Source: Ramlibacter sp.
GTDB taxonomy: Bacteria > Pseudomonadota > Gammaproteobacteria > Burkholderiales > Burkholderiaceae_C
Assembly: GCA_014376765.1 (NCBI GenBank)
Contig: JACMQX010000101.1
Coordinates: 1-47,644, forward strand
Direction: 5' to 3'
DNA: 47,644 bases
Part shown: in pieces, positions 1 to 47,644 of the stretch
How positions within the stretch are numbered: position 1 is the stretch's first letter
Layout of the letters: every line of letters begins with the position of its first letter
The notes under the pieces: model-generated
The model's database searches: none
What the model saw: the letters and a program-made list of their open reading frames with translations, nothing else
What the model was told of the DNA's origin: nothing
Position numbers and translations under genes: made by a program

Positions 1-359
1 CCATCAATCTTGGTCGCGTGAGTCAGGTGCGTCATCCGGTTGATTTCCTGGGCTGTGGTCCCCAGTCGACGGGCCAACTCCGCGGGGCGAATTTTCTGTC
101 TGACCATCTCGTTCAACAACAACACCTTGGCGGCAACGCCTGCTGGCAGTTCGACAGGTACCTGCCCCCTTTTCATACGCGATGGCTCGGGGATCTCCGT
201 GCGCTCATCAAAGTAAAAATCAAGCGCCGTCATCAACGCATTTTTAGCCATCTCCAAAGCCTGCTTTTCGCTTTTGCCAGAAGTAAGCGCCTCGGGAATG
301 TCCGGAAAGGACACCATCCACCCTTTTCCGTCTGGCTCCATCTTTGCGGGATAAAACAT
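1..359 (-). CDS. hicB: HicB-family antitoxin, partial (cut by left edge)
   Basis: About 119 codons are visible, reading from the ATG at 359 down to the window edge. The N-terminal half is the HicB fold (MFYPAKMEPDGKGWMVSFPD), a partially degraded RNase-H-like domain. It is followed by a linker (EIPEPSRMKRGQVPVELP) and a helix-turn-helix (RPAELARRLGTTAQEINRM). HicB proteins neutralise the mRNA-cleaving toxin HicA and repress their own operon through the C-terminal DNA-binding domain. A strong AAGGAGG ribosome site sits about 6 bases before the ATG. No hicA lies upstream, because the next gene is divergent, so a toxin would have to lie downstream outside the window, or the antitoxin is solitary. 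Confidence 0.87.
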   Translation of the reverse strand, partial: MFYPAKMEPDGKGWMVSFPDIPEALTSGKSEKQALEMAKNALMTALDFYFDERTEIPEPSRMKRGQVPVELPAGVAAKVLLLNEMVRQKIRPAELARRLGTTAQEINRMTHLTHATKID

Positions 360-380
360 CAATCCATCCTCCTTTGGCGT

Positions 381-419
381 ATGAACAAAAAAAGTATAAA
401 TCTATACAAATTTGTTCAT
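381..419. promoter_or_regulatory. nested palindromic operator upstream of hicB
   Basis: The outer arms ATGAACAAA (381-389) and TTTGTTCAT (411-419) are perfect 9-bp inverted repeats. Inside them, GTATA (394-398) and TATAC (403-407) form a second inverted repeat centred within half a base of the first. The block is AT-rich against a GC-rich background and lies 22 bases upstream of the hicB start. On the minus strand it contains a TATACT sequence that could be a -10 box. Autorepression by HicB through such palindromes is known for the family; binding here is inferred. Confidence 0.7.
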
Positions 420-518
420 GCAACCGGTGAGCATGGGCCACTCGCGTGGCCTGACCTTTCGGGTCTCTCGACGGCAAGCCCGCAAATGCGGGGGGTCGGC
501 AGCTAGACTCCCTGGACA

Positions 519-1154
519 ATGAATCTCTCCTCAGCTTTCAGCCCCGCAGCAGACCGCAACAAGCAACCCATCCTTGACGCGCTGCAAAAGTTGTTGCCGG
601 CACAAGGCGCGGCATTGGAGATCGCCTCTGGCACAGGCCAGCATGCAGCCTGGTTTGCAGCCGCCCTGCCTGGCTGGACCTGGCAGCCCAGCGATGCAGA
701 CTCCGCCGCACTGCCCGCTATCGCTGCCTGGACGGTGGAGTCCGGTCTGGCCAACGTCATGGCGCCAGTCCATCTGGACGTGATGTCCCCTGCCTGGCCG
801 CGCGATGGCGCGCAATTTACCCTGCCCTTTAACGCAATCTACTGCGCCAACATGCTGCACATTGCCCCGTGGGCCACCTGCGCTGCGCTGATGCGCGGCA
901 GTGCACGGTACCTGGCGTCTGGCGGCCTGCTGGTCACCTATGGGCCTTACCTCGAAGACGATGTGCCGACCGCACCGGGCAATCTGACCTTTGACGAGAG
1001 CCTGCGCTCGCGCGATGCCGCATGGGGCATCAGGCGCCTGAAGGATGTTCGGGCTGAAGCCGAGGCTGCCGGCCTTCAACTGCAGTTGCGCCAGCAGATG
1101 CCCTCCAACAACCTGCTGCTGGCATTCGGTCGCGCCAGGACCGGTGGCATCTGA
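519..1154 (+). CDS. DUF938 family class I SAM-dependent methyltransferase
   Basis: This 211-residue protein has the length and layout of the DUF938 family. It starts with the family opening FSPAADRNKQPILDAL. SAM-binding motif I is EIASGTGQHAAWFA (residues 34-47), and a post-motif region reads YCANMLHIAPW (around 108-118). The substrate of the family is not known to me. It is a single gene divergent from hicB, followed by a hairpin at 1175-1191 that probably ends its transcript. There is no strong ribosome site before the ATG. Confidence 0.85.
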   Translation: MNLSSAFSPAADRNKQPILDALQKLLPAQGAALEIASGTGQHAAWFAAALPGWTWQPSDADSAALPAIAAWTVESGLANVMAPVHLDVMSPAWPRDGAQFTLPFNAIYCANMLHIAPWATCAALMRGSARYLASGGLLVTYGPYLEDDVPTAPGNLTFDESLRSRDAAWGIRRLKDVRAEAEAAGLQLQLRQQMPSNNLLLAFGRARTGGI

Positions 1155-1174
1155 CGCCTCGCAGCCAGGAATGA

Positions 1175-1191
1175 GCGCCTTTTTAAGGCGC
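1175..1191 (+). terminator. hairpin after the DUF938 gene
   Basis: GCGCCTT (1175-1181) and AAGGCGC (1185-1191) form a perfect 7-bp stem with a 3-base loop, 21 bases after the stop codon. The following T-run is poor, so termination strength is uncertain. Confidence 0.5.
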
Positions 1192-1307
1192 ACCCATTTG
1201 AGCAACGCCAAGCCTAATTGCAAAACCAGCGCATACCGCGTGCCCCGCCCCTGGCCCAGCCTGACGAGCAACCCCAAGATCGTCAGGTCGGTCAGTTCCC
1301 TAAAGTC

Positions 1308-1351
1308 TTACGCTTCACAAACGAGGCGTAAATTTCCGTTTTACGCTTCAC
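1308..1351. promoter_or_regulatory. repeated TTACGC motif upstream of the DNA-repair-like operon
   Basis: The 11-mer TTACGCTTCAC occurs at 1308-1318 and again, identical, at 1341-1351, exactly 33 bp apart (about three helical turns). Between them the inverted half GCGTAA lies at 1326-1331. The array sits 72-116 bp before the start of the radical SAM gene in an otherwise featureless 270-base gap. It could be a regulator-binding array for the operon that follows; the regulator is unknown. Confidence 0.4.
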
Positions 1352-1423
1352 TTCCTCCGGCATGCCCCGTCTGCGCAAGCAGGTATTGGTGACAAACCAC
1401 CCCCATCACTGTATATTTATCCA

Positions 1424-2686
1424 GTGGACCTCAACAGCAAACTCGCCATCCTCGCCGACGCGGCCAAGTACGACGCCTCTTGTGCTTCCAGCGGCGCCAA
1501 CTCCCGTGACTCTGTGGGCGGCAAGGGCATTGGCTCGAACGACGGCATGGGCATTTGCCACAGCTATGCGCCAGACGGGCGCTGCATCTCGCTGCTCAAA
1601 ATCCTGCTTACCAATTTTTGCCTGTATGACTGCCTGTACTGCGTCAACCGGGTGACCAGCAACGTGCCGCGTGCCCGCTTCACGGTGGACGAAGTGGTCA
1701 AGCTGACGCTCGACTTTTACCGCCGCAACTGCATTGAGGGTTTGTACCTGTCCAGCGGCATCATCCGCAACCCCGACTACACCATGGAGCAGGTGGTGGA
1801 AGTGGCCCGCGTGCTGCGCGAGGACCATGACTTTCGCGGCTACATCCATTTGAAGACGATCCCCGATGCATCGCCTGAACTTTTGGAGCGCGCCGGCCGG
1901 TATGCCGACCGCCTGTCCATCAACATCGAACTTCCCACCGACGATGGCCTCGCCGCGCTGGCGCCTGAAAAAGATGGCGCCGCCATCAAGCGCTCCATGG
2001 CGCGGCTGCGTGTGCATATTGACGACGCCCGCGGCCAGGCGCGTGACCACAGGCTCGCGCCCGCCTCGTCACTTCCCGGGGCCCCTGCTGCACGCACGCC
2101 ACCGCCGGCATTTGCCTCGGCCGGGCAAAGCACCCAGATGATCGTGGGGGCCGATGCGGCGAGCGATGCCACCATCCTGTCCACCAGCGCCAACCTGTAC
2201 GGGTCATACCGGCTCAAGCGGGTGTATTACTCGGCCTTCAGCCCGATTCCGGATGCATCGGCATCCCTGCCGCTCAAGGCGCCGCCTCTGGTGCGTGAGC
2301 ACCGGCTCTATCAGGCAGACTGGTTGATGCGTTTTTATGGCTTCTCAGCCACCGAGATCACGCCCGCCACCGGGAACGGCATGCTGTCACTGGAAATGGA
2401 CCCGAAGATGGCATGGGCCCTGTCGCACCCCGAAAGCTTTCCGGTTGACCTGGACCGCGCACCGCGTGAACTGCTTTTGCGCGTGCCCGGGCTTGGGGTG
2501 AAGGCTGTCGACAGGCTGCTGCTGGCCAGGCGTGTACGGCGATTGCGGACTGACGACCTCAAGAGCCTGCGAGTGTCGGCGCACAAAGTGCTTCCCTTTG
2601 TGGTGGTGGCAAGCCACCGGCCCTCTGCTGCTGCGGTGGTGGCCCCCCGCGCCGCGCCCATGGCGATGCAAGGCGCGCTTTTCTGA
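1424..2686 (+). CDS. putative DNA modification/repair radical SAM protein (TIGR03916 type)
   Basis: This 420-residue protein has a radical SAM cluster motif CX3CX2C at Cys66, Cys70 and Cys73 (FCLYDCLYCVNR), which binds the 4Fe-4S cluster that cleaves SAM. The family hallmark AILADAAKYDASCASSG is at the N-terminus. A helix-hairpin-helix-like region (RVPGLGVKAVDRLLLARR, around 347-365) suggests contact with DNA. The start is GTG at 1424. The region around residues 205-227 is rich in Ala and Pro and looks like an insertion. It is followed after one base by a TIGR03915 gene, the usual partner of this family. The family is predicted to act in DNA metabolism, but I know of no established reaction. 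Confidence 0.88.
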   Translation: MDLNSKLAILADAAKYDASCASSGANSRDSVGGKGIGSNDGMGICHSYAPDGRCISLLKILLTNFCLYDCLYCVNRVTSNVPRARFTVDEVVKLTLDFYRRNCIEGLYLSSGIIRNPDYTMEQVVEVARVLREDHDFRGYIHLKTIPDASPELLERAGRYADRLSINIELPTDDGLAALAPEKDGAAIKRSMARLRVHIDDARGQARDHRLAPASSLPGAPAARTPPPAFASAGQSTQMIVGADAASDATILSTSANLYGSYRLKRVYYSAFSPIPDASASLPLKAPPLVREHRLYQADWLMRFYGFSATEITPATGNGMLSLEMDPKMAWALSHPESFPVDLDRAPRELLLRVPGLGVKAVDRLLLARRVRRLRTDDLKSLRVSAHKVLPFVVVASHRPSAAAVVAPRAAPMAMQGALF

Positions 2687-2687
2687 C

Positions 2688-3422
2688 ATGCGGGTGCAAC
2701 TGGCCGGCGAAACCGACCTGAACGGGTTTCGCACCCACGCGCGGGCCTTGCTGGCCAGTGGCGTGGCGCCGCACGATGTGCATTGGTCTACCGCCGTGGT
2801 CGAGGCGGCAAAAGCAAACATTTCAGGAGATGCCCTGCAAGCCTCACCAGGCGCCGCTCACGGGTCGGGGCTTGGTGTCTCCCATGGCGACCTGTTTGCA
2901 GGCGAAGATGCCGTGCCCCAGCTCACCGGCGATGCAGCCATGGCACGGGTGCCGGCCTCGTTCCTGCAGCTTTGCCGCGAGGTCATCCTGCACCGTGAAC
3001 CGCAGCGCCTGGCCCTGCTTTACCGCCTGTTGTGGCGCCTGGTTCGCGAGCCTGCCCTGCGCCATGATCCGCTGGACGCCGACATGTTGCTGGCCCGCAG
3101 CATGGCCCAAACGGTGCGGCGCGACATGCACAAGATGAAGGCCTTCGTCCGCTTTCGTACTGTGCAGGCCGAACCTGGCCCCGCGGCTGTGCCAGAGGGC
3201 GCCCTGCGCGACCTCCATGTGGCCTGGTTTGAGCCCGACCATCACATCGTGCGGGCCGTGGCGCCGTGGTTTGCGCGCCGCTTCACGCAGATGCGCTGGG
3301 CCATCCTCACGCCGCAATGCTGTGTGGAATGGGACGGCGCGGCGCTCGCGTTTCGTCCCGGCGCAAAACGTGAGGACGCCCCGCCGGCGGATGCGGGCGA
3401 GCATTTGTGGCTCACCTACTAA
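2688..3422 (+). CDS. TIGR03915-type DNA metabolism protein, cut short by an in-frame stop
   Basis: The start ATG at 2688 lies one base after the radical SAM stop codon (TGACATG). The 244-residue product contains the family region ALLYRLLWRLVREPALRHDP, a DMHKMKAFVRFR segment and a WFEPDHHIVRAVAPWFARRF segment. Translation ends at TAA 3420-3422, just after LWLTY. The conserved end of this domain family (IFNPARL..MP.KYW..LPE) is encoded immediately downstream in the same frame, so the domain is truncated. The stop most likely replaces a tyrosine codon (TAC or TAT to TAA). The full-length ancestral gene would span 2688-4268 and encode a TIGR03915-UdgX fusion. Confidence 0.8.
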   Translation: MRVQLAGETDLNGFRTHARALLASGVAPHDVHWSTAVVEAAKANISGDALQASPGAAHGSGLGVSHGDLFAGEDAVPQLTGDAAMARVPASFLQLCREVILHREPQRLALLYRLLWRLVREPALRHDPLDADMLLARSMAQTVRRDMHKMKAFVRFRTVQAEPGPAAVPEGALRDLHVAWFEPDHHIVRAVAPWFARRFTQMRWAILTPQCCVEWDGAALAFRPGAKREDAPPADAGEHLWLTY

Positions 3423-4268
3423 CAGCACATCTTCAACCCGGCCCGGTTGAAGCTGGCAATGATGCAAAAGGAAATGCCGCGCAAATACTGGCACAACCTG
3501 CCCGAAGCAAGCCTCATTGCGCCGTTGGCCGCCCGGGCCATGCAGCGAAGCAGCATGATGATCGCGCAGCCCGCCACGACGCCGCTGCGCCGCATACCCG
3601 CCACCGCCACAGGCACCTTGGCCGCCACTGCCATGACGCCCACCGGGCCGCAAGCTGCACGCGGCGTCATCGGTTCACTGCTGGCACTCAAAGACGCCAC
3701 CATGCGCTGCCGCGAATGCCCGATCGGCGAGCATGCCACCCAGTCCGTGATGGGCCATGGGCCGCTCAAGGCCCGCCTGATGTTTGTGGGCGAGCAGCCC
3801 GGCGATCAGGAAGACCTGCGCGGCCAGCCTTTTACCGGGCCGGCCGGCCAGTTGCTGGACCGCGCGCTGGAAAAGCTCCAGCTGCCACGCGACGGGATTT
3901 ATGTGACGAACGCCGTCAAGCACTTCAAGTTCGAGCTGCGTGGCAAGCGCCGCATCCACAAGACGCCAACACAGCGCGAAGCGGCTGCCTGCCTGCACTG
4001 GCTGGATGAAGAAATCCGTCTGGTCCAGCCGGCCGCACTCGTAGCCCTGGGTGCCACAGCGGCGCGCGCATTGCTGGGTTACGCCGTCCCGGTCACGGCC
4101 GAGCGGGGCAAGTGGTTCAGGCGCGCTGACGGGCTCCAGGTGCTGGTCACACTCCATCCGTCAGCGTTGTTGCGCATGCCACCTGAAGAAAAGGAAGAAG
4201 CCTTCGACGATTTCGTCCGGGATCTGGGTCAGGCACGCGAGTTGTTGCGGGCAGGCACGAGCCTTTGA
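3423..4268 (+). pseudogene. udgX: UdgX-type uracil-DNA-binding part of the interrupted fusion gene
   Basis: The frame continues without a gap after the TAA at 3420-3422, reading QHIFNPARLK. A separate product could start at TTG 3447 or ATG 3459. Numbered from TTG 3447, the features are Cys88 and Cys91 (MRCRECPIG), motif GEQPGDQEDLRGQPF at 115-129, the UdgX-specific KRRIHKTP with His171, Cys182, and HPSALLR at 237-243. UdgX proteins belong to the uracil-DNA glycosylase superfamily and become covalently linked to uracil-DNA through the histidine of the KRRIH loop. All catalytic elements are intact, so the UdgX domain could still be made by re-initiation or readthrough. I label it a pseudogene part because no strong ribosome site is visible. 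Confidence 0.75.
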
Positions 4269-4458
4269 CGCAATGCAGCTGCGCCTTCGTCCCTTGGCGT
4301 ACGCAAGCAGCAAACAGGTGCCAAGTTGGTTGTTTTGCGGTAGTCTTACGGTGAGTTAGCCTGGAGGAACGCAGATCGCCTGCCCTCACCCCTGCCGCCG
4401 AAAAAATTTGGAGGGTTACGCCACCCCCCAAAACGATGAATAAATGGAGGGCGAAAAA

Positions 4459-5103
4459 ATGAGTTTTACACAATGGCTTTTAGGGCGCGGTGCATCCCCG
4501 GCCAAGCCGTCTTCTGACGGCAAACATTCCAAGCTCAGCTTCCAAACGTCGCAAAACTCAAAGAGCACTGAATCGCCCCAAGGTGTTCGCAAGGAAATTT
4601 TGCGGATGGCCCTTCGCGAGTCGCTTAAACACAACGGCATTCCGGTCAAATGGATCAGCGCCGATGCGCTGGTTGCCTCCGCCACCGGCCGGCAGCCCGG
4701 CCTCCACGTCCGGTTGATCTTGAAGCATTGGGATGAACGCCTGCCAGTTCACACCATGGCCTTCCAGCAGAACTTCGAGACCCGGTTGTTGACGCTTGAC
4801 CCGATGGCGTCCAGCTGGCTGATGGGTATCTCATGGCAATACGAGCTGCCGGCCGATGCCGACTGGCCCCGCATGCCCCACCCCGGGACATGGACCGCTG
4901 TTCCGGCGGCAGAATCCTTGCCGGCCCCCTCGCCCCTGCCGCAAGAAGCGCAGCCGGCCAGCGGGCAAATGACCATTCGCACACGATCCGAACTGGAACG
5001 CGAACTGGCCGATGACGACGAGCGCTTCCGGCCATCACAGTCAGACTTTGCGGCGACACAGACAGGCTCTTACGCCGCCACCCAGCCTGCCCCTTTGAAG
5101 TGA
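4459..5103 (+). CDS. uncharacterised protein
   Basis: The start ATG 4459 is chosen because GGAGG at 4446-4450 lies 8 bases before it; an upstream ATG at 4444 overlaps that ribosome site. The product has 214 residues. It begins MSFTQWLLGRG and has a Ser/Lys-rich linker. The central folded part (around residues 43-135) contains REILRMALRE-like helices and ends in SSWLMGISWQYEL. The C-terminal third is rich in Pro, Ala and Gln. I see no signal peptide, membrane segment or catalytic motif, and I do not recognise a family. It stands alone between the UdgX region and a convergent hydrolase gene. Confidence 0.7.
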   Translation: MSFTQWLLGRGASPAKPSSDGKHSKLSFQTSQNSKSTESPQGVRKEILRMALRESLKHNGIPVKWISADALVASATGRQPGLHVRLILKHWDERLPVHTMAFQQNFETRLLTLDPMASSWLMGISWQYELPADADWPRMPHPGTWTAVPAAESLPAPSPLPQEAQPASGQMTIRTRSELERELADDDERFRPSQSDFAATQTGSYAATQPAPLK

Positions 5104-5108
5104 CACGG

Positions 5109-5129
5109 AGCCCGGAGCAAATCCGGGCT
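5109..5129. terminator. bidirectional hairpin between convergent genes
   Basis: AGCCCGGA (5109-5116) and TCCGGGCT (5122-5129) form a perfect 8-bp stem with the loop GCAAA. It lies 6 bases after the plus-strand stop codon at 5103 and 24 bases beyond the end of the minus-strand gene, so it can serve both. Confidence 0.65.
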
Positions 5130-5152
5130 TCAGACTGCACGGCTGATATGAA

Positions 5153-6118
5153 TCAGATGGGCCGCGTCAGGTAGCAGGCTTCCTTGCCAACGACGGCTGT
5201 CATCGACGGCATGAGGATGGTGCAGTCATCGCAGGGCGAGTGGATCTCGTTGGGTCCATCACTTGCCACCAATTCGCCCTTGGCAAACGTTTCAAAGCCC
5301 ACCACTGGCCGCGCAAAGCGGAACTCGGGCGTTTTGATCACATGCGTTTCAAGCAATTCAAACCGGCGTTGCGGCGCAGGCCCGCGCGGCGGCGTGTTCT
5401 TGTCGATCAGGCCGTAATGCGCCAGAAAGTCCAGCGCCACCAGGGTTGCCAAATCGCTTGACGCTTTAAGGAAGTGCTGGCCGCATTCCGCCACCACCGA
5501 CGCACCGGCATTGCTGCCCGCCAGGCCGTGCTGGCCATGCTGGATCAGCGGCACGCCCGAACCCAGGCCATTGGGCATGACCATGTGCACCGGGGGCCGG
5601 CCAATGGCCAGCGCCATCTCCGCGTTGCGGGCAAAGGCCAGGTAAACCCAGAAGGGCACCACGTCCTGCGCGGTGGAGTGGATGTCCAGCAAATGGTCGG
5701 CTGCCATCACGACCGGGCGCAGTTCGCGGGCGCGCCGCAACTCGGGGCTGTCTTCGGTGCCGTCCAGCTGTTCAGCGGACCACACACGGTTGAGGTTGTG
5801 CACCAGCTGGCGGCTCTTGAACGGGTCTTTAATGTCAAACGTTTCATAGGCCGCCACATTGGCAAAGCTCACCGTGAGGGTGCCGACCTTGGGTCGGATG
5901 CCGCTGTCCAGAATATGCGTTGCAGCAACCATGCCGCAGAACTCATTGCCGTGGGTCAGGGCGTTAACCAGCAGGTGGGGGCCGGGCTTGCCCGATTCAA
6001 AACGATGGACGTAAGGCACGCCGATGTTGCCTTCGCGATAGGAGGAAAGGTCGCGTGGCAAAACTTCCATCAGAGCAGGGGCAGTGGCAGTAATGGCTTC
6101 AGCAGTGGCAGTGGGCAT
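5153..6118 (-). CDS. succinylglutamate desuccinylase/aspartoacylase family metallohydrolase
   Basis: This 321-residue protein carries the zinc-binding carboxypeptidase-like signature THGNEFCG and a second histidine in DHLLDIHST, as in the AstE/AspA (M14-like) family that hydrolyses N-acyl amino acids. The C-terminal part reads GPNEIHSPCDDCTILMPS. The ATG at 6118 is preferred; a TTG at 6154 would add 12 residues. The actual substrate cannot be read from sequence. It is a single gene, convergent with the uncharacterised gene before it. Confidence 0.82.
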   Translation of the reverse strand: MPTATAEAITATAPALMEVLPRDLSSYREGNIGVPYVHRFESGKPGPHLLVNALTHGNEFCGMVAATHILDSGIRPKVGTLTVSFANVAAYETFDIKDPFKSRQLVHNLNRVWSAEQLDGTEDSPELRRARELRPVVMAADHLLDIHSTAQDVVPFWVYLAFARNAEMALAIGRPPVHMVMPNGLGSGVPLIQHGQHGLAGSNAGASVVAECGQHFLKASSDLATLVALDFLAHYGLIDKNTPPRGPAPQRRFELLETHVIKTPEFRFARPVVGFETFAKGELVASDGPNEIHSPCDDCTILMPSMTAVVGKEACYLTRPI

Positions 6119-6231
6119 GTTGTACAGCAGGTAGTGTTGGAGGCAAGCCGGCAATCCTACATGTCATTGGCCGCGTGCCAGGCCATGAACAGGCGATGTG
6201 AATTTCAGGGCAGTGCAAACCTGAAAAAAGC

Positions 6232-7191
6232 TCAGTCGCCGCCCCGCCGGTCCGGCCTCGGAATCTTCTTGAAGCGGATCGCCCGGTCCAGCTCGATGGC
6301 GTCTTTCTTGACCTGGCGTTCCGCATCCAGCACCTTGCCTGCCGCCAGCCACAGCGCAAACTCCTCGGGCGTCTCCAGGGTTATGCGCCCCAGGTTACCG
6401 CTGCGAAATTCATGGATGGCGATCTCGGCTGCCTTTTGCAGGTTGACCTTGCCCTTGCCCAGCAAGGCGCCGCGCTTGCGGCCAATCGCGTCCAGAATCT
6501 CTTCGTCTTTCATGGCCGCAATCGCTTCCAGCCTGAAGCGCACCTCCACCGGCGCCGCGTAGTGGTGCTTGAGATAGTCAAGCAGTTCAAGCGCCACTTC
6601 TTCATCATCAAACGCATTGCGGCCCACCGCGCCACTGGCTGCCAGGTTGTAGCCGCTCTTGGCCACGATGATGCGCGGCCACAGCATGCCCGGCGTGTCG
6701 TACAGGTAGAAGCCGTCGGCCAGCACGATGCGCTGCTCGGCCTTGGTGATGCCGGCCTCGTCGCCCGTCTTGGCGGCACGCTTGGAGGTCATGGTGTTGA
6801 TGAGGGTGGACTTGCCCACGTTGGGGATGCCGCAGATCAGCACCCGCATCGGCTTGACCAGATTGCCCCGCGTGGGCGCCAGCTCGTGGCACGCCTTGAT
6901 CAGGCGCTGCGCGGGCGCGCTGGCCGTCGCGTCCAGCCCGATCGCGCGCGTGGCCGGCTGCGCGTTGTAGTGCGCGAGCCAGTGCCCGGTACGCACCGGG
7001 TCGGCCAGGTCCTGCTTGTTGAGCACCTTGAGCGCGGGCCGGCCGGCGGTCAGGTCGGCCAGCATCGGGTTGGCGCTGGAGCCAGGCAGCCGCGCATCGA
7101 GCAGCTCGATCACGACGTCGATCTCCTTGATGCGCTCGGCAATCGCCTGGCGCGTCAGGTGCATGTGGCCGGGGAACCATTGGATGGCCAT
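6232..7191 (-). CDS. rbgA: ribosome biogenesis GTPase YlqF/RbgA
   Basis: This 319-residue protein has the circularly permuted GTPase order of the family. G4 (LNKQDLAD) comes first, then G1 (GIPNVGKSTLIN) and then G3 (DTPG), with the N-terminus IQWFPGHMHLTRQAI typical of RbgA. RbgA acts late in assembly of the large ribosomal subunit. The C-terminal region (EFRSGNLGRITLETP) corresponds to the RNA-binding extension. The length is slightly above that of the Bacillus protein. It is a single minus-strand gene with the start ATG at 7191. Confidence 0.93.
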   Translation of the reverse strand: MAIQWFPGHMHLTRQAIAERIKEIDVVIELLDARLPGSSANPMLADLTAGRPALKVLNKQDLADPVRTGHWLAHYNAQPATRAIGLDATASAPAQRLIKACHELAPTRGNLVKPMRVLICGIPNVGKSTLINTMTSKRAAKTGDEAGITKAEQRIVLADGFYLYDTPGMLWPRIIVAKSGYNLAASGAVGRNAFDDEEVALELLDYLKHHYAAPVEVRFRLEAIAAMKDEEILDAIGRKRGALLGKGKVNLQKAAEIAIHEFRSGNLGRITLETPEEFALWLAAGKVLDAERQVKKDAIELDRAIRFKKIPRPDRRGGD

Positions 7192-7323
7192 GTGTGTTGT
7201 TTACTTTCTGTTTGGGGGGTGATCTTAGACCGCAAGCTCTAGGAAAACGCCCGGTATTAGGTGACACCCACTACGGTGTCTGGACAGAATCCACCCATCA
7301 ACTTTCATTCAAAGGATTTCTCC

Positions 7324-7830
7324 ATGACCGCCAAGAACCTGTCTACCGTGACCACCGAACTGATCGAATCCTACGGCAACACCGCCAAAAACGTGATCAA
7401 GGCCTGGCGCGCAGGCGGCGAGCGTGTGGTCGGCTACATGGACCTGCGTTTTGAGTCGGCCCTGAAGGAGTCTCGCGACCAGCTGAGCCAGGGCACGGTG
7501 GCCAATGCCCGCAATGCGCAGAAGGTGTTCAACGGCTTTTACGCCAAAGGCGTGCATGCCACGGCCAACGGCGCCGAAACGGTGGTCGACAGCGTCGTCA
7601 AGCTCGCTGAAAAGGGCGTGCGCCGCGTTGCAGCCAACGCCGGCAGGTTTGAGGAAAAGACCGGTTATACGGCTCTGAGCACGGTGGCCTCCGCCGTCGT
7701 GCCCGCCGCCGTGGCCGTGAGCCGCATCGTCCTGCAGGTGGAAGTCAAGTCCAACGGCCTGGCAGGCAAGATCGCCGGTGAAAAACCCGTCTCGGCCTTC
7801 CGCAAGGCCCGCGCACGCAAAGCCGCCTGA
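7324..7830 (+). CDS. phasin-like helical protein
   Basis: The ATG at 7324 follows AAGGA at a normal distance and gives 168 residues. The protein is predicted to be largely helical, with repeated amphipathic stretches (SALKESRDQLSQ, VVDSVVKLAEKGVRRVAA), an Ala/Val-rich segment (LSTVASAVVPAAVAVS) and a basic tail (FRKARARKAA). This composition resembles phasins, which coat polyhydroxyalkanoate granules, and the Ala/Lys tail recalls histone-like tails. No diagnostic motif is visible, so the call is tentative. It lies upstream of, and in the same direction as, an SRPBCC gene. Confidence 0.5.
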   Translation: MTAKNLSTVTTELIESYGNTAKNVIKAWRAGGERVVGYMDLRFESALKESRDQLSQGTVANARNAQKVFNGFYAKGVHATANGAETVVDSVVKLAEKGVRRVAANAGRFEEKTGYTALSTVASAVVPAAVAVSRIVLQVEVKSNGLAGKIAGEKPVSAFRKARARKAA

Positions 7831-7923
7831 GTCCCACCTATCAGGGCAAGCCCGCCTGTTCAGCCGCCACGCCGCCGTGCAGAATTCGCGCATTCCACCT
7901 TCACAACAACACGCGAGGCGCGC

Positions 7924-8394
7924 ATGGCAATCACCGTCAATATCGATCTGGGCTATGAATTTGAAGTCAAGGCCAAGGCGGCCGATGTGTTTGCCGTGCT
8001 GTCCGATGTGCCCACGTCAGTCTCGTTCTTTCCCAAGGTCGACAAGCTCACCGACATGGGCGACGACGTCTACAAGTGGGAGATGGAAAAAGTCGGGACC
8101 GCACAGGTGAACATCCAGACGGTCTATGCGTCCAAATACACCAGCAACAAGGCCAAGGGCACGGTGGTGTGGCAGCCGGTTCCCGGCGTGGGCAATGCGC
8201 TCGTCGGCGGGAGCTGGAACATCACCGACAAGAAAACTTCTTGTGCGATCGAGCTCAAAATCAAGGGCGACATCACCCTGCCCTTGCCCGGCCTGATGAA
8301 GATGGTCGTGGCGCCAGTGGTTGAAGGCGAGTTTGAAAAGCTGGTTGACAAATACATTGCCAACCTCATCAAGAAGTTTGGAGGAGAGGTCTAG
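7924..8394 (+). CDS. SRPBCC (START-like) family protein
   Basis: This 156-residue protein has the pattern of a polyketide-cyclase/CoxG-like ligand-binding domain. An N-terminal strand is followed by AKAADVFAVLSDVPTSVSFFPKVDKL, alternating strands, and a long C-terminal helix (VVEGEFEKLVDKYIANLIKKFGG). Such domains bind hydrophobic ligands in a deep cavity; the ligand here is unknown. The last base of its TAG stop is 8394. The CTAG at 8391-8394 also supplies the stop codon of the convergent tspO gene. Confidence 0.75.
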   Translation: MAITVNIDLGYEFEVKAKAADVFAVLSDVPTSVSFFPKVDKLTDMGDDVYKWEMEKVGTAQVNIQTVYASKYTSNKAKGTVVWQPVPGVGNALVGGSWNITDKKTSCAIELKIKGDITLPLPGLMKMVVAPVVEGEFEKLVDKYIANLIKKFGGEV

Positions 8395-8810
8395 CCTGGC
8401 GAGCGGTTCAGCCAGGTGATGGTCAGCTGCAGCACTGTAGCAAAGCACACCCAGGCCAGGTACGGCAGGTTGGCATACACCACCCAGCGCAGCGGGCCCC
8501 AGGCCGAAGCCAGCGCCCAGATCAGCGTGCCCAGCAGCAGCAGCACATCCACACTCGCCAGCTCATTGTTCCGCAGGCCAAACTGGATGGGCGAGTAGGC
8601 AAAGTTGAACACCAGGTTCAGCGCGAACGGCAGGAACACGCGCCAGGGCAGGCGCTCCTTGAAGCACTGCACCAGCACATAACCAAAACTCACCGCAATG
8701 ATGGTGTAGAGCACCGCCCAGGCTGGTGCAAATACCCAGGAGGGCGGCGCAAACCAAGGCTTGATGAGTTCGCCGTACCAGGCGATGCTGCTTTGCCTGT
8801 CCATGCTCAT
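8391..8810 (-). CDS. tspO: TspO/MBR family membrane protein
   Basis: This 139-residue protein has five hydrophobic segments and the family pattern IKPWFAPPSWVFAPAWAVLY, plus FNFAYSPIQFGLRN and the Trp-rich WALASAWGPLRW. TspO proteins bind porphyrins and related ligands in the membrane and are linked to redox and stress responses. Its ATG overlaps the gshA stop codon by 4 bases (ATGA at 8807-8810), so the two are translationally coupled in one operon. The second residue region (SMDRQSSIAWYGEL) shows no signal peptide. Confidence 0.9.
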   Translation of the reverse strand: MSMDRQSSIAWYGELIKPWFAPPSWVFAPAWAVLYTIIAVSFGYVLVQCFKERLPWRVFLPFALNLVFNFAYSPIQFGLRNNELASVDVLLLLGTLIWALASAWGPLRWVVYANLPYLAWVCFATVLQLTITWLNRSPG

Positions 8811-10348
8811 GCCGCCTGCGGTTGCCGGTGCCCCAGCACCAGCCGCTCCGGCGAAAGGTACTGCTGGCGATAGATTTCGAACAGCATGGTGTCGTCGGCT
8901 TCGATCTTTTTTTGCGCGTCCACGGAAGCGCTGGCCTCGGCATCGAAACGCGCCTGCATCGCCGCGGGAAAAGGCAGGGCCAGCAGCTCGCTGCGGGTTT
9001 TTTCAGACTGCGCACGTACAAAGCCGATGTACGAATTTTCATGGTCCTTGCACACCGCTGCCAGCACGCGGGCCGACGGCAGCAGGCTGGTGTCGGCCAG
9101 TGCAGCGCGGGCTGAAGCCAGCGCGTCGATGTAGGCCGTGCCACCGTGCGCAGCGTCCAGCGCGGCTGCCACCGGCGCACATTGGTCTAGCAGCTCGGCG
9201 CCCCATTGCGTCAGCAAGACTTCACGCCCGGCGCGCTCCAGCATCAGGCCGGGCTCGCGGCCACGGGTGGCCACTTTCTGCTGGTTGCGCGCGAGCGCGG
9301 CAATTTCAAGCGGCGTGTCCGGCGGGCTGTCGTTCAGCAGGCAGTGCAAAAGGAAGGTGTCCAGAAAGCGCATGGTGGGCGCCGCAATGCCGACTGGAAT
9401 GAATGGGTCCAGGTCCATCAAACGCACTTCGATGTATTCCACGCCGCGCTCACGCAGCGCATGCAGCGGCCGCTCGCCGGGGTAGATCACGCGCTTGGGG
9501 CGGATAGTGCCGTAGAACTCGTTTTCGATCTGCAGCAGCGTGGTGCCCAGCTGGTTGTAGTCGCCACCCGGGTTCTGTATGCCCACTGCCTCGTAGGGCG
9601 GGTAGGCCTGCGTCAACGCCTCCTGCAAGGATGCGCCGTAGCCTTCCAGGCTGTTGTAGCTCACCGCCAGGGTGGCCTGTGCATCGCTCTGGTAACCCAG
9701 GCGCCCCATGCGCAGCGAGGTGGCATGCGGCATGTAGCGCGTCCACTCATTGAGCTCCTGCAATTCATGCTGGCGCCCTTCCACAAAGCTGGCGCACACG
9801 GCCGGCGAGGCGCCAAACAGGTACAGCAGCAAAAACGCGTTGCGGCGGAAGTTGCGGATCAGGGCAAAGTAGGATTCGCTGGAAATGTCGGGCATCGACC
9901 AGTTGTAGTGAATGCCCGAGATGGTCTGCATGCGCCGGCCGTAGCGGTGGCCCAGGCCCATCCGGTACACGCTCTTGGCCCGCCCGACATTGGATGAGCC
10001 GTAGCGGCCAATTGGAATCGTCTCGTCCGTTGGCAGGCCGCAAGGCATGCTGGAGACCCACAACATTTCATCGCCAATAGCGCGGTAGGTGGCCTGGTGA
10101 ATTTCGGTCAGCTCGGCGAGCGACGCCTCAACGCCGGCATGCACGCCAGTGATCAGCTCAACCTGCGATTCGCTGAAGTCGGTGGTGATGTGAGGGTGTG
10201 TGAGTGCCGAGCCCAGCGCGGCAGGGTGCGGCGTCAGGGCCAGCTTGCCGGTGGGCAGTGCGCGCAGGCTTTCTTTTTCAATGCCGCGGCGGATGCCTTT
10301 CAGCCTTTTTGGTGAGAGCGCGCTCAGGCGGTCCTGCGAACTGCTCAT
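8807..10348 (-). CDS. gshA: glutamate-cysteine ligase (type 1, proteobacterial)
   Basis: This 513-residue enzyme makes gamma-glutamylcysteine, the first step of glutathione synthesis, in the cytoplasm. Diagnostic stretches are RRGIEKESLR near the N-terminus, TTDFSESQVELIT, SSMPCGLP, and GIHYNWSMPD near the middle. The length matches the Escherichia coli-type enzyme (about 518 residues). It is the first gene of a coupled pair with tspO. Only a weak ribosome site is seen before the ATG. Confidence 0.93.
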   Translation of the reverse strand: MSSSQDRLSALSPKRLKGIRRGIEKESLRALPTGKLALTPHPAALGSALTHPHITTDFSESQVELITGVHAGVEASLAELTEIHQATYRAIGDEMLWVSSMPCGLPTDETIPIGRYGSSNVGRAKSVYRMGLGHRYGRRMQTISGIHYNWSMPDISSESYFALIRNFRRNAFLLLYLFGASPAVCASFVEGRQHELQELNEWTRYMPHATSLRMGRLGYQSDAQATLAVSYNSLEGYGASLQEALTQAYPPYEAVGIQNPGGDYNQLGTTLLQIENEFYGTIRPKRVIYPGERPLHALRERGVEYIEVRLMDLDPFIPVGIAAPTMRFLDTFLLHCLLNDSPPDTPLEIAALARNQQKVATRGREPGLMLERAGREVLLTQWGAELLDQCAPVAAALDAAHGGTAYIDALASARAALADTSLLPSARVLAAVCKDHENSYIGFVRAQSEKTRSELLALPFPAAMQARFDAEASASVDAQKKIEADDTMLFEIYRQQYLSPERLVLGHRQPQAA

Positions 10349-10424
10349 GGATGAAACCCTTGTTTTTGACTCGGCTGGAAGTTACCACATGCGCGCAAGA
10401 CCTGCTTTGGAAGTGTTTCCTGTT

Positions 10425-11306
10425 TCAGCGTGCCAGGAGGGCGCCGCCAGCTTTGCCCAGCTCGTTCGTTCCCTGGGCCGCGCCGCTTTGCGGAACCATG
10501 TCGCCGGTGCGGTCTGTCACTGCATCCAGTTGCCCGGCCAGGCGGTCGGCTGCGGCTGCATCGGTGCCGATGTGCACGCCCTGAGTCATCGTGATGTGCG
10601 CCGCTTCAAAGGTACCGGCGCCTGCGCACAAAATGCTGCGGGTGGGCGCGCCTTCTGACGCCAGAACCAGCATCGCCGGTACCACAAACTGCGGCTGCAG
10701 CGCATCGAGCACCGCCTGCGGCAGTAGTCCTTCTGTCATGCGGGTGGCCGCTGTAGGCGCCAGGCAGTTGACCCGGATGTTGTTCTTCGCGCCCTCAATA
10801 GACAGGGTCTGCATCAAACCCACCAGCGCCATCTTGGCGGCCCCGTAGTTGGACTGGCCAAAGTTGCCATAAAGGCCGGACGACGAGGTGGTCATGATGA
10901 TGCGGCCGTACTTCTGCGTGTTCATGATGTCCCACACGGCCTTCGTGCAGTTCACCGCGCCCATGAGGTGCACATCCATCACCAGCCGGAAGTCGGCCAG
11001 GTCCATCTTGGTAAAACTTTTGTCGCGCAGGATGCCGGCGTTGTTGACCAGAATGTCCACACGGCCCCAGGCATCCATCGCCTGCTGCGCCATGGCCTGT
11101 ACGGCTGCAAAGTCGGTGACTGAAGCGGCATTGCCAATGGCCTGGCCGCCAGCCCGACGGATCTCTTCCACCACAGCGTCGGCGCCGCCCAGATCGTTGA
11201 CCACCACCTTGGCACCCCGCGCCGCCAGTCCCAGTGCATGCTGCCTGCCCAGGCCTCCGCCCGCGCCGGTGACGATGGCCACGCGGCCTGTGAAATCAAT
11301 GCTCAT
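10425..11306 (-). CDS. SDR family NAD(P)-dependent oxidoreductase (3-hydroxyacyl-CoA dehydrogenase-like)
   Basis: This 293-residue protein has the classical SDR elements: TGAGGGLGRQHAL (cofactor-binding glycine motif), VNNAG at the end of strand 4, a catalytic serine in TTSSSGLYG, and YGAAK. The sequence RQHALGLAARGAKVVVNDLGG resembles the dehydrogenase unit of multifunctional beta-oxidation enzymes (peroxisomal MFE-2 type). The C-terminal stretch of about 90 residues (FVVPAMLVLASEGAPTRS..) also fits that branch. The physiological substrate is unknown. It is a single minus-strand gene divergent from a Nudix gene. Confidence 0.87.
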   Translation of the reverse strand: MSIDFTGRVAIVTGAGGGLGRQHALGLAARGAKVVVNDLGGADAVVEEIRRAGGQAIGNAASVTDFAAVQAMAQQAMDAWGRVDILVNNAGILRDKSFTKMDLADFRLVMDVHLMGAVNCTKAVWDIMNTQKYGRIIMTTSSSGLYGNFGQSNYGAAKMALVGLMQTLSIEGAKNNIRVNCLAPTAATRMTEGLLPQAVLDALQPQFVVPAMLVLASEGAPTRSILCAGAGTFEAAHITMTQGVHIGTDAAAADRLAGQLDAVTDRTGDMVPQSGAAQGTNELGKAGGALLAR

Positions 11307-11388
11307 GAGTACTTTCTGTCATAAAGGTGATGGGTGCGGTGGGGTGTTGGCTGCTGGACTCTGGTAGCCTCGGGCAGAACCCGCCGTA

Positions 11389-12270
11389 ATGTACATGGAC
11401 TTGAATTTCACAGCTGTCACCACCCCGCCACGCGCCGCTGCCACCGTGGTCATGCTACGCGATGCTGAACGCGGCATGGAGGTCTTCCTGCTCAAGCGGC
11501 ACGGCCTGTCCGATGTGCTGGGCGGCGCTTACGTGTTCCCCGGCGGCAAGGTAGACGGCCGGGACGCCGAGCTCGACATGCAGGCCCACCTGGACGAGGC
11601 ACCCCACGCCCTGCACGCCCGGCTCAACGAACCGGAGATCAATGCGCTCACCGCAGCCGGCCTGTATGTGGCGGCCCTGCGTGAAGCCTTTGAAGAATCG
11701 GGCGTGTTGTACGCGCACGAAACCAATGCCCTACTGGCCGGGCGCGCCACGGAGCTCTTGCGCGAGGGCCATGCCTTTGACGAAATGCTCGCGCTGTTGC
11801 GCCTGAAGCTGCAGGCCAGCCGCCTTGCGCCGTGGTCGCGCTGGATCACGCCGGTCATTCCCTCGGTCAGCACCAAGCGGTTCGACACCCGCTTTTTTGT
11901 CGCCGGTGTACCGATGGACCAGGTGGCCGTGCACAACGACCGCGAGTCCACCGAGAGCGTCTGGATCGCGCCGCGCACGGCGCTTGAGCAATACCGCGAT
12001 GGCCTGATCGAGCTGGCCCCGCCGCAGATCATGAGCCTGGCCCACCTCTCGCGCCACACCAGCGTGCAAAGCGTGATGGACCAGGCCACCCGCCGCCTGC
12101 CCCCTGTGATCCAGCCCGAGCCGTTTGACGACGCGGGCACCCGCACCATCTGCTACCCCGGCGACGCGCGGCACACCGTGCATGAATGCGCCCTGCCCGG
12201 CCCCACCCGGCTGCTCTACCGCAACAAGCGATTTGATCCGCCGGACGGATTCGAATCGCTCTTTGCCTGA
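11389..12270 (+). CDS. Nudix hydrolase with a long insertion (NUDT19/CoA-diphosphatase-like)
   Basis: This 293-residue protein contains FPGGKVDGRD followed, after an insertion of about 45 residues, by the Nudix core REAFEESGVLY. A split Nudix box of this kind, together with APWSRWITP and RFDTRFFV, is typical of the NUDT19-like branch, whose characterised members hydrolyse CoA esters. The start ATG 11389 has a second ATG two codons later. The next gene, 35 bases downstream, is a second Nudix hydrolase, nudC. Confidence 0.82.
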   Translation: MYMDLNFTAVTTPPRAAATVVMLRDAERGMEVFLLKRHGLSDVLGGAYVFPGGKVDGRDAELDMQAHLDEAPHALHARLNEPEINALTAAGLYVAALREAFEESGVLYAHETNALLAGRATELLREGHAFDEMLALLRLKLQASRLAPWSRWITPVIPSVSTKRFDTRFFVAGVPMDQVAVHNDRESTESVWIAPRTALEQYRDGLIELAPPQIMSLAHLSRHTSVQSVMDQATRRLPPVIQPEPFDDAGTRTICYPGDARHTVHECALPGPTRLLYRNKRFDPPDGFESLFA

Positions 12271-12305
12271 CGCCTCAACATTGGCCGCTTATCTGGTCCG
12301 CCATC

Positions 12306-13142
12306 ATGCTCAAGACGCCCGCCTCTTTCGTATCGCTCCTGGCCGCACAGGACCACCCCGAGCCGCTCAGCTTTGTGTTTGCCGGTGATGAACTGCTGGT
12401 CAATGAAGATGATCTGTCGCTCCCCCACCCCATGGCCACCCTGATGATGGGTGTGAAAGACGCGCAGTTCCACCCCATTGGCCTGCTTGACGGCCGCTAT
12501 TGCCGCGCCGCCTGGGTGCCGCGCGGCACGCCCGCACCGCATGGCCACCGTTACAGCAAAATGCGCGCGTTGTTCGGTGCGATGGACGAGCAGTTGCTGT
12601 CAGTGGCCGGCCGCGCTTATCAGGTGGCCGAGTGGGCCCGCACCCATGTGTACTGCGGCGTCTGCGCCACGCCCACCCAACACCAAAACGGCGAGCGCTG
12701 CGTCAAGTGCCCGGCCTGCGGCATGGTGGCCTACCCGCGCATTTCCCCGGCGATGATGGTGCTGATCCGGCGCGGGCCCGAACTGCTGCTGGCGCGCCAC
12801 CTCAACTCCCCAACTGCGTTTTTTACGGCGCTGGCCGGCTTTGTGGAAGCGGGCGAGTCAATTGAAGAAGCCGTGCACCGCGAGATTTATGAAGAGGTTG
12901 GCCTCAAGGTGCGGGTGCTGCGCTACTTCGGCAGCCAGCCCTGGCCCTTCCCGCACTCGCTGATGATTGCCTTCACGGCCGAGTATGAAAGCGGCGAGAT
13001 CACCGTGGACGAAACCGAGATTGCCGAGGCCCGCTGGTTTGGTCCGGCAGACGTCATGCCGCGCGTGCCCCCCATCGGCTTTTCAATCGCCGGGCAACTG
13101 ATTGCTTCGCACCTGCCGGCCAACTGGAGTCCTCATGATTGA
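12306..13142 (+). CDS. nudC: NAD(+) diphosphatase / NAD-capped RNA hydrolase NudC
   Basis: This 278-residue protein has a four-cysteine zinc site (YCGVCATP..CVKCPACG) ahead of a complete Nudix box (GFVEAGESIEEAVHREIYEEVGL is longer than the core; the key residues are G, the REIYEEVG helix and its glutamates). The NudC marker SQPWPFPHSLM follows. NudC cleaves NAD(H) to NMN(H) and AMP and removes NAD caps from RNA. The stop codon overlaps the start of the next gene by 8 bases (13135-13142). Confidence 0.94.
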   Translation: MLKTPASFVSLLAAQDHPEPLSFVFAGDELLVNEDDLSLPHPMATLMMGVKDAQFHPIGLLDGRYCRAAWVPRGTPAPHGHRYSKMRALFGAMDEQLLSVAGRAYQVAEWARTHVYCGVCATPTQHQNGERCVKCPACGMVAYPRISPAMMVLIRRGPELLLARHLNSPTAFFTALAGFVEAGESIEEAVHREIYEEVGLKVRVLRYFGSQPWPFPHSLMIAFTAEYESGEITVDETEIAEARWFGPADVMPRVPPIGFSIAGQLIASHLPANWSPHD

Positions 13143-13578
13143 CACACTGAACCGGCGCACCGTGCTGTTCGCAGCCAGCGCCACGCTGCTGTACCCACTG
13201 ACGGCATTTGCGCAAGCGCCAGCGGACGCCGATGCAAAGCAGGTAAAGGCCACGGTCGATGCCCAGCTCAAAGCCTTTGCAGCAAACGACGCCCGCCGTG
13301 CGTTCTCGTATGCCGCGCCCAATGTTCATGACATGTTCAGCACGCCCGAGAACTTCATGGCAATGGTCAAGTCGTCCTATCCGATGGTGCACCGGCCTGC
13401 ATCGGTCGCCTTCCTGAAGGCCGAGATTCAGGCCGGGGGCGGGGTGCTGCAACGCGTGCAGATCATCGACGCTGCAGGCGACTCCTGGCTGGCTACCTAT
13501 GCGCTTCTGCGGCAGAAAGACAAGGCCTGGCGCATCACGGGTTGCGTGGTGGTGCAGAACAAGGGGCGCGTGGCCTGA
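13135..13578 (+). CDS. DUF4864 domain secreted protein
   Basis: The ATG at 13135 follows GGAG at a suitable distance and overlaps the end of nudC by 8 bases, giving 147 residues. A signal peptide is evident: a twin-arginine-like start (NRRTVLFAASATLLYPLTAFAQA). The mature part has VKATVDAQLKAFAANDARRAFSYAAP and FMAMVKSSYPMVHRPASVAF, the pattern of DUF4864 (an NTF2-like fold by inference). The function is unknown. It is the last gene of a Nudix operon and ends 7 bases before a convergent gene. Confidence 0.82.
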   Translation: MIDTLNRRTVLFAASATLLYPLTAFAQAPADADAKQVKATVDAQLKAFAANDARRAFSYAAPNVHDMFSTPENFMAMVKSSYPMVHRPASVAFLKAEIQAGGGVLQRVQIIDAAGDSWLATYALLRQKDKAWRITGCVVVQNKGRVA

Positions 13579-13585
13579 GAGCCCG

Positions 13586-16246
13586 TCAGGCCGACAGGCT
13601 TGCGTGGCCCAGGCCGGGTGAATGGCGCGGCGTGAATGGCCGCGCGGGCCGCTGGTTGCGACTGTCACCCCCTGAAGCCATTGAGCGGGATGCATGGCCC
13701 GAGAGGTCTGCACCACCGGCCGCACCCGCTGCGCCGGCCACGGCATCGCGCGCGACGGCGTCCAGGGCGTTGGCCACCACGCTGTGGGCATCCACCGGTC
13801 GCAGCAGGCGCTCGCGGATCAGGCGCTCGCAGCTGCGCCTGGTCATGGAGTGCGGCTGGCCGCCATGGCTGACAAACATGAACAGCGTGCCCTTGGTGCT
13901 TGCCCAGACCAGCTGCGCCCGCAACCAGCGTTGTCTGGAGTAAAGATCAGCCCAGCTGCCGGCGGTGAGAACGGCAAGGACTTCGGCTGGCGTAGGGCCG
14001 ACGGCCAGCGCGGGCTCTGTGCCAACACCATCGGCTGATGCAGCCGGCGTTTCAATTGCCGCATCTGAAGGCGCTTCCAGCCCCACAACCGCTGCCGGGA
14101 GCCCCACGGCTGCAAAGTCAGAAACCGGGCCAGCGGCAGACTCAGCGCAGTCTGCCGCAGCATGAACCGTGTCGACATCTTCCCCCGCCAGCTCGCTCAA
14201 GGCGATGGGCAGCGTGTCCTCAAAGCCGGCCATCACCAGGTCCTGCCGGCCCAGCCAGGGAAAAGCCGCCGCCTTGGCTTTGCGCTCCTCTGCGGTCGCA
14301 GGGGCTGCCCCGGCCTGCACATCCAGCGGCATGGCGCCCGGCTCGATCTCCAGAGCGTCACGCTTGCTCTTGGCACGGCGCAGGCGGAGCGCTGGCTGAT
14401 GCAGCCACATCAGGGCAATAAAGAAAGCTTCGTCCTCGCGAGGGTCGCGGCCCAGCAGAGCCAGGCCGGCATGCAATTCGCGCAACAAGGGCGGGATCAT
14501 CTCGACCAGCTTGGCCGGCTGGCGCAGCGTGAAGTCGCGTTTGACGCTCCAAAGCAGGTCCGTCACGACCGAGCCGAGGCCTGAAGGGTCGATGGCTGCG
14601 TTCTTGCTCGTCATCCGGGCATGGGCCATGGCCAAGGCCCAGGGACTGTAGAGAAAGTCGAGCACCACGGCAGGCACCTGGTCCAGGTCGGACCGCGAGC
14701 TCATGTCCCAGGCGATCTGGTCGGCCTTGGCCTGCCGCTCCTCGGCAAACTGCATGGTCTGCAGCATCTCCTGCTGCTGCCCGGCTACTGCACTGTCCTG
14801 CCCGAGCCACAGCGACTCCAGCGCCGCCAGCGCCGACTCAAACGGCCGCACGTCTTCAATGCTTCGCCCGTTGAGCTCCACCACCGACTTGACCACCGGC
14901 GCAAAGAAGGCCTCAAACTCGGGGCTGAACTCGTCGTTGTATTTGAAGCTGCGCTCGGCCACGCGCTCCATCAATCGGCGGCCGGGGTGGCGCTCGTCGC
15001 TGAAAAAGCGCGGGTCGATCATGGCAAGGCGCAAGAGAGAAGGCTCCAGCGCCACGATGGATTCGCGCACCGGCACCAGCAGGCGCGGATCCTGCGCCAC
15101 CTGGTTCACCAGCTTGCGCACCACCTCCAGGCCCAACACCTGCCCCACCCGTTTGGCCTCTTTCTTGAGCTGGGTACGGACCATGGACCGCTGGCGCGCA
15201 GTGCTGCAAGAACCCCACACCTGCGCGTTCAGCTGGCTCAAAACATCAACAAACTTTGCCGGGCGGTCGACCACGGGCATCTGCAGGTAGTCGGCAGCGA
15301 CGGGCCCGCCGGACTCCCAGGCCTGGGGCTCCATGTCAGGCTCGGCGCGCAGCCTGGACAGATCCTCGTCCACCGAGGCGTAATAGGACGGCGCCAGCCC
15401 GTGCTGCTCGTTGGAGCCCCCGTGGTACAGGAAGTCCTGGAACAGCGCGTCGTTGATCTCGTAGTTGGACAGGTCCACATACTGTTCGGGATCAGGCAAG
15501 CCATCGCCCCGCAAGCCGCCCGGCGGCCCGCCCGGAGCCGGGATCGCCGCCTTGTGGGCCTGACTGCGCGCCGCCGTCACACTGGCCGGCGTCTGCAGCA
15601 CCCGGTAACTGGCCGATTGCACATTGGCGCTGACAAGCGTCTGGACCAGGCCCTCATAGATTTGCCGCAGCTCCCTGCCCAGCTTCTCGCCAATGTACCT
15701 GGCCCACATCACGCGCACGTCGGCTTCCACGGGCGACTCGTCGATCAGCCTGCGCACCGCCTGCGCAAACACCTGCGGGCGCACCGGGTTAAGTTCAGGC
15801 GTGACGTTGGACAAGCCCTGCGCAGTGCTCATCAGAGCATCGAGCTCGGCCAGCACCTGCTCCACAACCGGGAGCACCCGCTGCAGCATGCGGGCCGACT
15901 CTATGTCCTGCACAACACGGGTGTCGTCCACCAATGAAAACTTGCCCGATGCTGCAGCACTGGCCGCCGTGCCTGACAGGGATGCTGCACTGGCCTTGGC
16001 GGTGTTTGTGGGTGTGTTGAAGGCGACCAGCACATCGCGCGGAAACTGCGCCAGCCAATTGGGTTTGAGTTTGAGCAGCTCCCGCCAGGCAATGGCCAGA
16101 TCGTCCCGCTCCCGGGCCTTCATGCTTTTGGTCTCGGCGTCCTGAAGCGTGGCTATTGCGTAATCAATGCAGCGTTCAAGCGCCGGACCGCACGCCAGCG
16201 ATGCATCCTTGAAGCACTTTTGTAAAACATGGTTTTGGGAATCCAT
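13586..16246 (-). CDS. DUF1631 family protein
   Basis: This large protein has about 886 residues. The start ATG 16246 (MDSQNHVLQKC) matches the usual family N-terminus better than an in-frame ATG 24 codons upstream. Family landmarks are ALLRHPEE-like helical repeats, the segment VVLDFLYSPWALAMAHA, DLLWSVKRDFTLRQPAKLVEMIPPLL (given by its key residues W, R and P), and the C-terminal FVSHGGQPHSMTRRSCERLI. The middle and C-terminal linker is rich in Ala, Pro and acidic residues (around 675-790). DUF1631 proteins are common in beta- and gammaproteobacteria. I know no assigned activity; older labels of thymidine phosphorylase are not supported by the sequence. Confidence 0.85.
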   Translation of the reverse strand: MDSQNHVLQKCFKDASLACGPALERCIDYAIATLQDAETKSMKARERDDLAIAWRELLKLKPNWLAQFPRDVLVAFNTPTNTAKASAASLSGTAASAAASGKFSLVDDTRVVQDIESARMLQRVLPVVEQVLAELDALMSTAQGLSNVTPELNPVRPQVFAQAVRRLIDESPVEADVRVMWARYIGEKLGRELRQIYEGLVQTLVSANVQSASYRVLQTPASVTAARSQAHKAAIPAPGGPPGGLRGDGLPDPEQYVDLSNYEINDALFQDFLYHGGSNEQHGLAPSYYASVDEDLSRLRAEPDMEPQAWESGGPVAADYLQMPVVDRPAKFVDVLSQLNAQVWGSCSTARQRSMVRTQLKKEAKRVGQVLGLEVVRKLVNQVAQDPRLLVPVRESIVALEPSLLRLAMIDPRFFSDERHPGRRLMERVAERSFKYNDEFSPEFEAFFAPVVKSVVELNGRSIEDVRPFESALAALESLWLGQDSAVAGQQQEMLQTMQFAEERQAKADQIAWDMSSRSDLDQVPAVVLDFLYSPWALAMAHARMTSKNAAIDPSGLGSVVTDLLWSVKRDFTLRQPAKLVEMIPPLLRELHAGLALLGRDPREDEAFFIALMWLHQPALRLRRAKSKRDALEIEPGAMPLDVQAGAAPATAEERKAKAAAFPWLGRQDLVMAGFEDTLPIALSELAGEDVDTVHAAADCAESAAGPVSDFAAVGLPAAVVGLEAPSDAAIETPAASADGVGTEPALAVGPTPAEVLAVLTAGSWADLYSRQRWLRAQLVWASTKGTLFMFVSHGGQPHSMTRRSCERLIRERLLRPVDAHSVVANALDAVARDAVAGAAGAAGGADLSGHASRSMASGGDSRNQRPARPFTPRHSPGLGHASLSA

Positions 16247-16370
16247 CTGGTACTGCGGCGATGAGTTTTTGTCGTACTGCCTGACATCATGATACGAAAG
16301 CACGAAGCGGCCAGTCAACCGGCACAGATTTGCGTTGTAAGCGTGAGTTACGAGTGTTGCACGCTTCGTA

Positions 16371-16394
16371 CCAGCATGACCTTACTGATGCTGG
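16371..16394 (-). terminator. hairpin after the L,D-transpeptidase gene
   Basis: CCAGCAT (16371-16377) and ATGCTGG (16388-16394) form a perfect 7-bp stem with a 10-base loop, 6 bases beyond the minus-strand stop codon. No T-run follows, so it may be a weak terminator or an mRNA-end stabiliser. Confidence 0.4.
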
Positions 16395-16399
16395 CGAAT

Positions 16400-17128
16400 T
16401 CAGCGGTACTGGCCGCCTGGAATGTCATACGAGCCAAACTGCTCACTTGCCGCGCGGGTCTCCGGCAGGATGTAGACCACCCCGCGGGCTTTGCCCAGCA
16501 GCGGATTGACCACTGCGTCATAAAAGGCCGGTGACATGTTGATGCAACCAAAGGAGATGCGGTTGTCATCCGGCGTTGGTGATGCCAGCCGCTCAAGCCG
16601 CCTCTCTGACGCCACCTTGGCCCGCACCCGGTGCATGGACACCGCTAGGTCGTAGTCGACCCAGACAATGTCTTCACCAAAAGAGTTGACGCCCGGCATG
16701 GTGACGAACCTGCCCGAAGGCGTTGTGCGCTCAAACGGCTTGATGTCCGAAATCTCGCGCTCGCCAATCCCATGGACTGAATGGTCGCCAATGGCAGAAC
16801 CAATCAGCACCGGGGTGGAGCCGCGCAAGCTGCCGTCGGCGCCAAACACATGCAGCAGTACATTTTTTTTGTCGATGATGACAAAGGGCATGCCGTGGGT
16901 GTCGCCGGTGTACATGGCCCAGTTGGCGACCTGCCGGGTTTCAGCCGAAACCCCGGCCGCACCGAAGTCGGCAAGCGTGGGCGCTGCTGCAACGGTGTAC
17001 CCGGCGCCACCGTCTGTGTGAATCTGTGAAGACGTGACATGACCAGGCAGGATCAATGCCAGCACGGCGCAACCCATGCCCAAGCCCTTTAGAACGGCGT
17101 CCAGTTGGGAGGCTGTTTCTGTATTCAT
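16400..17128 (-). CDS. L,D-transpeptidase (YkuD-type catalytic domain)
   Basis: This 242-residue protein has an N-terminal hydrophobic segment (GMGCAVLALILPGHV) consistent with export. A YkuD-type domain contains VDYDLAVSMHRV (His166) and the catalytic-cysteine motif ISFGCINMS (Cys195), in place of the common SHGCIRL. L,D-transpeptidases cross-link peptidoglycan or attach proteins to it in the periplasm. The substitutions around the catalytic Cys (F for H and N for R) place it in a divergent subgroup. It lies between the Gly-rich protein gene and the DUF1631 gene, all on the minus strand. Confidence 0.83.
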   Translation of the reverse strand: MNTETASQLDAVLKGLGMGCAVLALILPGHVTSSQIHTDGGAGYTVAAAPTLADFGAAGVSAETRQVANWAMYTGDTHGMPFVIIDKKNVLLHVFGADGSLRGSTPVLIGSAIGDHSVHGIGEREISDIKPFERTTPSGRFVTMPGVNSFGEDIVWVDYDLAVSMHRVRAKVASERRLERLASPTPDDNRISFGCINMSPAFYDAVVNPLLGKARGVVYILPETRAASEQFGSYDIPGGQYR

Positions 17129-17163
17129 GGTCTAAAGGGATTTGGGATTGGGCTCTGAACGGG

Positions 17164-17189
17164 CTGGCTTGGCGCAAGGGCCGAGCCAG
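17164..17189 (-). terminator. terminator hairpin of the Gly-rich protein gene
   Basis: CTGGCT (17164-17169) pairs with AGCCAG (17184-17189), and inside it GGC (17171-17173) pairs with GCC (17180-17182), giving a 9-bp stem with one mismatch. It lies 22 bases beyond the stop codon at 17212. Confidence 0.55.
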
Positions 17190-17211
17190 TCCTGTTCAAC
17201 TCGCGTAAAGC

Positions 17212-17625
17212 TTAGTTGCGGTCAGCGCGCGGCCGGGGCGACGTCATGCCGGACTGCGAATTGCTCATGCCGCTGTCGGTGCTGCCACCCATTCCGCTTG
17301 TGCTGCCGGAACCGCTGGTGCCGCTGTTGCTCATGGTGCCGCCAGAGCTCATGCCGGCGCCCCCCGTTGCGCCGGAACCGCCGCCCATGCCACTGTTGCC
17401 CATGGTGCTGCCTGAATTGCCGCCGGTGCCCATGGTGCCCGAGGTGCCGCCTGTCATGCCGCTGCCGGTGCCCGGTTTGCCCAGAGCCGAGCCAGGTTCA
17501 CCGGTCTTGTTTGTCGAAGGTTGCGGGGCCGACGGGGAGGTCTGTGCATAGGCGACGCTGGCAACCAGTGCGGCAGCGGTAGCGATGATGGTCAGGCCTT
17601 TGGGGATCTTGCTGAAAACGGTCAT
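17212..17625 (-). CDS. Gly/Ser/Thr/Met-rich secreted low-complexity protein
   Basis: The ATG at 17625 is preceded by TAGGAGTTATCACC, a good ribosome site, and gives 137 residues. Residues 1-28 form a clear signal peptide ending AYAQ. Residues from about 45 to 125 consist almost only of Gly, Ser, Thr, Met, Asn and Ala in irregular repeats (GTMGTGGNSGSTMGNSGMGG). The tail is basic (PRPRADRN). No family can be named. Methionine is unusually common for a Gly-rich linker protein. It is expected to be disordered in the periplasm or cell envelope and is flanked by its own terminator. Confidence 0.7.
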   Translation of the reverse strand: MTVFSKIPKGLTIIATAAALVASVAYAQTSPSAPQPSTNKTGEPGSALGKPGTGSGMTGGTSGTMGTGGNSGSTMGNSGMGGGSGATGGAGMSSGGTMSNSGTSGSGSTSGMGGSTDSGMSNSQSGMTSPRPRADRN

Positions 17626-17913
17626 GGTGATAACTCCTAGGGTTGCGATGTAGCCAGGTGGCTCCGGACAATTTGCCGGCAACATCGCCGGCTGATTCAA
17701 ATTTAAAACAGCGCCCCGGCACACCCCATCGGAGCTTCACGCGTGGTGCTGTAGGACGTTCGTGGCGCAAAAACCAATTGCTTGCACCACGATACAACCG
17801 GTTGCGGCTGACGTCCGGTCAGGCCTGCTGCAGACATACCGCAAAGGCTGCTGTCCTACAGTGGGTCAGGTGAGGCCCGCCTAGCATTCACCACATCCCA
17901 AGGAGAAGCCCCC

Positions 17914-18198
17914 ATGACAGCAGCCACCGACCTTCTGCGCGACGTCCACATCGCAGACTTTGCCGGACGCGACGGCGTTTACTTCACAGCAGGGCTTGCC
18001 ACCGCCCGCAAATTTGTAGTGACGCGCGACGCGCTCGAAGCGCTCGACGACGCAGTGCTACCCGCGCAGGACGACGTGCATCTGGCCTTTGACAAGCACA
18101 GCACGCGCATCGCGGAAAAGGTGGTGAACATCCTGAGTGCCGGCGTCCACGTGGGTAACCCGGTTGTTCTGCAAGCCAGCGACTTTGAAAAGATCTAG
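17914..18198 (+). CDS. small uncharacterised protein (possibly DUF1488-like)
   Basis: This 94-residue protein has an AAGGAG ribosome site just before the ATG. The pattern FAGRDGVYFTAG.. RKFVVTRDALEAL .. FDKHSTRIAEKVVNIL resembles DUF1488-type small proteins, in which a beta-hairpin is followed by helices, but the match is from memory and weak. There is no signal peptide or membrane segment. The 189 bases before it hold no other gene. Confidence 0.55.
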   Translation: MTAATDLLRDVHIADFAGRDGVYFTAGLATARKFVVTRDALEALDDAVLPAQDDVHLAFDKHSTRIAEKVVNILSAGVHVGNPVVLQASDFEKI

Positions 18199-18229
18199 CC
18201 GCCGGGACTGAGGCCAGCAGTTCGGCAGT

Positions 18230-18895
18230 TCAGCGCGCGAGCACCTTCAGCAACCAGCGGTTCAAATCCGCCACCTCCTGCGCGCAGACCGAGTGCTCCA
18301 TGGGGTACTGATGCCACTCCACGTCATAACCCATCAGCTTGAGTGCATCGCGCGATGCGGCGCCCGCCGCCAGCGGCACCACCGGGTCATGCACGCCGTG
18401 GCCGATGAACACGGGCAGCCCGGTGTTCGCAGCGTGCAGTTCGGAAGCCGTGAGGCCAGCCAGGGGCAGGTAGCCTGACAGGCCTGCAATGCCCGCCAGC
18501 TTTTCCTTGTGACGCACTCCGGTCATGAGCGCCATGGCACAACCTTGAGAGAAACCCGCGACGACGATGCGGTTGGCCGGAATACCGCGCGCCTTTTCCC
18601 GCTCGATCATCGCGTCAATGGCCTGCTGCGACCTGCGCAGCCCGGCTTCGTCTTCACTGCTCGTCAGGTCCGCACCCACGATGTCGTACCAGGCGGGCAT
18701 GCGGTAGCCCCCGTTGATGGTGACGGGCATGACCGGCGCATTCGGAAAAACAAACCGCACCGGGCCAACGGTTGAGAGCTTCAACTCGTCGCAGAACGAC
18801 ACAAAGTCGTTTCCGTCAGCGCCCAGACCATGCATGAGGAGGATGGTGGCGGTGGGCGCGGGGCCCGTTTCAACTTCGATGGCGTGCAGTGACAT
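18230..18895 (-). CDS. carboxylesterase/phospholipase-type alpha/beta hydrolase
   Basis: Starting at ATG 18895 (MSLHAIEVETG) the product has 221 residues, the usual length of this family. The nucleophile elbow is GFSQG (serine), the oxyanion-hole region is LMHGLGADGNDF, and the catalytic Asp and His lie in HGVHDPVVP and PMEHSVC. Family members hydrolyse short-chain esters or lysophospholipids. An in-frame ATG 16 codons upstream is possible but adds a non-conserved stretch. It is a minus-strand gene downstream of bactofilin. Confidence 0.9.
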   Translation of the reverse strand: MSLHAIEVETGPAPTATILLMHGLGADGNDFVSFCDELKLSTVGPVRFVFPNAPVMPVTINGGYRMPAWYDIVGADLTSSEDEAGLRRSQQAIDAMIEREKARGIPANRIVVAGFSQGCAMALMTGVRHKEKLAGIAGLSGYLPLAGLTASELHAANTGLPVFIGHGVHDPVVPLAAGAASRDALKLMGYDVEWHQYPMEHSVCAQEVADLNRWLLKVLAR

Positions 18896-18984
18896 GGCGG
18901 CTTTCAGGGTAGCGCGGGCACGCAGCGGCCCGCTCCCAGCCATTATTGCTGGCTGCGCCGCTCAGGCATTGAGGCCTGCGCCAT

Positions 18985-19581
18985 TCACGCAGCGGCCTGC
19001 AAACCCGGCCGCGCCGTCACCACCGCCGTGGGGGGGCCCGGCATGGCGCCGAACTGGATTTCGCCTGAGAGCTGGCCGCCCTCCTCGATCACCAGCTTGC
19101 CATAGCGGATCTTGCCGGTGACCCTGCCTGTGGAATGGATCACCAGCTTGTCGCGCACGGTGAGATTGCCTACAAACTGGCCATGGATCTCGGCGATGTC
19201 GATCTCGGCTGAGCCCTTGAACGCGCCGTGCTCGGCGATCTGGATCACGCGCGAATCCATGGTGGCCTCCACCATGCCCTCGACGACCAGCGTGTCGCAG
19301 TCGGTGATCTCGACGCCCTTGAGCTTGATGTTGGGACCCACGGTCAGCTTGCTGCCGCCCTCGCGGCCGGGTGTAGCCTGCGGTGCATTGGCCGCCTGGG
19401 TGGACACTGCAGCGGCTTGCTGCTGGGCGAGTGCTGCGGCGTTGGCCGGGTTGGCAGCGCCGGCACTTCCACCACCTTGCGCATGCCCTTGCCCGCCACC
19501 TGCAACCGCGCCGCCGGGGTTGTAGCGCGAATTGATGTTGTCGGGTTCACGCTTGCCAAAAAACGGGGTCTGCAGTGCCAT
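18985..19581 (-). CDS. bactofilin (polymer-forming cytoskeletal protein)
   Basis: The 198-residue protein has an N-terminal disordered region rich in Gly, Ala and Gln (residues 20-75) followed by a bactofilin beta-helix core (KLTVGPNIKLKGVEITDCDT, TMDSRVIQIAEHGAFKGSAEI). A short Pro/Ala tail ends it. Bactofilins polymerise without nucleotide at the inner membrane and organise cell-wall and envelope machinery. The GTGTATG-free start has ATG 19581 after AGGAGT. Confidence 0.88.
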   Translation of the reverse strand: MALQTPFFGKREPDNINSRYNPGGAVAGGGQGHAQGGGSAGAANPANAAALAQQQAAAVSTQAANAPQATPGREGGSKLTVGPNIKLKGVEITDCDTLVVEGMVEATMDSRVIQIAEHGAFKGSAEIDIAEIHGQFVGNLTVRDKLVIHSTGRVTGKIRYGKLVIEEGGQLSGEIQFGAMPGPPTAVVTARPGLQAAA

Positions 19582-19846
19582 TGTTTTTACTCCTGTTTAA
19601 AGAGCCTTCATGGTACGTAGGCCCGAGCCTGCAAGCGCGCTTGCTTGTGCAATTTGCGTAACGAGATAAGTTGCGAGCCAACAGCAAGCGCTCATGAGAA
19701 TAGGGACGCGGCAGGCGCTGCTGTTGAAAAGCTGGGCGATTGAGGTAGTGCCATGAGGGTCAGAGCGCACCACCGATGTGTGGCGTGGCGCACAGAAAAG
19801 TGCAGCGTTACGCCTCACGATAAAGAGCACTTAAGGAACCATCAGC

Positions 19847-21220
<1,374 letters not shown>

Positions 21221-22181
21221 CCCAGCACCATCCGCGCGAGCAAAGCCGGATCATTCACAGCCCGCACCTGCGCATACAGCGCCTGCGCATCAGGGTAACT
21301 GCGGCGCAAATAGTTTAGCCACTGTTTGAGGCGCCCGGCGCGGTGGCGTAACTCCAGGTGCGTGTCGATCAATTGCCAGAAGCCGGCGATCAGCGGCTGC
21401 ACCTCCTCCCACGTCAGGTTGCGCCCTTCGCCGCTGCCTTCGTTTGAGCCGGCCGATCGGGCAGACAGCATCGCAATGGCCAGCGCCAGCCCAGGGTCCG
21501 ACACGGCGCCGCGGCCGATCATCAGTGTGTCGCAGCCCGACACCTCGCGGCAGCGCAGCGCGTCGTCCACCGTCCAGATCTCACCGTTGGCGATCACCGG
21601 AATTTTCAGGGCTTGCCTGATCTCGGGAATGCGGTCCCAGTAGGCCGGCGGCCGGTAGCCATCGGCCTTGGTGCGGGCGTGGACCACCAGCTCACAGGCG
21701 CCTGCCGCTTCAATGGCCTGCGCACACTCCAGCGCATGCTCCGAGTCGTTGAAGCCCAACCGCATCTTGGCCGACACCGGCAAGTGCGCGGGCACCGCGC
21801 GCCGCACCGCTGAGACGATGCGGCCCACCAGCTCGGGTTCGTCGAGCAACACCGCGCCGCCCCGGTGGCGATTGACGGTCTTGGCGGGGCAGCCGAAATT
21901 GAGGTCAATGCCCTCGGGCCCCAAGGCTGCGAGTTTGGCGGCGTTTTCAGCCAGGCACACCGGGTCCGAGCCCAGCAACTGGGCGCGCACCGGCACACCT
22001 GCCGGCGTGCGGCCGCCGTTGGCCAGCTCGGGGACGATGCGCATGAACACACGGTTGGGCAGCAAGGTACCTGTAACGCGGATGAACTCTGACACACAGC
22101 GGTCAATGCCGCCCACGCGCGTGAGCACGTCGCGCAAGGTGAAATCCAGCAGGCCCTCCATAGGGGCCAGCAGGATTTTGT

Positions 22182-23441
22182 TCACAGGGGCACCAAGCGC
22201 CAAAGTGAGGTCACCTCCAACGCCCTGGCCGCATGCAGCGGATCAGACGCATCTGCCGCCTTGGGGTGGTGGGGCTTCACATCAATCCGGTCGCGCACTT
22301 TGAGGCCTGCAGCATCAATCAACGCCAGCAATTCGGCCCGCGTGCGCAGGCCCAGGTGCTCGGCAAAGTCCGACAGGATCAGCCAGCCCTCGCCGCCTGG
22401 CGCCAGGTGGGCAGCAAGGCCCGCCAGAAACCCGCGCAGCATGCCGCTGCCTTCGTCATACACCGCGCGCTCGATCGGTGAGCTGGCGCGCCCCGGGAGC
22501 CATGGCGGGTTGCACACGATCAACGGCGCGCGGCCCGGCGGGAACAGGTTGGCGTCCAGCACCTGCACCTGCCCGTTCAATTCAAGCCGGGTCATGTTGT
22601 CACGCGCGCAAGCCAGAGCGCGCGGGTCCTGCTCGGTGGCCAGCACGCGTGCAATGCCGCGCCGTGCCAGCACTGCAGCCAGCACGCCAGTGCCGGTGCC
22701 GATGTCAAAGGCCATGCTCTGCCCGGCCAGCGAGCGCGGCAGCGGCGCCCGGGCCACCAGGCCCACATATTCGCCACGCACCGGCGAGAACACGCCGTAG
22801 TGCGGATGAATGCGGTTGCCCTGCGGGCCATCAGCCTGCGTGCCATCGCCCAAAGCGGCAATCGCCACGCCCTTTTTGCGCCACTCATGCGCGCCCACCA
22901 GCCCCAGCAGCTCGCGAAGCGACACCAGGTTGCGTTCGCTCCCGGCCGCGCAATTTGCAGCGTCCGGCGGCCCCCAGGCTTCAGTGCAGGCAAGCTTCAA
23001 GTCAGGCGCACGCCGCAGCGGCACGCTGTAGTCGGCGTCCAGCGGAATCAGCACCGAAGCCAGCACCCGGGCCCGTTGCGCCTGGGCCTGCCTGTGCAGA
23101 TGGAAAGCCTCTGCAGGGCTGACGGGCGTTGCAATCTTCGCGTCCTGCGCGCGCTCCGCGCTGCCTGCGCGCTTGCGCGGCTTCGCCGGCTTGACAGGCT
23201 TGCGGTCCACCCGCCGCGCCAGCGCCTGCACGAGTTGCCGCGCATTCTGGAAATCGCCGCGCCACAAAAAGGCCGTGCCCTCGCAAGCCAGCCGGTACGC
23301 CGTGTCAGCGTTCAAGGTGTCGTCGGCGGTGATGATGCGTTTGGGCGGTGTCACGCCCGCCTCGGAGCGCCAGCGCGCAGCCTGCGGCTCGTCAGCTTCA
23401 GTCCATGTGACCTGGGGGAAGATGTTGGCTGTATCAACCAC
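22182..23441 (-). CDS. class I SAM-dependent methyltransferase with NPPW motif
   Basis: The start GTG 23441 overlaps the stop of the DUF808 gene by 8 bases and gives 419 residues. SAM motif I is [19 protein letters not shown] and the N6/N5-type catalytic motif is [10 protein letters not shown], as in HemK/PrmC- and RlmG-like enzymes that modify glutamine or nucleobases. The N-terminal 130 residues include a basic linker ([18 protein letters not shown]). The target is not identifiable. It is the middle gene of the coupled DUF808-methyltransferase-dusC operon. Confidence 0.82.
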
Positions 23442-24342
23442 GGCGAAAGACTTTCTGGCCCAGCGTGACAACGGCCAGTACAACAGCGCCGGCGATGATG
23501 CCGACAACCCCGTCCAGCACCGTAGGCAGCACTGCCGCGCCCACAGCACCCGTGCGCCCGGCAAACTCCTCTATCCAGTGTTGCAGCGGCGCAAACCCGT
23601 GGGTCAGAATGCCGCCGCCCACCAGGAACATGGCGGCGGTGCCCAGCACCGACAGCGCCTTCATCAGCCAGGGCGCAGTCATCAGGATGCCCCGCCCGAT
23701 CATCTGCTTTGCGGCGCCTGCGGTGCGGATCAGGTACAGGCCCAGATCGTCCAGCTTGACGATGCCCGCCACCAGGCCGTAGACGCCCACCGTCATCACC
23801 AGCGCAATGCCGCTCAGCACCGTGACCTGCGTGACAAAGACCTCGCCCGCCACGGTTCCCAGCGTGATCGCAATGATCTCGGCCGACAGGATGAAGTCGG
23901 TGCGTATCGCGCCCTTGATTTTGGTTTTTTCAACCGCAAGCATGTCCACCGCAGGGTCGGCCAGCGCTTTGGACAACTGCTCACGGTGCGCCGCATCTTC
24001 AGACGGCTTGTGAATGAAGCGGTGCGCCAGCTTCTCAAAACCTTCAAAGCAGAGAAAGGCGCCGCCCACCATCAGCAGCGGCGTCACGGCCCAGGGCGCA
24101 AAGGCGCTGATGGCCAGCGCTGTTGGCACCAGGATGGCCTTGTTGATGAATGAGCCCTTGGCCACGGCCCAGACCACCGGCAGCTCCCTTTCGGCATTCA
24201 CGCCACTGACCTGTTGGGCGTTGAGCGCGAGGTCGTCTCCCAGAACGCCGGCCGTCTTCTTGGCCGCCACTTTGGTCAGCACGGACACATCGTCCAGGAT
24301 GCTGGCGATGTCGTCGATCAGGGCAAGGAGGCTTGATGCCAT
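23434..24342 (-). CDS. DUF808 family inner-membrane protein (YedI type)
   Basis: The 302-residue protein matches the YedI/DUF808 family. It has the N-terminus [20 protein letters not shown], the conserved [15 protein letters not shown], and several hydrophobic segments ([41 protein letters not shown]). The family is membrane-bound and has no assigned function. It is followed by a coupled methyltransferase gene and preceded after 11 bases by a GNAT gene on the same strand, so all four minus-strand genes may form one operon. Confidence 0.88.
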
Positions 24343-24353
24343 GGCTTGCCTTT

Positions 24354-24872
24354 TCAGCCCAGAGGCCGTTTAAGCCGGATTTCTTCCAGCCGCGCCGTGC
24401 CGGCGGCCACAGTCTTGAGCGAGGGCATGTCGCGCTTGAAGCCGGCCAGCTCGAAAAAGCGCAGTGCGCGCTCGTTGCGCAGCAGCACCCACAGGCTCAG
24501 CATGTTGAAGCCTTCTTCAACACAGGCCTCAAGCGTCGCGTCCCAAAGGGCCAGGCCGGCGCCCTCGTTCCAATGGGCCGGGTCGGCATAGAAGGCCCAG
24601 ATTTCGCCGGTGGTGGACGGGGTGCCCTTGTCACGCGAGCGGTCAAAGCCGCAAAACGCGACGATCCGGTCGCCCAGCGTAGCCACCAGCAACTGCGGCT
24701 CGGCAAATTCGATGGCCTCGCGCCAGAAGGACTGGCGCTTGTCAACGGTCTGGACTTTCAGGTGCTCTTCAGGCATCAGGCCTTCATAGGCGGCTTGCCA
24801 AGCGGCAACGTGAACTTCGGCAACGGCTTTTGCGTCGCGCAGGGTGGCGGGGCGAACCTGGTAACTGGACAT
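24354..24872 (-). CDS. GNAT family N-acetyltransferase
   Basis: The 172-residue protein has the GNAT pattern: N-terminal [31 protein letters not shown], then [10 protein letters not shown], an [16 protein letters not shown] acetyl-CoA-binding region in place of the canonical Q/RxxGxG/A, and a C-terminal [19 protein letters not shown]. The substrate is unknown. It is the first gene of the minus-strand series with DUF808. Confidence 0.87.
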
Positions 24873-25145
24873 GTCTGATCTGGGGGGGGGTGCGGGAAAC
24901 GGTTAAAAAAAAGGGGCAGGCGGGGATTGTCGCCGCAGAGCGGGGCAATGGCCGCGGCCGGGGGCTTTGGGAAGATCGTAATGGCCACGTGGGTGCACCA
25001 TCTGTTTATCTGGTTAAATAAAAGCTCTTTGAAAAGGCCCGGATGCGACGTTCACCAGTTCAACCTGCCCTCGTGGCGATCTGGCTTTCCCGCCCGGGCG
25101 AAGATCCACTGCTCTCGACCCAGACCTGCCAGGGCGCCGTTGATC

Positions 25146-26333
25146 GTGTCGCTTAAAAAGCTCTCGCTCTGGTCGCTTGCCGTCCTGGCGTTTGCAGCCA
25201 CAGCCGGCTGGCTCAGCCTTGACAAAGACATGCGCGCCCTGCTCCTGTCCGCGCCGCACAACAGCGACCTGCTCTTTTGGTCCCAGCCCCAGCGTGATGC
25301 CGGTTTCCGCGTATTGGACCGCATGCCCGTGCTGGCCAAAACGCGTGCCGCCCCAGCCGGCGTCAGCCCGGCGCCTTTGCCACCCGGCGCGCCGCTCAAG
25401 CTGGGCATCGACGTTGACGCCTACATGGCGGGCCAGCGCAGCGCCTCGCTCATCATCATCCAGGACGGCAAGCTGCGCCTGGAGCGCTATGGCCTGGGCT
25501 TTGACGGCAGTGGCCGCTGGACGAGTTTTTCGGTGGCCAAGTCGGTCACCTCGCTGCTGGTGGGCGCTGCGCTGCGCGACGGTTTCATCAAGAGCATGGA
25601 CGACAAGGTCAGCGCCTATATCCCGGAGATGAAAGGCTCTGCCTATGACAACGTGAGCATGCGCCAGTTGCTGACCATGACCTCCGGCGTGCAATGGAAT
25701 GAAGACTACGCCGACCCCAGCTCCGACGTCGCCCGCTTCAACAAGCACCGCCCGGAAGATGGCGTCGACGCCCTGGTGAGCTACCTGCGACGCCTGCCTC
25801 GCGCAGTACCACCCGGCACGCGCTTCAACTACAGCACCGGCGAGACCAACCTGGTGGGCATCCTGCTGAACCGCGCCACAGGCAAGCCCCTGGCCACCTA
25901 CCTCTCTGAAAAAATCTGGGTGCCTGCCGGCATGGAGCAGCAGGCCACGTGGATCCTCAGCCGCACCGGCCAGGAGATGAGTGGCTGCTGCATCCAGGCC
26001 GCCGCGCGGGACTATGCGCGGCTGGGGCTGTTCGTGCTCAATGGGGGCAAGTCCATGGTGCCGGATGGCTGGCTCGCCGAGGCGACGACTTCACGCGTGG
26101 ACATCGGCATTCCAGGCCGGGGCTACGGCTATCTGTGGTGGACGAATGCAGACGGCACCTTCATGGCGCGCGGCATCTTTGGCCAGTCGCTCTTCATCGA
26201 TCCGGCGCGCAAGCTGGTCATCGCCTCCAGCGGGAACTGGGGCGCGGGCGCGAGGGACCCGGCGGCCGCAAAGGCACGCGACGCGTTTTTCAAAGCCGTG
26301 CAAGCCGCGGTAGACGAGCGTGGCAAACCGTGA
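25146..26333 (+). CDS. serine hydrolase, beta-lactamase class C/EstB-like, membrane-anchored
   Basis: The start is uncertain. GTG 25146 gives 395 residues with an N-terminal anchor or signal segment (LWSLAVLAFAATAGWLSL); TTG 25140 and ATG 24927 are alternatives. The nucleophile motif SVAK (Ser129-Lys132) and YST (Tyr229) are the class C catalytic pair, and GVQWNEDY and FGQSLFIDP are typical flanking sequences. It could be an esterase, D-alanyl-peptidase or related hydrolase. Its stop overlaps the start of a VWA gene by GTGA. Confidence 0.83.
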   Translation: MSLKKLSLWSLAVLAFAATAGWLSLDKDMRALLLSAPHNSDLLFWSQPQRDAGFRVLDRMPVLAKTRAAPAGVSPAPLPPGAPLKLGIDVDAYMAGQRSASLIIIQDGKLRLERYGLGFDGSGRWTSFSVAKSVTSLLVGAALRDGFIKSMDDKVSAYIPEMKGSAYDNVSMRQLLTMTSGVQWNEDYADPSSDVARFNKHRPEDGVDALVSYLRRLPRAVPPGTRFNYSTGETNLVGILLNRATGKPLATYLSEKIWVPAGMEQQATWILSRTGQEMSGCCIQAAARDYARLGLFVLNGGKSMVPDGWLAEATTSRVDIGIPGRGYGYLWWTNADGTFMARGIFGQSLFIDPARKLVIASSGNWGAGARDPAAAKARDAFFKAVQAAVDERGKP

Positions 26334-27370
26334 ACTTCGTCCGGCCGGACTTTTTGTGGTTGATGCTGGTGCTGCCGCTGATGCCTGCTGCCTACCTGTG
26401 GCTGCTGGGCCGCCGCAGCAAGGCAGCGGTTAGGTTCAGCAGTCTGGCCGTCATCCGCGAGGCATCGGCCGGGCGCAACTGGCGCCGACATGTGCCGGCG
26501 CTCTTGCTCTTCATCACCTGCGCCCTGCTGCTGCTGGCGACCGCGCGCCCGCTGGCCCGCTTGCCGCTGCCCTGGGCGCGCTCCACCATCCTGCTGGCGA
26601 TGGACGTGTCGCTCAGCATGCGGGTGAGCGACGTCAAACCCACGCGCCTGGCGGCCGCCCAGGTCGCGGCCAAACAGTTCCTGAGCGAGCTGCCGCGCGA
26701 CATCGAGGTCGGCCTCATTACCTTTGCGGGTACCAGCCTGGTCGCACAGCATGCGACGCTGGAGCGCGATCCGCTGGTGGCAGCGATCAACGGCTTTCAG
26801 ATGCAGTACGGCACTGCCATTGGCAATGCCATCGCGCTGTGCCTGTCGGAGCTGTTTCCTGACCATGGCATCGATGTGGAGCAGTTGAACGCGAGCCCCG
26901 GCAAACAACGCAGCCGCAGCCTTGACGACAAGGCCAGGCCCCAGCCGGTACAGATCACGCCGGTGGCGCCGGGCTCTTACCCCTCAGCGGCCATCATCTT
27001 GCTGAGCGACGGCCGGCGCACTGCGGGCATGGACACGCTGCAGGCCGCCAAGATGGCCGCCGACCGGGGCGTGCGCATCTACGTGGTGGGCCTGGGTACC
27101 GTCGCCGGCGATGCGCCAACGGCCGAGGGCATGGCCATTTACCTGCAGCTGGACGAACCGACGCTGCGCGAGGTGGCACGCATGACGGGTGGCGAATACT
27201 TTTATGCCGGCACCGCCGAGCAGTTGCGCAGCGTCTACACCACCTTGGGCTCCACGCTGCAGGTGCAAACGCGCGAGACGGAGGTGTCGGGCCTGCTCGC
27301 CTTTGTGGCGGCACTGGTGGCGCTTGCGGCCGGGCTGCTGTCGGTGCTGTGGTTTGGGCGAATTGCCTGA
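26330..27370 (+). CDS. VWA-domain membrane protein (BatA-like)
   Basis: The GTG at 26330 overlaps the hydrolase stop codon (GTGA) and gives 346 residues. Two membrane segments (around 8-26 and 55-72) precede a von Willebrand A domain with an intact MIDAS (D92-V-S94-L-S96) and the later ILLSDGRRT; a third membrane segment is at about 322-341. This is the arrangement of the aerotolerance protein BatA. The translational coupling to a serine hydrolase is unusual, because BatA genes normally sit with MoxR ATPase and DUF58 genes, which are absent here. Confidence 0.86.
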   Translation: MNFVRPDFLWLMLVLPLMPAAYLWLLGRRSKAAVRFSSLAVIREASAGRNWRRHVPALLLFITCALLLLATARPLARLPLPWARSTILLAMDVSLSMRVSDVKPTRLAAAQVAAKQFLSELPRDIEVGLITFAGTSLVAQHATLERDPLVAAINGFQMQYGTAIGNAIALCLSELFPDHGIDVEQLNASPGKQRSRSLDDKARPQPVQITPVAPGSYPSAAIILLSDGRRTAGMDTLQAAKMAADRGVRIYVVGLGTVAGDAPTAEGMAIYLQLDEPTLREVARMTGGEYFYAGTAEQLRSVYTTLGSTLQVQTRETEVSGLLAFVAALVALAAGLLSVLWFGRIA

Positions 27371-27377
27371 AGGCGGG

Positions 27378-28409
27378 CTACCGGCCAGGCGCGATCAATC
27401 CCTCGTGCACAGCCACATGTTCCAGCGCCGCTTCAAAGCTGGCACGCGATGCAGCTGCAACCTGCTGTAAGTAGACATGTAGCTGCGCATCAGCCGGATT
27501 GCGCTGGCTGCACTGCGCGCTGTAGGCCTCAAAGCGCGACAGCTGCATCAGCAGCTCGGCCACATGGCGCGGGCACTCGCAGGCGATCGTTGACGACAGC
27601 GCTGCAAAACCTGCCAGGGCGGCGTCGTCCCAGCGCGGCGGCGGCACGGGGGCGCCCGGGCGCAGGGGTAGCTGTGGCGCTTGCCACGGCGGGTTGTTTT
27701 TTGCGGCCACGCTTTGCAGCCACTGCCCAAGCACGGTGTCGGTTTGGGGCTCGCGCAACAGGCTGACGCCAGCCTCCGCCAAAGACTCGCACACAGCCTC
27801 AGACGCAAAACCGAAAAGTACCGCCTTGGGTACTGCCTCCAGGCCGGGCAGTGCCTTGATCAGAGCCTCGAGCCAGCCAGGCTGCAGGAGCGGCTCGTGA
27901 AACACCACGGCGTCCACCGCCCTGCCTTGCAATGCTTCAGCCGCATGCGAGACGTGATCGAAGGGGCCCAGTACCTCCACGGGGCGGCCCAGTTGTTTGA
28001 GTAGTGCGGGGCAACGCAGACGGGGGCCAAGCATGGCGCCGATGAGAACGACCGTCCAGGCGCGGCTTGGGGCCAAGGCGATGGCGGGTGCGGCCAGGCT
28101 GCCAGCGAGCGCGCCTGTGTGGGTCGCTGCCACTGCCTGCAACTGGGCCGTGTCCAACGGGGCGAGGCTGCCGATAGCGTGCCCCATGTCCGTCAACTGC
28201 TTGAGCGTGACCAGCCGCCGCACGTCTGCCGCCGAATACAGGCGCTGGCCACTGGGCGACAGTGCAGGCTGCGTCAGCGCGTAGCGGCGCTCCCAGATAC
28301 GCAGCGTGGCAACCGGCATGTTGAGCATCCGGGCGACGGCGCCACTGCGATAGAGCGGCGCGGTTGCAAGCGTCCCCGGCTGCGGGGTTTTGGCTATTGG
28401 TTTTGCCAT
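27378..28409 (-). CDS. MerR family regulator with a degenerate C-terminal sensor domain
   Basis: This 343-residue protein starts with a MerR helix-turn-helix (YRSGAVARMLNMPVATLRIWE, then the wing region LSPSGQRLYSAADVRRL). The C-terminal part is Rossmann-like (VVLIGAMLGPRLRCPALLKQL, EVLGPFDHVSHAAEAL) and resembles the cobalamin-binding domain of LitR/CarH light-dependent regulators, but I cannot find the DxHxxG cobalamin motif. It is divergent from an HiPIP-DUF2256-photolyase operon, which suggests it controls that operon and itself. Confidence 0.82.
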   Translation of the reverse strand: MAKPIAKTPQPGTLATAPLYRSGAVARMLNMPVATLRIWERRYALTQPALSPSGQRLYSAADVRRLVTLKQLTDMGHAIGSLAPLDTAQLQAVAATHTGALAGSLAAPAIALAPSRAWTVVLIGAMLGPRLRCPALLKQLGRPVEVLGPFDHVSHAAEALQGRAVDAVVFHEPLLQPGWLEALIKALPGLEAVPKAVLFGFASEAVCESLAEAGVSLLREPQTDTVLGQWLQSVAAKNNPPWQAPQLPLRPGAPVPPPRWDDAALAGFAALSSTIACECPRHVAELLMQLSRFEAYSAQCSQRNPADAQLHVYLQQVAAASRASFEAALEHVAVHEGLIAPGR

Positions 28410-28569
28410 CGGTTCACTCCATACACATGCCGATGAATCGGGTTTGACGCCAATTATTGCCGACTACCTTGGTTTTTATGAAGATTGAATCGCTAATGCC
28501 TCGGAAATATCTACAATGCGCTACCGACGAAGTTGTATGTCCTCTGTAATTATCCCCAAGGAGTTCCCC

Positions 28570-28878
28570 ATGACCAAGGCCCTGCCCCGCCGCGTTTTCC
28601 TTATGACCGTAGTCGCCTGCGGCGCCGCGCTCACCACCAGCGTCCAAGCCCAAGCCGCAGTTGATGAAAAAGATGCGCAGGCCGCAGCCCTCGGTTATGT
28701 GGCTGATGCCAAGCGGGTGGACACCAAGAAGTTTCCGAAATATGCAGCCGGCCAGGCCTGCAGCAATTGCGCGCTCTACCAGGGCAAGGCTGGCGACAAG
28801 GCCGGTGGCTGCCCGCTGTTCGCAGGCAAGCAGGTTGCAGCGGCCGGCTGGTGCAGCGCCTGGGCAAAGAAGGCCTGA
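28570..28878 (+). CDS. high-potential iron-sulfur protein
   Basis: The ATG at 28570 follows AAGGAG and gives 102 residues. The signal peptide has twin arginines (ALPRRVFLMTVVACGAAL), as expected for a cofactor protein exported folded by the Tat system. The mature protein has four cysteines, Cys64, Cys67, Cys81 and Cys95 (CSNC .. GGCPLF .. GWCSAW), the HiPIP pattern that holds a 4Fe-4S cluster used in electron transfer. Upstream, TACAA (28512-28516) and TTGTA (28533-28537) are inverted and might be a MerR site. It heads the operon with DUF2256 and photolyase genes. Confidence 0.9.
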   Translation: MTKALPRRVFLMTVVACGAALTTSVQAQAAVDEKDAQAAALGYVADAKRVDTKKFPKYAAGQACSNCALYQGKAGDKAGGCPLFAGKQVAAAGWCSAWAKKA

Positions 28879-28919
28879 GCCCCACCGCGCACACGCATGC
28901 GCCCACGAACGCAAGGACC

Positions 28920-29087
28920 ATGAGCTCGCCCAAGCCGGGATTCCGCGGCAACAAAGCTGGGTTGCCGAGCAAGCCGTGCGTGGCGTGCGGCCTGCCCATG
29001 ACCTGGCGCCGCAGTTGGGCGAAGAACTGGGCGGAGGTGAAGTACTGCTCCGACGCTTGCCGCCGCAACAAAGGCGCCCGTGCGTGA
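28920..29087 (+). CDS. DUF2256 zinc-ribbon-like protein
   Basis: The 55-residue protein has CVAC and YCSDAC pairs in KPCVACGLPMTWRRSWAKNW and VKYCSDACRRNK, a small zinc-binding arrangement. DUF2256 genes are often found beside iron-sulfur photolyase genes in proteobacteria (recalled, not searched). The stop codon region overlaps the photolyase start by 8 bases (29080-29087). Its role is unknown. Confidence 0.85.
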   Translation: MSSPKPGFRGNKAGLPSKPCVACGLPMTWRRSWAKNWAEVKYCSDACRRNKGARA

Positions 29088-30669
29088 CCTGATCCTTGTT
29101 CTGGGCGACCAGCTCGACCTTGACGCTGCTGGTTTCGACGACTTTGACGCTGCGAAAGACGCCGTCTGGATGGCCGAGGTAGCAGAAGAGTCCACCCATG
29201 TCTGGTCCAGCAAGCCGCGCACGGCAATGTTCCTCTCCGCCATGCGCCACTTCGCGTTGGCGTTGCGCAAGGCAGGCCGCACGCTGCACTACACCCAAAT
29301 GGATGCGGCGGATAACTGCGGCACGCTGTCCCATCAATTGCAGGCCGACATAGACCGCCTGCGCCCTGCCCGCCTTGTCATGACCGCCCCCGGCGACTGG
29401 CGGGTGTTGCAGGCCGTCAAGTCCGTGGCTGAGGCCAATACGCTCCCGCTGGACATCCGCGAGGACCGCCATTTCTACTGCAGTCCGCGCGAATTTGCGG
29501 CGCATGCCAAAGGCCGCAAGTCCCTGCGCATGGAGTACTTCTACCGCGAGCAGCGCAAGCGGCACGGCGTGTTGATGCAGCGCGGCGAGAAAGGCGATGG
29601 CCCGGGCGATGGCCACGCCGACGAGCCCACCGGCGGCCAATGGAACTTTGATGCGGACAACCGCGAGACCTTCGGCCCGGCCGGCCCCGGCGCCGTCCCG
29701 CCGCGTAAAGTCTTTAAACCCGACGCCATCACCCAAGAGGTGATCGCGCTGGTCAACACCCGGCTCGCCTCACACCCCGGCAAGCTGGACAGCTTTGCCT
29801 GGCCCGTAACGCGCGCGCAGGCCCTGCAGTCGCTTGACGCCTTCATCACGCAACGCCTGCCCCTGTTCGGCCGCTACCAGGATGCCATGTGGCCAGGAGA
29901 CCCATGGCTCTACCACTCCCACGTGTCGGCAGCGCTGAACCTGAAGCTGCTGAACCCGCGTGAAGTCGTGGCCGCAGCGGTGGCAGCCCATGCGTCAGGC
30001 CACGCGCCCCTGGCCAGCGTCGAAGGCTTTGTGCGCCAGATTCTGGGCTGGCGCGAGTACGTGCGCGGCATCTACTGGACCCAAATGCCGGACTACATCG
30101 AGCGCAATTCGCTCAATGCGCAGGAACCCCTGCCCGCCTGGTACTGGACGGGCGACACCGACATGGCCTGCATGCGCGACGCGCTGGAGCAAACCCTCTC
30201 GCACGGCTACGCAAACCACATCCAGCGGCTGATGGTCACCGGCCTTTACGCGCTGATGCTGGGCGTGCAACCCAAAGAGGTCCATGGCTGGTACCTGGCG
30301 GTCTATGTGGATGCGGTGGAATGGGTGGAGCTGCCCAACTCGCTGGGCATGAGCCAGTACGCCGATGGCGGGCTGATGGGCAGCAAGCCCTATGTGGCCA
30401 CCGGTAAATACATCCAGCGGATGAGCCCGCATTGCAAAGGCTGCCGCTACGACCCCGCGCTACGCAGCGGCGACACGGCGTGCCCGTTCACCACGCTGTA
30501 CTGGGACTTCCTGATGCGCCATGAGGCCATGCTGGCGAAAAATCCGCGCATGGCGCTGCAAGTAAGAAACGTGGTGCGCCTGACTGATGCGCAGCGTGAG
30601 GCGGTGACTGAACGGGCAGTGCAGATCCGGAGCAACAAGACGGGCCGCTTTTCTGGCAGCCTCCTGTAG
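29080..30669 (+). CDS. phrB: iron-sulfur bacterial cryptochrome/photolyase (FeS-BCP, PhrB type)
   Basis: The GTG at 29080 gives 529 residues. The N-terminus LILVLGDQLDLD fits the photolyase-related fold, and GWREYVRGIYWTQMP, NHIQRLMVTGLYALML and AVEWVELPNSLGMSQYADGG cover the FAD region. Four cysteines, Cys364, Cys452, Cys455 and Cys468, have spacings of 88, 3 and 13, the same spacings as the 4Fe-4S ligands Cys350, 438, 441 and 454 known from Agrobacterium PhrB. Such enzymes repair (6-4) photoproducts with light or act as light receptors. It is coupled to DUF2256. Confidence 0.93.
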   Translation: MRDLILVLGDQLDLDAAGFDDFDAAKDAVWMAEVAEESTHVWSSKPRTAMFLSAMRHFALALRKAGRTLHYTQMDAADNCGTLSHQLQADIDRLRPARLVMTAPGDWRVLQAVKSVAEANTLPLDIREDRHFYCSPREFAAHAKGRKSLRMEYFYREQRKRHGVLMQRGEKGDGPGDGHADEPTGGQWNFDADNRETFGPAGPGAVPPRKVFKPDAITQEVIALVNTRLASHPGKLDSFAWPVTRAQALQSLDAFITQRLPLFGRYQDAMWPGDPWLYHSHVSAALNLKLLNPREVVAAAVAAHASGHAPLASVEGFVRQILGWREYVRGIYWTQMPDYIERNSLNAQEPLPAWYWTGDTDMACMRDALEQTLSHGYANHIQRLMVTGLYALMLGVQPKEVHGWYLAVYVDAVEWVELPNSLGMSQYADGGLMGSKPYVATGKYIQRMSPHCKGCRYDPALRSGDTACPFTTLYWDFLMRHEAMLAKNPRMALQVRNVVRLTDAQREAVTERAVQIRSNKTGRFSGSLL

Positions 30670-30684
30670 CCGCCACAGTAGCCG

Positions 30685-31626
30685 CTAGACCCGCAGCAAC
30701 ACCTTGCCGAAGTGCTGGGCATCGGCCTGGCAAGCCAACGCGTCGTTGATGCGCGCAAACTCAAACTGCGCGGCTACCGGCACCTTGATGGCGGCGAGAT
30801 GCGGCATTGCATCACGCAACATCTTCTCGTTGAGCGTGCGGATCTCTTCCCTGCTGCGGGTGCGGAAAGTCACACCCACAAAATTGATCCGCCGCAGAGC
30901 ATGCAGGTTCAAGTCAAATTTGGCCGTGGCCCCGCCCAGCCGGCCGACATTGATGATGTGCCCATTGATGGCCGTGGCCGCCATGCAGTTGTTGATGGCC
31001 TCGCCCGCGATCTGGTCCACGGTGATGTTCGCGCCCTGGCCACCGGTTGCTTCCAGCACGGCCGCCTCCCAGTTGGGCACTGACGAGTCAATTGCCACAT
31101 CACAGCCGTAGTCAATCAGCCGCTGGCGGTGTTCGGGGTTGCGTGAGGTCCCCAGGATCTTGCCGGCGCCCAGTTGCCGGGCCAGTTGCATGCCGATCAG
31201 GCCCATGCACGATGCGCCGCCCTGCATCAGCACCGTGCGTGTGGCGTCAAGGCGACCATGCGTCACCAGCGCGTCGTGCATGGTCTGCAAGCCGAGCATC
31301 AATGACGCGGCATGCTCCCATGGCACAGCATCGGGAATCACCGCGCAGCGCTGCGCATCGGCCACGGCAAATTCTGCATAGGCGCCGGTACCGGTGCACA
31401 TGACCCTGTCGCCCGGCTTCATGCCCGTCACATCGGCGCCGGTCTCGACTACTTCACCGGCCCACTCCATGCCCATGACCTGGTCCCTGGGATCCTTCAA
31501 GGCTGCGAGGTCGGCGCGGTTCATGCCAATGGCTTTGACGCGCACCACGATCTCATGCGCCGCGGCCTTGGGTTGTGGCCGCTCCACAACCTGAACGCCG
31601 GCCTGGGTGCTGATGACTGCTTTCAC
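30685..31626 (-). CDS. zinc-independent quinone oxidoreductase-like MDR enzyme
   Basis: Starting at GTG 31626 (KAVISTQAGVQVVERPQP) the product has 313 residues. Features are RVKAIGMNRADL, GMEWAGEVVETG, MKPGDRVM, and the NAD(P)-binding stretch VLMQGGASCMGLIGMQLARQLGA. Cysteine zinc ligands of alcohol dehydrogenases are absent, so it belongs to the quinone-oxidoreductase group of medium-chain dehydrogenases. The upstream start at 31713 is rejected because it would extend into a repeat element. The substrate is unknown. Confidence 0.85.
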   Translation of the reverse strand: MKAVISTQAGVQVVERPQPKAAAHEIVVRVKAIGMNRADLAALKDPRDQVMGMEWAGEVVETGADVTGMKPGDRVMCTGTGAYAEFAVADAQRCAVIPDAVPWEHAASLMLGLQTMHDALVTHGRLDATRTVLMQGGASCMGLIGMQLARQLGAGKILGTSRNPEHRQRLIDYGCDVAIDSSVPNWEAAVLEATGGQGANITVDQIAGEAINNCMAATAINGHIINVGRLGGATAKFDLNLHALRRINFVGVTFRTRSREEIRTLNEKMLRDAMPHLAAIKVPVAAQFEFARINDALACQADAQHFGKVLLRV

Positions 31627-31663
31627 GGATGAATCTCTTTTTTGTCGGATGGTTGTAGAAGTT

Positions 31664-31735
31664 GTCATCCCGGACTTGATCCGGGATCCATGCTTGCGCG
31701 CCTTGGTTTGCATCCCGGGTCAAGCCCGCGATGAC
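31664..31735. repeat. long imperfect palindromic intergenic repeat
   Basis: The element begins GTCATCCCGG (31664-31673) and ends CCCGCGATGAC (to 31735). The left 30 bases and the right 26 bases can pair over most of their length, with a central loop around TTGCGCGCCTTGGTT. This is the GTCATCCCGG..CCGGGATGAC type of extragenic repeat seen in many proteobacterial genomes. It sits in the 128-base gap between the quinone oxidoreductase and the Bug-protein genes. Confidence 0.7.
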
Positions 31736-31754
31736 AGGGTTGGCGTTGAATCCC

Positions 31755-32750
31755 TTATTCGATCTTCACATTCGCACGGGTGATGATGCCTGACCAGCGG
31801 CGAATATCCGCCGCCACAAACTTCTGCGCGTCGCTACGGGCCACGCTGGCCGGCTCCAGGCCGGCTGCAACGAGAGTCTTGCGGACCTCGCCGTCAAAGT
31901 TGGCCTTGGCCATGGCAATGGCCAGGGTGGACACCACCTCATCCGGCGTTTTGGAGGGCGCGAACAAGCCGAACCAGGAGTAAGCCTGAAAGTCGCCGCC
32001 AAAAGCTTCTGCCACCGTCGGCAAATCAGGAAAGTCCTTATGCCGCTCGGTTCCTGTGACCGCATAGGGCTTGAGCTTGCCGGCCTTGATGTAAGGCACA
32101 AGGAATGCGGCGTTGTCAAAGGCCGTGTCCAGCACGCCGGCCATCAGGTCGCTAATGGCGGGGCCGCCGCCGCGATACGGCACGTTGAGCATCCTGATGC
32201 CGGTGAGCTCCCGGAAATATTCGGCCACGAGGTGCGTGACCGTGCCCGTACCGCCATTGCCCATGTTGAGCTGCCTGTCTTTGGCGTAGGCCACCAGCTC
32301 CTTCACATTGTTGGGCGGGAACGCTGGCTTGCCCACCAGGATCAGCGCGCCGCGCGTGGCGATGCCTACCGGGACAAATGATTTTTGCGGGTCGAACTTC
32401 AGGTTGGGGTACAGCGAAGGCGCCACTGCCAGACTGCTGGTGCCGCCCCACAGCAGCGTGTAGCCATCGGCCGGCGCCTGGGCGACAAAGGTCGTGCCCA
32501 GCATGCCGCCGCCGCCGGGCTTGTTTTCAATGATCACGGGCTGGCCCAGCAGCACACTCATGGCGCGGCCGATGACCCGCGCGCTGGCGTCGGTGGGACC
32601 TCCGGGTGCAAAAGGAACGAGGATGGTGATGGGCCGGGAGGGAAAGACGCCTTGCGCCCATGAAGACGCGCCGGCCAGTTGCCCTGCGGTAGCCGCGCCA
32701 AGTGCCGCAAGAAATTTCCGGCGCGGGAATGTGTCCTGCGAGTGATTCAT
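31755..32750 (-). CDS. Bug/TctC-family tripartite tricarboxylate transporter substrate-binding protein
   Basis: The 331-residue protein has a Tat-type signal (FPRRKFLAALGAATAGQLAGA) and the Bug family core: FPSRPITILVPFAPGGPTDA, VIIENKPGGGGMLGT and NVPYRGGGPAISDLMAG. Bug proteins bind carboxylates or other small ligands in the periplasm, usually delivering them to a TctAB transporter, which is absent here. These orphan binding proteins are very abundant in Bordetella and Comamonadaceae-type genomes. The ligand is not predictable. Confidence 0.92.
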   Translation of the reverse strand: MNHSQDTFPRRKFLAALGAATAGQLAGASSWAQGVFPSRPITILVPFAPGGPTDASARVIGRAMSVLLGQPVIIENKPGGGGMLGTTFVAQAPADGYTLLWGGTSSLAVAPSLYPNLKFDPQKSFVPVGIATRGALILVGKPAFPPNNVKELVAYAKDRQLNMGNGGTGTVTHLVAEYFRELTGIRMLNVPYRGGGPAISDLMAGVLDTAFDNAAFLVPYIKAGKLKPYAVTGTERHKDFPDLPTVAEAFGGDFQAYSWFGLFAPSKTPDEVVSTLAIAMAKANFDGEVRKTLVAAGLEPASVARSDAQKFVAADIRRWSGIITRANVKIE

Positions 32751-32800
32751 CTTGTGTCTCCGGAGGATGGCGATACAGGTTGACCGACTTCGCGCGGCGC

Positions 32801-33247
32801 CTACTGCTTGGCGAACAGGTTGTTGATGTCGCCAAAGGCCTTCAGTTCCAGGGCGTTACCCGATGGGTCGGTGAAGAACATGGTGGCCTGCTCACCCGGC
32901 TGCCCCTTGAAGCGGATGTACGGCTCGATGACAAATTTCACGCCGAAGCCCTTGAGCCTTTCGGCGGCCGCTTCCCATTCAGGCATGGGCAGCACGATGC
33001 CAAAGTGCCGCACCGGCACACCGTGACCGTCCACCGCGCTACGGGCCGCGCTACCGGTTTCGCCGGGGGCCAGGTGCGCCACGATCTGGTGGCCGTAGAA
33101 GTTGAAGTCGATCCACTCCGGTGAGCTGCGCCCCTCGGGGCAGCCGAGCATCTCGCCGTAGAACTGACGTGCCGCTGCAAGGTCATGCACCGGAAAGGCC
33201 AGGTGAAAGGGGGACAGGGGTGCGGGGTTGGTGGTGGGGGCTTGCAT
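32801..33247 (-). CDS. VOC (glyoxalase/dioxygenase) family protein
   Basis: The 148-residue protein follows the vicinal oxygen chelate pattern: [25 protein letters not shown] with a first metal-ligand His, [11 protein letters not shown] with the second, and [16 protein letters not shown] with the Glu ligand. Such small enzymes carry out lyase, dioxygenase or epimerase reactions. It lies 50 bases upstream of the Bug-protein gene on the same strand and may be cotranscribed. Confidence 0.87.
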
Positions 33248-33327
33248 GGTGGAACCTGTACTGCTGGGAATTGGGGAACGCTGGCAGGGCTTATCTTAAA
33301 ACACACTGCCTGTGGTGCATCGCCATT

Positions 33328-33358
33328 GTCCTACCTGGGCTACCACAGCCGGGATGAC
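33328..33358. repeat. partial copy of the GTCATCCCGG-type repeat
   Basis: CCGGGATGAC (33349-33358) is the reverse complement of the first 10 bases of the repeat at 31664, and GTC..ACC..GGGCT (33328-33341) pairs loosely with it. It looks like a degenerate copy of the same family between divergent genes. Confidence 0.4.
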
Positions 33359-33435
33359 AGGCCGCCCCGCCGCCATGCCTCACACTCGGCTTGCGCCGTC
33401 TGGCCCTCCCTCATTTAGCAGTAACGGTTTTATCA

Positions 33436-34428
33436 ATGAGACTTCACACCAGCAACAGGATCACCTTTTATTGCCCGGTCGATTGCCCGACGGTGGCCAT
33501 GCTCAGGCCCCGCAGTGGTTCCGCGCAGTGGGTGGTGGCGCAGGCCTACGACATGGCCCCGTGGGCGGCCGGCACCGAGTATGTGGATGTGTATGGCAAC
33601 CTGTGCCAGCGCTTCACGGCGCCCGCAGGCTGGTCCACCATCACCGTCGAGAGCGAAGTGGATGTGGATGAACACGCCGCCTTTGACCCGCACGCGCCCT
33701 GCACCCCCGTGGCCGAGCTGCCCGACGATGCGCTGATCTACCTGCTGCCCAGCCGCTACTGCCCGTCGGACCGCATGTGCGAACAGGCAGAAAACATCGT
33801 GGCCGGTTGCAAGCCGGGCTACGCGCAGGTCGCGGCCATCTGCACCTGGGTCCGCAAGCACATCGACTACCGCTACGGTGTGAGCGACCATTCCACCGAC
33901 GCCTTGCAAACGCTTGAAGACAAGGCCGGCGTATGCCGCGACTTCTCGCACGTGGCGGTGTCACTGTGCCGCGCACTTCAGATTCCGGCGCGCTTTGTGA
34001 CGGGCTACCTTTACGAACTGGATCCGATGGACATGCATGCCTGGATCGAGGCCTTTGTCGGCGGGCGCTGGTACACCTTTGACGCGACGCAAAAAACCCT
34101 GCGCGCGGGCCGCGTGGTGGTGGCCTACGGGCGCGACGCGGCAGATGTGGCTTTCCTGTCGAACTACGCGCCGATGGAGATCAGCGTGATGAATGTTGAA
34201 GTGAGGCTGGCGCAGCCGGGGCCAGTCCACATCGGCGCCCTGCCGGAGCAGGCCACGATGGACGCCGCCAAGCCAGTACCGCTAAAAGCAGCCAGGAAGC
34301 CCAAGGGCAAACGGCGTCTCGCTACGGCCATGGGCCCCGAGCTGGCCACTGCCAGGCCGGACGCGGTCAAGCGCGCCGTCAAGCCTCGTTCCGCCAAGCC
34401 ACGTCCGGCCAAGGCAAAACCCGCATGA
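33436..34428 (+). CDS. transglutaminase-like protein with a Lys/Ala/Pro-rich tail
   Basis: The ATG at 33436 gives 330 residues. The transglutaminase triad is present: Cys167 (GVCRDFSHVAVSLCRA), His201 (MHAWIEAF) and Asp216 (TFDATQ). The N-terminal 130 residues form the usual beta-rich domain (AYDMAPWAAGTEYVDVYGN). After residue 265 a tail of about 65 residues is rich in Lys, Ala, Arg and Pro (PRSAKPRPAKAKPA), which is not part of the enzyme core and may bind nucleic acid or anionic polymers. The stop overlaps the next start (ATGA). Confidence 0.87.
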   Translation: MRLHTSNRITFYCPVDCPTVAMLRPRSGSAQWVVAQAYDMAPWAAGTEYVDVYGNLCQRFTAPAGWSTITVESEVDVDEHAAFDPHAPCTPVAELPDDALIYLLPSRYCPSDRMCEQAENIVAGCKPGYAQVAAICTWVRKHIDYRYGVSDHSTDALQTLEDKAGVCRDFSHVAVSLCRALQIPARFVTGYLYELDPMDMHAWIEAFVGGRWYTFDATQKTLRAGRVVVAYGRDAADVAFLSNYAPMEISVMNVEVRLAQPGPVHIGALPEQATMDAAKPVPLKAARKPKGKRRLATAMGPELATARPDAVKRAVKPRSAKPRPAKAKPA

Positions 34429-34661
34429 GCGCCGACTGGATCAGCCTGTTGCAGTGGCCGGCCATGCTCGCCAGCGTCGTCGCGGCCTGGCTTGTCGGGT
34501 CGGAAGACAAAAGCCGGCGCAACACCGGCTTCTGGGTGTTCATGGGCAGCAATGTGCTGTGGGTGGTGTGGGGCTGTTCCACCCAGGCCTGGGCACTGGT
34601 CGCGCTTCAGTTTGCGCTGGGCGCAATGAACATCCGCGGCATGGTGAAGACGGAGAAATAA
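34425..34661 (+). CDS. small membrane protein coupled to the transglutaminase
   Basis: The 78-residue protein starts with ATGA overlapping the transglutaminase stop. Two hydrophobic segments are clear (WPAMLASVVAAWLVG and WVFMGSNVLWVVWG followed by WALVALQFALGAMN). I do not recognise a family with certainty. The coupling suggests it works with, or is regulated alongside, the transglutaminase. Confidence 0.72.
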   Translation: MSADWISLLQWPAMLASVVAAWLVGSEDKSRRNTGFWVFMGSNVLWVVWGCSTQAWALVALQFALGAMNIRGMVKTEK

Positions 34662-34673
34662 GCTGTCAAAGCA

Positions 34674-35537
34674 TCAAGCCAGACCCAGCAGCCGCACTGC
34701 ATTGCCCTTCAGGATGCCGGGCATCACCTCTGGTTTGAACCCGGCCTCTTCAAAATCCTTCATCCACCGCTCGGGCGTTATGAGCGGGTAGTCCGAGCCG
34801 AACAGCACACGGTCTTTCAGCAGTGTGTTGGCGTATTGCACCAGCTGCTTGGGAAAATACTTGGGGCTCCAGCCCGACAGGTCGATCCACACATTGGGTT
34901 TATGCGTGGCGACGGACAGCGCCTCGTCCTGCCAGGGGAAGCTGGGGTGCGCCATGACGATCTGCATGTCGGGGAAGTCAATAGCCACGTCGTCCAGGTG
35001 CATGGGGTTTGAATACTCCAGCCGCAGCCCGCCGCCGCAGCGCATGCCACTGCCAATGCCGCTGTGGCCGGTGTGAAAAATCGCGGGCAGCTTGTACTGG
35101 TTGATCACTTCGTAGATCGGCCAGGCCATCTTGTCGTACGGGTGGTAGCCCTGCACAGTCGGGTGGAACTTGAAGCCCTTGACGTTGTGCTCCCTGATCA
35201 GCCTTTCAGCCTCCCGCGCGCCCATCTTGCCCTTGTGCGGGTCGATGCTGGCAAAGCACATCATCATGTCGCTGTTGCGGTTGGCGGCATCGGCAATCTC
35301 TTCATTCGGGATGCGGCGGCGGCCAAGTTGCGATTCACTGTCGACCGTGAACATCACCAGGCCGATCTTGCGCTCGCGGTAGTAGGCAATGGTTTCTTCA
35401 ATCGTCGGCCGGCGGCTGTTGCGAAAGTACTTGTCAGCGGCGCGGTCGTACTCCTCGCCATAGTTGTCAAAAGGGTTCCAGCAGCTTACTTCGGCGTGGG
35501 TGTGGATGTCGATGGCGATGAGGTTCTGGTGATCCAT
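34674..35537 (-). CDS. amidohydrolase (amidohydrolase-2 / ACMSD-like) family protein
   Basis: Starting at ATG 35537 the product has 287 residues. The metal-binding HTH motif is at the N-terminus (AIDIHTHAEVSCWNP), and later His/Asp ligands lie in GFKFHPTVQGYHP, IFHTGHSG, VMAHPSFPW and LFGSDYPL. Enzymes of this group decarboxylate or hydrolyse aromatic acids (ACMSD and gamma-resorcylate decarboxylase). The gene is divergent from a crotonase-feruloyl-CoA synthase operon and could act on aromatic or cinnamate breakdown products. Confidence 0.88.
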   Translation of the reverse strand: MDHQNLIAIDIHTHAEVSCWNPFDNYGEEYDRAADKYFRNSRRPTIEETIAYYRERKIGLVMFTVDSESQLGRRRIPNEEIADAANRNSDMMMCFASIDPHKGKMGAREAERLIREHNVKGFKFHPTVQGYHPYDKMAWPIYEVINQYKLPAIFHTGHSGIGSGMRCGGGLRLEYSNPMHLDDVAIDFPDMQIVMAHPSFPWQDEALSVATHKPNVWIDLSGWSPKYFPKQLVQYANTLLKDRVLFGSDYPLITPERWMKDFEEAGFKPEVMPGILKGNAVRLLGLA

Positions 35538-35572
35538 GCTTGTCTCGCTGTGATGTTGTGGGTTTCCCGGTG

Positions 35573-35597
35573 AGCCCCAAGGGTTTACCCCCGGGCT
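35573..35597. other. hairpin in the divergent gap before the amidohydrolase
   Basis: AGCCC (35573-35577) pairs with GGGCT (35593-35597), and GGGT (35581-35584) with ACCC (35587-35590). It would lie in the 5-prime leader of the minus-strand amidohydrolase mRNA and could be structural or regulatory. Confidence 0.35.
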
Positions 35598-35618
35598 TAA
35601 CCGCTGCAAAGCGCTTGA

Positions 35619-35648
35619 ACTGATTATTCTTTATAACAATAATTCAGT
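35619..35648. promoter_or_regulatory. near-palindromic operator before the crotonase gene
   Basis: ACTGATTATT (35619-35628) and AATAATTCAGT (35638-35648) are inverted copies differing by one base insertion, with an AT-rich 9-base spacer. The site is 18 bases upstream of the crotonase ATG, well placed for repression. MarR-family regulators bind palindromes of this size, and a MarR gene lies at the end of the same gene cluster. The link is inferred. Confidence 0.55.
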
Positions 35649-35666
35649 CCACCCCAAACCCACATC

Positions 35667-36455
35667 ATGACCTCTCAACAAACTACCGGCGACCACCTCA
35701 GGCTTGAAATGCGCGGCGCCGTTGCCGTGATCCACCTCACCCGCCCCGCCAAGCGCAATGCGCTCAACGATGCACTCATCGCCCTGCTGCGCAACATGTT
35801 CGAGCAACTGCCGCCCGAGGCGCGCGCCGCCGTCATCGCCGGCGAAGGCGAGCATTTCTGCGCCGGGCTCGATCTGAGCGAGCTCAAGGACCGTGACAGC
35901 AGCCAGGGCCTGCACCATTCGCGCATGTGGCATTCGGCGCTGGAGCGGGTGCAGTTCGGCCCGGTGCCGGTGGTTGCCGCGCTGCATGGCGCGGTGGTGG
36001 GCGGCGGGCTGGAGCTGGCCAGCGCCTGCCACATCCGTGTGGCTGATGAGTCCGCTTTCTTCGCCCTGCCAGAAGGCTCGCGCGGCATTTTTGTGGGCGG
36101 CGGCGGCTCGGTGCGGATCCCAAAATTGATTGGCGTGGCCCGCATGACCGACATGATGCTCACCGGCCGCGTCTACAACGCGCAAGACGGCGAGCGCATT
36201 GGCCTTGCGCAGTACCTGGTCCCGGCGGGCCAGGCCTTCGACAAGGCTTTCGAGCTGGCCAGCCGCATTGCCGGCAATGCCCCCATGACCAATTACGCGC
36301 TGATGCACGCACTGCCCCGCATTGCCGAGCAGTCGGCCGACCACGGCCTGTTCAGCGAATCGATGATGGCGGCCATTGCGCAAAGTGCGCCGGAGGCCAA
36401 GGAGCGCGTGCGCGCCTTTCTGGAAGGCAAGGCGGCCAAGGTCAAGAAAGACTGA
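35667..36455 (+). CDS. crotonase/enoyl-CoA hydratase family protein
   Basis: The 262-residue protein has the crotonase fold signatures: VIHLTRPAKRNALND, EGEHFCAGLDLSEL, and the oxyanion-hole motif ALHGAVVGGGLELASACHIRVADESAFFALPE (key residues HGAVVGGGLEL and the acidic E). Given the adjacent feruloyl-CoA synthase, it may hydrate the double bond of hydroxycinnamoyl-CoA or act later in side-chain shortening. Classical Ech hydratase-lyase proteins of ferulate degradation are slightly longer, so the exact step is not certain. Confidence 0.88.
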   Translation: MTSQQTTGDHLRLEMRGAVAVIHLTRPAKRNALNDALIALLRNMFEQLPPEARAAVIAGEGEHFCAGLDLSELKDRDSSQGLHHSRMWHSALERVQFGPVPVVAALHGAVVGGGLELASACHIRVADESAFFALPEGSRGIFVGGGGSVRIPKLIGVARMTDMMLTGRVYNAQDGERIGLAQYLVPAGQAFDKAFELASRIAGNAPMTNYALMHALPRIAEQSADHGLFSESMMAAIAQSAPEAKERVRAFLEGKAAKVKKD

Positions 36456-36506
36456 AGCGCCGGGCTGATATCCGCCATCAAACAGACACAACTACAGCGA
36501 GACAAG

Positions 36507-38399
36507 ATGAGCCAGAACCCGTCAACCGCCGCCCCCCGGTTCCGCCCCCTCACCTTCGGCGTGACGCGCGTGCTGCTTCGCCAGGGCCAGGGCGGCGTGA
36601 ACTACCTGCGCGCTGAGCAGGACCTGGGCGAACACGCCCACCGCATGACCGACAGGCTGCTGCACTGGGCCAGCGTGGCGCCAGAGCGCACCTACATTGC
36701 AAGGCGTGAGAAGAACGCCGATGGATCCACCGGCGACTGGCGCCGCATCAGTTACGGCCAGGCGCTGGCTGCGGCGCGCAGCATCGGCCAGGCCCTCCTG
36801 GACAGGGGGCTGAGCGCCGACAGGCCGGTCGCCATCCTGAGCGAGAACGACCTGGAGCATGCGCTGCTCGCGTTGGGCTGCATGGTGGTGGGCGTGCCGT
36901 ACTGCCCGGTCTCGCCAGCGTACTCCACCATCAGCCAGGACTTTGAAAAGTTGCGCCATGTGCTGACCACGCTGACCCCTGGCCTTGTCTACGCCGCCGA
37001 TGGGCAGCGCTACGGCAAAGCCATCACCCTCACAACGGGCCCCGATGTTGAGGTGGTGCTGGGCGCAGGCTCTCTGGAAGGCTGCAAGACCAGCTCTTTT
37101 GCCGACCTGCTCGCCACCCACGCCACCGGTGCCGTGGAAGCTGCCATGCACGCCACCGGCCCGGACACCATCACCAAATTTTTGTTCACCTCTGGCTCGA
37201 CCAAGCTGCCCAAGGCCGTCATCAACACCCACGGCATGTGGTGTGCCAACCAGCAACAGATGCGCCAGTCCATGCCCGTGCTGGGCGAAGAGATTGACTG
37301 CAGCGGTCCGGTGCTGGTGGACTGGCTGCCATGGAACCACACCTTTGGCGGCAACCACAACATGGGCCTCACGCTGTACAACGGCGGCACGCTCTACATC
37401 GACGACGGCAAGCCCACCCCCGCGCTGATGCACGAGACGCTGCGCAACCTGCGCGAGATTGCGCCCACCATCTACTTCAATGTGCCCACCGGCTTTGAAG
37501 CGATCGCCAACGCCATGAAGACCGACGCGCTGCTGCGCAAGACGCTTCTTTCGCGGGTGCGCATGTTCTTTTATTCGGGCGCCGCGCTGGCCCAGCCGGT
37601 ATGGGATGCGCTGCACCAGACGCAGGAAATGGAAGTCGGCGAGCGCATCGTCATGGGGACCGGCCTGGGGATGACCGAGTCCTCGCCCTTTGCGGTGTTT
37701 GTGACCAGCCCGAACGTCAACTCGGGCGACATCGGCGTGCCCTGCCCCGGCATGGAACTCAAGCTCGTGCCGTCGGATGGCAAGACCGAAGTGCGCTACC
37801 GCGGGCCCAATGTCACGCCGGGCTACTGGCGCTCGCCTGCTGCCACGGCTGAAGCGTTTGATGAAGAAGGTTTTTTTGCAACCGGCGACGCGGTGAAGTG
37901 GATCGATGAGAAAGACATCCACCAGGGCCTGAAGTTTGATGGCCGCATTGCCGAAGACTTCAAGCTCGCCACCGGCACCTTTGTGAGCGTGGGGCCGATG
38001 CGTGCAAAAATCATCGCGGCCGGTGCGCCTTGTGTGCAGGACGCGGTGATCACCGGCATCAACCTCAAGGAGGTCGGCGCGATGATTTTCCCGACGCAGG
38101 CCGTGCGCACCTTGAGCGGCTTGCCAGCGGGCGCCGCCATGCAGGAAGTGTTGGCCAGCGCACCGGTGCTCGCGCATTTCCAGAAAGTAGTCAACACCCT
38201 CGCCCAATCCGGCACGGGCAGCGCCAACCGTGTGGCGCGTTTGCTGCTGATGGCCGAGCCGCCCTCCATCGACAAAGGCGAGGTGACCGACAAAGGCTCC
38301 ATCAACCAGCGCGCCGTGCTCAAGCACCGTGAAGCGCTGGCCCGCGCCCTGCATGACGGCAGCGCGCCGCACATCATTCTTCCGCAAGCATCGGCATGA
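36507..38399 (+). CDS. feruloyl-CoA synthase-type acyl-CoA ligase
   Basis: This 630-residue AMP-binding protein starts MSQNPSTAAPRFRPL. The AMP-binding loop is LFTSGSTKLPKAVINTHG, followed by FYSGAALAQPVWDAL, MGTGLGMTESSP and TGDAVKWID. The feruloyl-CoA synthase landmark FDGRIAEDFKLATGTFVSVG is present. The enzyme activates ferulate or related hydroxycinnamates with ATP and CoA. A gap of 51 bases separates it from the crotonase, and its stop overlaps the SDR remnant (ATGA). Confidence 0.9.
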   Translation: MSQNPSTAAPRFRPLTFGVTRVLLRQGQGGVNYLRAEQDLGEHAHRMTDRLLHWASVAPERTYIARREKNADGSTGDWRRISYGQALAAARSIGQALLDRGLSADRPVAILSENDLEHALLALGCMVVGVPYCPVSPAYSTISQDFEKLRHVLTTLTPGLVYAADGQRYGKAITLTTGPDVEVVLGAGSLEGCKTSSFADLLATHATGAVEAAMHATGPDTITKFLFTSGSTKLPKAVINTHGMWCANQQQMRQSMPVLGEEIDCSGPVLVDWLPWNHTFGGNHNMGLTLYNGGTLYIDDGKPTPALMHETLRNLREIAPTIYFNVPTGFEAIANAMKTDALLRKTLLSRVRMFFYSGAALAQPVWDALHQTQEMEVGERIVMGTGLGMTESSPFAVFVTSPNVNSGDIGVPCPGMELKLVPSDGKTEVRYRGPNVTPGYWRSPAATAEAFDEEGFFATGDAVKWIDEKDIHQGLKFDGRIAEDFKLATGTFVSVGPMRAKIIAAGAPCVQDAVITGINLKEVGAMIFPTQAVRTLSGLPAGAAMQEVLASAPVLAHFQKVVNTLAQSGTGSANRVARLLLMAEPPSIDKGEVTDKGSINQRAVLKHREALARALHDGSAPHIILPQASA

Positions 38400-38473
38400 A
38401 CATCAACGGACAAGCCGCGATCGTGACCGGTGGCGCATCGGGCCTGGGCGAAGCCACCGCACGCGAACCTTAG
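38396..38473 (+). pseudogene. N-terminal remnant of an SDR gene
   Basis: ATG 38396 overlaps the synthase stop by ATGA and reads MNINGQAAIVTGGASGLGEA, then TAREP and a TAG stop at 38471-38473. This is the beta-alpha-beta start of a short-chain dehydrogenase (TGGASGLGEATA, the cofactor-binding glycine motif), with the remaining 230 or so residues missing. The frame then meets the MarR gene 3 bases later. The usual SDR after such operons acts on a 3-hydroxyacyl-CoA intermediate. The likely cause is a deletion that removed most of the gene. Confidence 0.8.
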
Positions 38474-38476
38474 CAA

Positions 38477-38953
38477 ATGCAAATGTCCACCAAACCCGCC
38501 ACCAAGCCTGCCCCGCCCCCCGCCGTAGACAAAGTCGACGCCAGCTACCTCGAAAGCCTGGTCGGCTACAACGCGCGCCGCGCAGCGCTTGCCGTGATCG
38601 AGGTCTTTCTGGACCGCATGGCTGTCTACGATCTGCGCCCGGTGGACTTCTCGGTGCTCTCGCTCATCACCCACAACCCTGGCATCACCTCGCGCCAGTT
38701 GTGCAGCACGCTGAGCATCCTGCCGCCTAACCTGGTGGGCATGATCAACGCGATGGAAAGGCGCGGCCTGATCCGCCGCATCCCCCACCCGCACGACGGC
38801 CGCGCCACCGGGCTGCACCTCACAACCGCGGGTAAGAAGCTGGTGCGCGAGGCGGAACAAACTGCTGCGGAACTGGAGGGCGACGTAGCCGGCCGCCTTA
38901 CACCCACAGAGCGCAAGACGCTGATCCGGCTGCTGCAAAAAATCTATCTGTAA
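38477..38953 (+). CDS. MarR family transcriptional regulator
   Basis: The 158-residue protein has the MarR layout: a dimerisation helix (ASYLESLVGYNARRAALAVIEVF), a winged helix (LCSTLSILPPNLVGMINAMERRGLIRRI) and the wing HDGRATGLHLTTAG. MarR proteins commonly repress hydroxycinnamate catabolic genes and are released by the CoA thioester. No good ribosome site precedes the ATG, consistent with the deletion that removed the SDR gene having fused new upstream DNA to it. It probably acts at 35619-35648. Confidence 0.88.
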   Translation: MQMSTKPATKPAPPPAVDKVDASYLESLVGYNARRAALAVIEVFLDRMAVYDLRPVDFSVLSLITHNPGITSRQLCSTLSILPPNLVGMINAMERRGLIRRIPHPHDGRATGLHLTTAGKKLVREAEQTAAELEGDVAGRLTPTERKTLIRLLQKIYL

Positions 38954-39058
38954 ATCCCCAACCCATGGGACACCGCGCTATTGTTTATGTAGCGCAACGC
39001 CCATAAACTCATCCTCCCTGCAAAAACAAAACCCGCGTCCAATCCGTGAGGAGACAAG

Positions 39059-39376
39059 ATGAGTGTCAAGGACAACGCCGCCATCAACCAGCTGTTCGAG
39101 CTGCTGGAAGCGCGGTATGCAATGCGCGTGCTCTGGGCGCTCAAAGACGGCCACCCGCAAACCTTCCGCCTGCTGCAGGACAGCGTTGGCGGCATCACAC
39201 CCAACACGCTGAACACCCGCATCAAGGCGTTGCGCGAAGCCGGCCTCATGACACACGGCACAGACGGCTACATCGTCACCCCCACCGGCACCGATTTGCT
39301 CAAACGCATGTCCGACCTGCAGGCCTTCTCGGGCAAGTGGGTGCTCAACCAGACACGGAAAAAAATACCCGCATGA
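39059..39376 (+). CDS. winged-helix transcriptional regulator (HxlR-like)
   Basis: The 105-residue protein has a GAGGAG ribosome site before ATG 39059. The fold reads NQLFELLEARYAMRVLWALKDG, PNTLNTRIKALREAGLM and GYIVTPTGTDLL, a HxlR-like winged helix-turn-helix, though the typical cysteine of redox-sensing HxlR members is absent. Its stop overlaps the FAH-family gene by ATGA, so it probably regulates that gene or a nearby operon. Confidence 0.85.
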   Translation: MSVKDNAAINQLFELLEARYAMRVLWALKDGHPQTFRLLQDSVGGITPNTLNTRIKALREAGLMTHGTDGYIVTPTGTDLLKRMSDLQAFSGKWVLNQTRKKIPA

Positions 39377-40548
39377 ACTCATCACTTGCCGTAGCCACCT
39401 GCCTGCCCGCCGACGCGGACCGGGCCATCCTCGTAGGCCGTATCTGGCTGGAGGGTACGGGCCCGATGCTGGTGCGAATCATGGGCGACGGGATCTACGA
39501 CCTCACCGACCTGGCCGCCACATCAAGCCAGCTGCTGGAGCTGGCTGACCCGGTGGGCACATTGCGCGAATACGGCGGCGCGCGCATCGCGTCCACCGCC
39601 CAGGTGCTGGCCAACTCGGCCGAAGATGCACGCGACCCTGCCCTGCCCTGGTTCCTTGCGCCTTGCGACCTGCAGGCCATCAAGGCGGCGGGCGTGACGT
39701 TTGTGTCGAGCATGCTGGAGCGCGTGATTGAGGAGCAGGCACGGGGCGACGCCGGCAAGGCGCTGGCGGTACGCGAGGCCGTGGTGGCGGTGATCGGCAA
39801 CAACCTGGCCAGCATCAAACCCGGCTCGCCGGAGGCCATGAAATTGAAAGACGTGCTGATTGCGCAGGGCGTGTGGTCGCAGTACCTGGAAGTGGGCATC
39901 GGCCCTGACGCCGAGATCTTCACCAAGTCCCAGCCCATGAGCGCGGTGGGCGTGGGCGCCGAGGTCGGCATCCACCCAGGCAGCGTCTGGAACAACCCGG
40001 AGCCCGAGGTGGTGCTGGCCCTCAACTCGCGCGGCGAAGCGGTGGGCGCGGCCCTGGGCAACGACGTCAACCTGCGCGACTTTGAAGGGCGCAGCGCACT
40101 GCTGCTGGGCAAGGCCAAAGACAACAACGCGTCATGCGCCATCGGCCCGTTCATCCGCCTTTTTGACGAGCATTTCAGCATCGACGATGTGCGCCAGTGC
40201 GACCTGGCCATGCGCGTCACAGGGCCGGAGGGTTTTGTGATGGAAGGCGCCAGTTCCCTCAGCAAGATCAGCCGCGACCCGCTGGACCTGGTGGGCCAGG
40301 CCATTGGCCAGAACCACCAGTACCCTGATGGTTTCATGCTCTTCATGGGCACCATGTTCGCGCCCACGCAAGACCGGCACGGGCCGGGGCAGGGCTTTAC
40401 CCATGTGGTGGGAGACGTGGTGACTGTGTCCACCCCCCGGCTCGGCACCCTGGTAAACCGCGTCAACACCTCCGACCAGGTGGCGCCGTGGACGTTCGGT
40501 GTGGGCGCACTGATGCGCAACCTTGGCCGGCGCGGGTTGATCCGCTGA
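39373..40548 (+). CDS. fumarylacetoacetate hydrolase (FAH) family protein
   Basis: The ATG at 39373 overlaps the regulator stop and gives 391 residues. Metal ligands are in [10 protein letters not shown] (Glu-x-Glu) and in [11 protein letters not shown] (Asp). The FAH core also shows [20 protein letters not shown] and [22 protein letters not shown]. This 390-residue branch includes enzymes that handle keto-deoxy sugar acids or aromatic ring-cleavage products. The specific substrate is not known. Confidence 0.87.
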
Positions 40549-40616
40549 ACGCCCTCGCGCCCCAGACCCCACGTCTACAATTTCCGGCACCTCTCAATTT
40601 CTTAGGATTCCGCAAA

Positions 40617-40967
40617 ATGATCACCACCCCTTCCGGCCTGCAATACGAAGACACCACCGTTGGTAACGGCTCTGAAGCCACCAAGGGCCAGCATGTGCAT
40701 GTGCACTACACCGGCTGGCTCTACAACGACGGCGTGCAGGGCGCCAAGTTCGACTCCAGCGTGGACCGCAACGACCCGTTCGCCTTCTCGCTGGGCGCGG
40801 GCATGGTCATCAAGGGCTGGGACGAAGGCGTGGCCGGCATGAAGACCGGCGGCAAGCGCACGCTGGTGATCCCGCCCGCGCTGGGTTATGGCGCACGTGG
40901 TGCGGGTGGTGTGATCCCGCCGAATGCAACGTTGAAGTTCGACGTGGAACTGCTCGACGCGCATTGA
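40617..40967 (+). CDS. FKBP-type peptidyl-prolyl cis-trans isomerase
   Basis: The 116-residue protein is a single FKBP domain: [28 protein letters not shown] (key residues H, Y and FDSS), [31 protein letters not shown] (core [12 protein letters not shown]), [19 protein letters not shown]. FKBPs speed cis-trans isomerisation of proline peptide bonds and assist folding. No signal peptide is visible, so it acts in the cytoplasm. TACAAT, 40 bases upstream, may be a -10 box. Confidence 0.94.
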
Positions 40968-41000
40968 AGACGCCCCAATAGCAGCGCCTGCGGCGTTGTG

Positions 41001-41040
41001 AACTGACCGCCGCGCTGTCGCGCGGTGTGCCGGTCACTTC
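41001..41040 (+). terminator. terminator hairpin after the FKBP gene
   Basis: CCGCGC (41010-41015) pairs with GCGCGG (41020-41025) around the loop TGTC, and TGACCG (41004-41009) pairs with CGGTCA (41031-41036) with a bulge of 5 bases on one side. It lies 34 bases after the FKBP stop. No long T-run follows. Confidence 0.5.
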
Positions 41041-41136
41041 ATTGGTTTCTGTCCCGCTGTTTCACGCAGACGAAAGACCACCACCGGCGCGACGGGCAGA
41101 GCTTTGGGGTCAAATCACTCGCGCCGAGGGTCTGTC

Positions 41137-41157
41137 TGTCATGCAATGTCATACAAT
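41137..41157 (+). promoter_or_regulatory. tandem direct repeats over the vapBC promoter
   Basis: TGTCATGCAA (41137-41146) and TGTCATACAA (41147-41156) are adjacent 10-base repeats differing at one position; they cover TACAAT (41152-41157), a likely -10 box, 23 bases before the antitoxin ATG. Ribbon-helix-helix antitoxins bind tandem sites one helical turn apart, so this is a plausible autoregulatory operator. Confidence 0.5.
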
Positions 41158-41180
41158 AGGGCCCAATCCAAGGAGCCATC

Positions 41181-41486
41181 ATGCGAGTCAATGCACGATT
41201 TGAAGGCGTGGCCGAAAAACAGGTGGAGTATCTGGCCGCCACCACGGGGCAAAAGGTCAGTGAAGTCCTGCGCCAAAGCGTCGATCATTACTACCAGCAC
41301 GTTCGCGGTGGCAGTGGCCGGTTGACGCACCTGTATAAATTTTTCGGCAAGGGCGACAGCGGCAAGAGCGACGTATCGGCCAACGTCAAGCTTTACCTCG
41401 ACAAGTCATTGGCGGCCAAATATGAACATCCGCCAGCTAAAGAGGCTGTTCGCGCGCTGCCGAAAAAGACGAAGCCCAAAGCATGA
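41181..41486 (+). CDS. ribbon-helix-helix antitoxin (VapB/CopG-like)
   Basis: The 101-residue protein has an AAGGAG ribosome site before ATG 41181. The N-terminus fits a ribbon-helix-helix: strand MRVNARFEG, then helices VAEKQVEYLAATTG and KVSEVLRQSVDHYYQHV. The C-terminal half, with many Lys residues, would bind the toxin. Its stop codon overlaps the start of the PIN toxin (ATGA), the standard layout of VapBC-like modules. Confidence 0.83.
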   Translation: MRVNARFEGVAEKQVEYLAATTGQKVSEVLRQSVDHYYQHVRGGSGRLTHLYKFFGKGDSGKSDVSANVKLYLDKSLAAKYEHPPAKEAVRALPKKTKPKA

Positions 41487-41896
41487 TCATTGTTGATACA
41501 GGCTTTCTCTACGCCTTGCTGGACAGGTCTGACGCCTGGCACGAGCGGGCGGTTGCAGCGGCGCCCACGGTAGAAGAAGGCTGGGTCACCACCTGGCCGG
41601 TGTTGACGGAGGCCACACACCTGATCGGTCGTCGACTGGGCACCCGCTTTGCATCTGCACTGATGGACGAAGTGGCCGAAGGCGGGCTCGTTGCATGGGA
41701 CATTCCGCCCGGCGAGGCCCGGCGGATTCCCGCCATGATGTTGCGCTACCAGAGCCTGCCCATGGACCTGGCCGACGCTTCGCTGGTTCTGGTGGCCAAC
41801 CACCTTGGGCACGGCCGGATTTTGACCACAGATGAGCGTGACTTTGGGGCTTACCGCTGGAAGAACAGGCAGCCGTTTACCAATTTGCTGGGGTGA
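41483..41896 (+). CDS. PIN-domain toxin (VapC-like ribonuclease)
   Basis: The 137-residue PIN protein has the acidic active-site residues Asp5 (IIVDTGF), Glu43 (LTEATHL), Asp95 and Asp98 (PMDLADASL), and Asp117 (TTDERDF). VapC toxins cleave tRNA or rRNA with Mg2+ and are held inactive by the coupled antitoxin. All key residues are intact. It is convergent with the DUF11 protein gene, 59 bases away. Confidence 0.88.
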   Translation: MIIVDTGFLYALLDRSDAWHERAVAAAPTVEEGWVTTWPVLTEATHLIGRRLGTRFASALMDEVAEGGLVAWDIPPGEARRIPAMMLRYQSLPMDLADASLVLVANHLGHGRILTTDERDFGAYRWKNRQPFTNLLG

Positions 41897-41955
41897 CTGA
41901 ACTTGAGCAACATGGGTCGCGCGCGCAGCAGATGAAGGGTTCAGCCGCCTTCAAC

Positions 41956-43617
41956 TCAAGAGCCTGTGGCCGTGACCCCGCAGGTTACGGCCAACGACAG
42001 ACTGCTGCCCGACGGCAGTGCAGGCAGTGCAATTCCTGACCCCTGCAACGCGGGAATGGTGAGAGTGCCCGCTGACGGGCAAACAGCACCTCCGCTGGTT
42101 GAATTGCAGGACACCTGATTGCACTGCAATCCCGCAGATGCGGGGTCCGCCAGCACGGTGCCATCGGCGTCGGACGGCCCGATGTTGGTCACACTGAGCA
42201 AATAGGTCGTCGTGCTCCCCGCTACAACACTTGCTGCTCCGTTGCTTTTGGTCAGCGACACATTGGCTGACCGGGTGTTGGTGAATGCACAGGTTGAGTC
42301 AACGTGGGCGGGTGGTGTCAAGACCACCGATCGGGTCACGCCCGCAAGCGAAGTGGAAACAGGCGCAATGACTGCGCCAGTCACGTCGTTGGTGCAGGTG
42401 ACGGCTGATACGTACTTCGTGATGCTGGCGTTAGACCCTGACGTCTCGGTCACTGTGATGTTCCCTTGGTAACTCTGCTGATAACCAGTCAGGGCGCCAT
42501 TGCCCTGGTTCACCGCGCTGAGCAAACCCAGGTCGGTCTGCACCGCCAGACTGAAGGTACCGGTGTCACCGTTGGGTACGGTCTTTCGGACTCTCATGCG
42601 CGTTTGTTTGTTGTTGGTGATGGTGCAGATCGCGGCATAGTCGGTCAGGCTGAAATTGCCGCTGATCGTGCGGTTGGCGTTGTTCACTGTGATGTAGGAC
42701 GCCGCGCTTGCGCCAGAAGGGGTCGTGCACGCAATGGTGGCCGTTGACTCCCATCCTGCAGACAGCGCTTCGGTCAGCGTGATTTGCCGGACGCCGCCGG
42801 TGATGCTGAGCGGAAAAGTGAAAGTCTGGCTCTGTCCCGTCGTGAGGGTGACGCTCGATGGCGTCACGGAGGCGGTGGGGCTTGCAGTAGTCGAGAAGCT
42901 GAAGGTCTGCGTCGTGCTGGCAGGGTCCGTCTGCTTGGTCAGCCGGATATAGCCCAGCACAGTGACGCCCGTGACATAGGACGAGACATTCTCATTGCAT
43001 TTGGAGTTGGTCGAGGCGGTGAGGTTGGCAGCGGTACAACTGGGCGCGACCTGGTTGTCCCATGCCAGCAAATACGGAATCGAGAGCTGATTGGTACCGG
43101 GCGCAGCCATACAGTTGGCCTTCACGCCCGTGATCTGCAATGTCGCCGTCGATGAACCCAGGAAGTCGCCGCAGGCAGCACCGCCGTCAAGGTTTGCAAA
43201 CGGTGCAGGCGTAGACGGAAACACCCCGACTGAGCAAAGGTCAGCCGCGTTGTTCCGTGATGGGTAATTGCCGGACTGCCCCAGGAACACGCCGATCGCA
43301 TAGCGATCCGGCGAGCCGGAGGCCAGGGATGCAATCACGTCCAGGGAGATGTACTGGCCAGCTACGCAAGAGGTGATGGCGGTCGCAGCAGGTTGCGTAA
43401 AGGTAATTTGTGCGGTCAGGTCATTGGCAGTGCAGCCCAAGTTCTTGGCTGCACGAGTGCCAGCACACGCCTGATCCTTGGCCCCCAGCACTGTGGCAGT
43501 CTGTGCCGGTCCGATCAAAGGGCATGTCACCACCACCAGCACCACCAGGAACTTGAACAGCTGTAGAAATCGGGACATCAGGTCAAGCATCTGTCGTAAT
43601 GTGGGAAAACTTACCAT
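41956..43617 (-). CDS. large secreted DUF11-type surface protein
   Basis: The frame encodes up to 553 residues. The start is unclear (ATG 43617, 43590 or 43578), and only the last puts the signal peptide (SRFLQLFKFLVVLVVVTCPLIG) at the N-terminus. Ser, Thr, Ala and Cys dominate. Two repeats of a prealbumin/SdrD-like type (RLTKQTDPASTTQTFSFST, RVRKTVPNGDTGTFSLAV) are followed by a DUF11 repeat (SLTKSNGAASVVAGSTTTYLLSVTNIGPSD). I find no C-terminal anchor of the PEP-CTERM or IPTL-CTERM kind. It is divergent from the pilin operon. Its low-GC-poor, Thr-rich codon use hints at a surface adhesin. Confidence 0.75.
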   Translation of the reverse strand: MVSFPTLRQMLDLMSRFLQLFKFLVVLVVVTCPLIGPAQTATVLGAKDQACAGTRAAKNLGCTANDLTAQITFTQPAATAITSCVAGQYISLDVIASLASGSPDRYAIGVFLGQSGNYPSRNNAADLCSVGVFPSTPAPFANLDGGAACGDFLGSSTATLQITGVKANCMAAPGTNQLSIPYLLAWDNQVAPSCTAANLTASTNSKCNENVSSYVTGVTVLGYIRLTKQTDPASTTQTFSFSTTASPTASVTPSSVTLTTGQSQTFTFPLSITGGVRQITLTEALSAGWESTATIACTTPSGASAASYITVNNANRTISGNFSLTDYAAICTITNNKQTRMRVRKTVPNGDTGTFSLAVQTDLGLLSAVNQGNGALTGYQQSYQGNITVTETSGSNASITKYVSAVTCTNDVTGAVIAPVSTSLAGVTRSVVLTPPAHVDSTCAFTNTRSANVSLTKSNGAASVVAGSTTTYLLSVTNIGPSDADGTVLADPASAGLQCNQVSCNSTSGGAVCPSAGTLTIPALQGSGIALPALPSGSSLSLAVTCGVTATGS

Positions 43618-43787
43618 TTATTCGTCTTGATGCTACCGCATACAAAAGTGCAGGCTCGACGCAAGCGCAACGAATGCATTCAGCTTGGGTCGAACACCGT
43701 CCATCCCCCAGATCAAACCGCCCGTCTTATCTGTGAATTTTTCCCATGTCTGCGCTAGACTCGCGTCATAAGCAGTGCGGAGCAGTC

Positions 43788-44174
43788 ATGAAAAAAGAAG
43801 GTGGATTTACATTGATCGAGGTGATGGTGACCGTTGCCATCGTGGGCATCCTTGCCTCTATTGCCTACCCTTCGTACCTCAGTCAGATACGCAAATCGCG
43901 CAGGGCCGAAGCTCAGTCGACCCTGATGAGCATTGCGGGCAAGCAACAGCAAATGATGCTTGACACGCGCAGCTACGCTGACAGCGTGGCAACTCTCAAC
44001 ATGACGGTAGCTTCCAGCGTTTCAACTAACTACAGTATTTCGCTGACCGTCACTACAGCGACCGTTCCAACGTTCAGCGCTCTGGCCACACCCATAGGCG
44101 GCCAGGCCGCAGACTCCTGTGGCGCTTTGAGCGTTAACCAGGCCGGCGTGAAGAGCCCATCAAACTGCTGGTAG
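43788..44174 (+). CDS. pilE: type IV pilin, PilE-like minor pilin
   Basis: The ATG at 43788 follows GGAG and gives 128 residues. The prepilin signal is MKKEGG with cleavage before FTLIEVMVTVAIVGILASIAYPSY, including Glu at position +5. A single Cys pair near the C-terminus (SCGALSVN .. SNCW) forms the disulfide-bonded D-region typical of pilins. It begins the operon of minor pilins. The promoter region before it is 170 bases long. Confidence 0.88.
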   Translation: MKKEGGFTLIEVMVTVAIVGILASIAYPSYLSQIRKSRRAEAQSTLMSIAGKQQQMMLDTRSYADSVATLNMTVASSVSTNYSISLTVTTATVPTFSALATPIGGQAADSCGALSVNQAGVKSPSNCW

Positions 44175-44182
44175 GCCGCGCG

Positions 44183-44665
44183 ATGAACAAGCCCCACACC
44201 CTGCAGCGTTTCCACAGCGGGTTCACGCTCATCGAGTTGATGATCACGGTGGCGATCCTGGCCATCACTATGTCGATCGCCGCGCCGGGGTTCAGGGAGC
44301 TTCTGACAGCACAGCGGATGCGTTCAGTGGCCTACGACATGACAAGTTCACTGGTGCTGGCCCGCAGCGAAGCTGTCAAGCGCGGACTGAATGTCAACAT
44401 CGAACCCAATGCCAGCGGATGGCAAGCGGGCTGGACCGTACGCGTCCCCTCAACAGCAGACATCGTCACAAGCCGCAACGCTGCGGGCAATGGCGTTGTG
44501 TTCACGACCTCACCCGGCACAGTGACCTTCGATCTCAATGGAAGGTTGTCCAGCGCGTCCACTGTGGTTCGCTTCGAGATCACTGACGGCGCAACTCGCA
44601 GCCGCTGCATCTCCCTTGATCCATCCGGGCGGCCTAAAAGTGTCGTCACGGCCTGCCCGTCATGA
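44183..44665 (+). CDS. fimT: GspH/FimT family minor pilin
   Basis: The 160-residue protein has the prepilin motif HSG with cleavage before FTLIELMITVAILAITMS, and the FimT pattern LTAQRMRSVAYDMTSSLVLARSEAVKRG. The C-terminus reads CISLDPSGRPK, common for FimT. It is 8 bases downstream of the pilE-like gene and its stop overlaps pilV (ATGA). It acts in assembly of type IV pili and in DNA uptake in relatives. Confidence 0.9.
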   Translation: MNKPHTLQRFHSGFTLIELMITVAILAITMSIAAPGFRELLTAQRMRSVAYDMTSSLVLARSEAVKRGLNVNIEPNASGWQAGWTVRVPSTADIVTSRNAAGNGVVFTTSPGTVTFDLNGRLSSASTVVRFEITDGATRSRCISLDPSGRPKSVVTACPS

Positions 44666-45201
44666 GTGCGCCCATGACCACCCATTCCACCCAGCGCGGC
44701 GCAGCGATGATGGAGGTGCTGATCACGATGATGATCATCGCTTTCGGGCTGCTTGGTTTTGTGGGGCTGCAAGGGCAAACCACCTTGGCACAGATAGAGG
44801 CCTACCAGCGCACGCAAGCACTGATTCTGCTGAATGACATGGCCGCACGCATGGTTTTGAACCGCACGAATATTGCCGCTTACGCGGCCAACAATATTGG
44901 CATTACCGACCCGGGCGCGTGCGGTACTGCAGCTACGCTGGCGACAAAGGATATCTGCGAATGGAGCCTGTTGATCCAGGGCTCCAGCGAAGTAAAAGAC
45001 GGCGCCAAGCTGGGCGCCGTGACGGGCGCGAGGGGCTGCATCGTCGCCATCAGCGCCACGCAGTACGTTGTCAGCCTTGTGTGGCAAGGCGTGCAACCGT
45101 CCGGGGCGCCTGCCACTACCTGCGGCGCCAATGCCTACGCCGCTGAGAACACCCGGCGGGCCGTCACTACGGTCGTCAACATAGCGACGCTTGGAACATG
45201 A
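44662..45201 (+). CDS. pilV: type IV pilus modification protein PilV
   Basis: The 179-residue protein shows the PilV N-terminus: cleavage after RG, then AAMMEVLITMMIIAFGLLGF with Glu at +5 and the following QTTLAQIEAYQRTQALILLNDMAARM. It is coupled to fimT and pilW on both sides by ATGA overlaps. Confidence 0.9.
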   Translation: MSAPMTTHSTQRGAAMMEVLITMMIIAFGLLGFVGLQGQTTLAQIEAYQRTQALILLNDMAARMVLNRTNIAAYAANNIGITDPGACGTAATLATKDICEWSLLIQGSSEVKDGAKLGAVTGARGCIVAISATQYVVSLVWQGVQPSGAPATTCGANAYAAENTRRAVTTVVNIATLGT

Positions 45202-46223
45202 CCGCCATGCAAATGTCCCTTCCAAAGCCCAGCCGGCCCTTGCTGCGCGCGCAAGCGGGCATGTCACTGATCGAGCTGATGGTCGCCATCACGGTGGGGC
45301 TGATCCTGGTCGCGGGCCTGGCCACTTTGTTTGCCAACAGCAGCCAATCGGGCAATGAGCTTGACAAGAGCATCCGGCAGATGGAAAACGGCCGCTACGC
45401 GGTTGAACTGGTGACGGAAGACATCAGCGTGGCCGGCTTCTACGGGGAGTTGCCGATCGAAGGCGTCGCCTGGAGCGCCCCGGACCCCTGCGCCACCGCC
45501 CTGGCGTCTCTCGGCTGGGACAACGCAACCTCCGCCGTGCCGTTGTATGTCACCGGGCTCACTGCAGCCCAAGCTGGCGCGCTGACCTGCTTGCCCAACT
45601 ACAAGGTCGGCACTGCGGCCCTGATCCTCAGGCGCCTGGACACGACCGCGGTAGCTGCATCTTCAACCGCTTCTTCCAGCGCCTATGTGCAAACTTCCCG
45701 CTGCGTGAGCGACCCCAACGCCACCCGCTTCATCGTCTCTTCGACGGCGTCTGACTTCACATTGCGCGACCTGAACTGCACCGCCATCACCCAGGTACGA
45801 AGGTATGTCTCCCGCATCTATTACGTGGCGTCCTGCAATGAATGCGGCGTAGACACCATCCCGACACTCAAGCGTGCCGAGGTGTATTCGGGGGGTATGG
45901 CGGTCGCGCCGCTCTCTGAGGGAATCGACGAAGTGGCTTTTGAGTACGGCTTTGACACAGACGGTGATGGCGTACCTGACGTCTACCGGGCCGGCTTGAG
46001 CGGCGTGGCCGCGGCCGCAGACAACGACTGGAGCAACGTGGTGGCAACGCGCATGCATGTCATGTCGCGCTCGACGGAAACAAGCCCCGGCTACACCGAC
46101 GGAAAGACCTATTCGCTGGGCCTGGCCGGCACCCGCGGGCCATTCACGGACAACTTCAAACGGCGCGTCTACTCGGCCACAGCCCGCCTGAACAATCCCG
46201 GCGGACTTAGGGAAGCACCATGA
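45198..46223 (+). CDS. pilW: PilW family minor pilin
   Basis: The 341-residue protein is cleaved after AQAG and continues MSLIELMVAITVGLILVAGLA (Glu at +5). QMENGRYAVELVTEDISVAGFYGE is the PilW signature. The C-terminal end has DGVPDVYRAGL and MSRSTETSPGYTDGKTY, typical of PilW proteins. It is coupled to pilV and pilX. PilW helps prime pilus assembly. Confidence 0.9.
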   Translation: MTAMQMSLPKPSRPLLRAQAGMSLIELMVAITVGLILVAGLATLFANSSQSGNELDKSIRQMENGRYAVELVTEDISVAGFYGELPIEGVAWSAPDPCATALASLGWDNATSAVPLYVTGLTAAQAGALTCLPNYKVGTAALILRRLDTTAVAASSTASSSAYVQTSRCVSDPNATRFIVSSTASDFTLRDLNCTAITQVRRYVSRIYYVASCNECGVDTIPTLKRAEVYSGGMAVAPLSEGIDEVAFEYGFDTDGDGVPDVYRAGLSGVAAAADNDWSNVVATRMHVMSRSTETSPGYTDGKTYSLGLAGTRGPFTDNFKRRVYSATARLNNPGGLREAP

Positions 46224-46795
46224 AATCACACAACCACCTGCCGTCCCGCGAGCGGGGCATCACCCTCGTGGTGACGATGATCTTCCTCATCATCATGAGC
46301 ATGTTCGCCATCAACGCATTCAACAGTTCCGGCAGCAACATGCGAATTGTGGGCAACATGCAGGCACGCCAGCAGAGCCTTGCCTCGGCCCAGCAGGCCA
46401 TTGAGCAAACCATCAGCAACAGCCTGTTTACAAGCAACCCGGCCGGCGTGGCTGCCACCCCTGTGCCGGTGGACATTGACGGCGACGGCAACACCGACTA
46501 CTCGGCGCGAATTTCGCCTCAGCCGAGTTGCTACCGCGCCAAGGCGATCAAGACGATCGACCTGAATCCGGCCCTTACTTCCGACATCGCCTGCCTGCGC
46601 TCCGGCGTGGTCCAGAACTCGGGGCTCGACACGCCGGACGCTGCGGCCGATGCCGGCAACTCCCTGTGCGCCAATACCGAGTGGAACATCCGCGCCGAAG
46701 TGACTGACGCCCGCACATCGGCCAAGGTCGCCGTCCACCAGGGCGTATCCGTTCGTGTGCTTGAAACTGACGCAGCCAATTCTTGCGCGTCTTAA
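46220..46795 (+). CDS. pilX: PilX family minor pilin
   Basis: The 191-residue protein has the PilX start RERG before ITLVVTMIFLIIMSMFAINAF, which lacks Glu at +5, as usual for PilX. GNMQARQQSLASAQQAIEQTI is the family core. It overlaps pilW by 4 bases and is followed after 10 bases by pilY1. It contributes to pilus tip assembly. Confidence 0.88.
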   Translation: MKSHNHLPSRERGITLVVTMIFLIIMSMFAINAFNSSGSNMRIVGNMQARQQSLASAQQAIEQTISNSLFTSNPAGVAATPVPVDIDGDGNTDYSARISPQPSCYRAKAIKTIDLNPALTSDIACLRSGVVQNSGLDTPDAAADAGNSLCANTEWNIRAEVTDARTSAKVAVHQGVSVRVLETDAANSCAS

Positions 46796-46805
46796 GGAAA
46801 AGCCA

Positions 46806-47644
46806 ATGATTCACCACCTTCACCGCCTCATCAGGCGCGCAGCAGCCACCGCGCTGCTCATGCTTGGCGCCGCAGCGCACGCGCAATACGCCTCGGACAT
46901 CGACATTTACGCTGGCCCGCTTGCCTCAACTGCGGCGCCCAACGTGCTCATCATCGTGGACAACACGGCTAACTGGAACAGCAAGTTCACCAGCGAAATG
47001 TCCGCGCTCATCGCCAGCATGAACAACCTTCCGCTTGACCGAATCCGCGTCGGGCTGATGATGTTCACGGAAACGGGTGGTGGCAATTCCGGCGCTGACG
47101 GCGGCTACGTGCGCTCCGCGATGCGCCTGGTCAACGTCGACTACCAGACAAAATTCAAGGCGCTTCTCGCCAGCCTGGACGTCGGCAACGACAAATCCAA
47201 CGGCGGCAAGGCGGCCCTGACGATGGCTGAGACCTACTATTACTTTGCCGGCATGGCTCCGAATTCGGGCAATAACAAAAGCAAGACCGACTTCCTTGGA
47301 AACACCTCGGGTACGGCGGCCTCCCAGGCCGTCTATGCGCTGCCAGCCAATGCGCTGCTGGCAAAGGGCGGGACCCGCTACAGCTCGGCCATCCTCGACC
47401 CATGCCAGCGCAACTACATCATCTACATCAGCAACGGAGCAGTCCAGGACAACGCGTCAGACACCTCCGACTCTTCCAGCAGGCTGACTGCTGCCTATGC
47501 TGCAGCCGGGATGACGCGGCCGCCGGACATCACCCTGTCGCCGTCCGGCTCGCAATCAGGCGTAAGTGATGAGTGGGCCCGGTTCCTGAAGGCCTCCAAC
47601 ATGGGCATCTCCACCTACACCGTTGATGTGGACAAGATCACCAC
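46806..47644 (+). CDS. pilY1: PilY1-type pilus tip protein, partial (cut by right edge)
   Basis: No stop is reached, so only about 279 codons are seen. The AAGGAA ribosome site lies before ATG 46806. A signal peptide (residues 1-26) ends AHAQ. The von Willebrand A domain begins VLIIVDNTANWN, with MIDAS changed to D52-N-T-A-N56, as is common in betaproteobacterial PilY1. The C-terminal beta-propeller would lie beyond the edge. PilY1 is an adhesin at the pilus tip and follows the minor pilin genes in order, as in other genomes. Confidence 0.87.
   Translation, partial: MIHHLHRLIRRAAATALLMLGAAAHAQYASDIDIYAGPLASTAAPNVLIIVDNTANWNSKFTSEMSALIASMNNLPLDRIRVGLMMFTETGGGNSGADGGYVRSAMRLVNVDYQTKFKALLASLDVGNDKSNGGKAALTMAETYYYFAGMAPNSGNNKSKTDFLGNTSGTAASQAVYALPANALLAKGGTRYSSAILDPCQRNYIIYISNGAVQDNASDTSDSSSRLTAAYAAAGMTRPPDITLSPSGSQSGVSDEWARFLKASNMGISTYTVDVDKIT

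Follow-up and report, generated by a model that had tools for sequence, protein, structure and literature searches.

An in-frame stop codon within the DUF4130–UdgX fusion gene of a radical SAM operon preceded by a LexA-type box

The operon, its box and its interrupted second gene

We have analysed a stretch of 47,644 nucleotides (the window) from the draft genome of a Ramlibacter sp. (GCA_014376765.1, contig JACMQX010000101.1), in which a gene joining a DUF4130 part to a UdgX part is the second gene of an operon, after a radical SAM gene that is open and, judged by its profile score, complete (Table 1). A radical SAM gene was also present in 73 of the 80 genome-contig loci fetched. The fusion gene runs in one frame from ATG 2688 to the TGA at 4266–4268 and is interrupted by an in-frame TAA at 3420–3422, its only internal stop, which stands at fusion residue 245 with LWLTY before it and QHIFNPARLK after it. 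The first-pass annotation had placed the TAA at these borders, within the conserved end of the TIGR03915 domain, and both the frame and the profile match confirm that placement; the 282 downstream codons that it counted are 281 sense codons and the stop codon.

Table 1. Features of the operon and of its interrupted fusion gene in the window
Feature	Coordinates	Strand	Detail
LexA-type box CTGTATATTTATCCAG	1409..1424	+	box ends on the first base of the radical SAM start codon
Radical SAM gene (TIGR03916), frame open over its whole length	1424..2686	+	535.6 bits against a cut-off of 343.5
DUF4130/TIGR03915 part up to the premature TAA	2688..3422	+	ATG 2688 one base after the radical SAM TGA
In-frame premature TAA	3420..3422	+	residue 245; relatives Tyr 95/104, Phe 9/104
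DUF4130 29-residue C-terminal tail, intact past the stop	3423..3509	+	TIGR03915 positions 215–243; 0/14 near-invariant columns departed
Nearest in-frame starts past the stop (TTG 3447; ATG 3459, 3462, 3474)	3447..3476	+	anti-Shine-Dalgarno duplex energies
UdgX domain with active-site motifs, to the TGA	3513..4268	+	TIGR03914, 272.5 bits; phmmer

The part upstream of the stop exceeds the TIGR03915 cut-off by itself (140.8 bits against 112.25), but it covers positions 4–213 of 243, and the tail of the domain lies past the stop, where the first 29 residues match positions 215–243 with 30.4 bits. Since the two halves match 4–213 and 215–243, the stop replaces a single residue, and since each flank has its homologues in single uninterrupted ORFs, the interruption is more than a chance juxtaposition. 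Downstream of the stop the cut-off of the UdgX profile TIGR03914 (189.95 bits) is also exceeded, and the motifs GEQPG, TNAVKHF, KRRIH and HPSALLR all follow in frame. According to excerpts of PMC10359453, the UdgX family is marked by motif A GEQPG, an R-loop KRRIH with a nucleophilic His, and a motif B of the form HPS(S/A)(L/V)(L/V)R, and the UdgX protein of Mycobacterium smegmatis removes uracil from DNA and then bonds covalently to the resulting site; the distribution of UDGX is treated in PMC10776899. In a phmmer comparison with UdgX structures the UdgX part gave an E value of about 3e-54, and judged by score and motifs it is a member of the UdgX family. The earlier calls that KRRIH and the other UdgX motifs are kept downstream, and with them the active site, agree with the translation and the phmmer match.

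An AlphaFold2 model of the read-through protein, with the stop written as Tyr, was built from 63 rows and reached a mean pLDDT of 85.8 and a pTM of 0.57. Confidence by block was 96–97 at residues 201–230, 86 at residues 231–240 and 70–83 at residues 241–300, and further helices are predicted at 256–262, 265–270, 272–282 and 284–293. Since residue 245 falls within a predicted helix (236–248), the stop in this model cuts a helix and not the low-confidence linker at about 302–320. Among 50 of 315 rows of a Foldseek search against the PDB, the matches were UDG-superfamily enzymes and one DNA polymerase, with nothing recognisable as structural likeness to DUF4130; phmmer likewise gave no PDB relative for the DUF4130 part.

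The box at the start of the operon was examined among 69 loci with a full and clean upstream stretch. CTGT-N8-ACAG with at most one mismatch lay upstream in all 11 betaproteobacterial loci, against 0.56 expected from shuffles, and a GTTC/GAAC-N7 box, which we take to be the alphaproteobacterial LexA box, in 46 of the 51 alphaproteobacterial loci, against 0.28 expected. As for the other seven loci, neither box was found in four gammaproteobacterial loci and one from Phycisphaerae, and the alphaproteobacterial type was present in one unclassified locus and one titled Arthrobacter. The latter (L065, titled Arthrobacter sp. TPD3018) has GAAC-N7-GAAC before the operon, as in alphaproteobacterial loci, despite its actinobacterial title, and the record may be mislabelled. 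Within the window the 16-mer of the box, CTGTATATTTATCCAG, with up to three mismatches was found at no other place, and CTGTATATNNATNCAG occurs once in the genome, at this box. In the window the loose half-site pattern by itself shows no enrichment (6 found against 7.54 expected); the support for the box comes from the relatives. A search of the window's own genome with up to two mismatches gave nine matches, spread over seven places, and a reversed control pattern gave two. Two of the other six places were inspected: at L217 the box stands ahead of an ORF's LexA DNA-binding domain, and at L221 it precedes an S24 peptidase domain beside a Y-family polymerase. The longest ORF at each of these two places begins upstream of the box, and we presume a later start. 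A gene for an SRAP (SOS response associated peptidase) protein lies at 744–1430 of L221, beside the S24 peptidase/Y-family polymerase pair. The operon thus has a conserved LexA-type box before its first gene, to which LexA would be expected to bind, and control by LexA is predicted.

The stop column among relatives

The position of the stop was followed through 149 loci sorted by tblastn, of which 125 gave one segment through both parts, 15 a DUF4130 segment without UdgX in the same segment, eight no usable DUF4130 segment and one (L003) no match. After removal of the window's own two loci and of identical-end copies, 104 distinct fused relatives were left, all with residues in one open frame at query columns 369, 424 and 490. 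At column 245 these carry Tyr in 95 (TAC in 84, TAT in 11) and Phe in nine, and a stop in none. The first-pass annotation had explained the TAA by a single substitution from a Tyr codon and had called for an alignment with relatives, whose predominant Tyr codons fit that explanation. A profile search of 299 genomes of the family, which matched TIGR03915 in 65 of them including the window's own, found a stop inside the match in the window's genome only. In a protein search of 399 genomes, at least 49 other genes among the matches listed had a single match spanning the site, none with a stop there; the sole TAA flagged among them, in genome G323, falls past the UdgX domain.

These comparisons bear directly on whether the TAA could be read through or recoded as part of normal expression, an idea suggested by the intact and in-frame sequence on both of its sides. 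Programmed readthrough would predict a stop conserved among relatives, and here it is absent from all 104. TAA, in general the least leaky stop codon, also terminates 27 of 172 long ORFs sampled in the window's genome (TGA 120, TAG 25; the 27 may include the premature TAA), and ARAGORN, applied to 30 of the 31 tRNA matches in this 92.78% complete genome, found a UAA-reading anticodon at none of the 30. Since TAA ends ordinary ORFs, no tRNA for UAA was found in that search and no relative has the stop, designed readthrough is unsupported; neither recoding of TAA nor programmed readthrough nor a suppressor tRNA for UAA finds support in these data, and we regard this explanation as extremely improbable. 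Of the three options that the first-pass annotation had left side by side (nonsense mutation, readthrough and sequencing error), readthrough is left with no support and with some evidence against it, and the recency of a mutation gains from the undecayed downstream sequence described below.

Split relatives and translation past the stop

Some relatives do carry DUF4130 and UdgX as separate genes, a circumstance that the first-pass annotation had named as evidence against its own reading. In five loci of a neighbouring Ramlibacter-like clade, L044 (Ramlibacter MAG BP03), L046 (Ramlibacter paludis), L113 (genome G097), L115 (G197) and L182 (G334), the DUF4130 frame stops a little beyond the end of the WLxxY helix and UdgX is read from a different frame downstream, its start overlapping the DUF4130 stop at all five junctions read (by ATGA in three and by eight bases in two). 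A sixth split, separate from this clade, is found in L045 (a Polaromonas MAG), where the tail is degraded. L185 (G271) keeps the fusion but lacks the tail, in L183 (G392) DUF4130 is followed by some other gene, and for L043 and L068 the stretch fetched gave UdgX with no DUF4130 match. Among the eight loci with a lost or degraded tail (L044, L045, L046, L113, L115, L182, L183 and L185), Tyr 245 is, by eye, kept in seven (not in L113) and Phe 249 in six (not in L044 or L183). The split genes suggest that the part of DUF4130 which evolution can dispense with is the tail after about residue 249. G334 holds two copies, one fused (L184) after an apparent radical SAM end and one split (L182) after an unrelated ORF, which suggests a paralogous locus in that genome.

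The window gene resembles these natural pairs in that its DUF4130 frame is closed at nearly the same position, ahead of UdgX. However, in the natural pairs UdgX lies in another frame, its start overlaps in the five junctions and the tail is lost or degraded, and the pattern in the window is the opposite, with the end of the helix cut and the tail intact. Separate genes thus do occur among relatives, as had been foreseen, but because their anatomy differs from that of the window gene they leave the nonsense reading standing.

The placement of the window gene in the trees bears on the same point. On the tree, the seven rows labelled as split (L183 included) need two changes, both forced by starred branches, and by this measure fission has occurred at least twice. 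The careful tree groups the window gene with Ramlibacter terrae L033 and L123 at a support of 83/83, which is not firm, and the gene is in none of the starred sets that comprise up to half of the rows; in the quick tree it is one of 11 rows in a clade (SH-aLRT 98), eight of which are split, tail-less or UdgX-only. A constraint grouping it with the split clade was not rejected (p-AU 0.466).

The latter result is in keeping with a second explanation, namely that the locus already works as a split pair, in which a truncated DUF4130 protein is made and UdgX is re-initiated at an internal start past the TAA. Separate genes in the neighbouring clade and in L045, and UdgX genes lacking a DUF4130 match in L043 and L068, speak for such an arrangement, and DUF4130 parts without their tail still exceed the TIGR03915 cut-off in three of the four tested (L044 139.6, L115 138.3 and, barely, L113 112.8 bits; L046, at 95.7 bits, is below it). 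The intact downstream part would also suit residual expression of UdgX, and the ATGs at 3459, 3462 and 3474 all precede the UdgX domain. Their anti-Shine-Dalgarno duplex energies are -3.4, -3.6 and -1.5, with -1.7 for TTG 3447, against -3.2 for ATG 2688 and a median of -2.4 (25th percentile -3.52) at random window sites. No strong ribosome site stands out among the four in-frame starts, and this energy discriminates poorly, two internal ATGs scoring like ATG 2688; as these two are as good as the start of the fusion gene by this measure, weak re-initiation may take place. However, in place of an overlapping start the window gene has a gap of 36 nt from the TAA to its first in-frame ATG, the initial 24 nt of which hold no in-frame start, and in place of a lost or degraded tail it has an intact one. 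A settled split would moreover leave 3423–3458 untranslated and free to decay, yet these codons are intact and still encode QHIFNPARLKLA. An old split with separate translation is excluded by these undecayed codons, and we consider a working split through re-initiation improbable.

A bolder idea is that the stop is the first step of a gene fission such as has been completed in the neighbouring clade, in which a nonsense codon near the domain border would come first, UdgX would be kept by weak re-initiation, and the loss of the tail and an overlapping start would follow later. This idea finds little support, and we hold it to be very doubtful.

Age and probable origin of the stop

At residues 246–274, just past the stop, 14 columns are at least 95% uniform across the relatives, and the window gene departs from them at none. 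Elsewhere it departs at one of 44 near-invariant columns upstream of the stop, where 51 of the 104 relatives depart as often or more, and at one of 53 in the UdgX part, where 31 of the 104 do. Because the sequence downstream of the stop is undecayed, the stop is, on this comparison with relatives at most 66% identical in the alignment, either very recent or an error of the consensus. A search of the genus turned up no genome except the window's own among the genomes searched, and none of the 317 plasmid records that matched has 80% of the query covered at a single place.

An error in the consensus of the draft assembly, or a mixture of strains, with the gene intact in the organism itself, is the main rival to a recent nonsense substitution. 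The assembly consists of 336 contigs with 2.46% contamination, a single wrong base would suffice, and an error would produce identical letters; it would also account for a stop that is seen in none of the relatives compared and has everything around it intact. As a measure of assembly quality, codon usage around stops was scanned over 278,339 bases of the window's genome, the window included (2,239 N), and, as a control, over 240,000 bases of the complete relative G099 (2,500 N). At a threshold that was lowered from 0.15 to 0.09 after the scores of the site had been seen (at 0.15 the window site is unflagged), nine stops were flagged in the window's genome, one of them the TAA at 3420–3422. 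On inspection, seven of the other eight were ordinary junctions with a start 1–9 codons on (one an alternative start), and one (L157) was a gene end followed by an 89-codon fragment; in the control all eight flagged stops had an ATG 2–15 codons on. The distance to the next ATG does not discriminate, being 12 codons at the window site and up to 15 at ordinary junctions of the control genome, and it is homology, and not distance alone, that sets the window site apart from ordinary junctions. Read in this way, the other flagged stops give no sign of many assembly errors, and the scan lends no support to an error-riddled assembly, showing no excess of broken genes; a lone error, however, leaves no pattern. 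We therefore regard a consensus error as a possibility to be taken seriously, although on balance an unlikely one.

The fragment at L157 (at about 6566, minus strand) is perhaps a gene remnant; the gene end before it is presumably methyltransferase-like, and the fragment itself presumably resembles part of a phosphoribosylamine-glycine ligase.

The explanation that we favour, and consider fairly probable, is that a Tyr codon of an otherwise intact DUF4130–UdgX fusion gene, in the radical SAM operon with its LexA-type box, has very recently been hit by a nonsense substitution. The codon would have become TAA by a single substitution, translation from ATG 2688 would halt at 3420, and the product would be a DUF4130 protein without its last 30 residues, cut within a predicted helix, with little or no output of UdgX. 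If translation does end at the stop, DUF4130 is truncated and UdgX is probably made poorly or not at all, and function would be lost. No second UdgX was found in the window's genome, where a family 4 glycosylase is the sole further match to the UdgX part. The operon is of a known damage-response kind, and by itself a stop that is either a young nonsense lesion or an artefact has little significance there; if real, it would provide a natural truncation of DUF4130, whose function is unknown and which is fused here to a DNA-crosslinking protein.

The lesion is ordinary in kind and lies within a known system, and it does not point to a new mechanism. The literature searched yielded no paper on TIGR03915, on UdgX together with a radical SAM gene, or on UdgX together with LexA, whereas DUF4130 and COG4277 each came up in one. 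The radical SAM gene belongs to what we take to be the COG4277 family. An operon of COG1573 and COG4277 is described, in an excerpt of PMC8565304, as SOS-regulated in Bacteroidetes, with Alphaproteobacteria and Verrucomicrobia also cited, and on the strength of that excerpt the control of the operon studied here is known in kind. Both are uracil-DNA glycosylase operons with LexA-type control, predicted in our case, but the excerpt concerns Bacteroidetes and the other groups cited, whereas the window comes from a betaproteobacterium-like genome and holds a broken fusion gene. With the UdgX protein of M. smegmatis (PDB 6AJO and 6AIL) the window's UdgX part shares GEQPG, KRRIH and HPS (E 2.7e-54; Foldseek TMt 0.88 with 6ajo_A); that protein stands alone, whereas the UdgX part in the window is the last part of a fusion and is preceded by a stop. 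Finally, the TIGR03915/DUF4130–UdgX fusions, found mostly in Alpha- and Betaproteobacteria, have the same domain order and UdgX motifs as the window gene, which differs from all 104 of those compared in its in-frame stop at residue 245.
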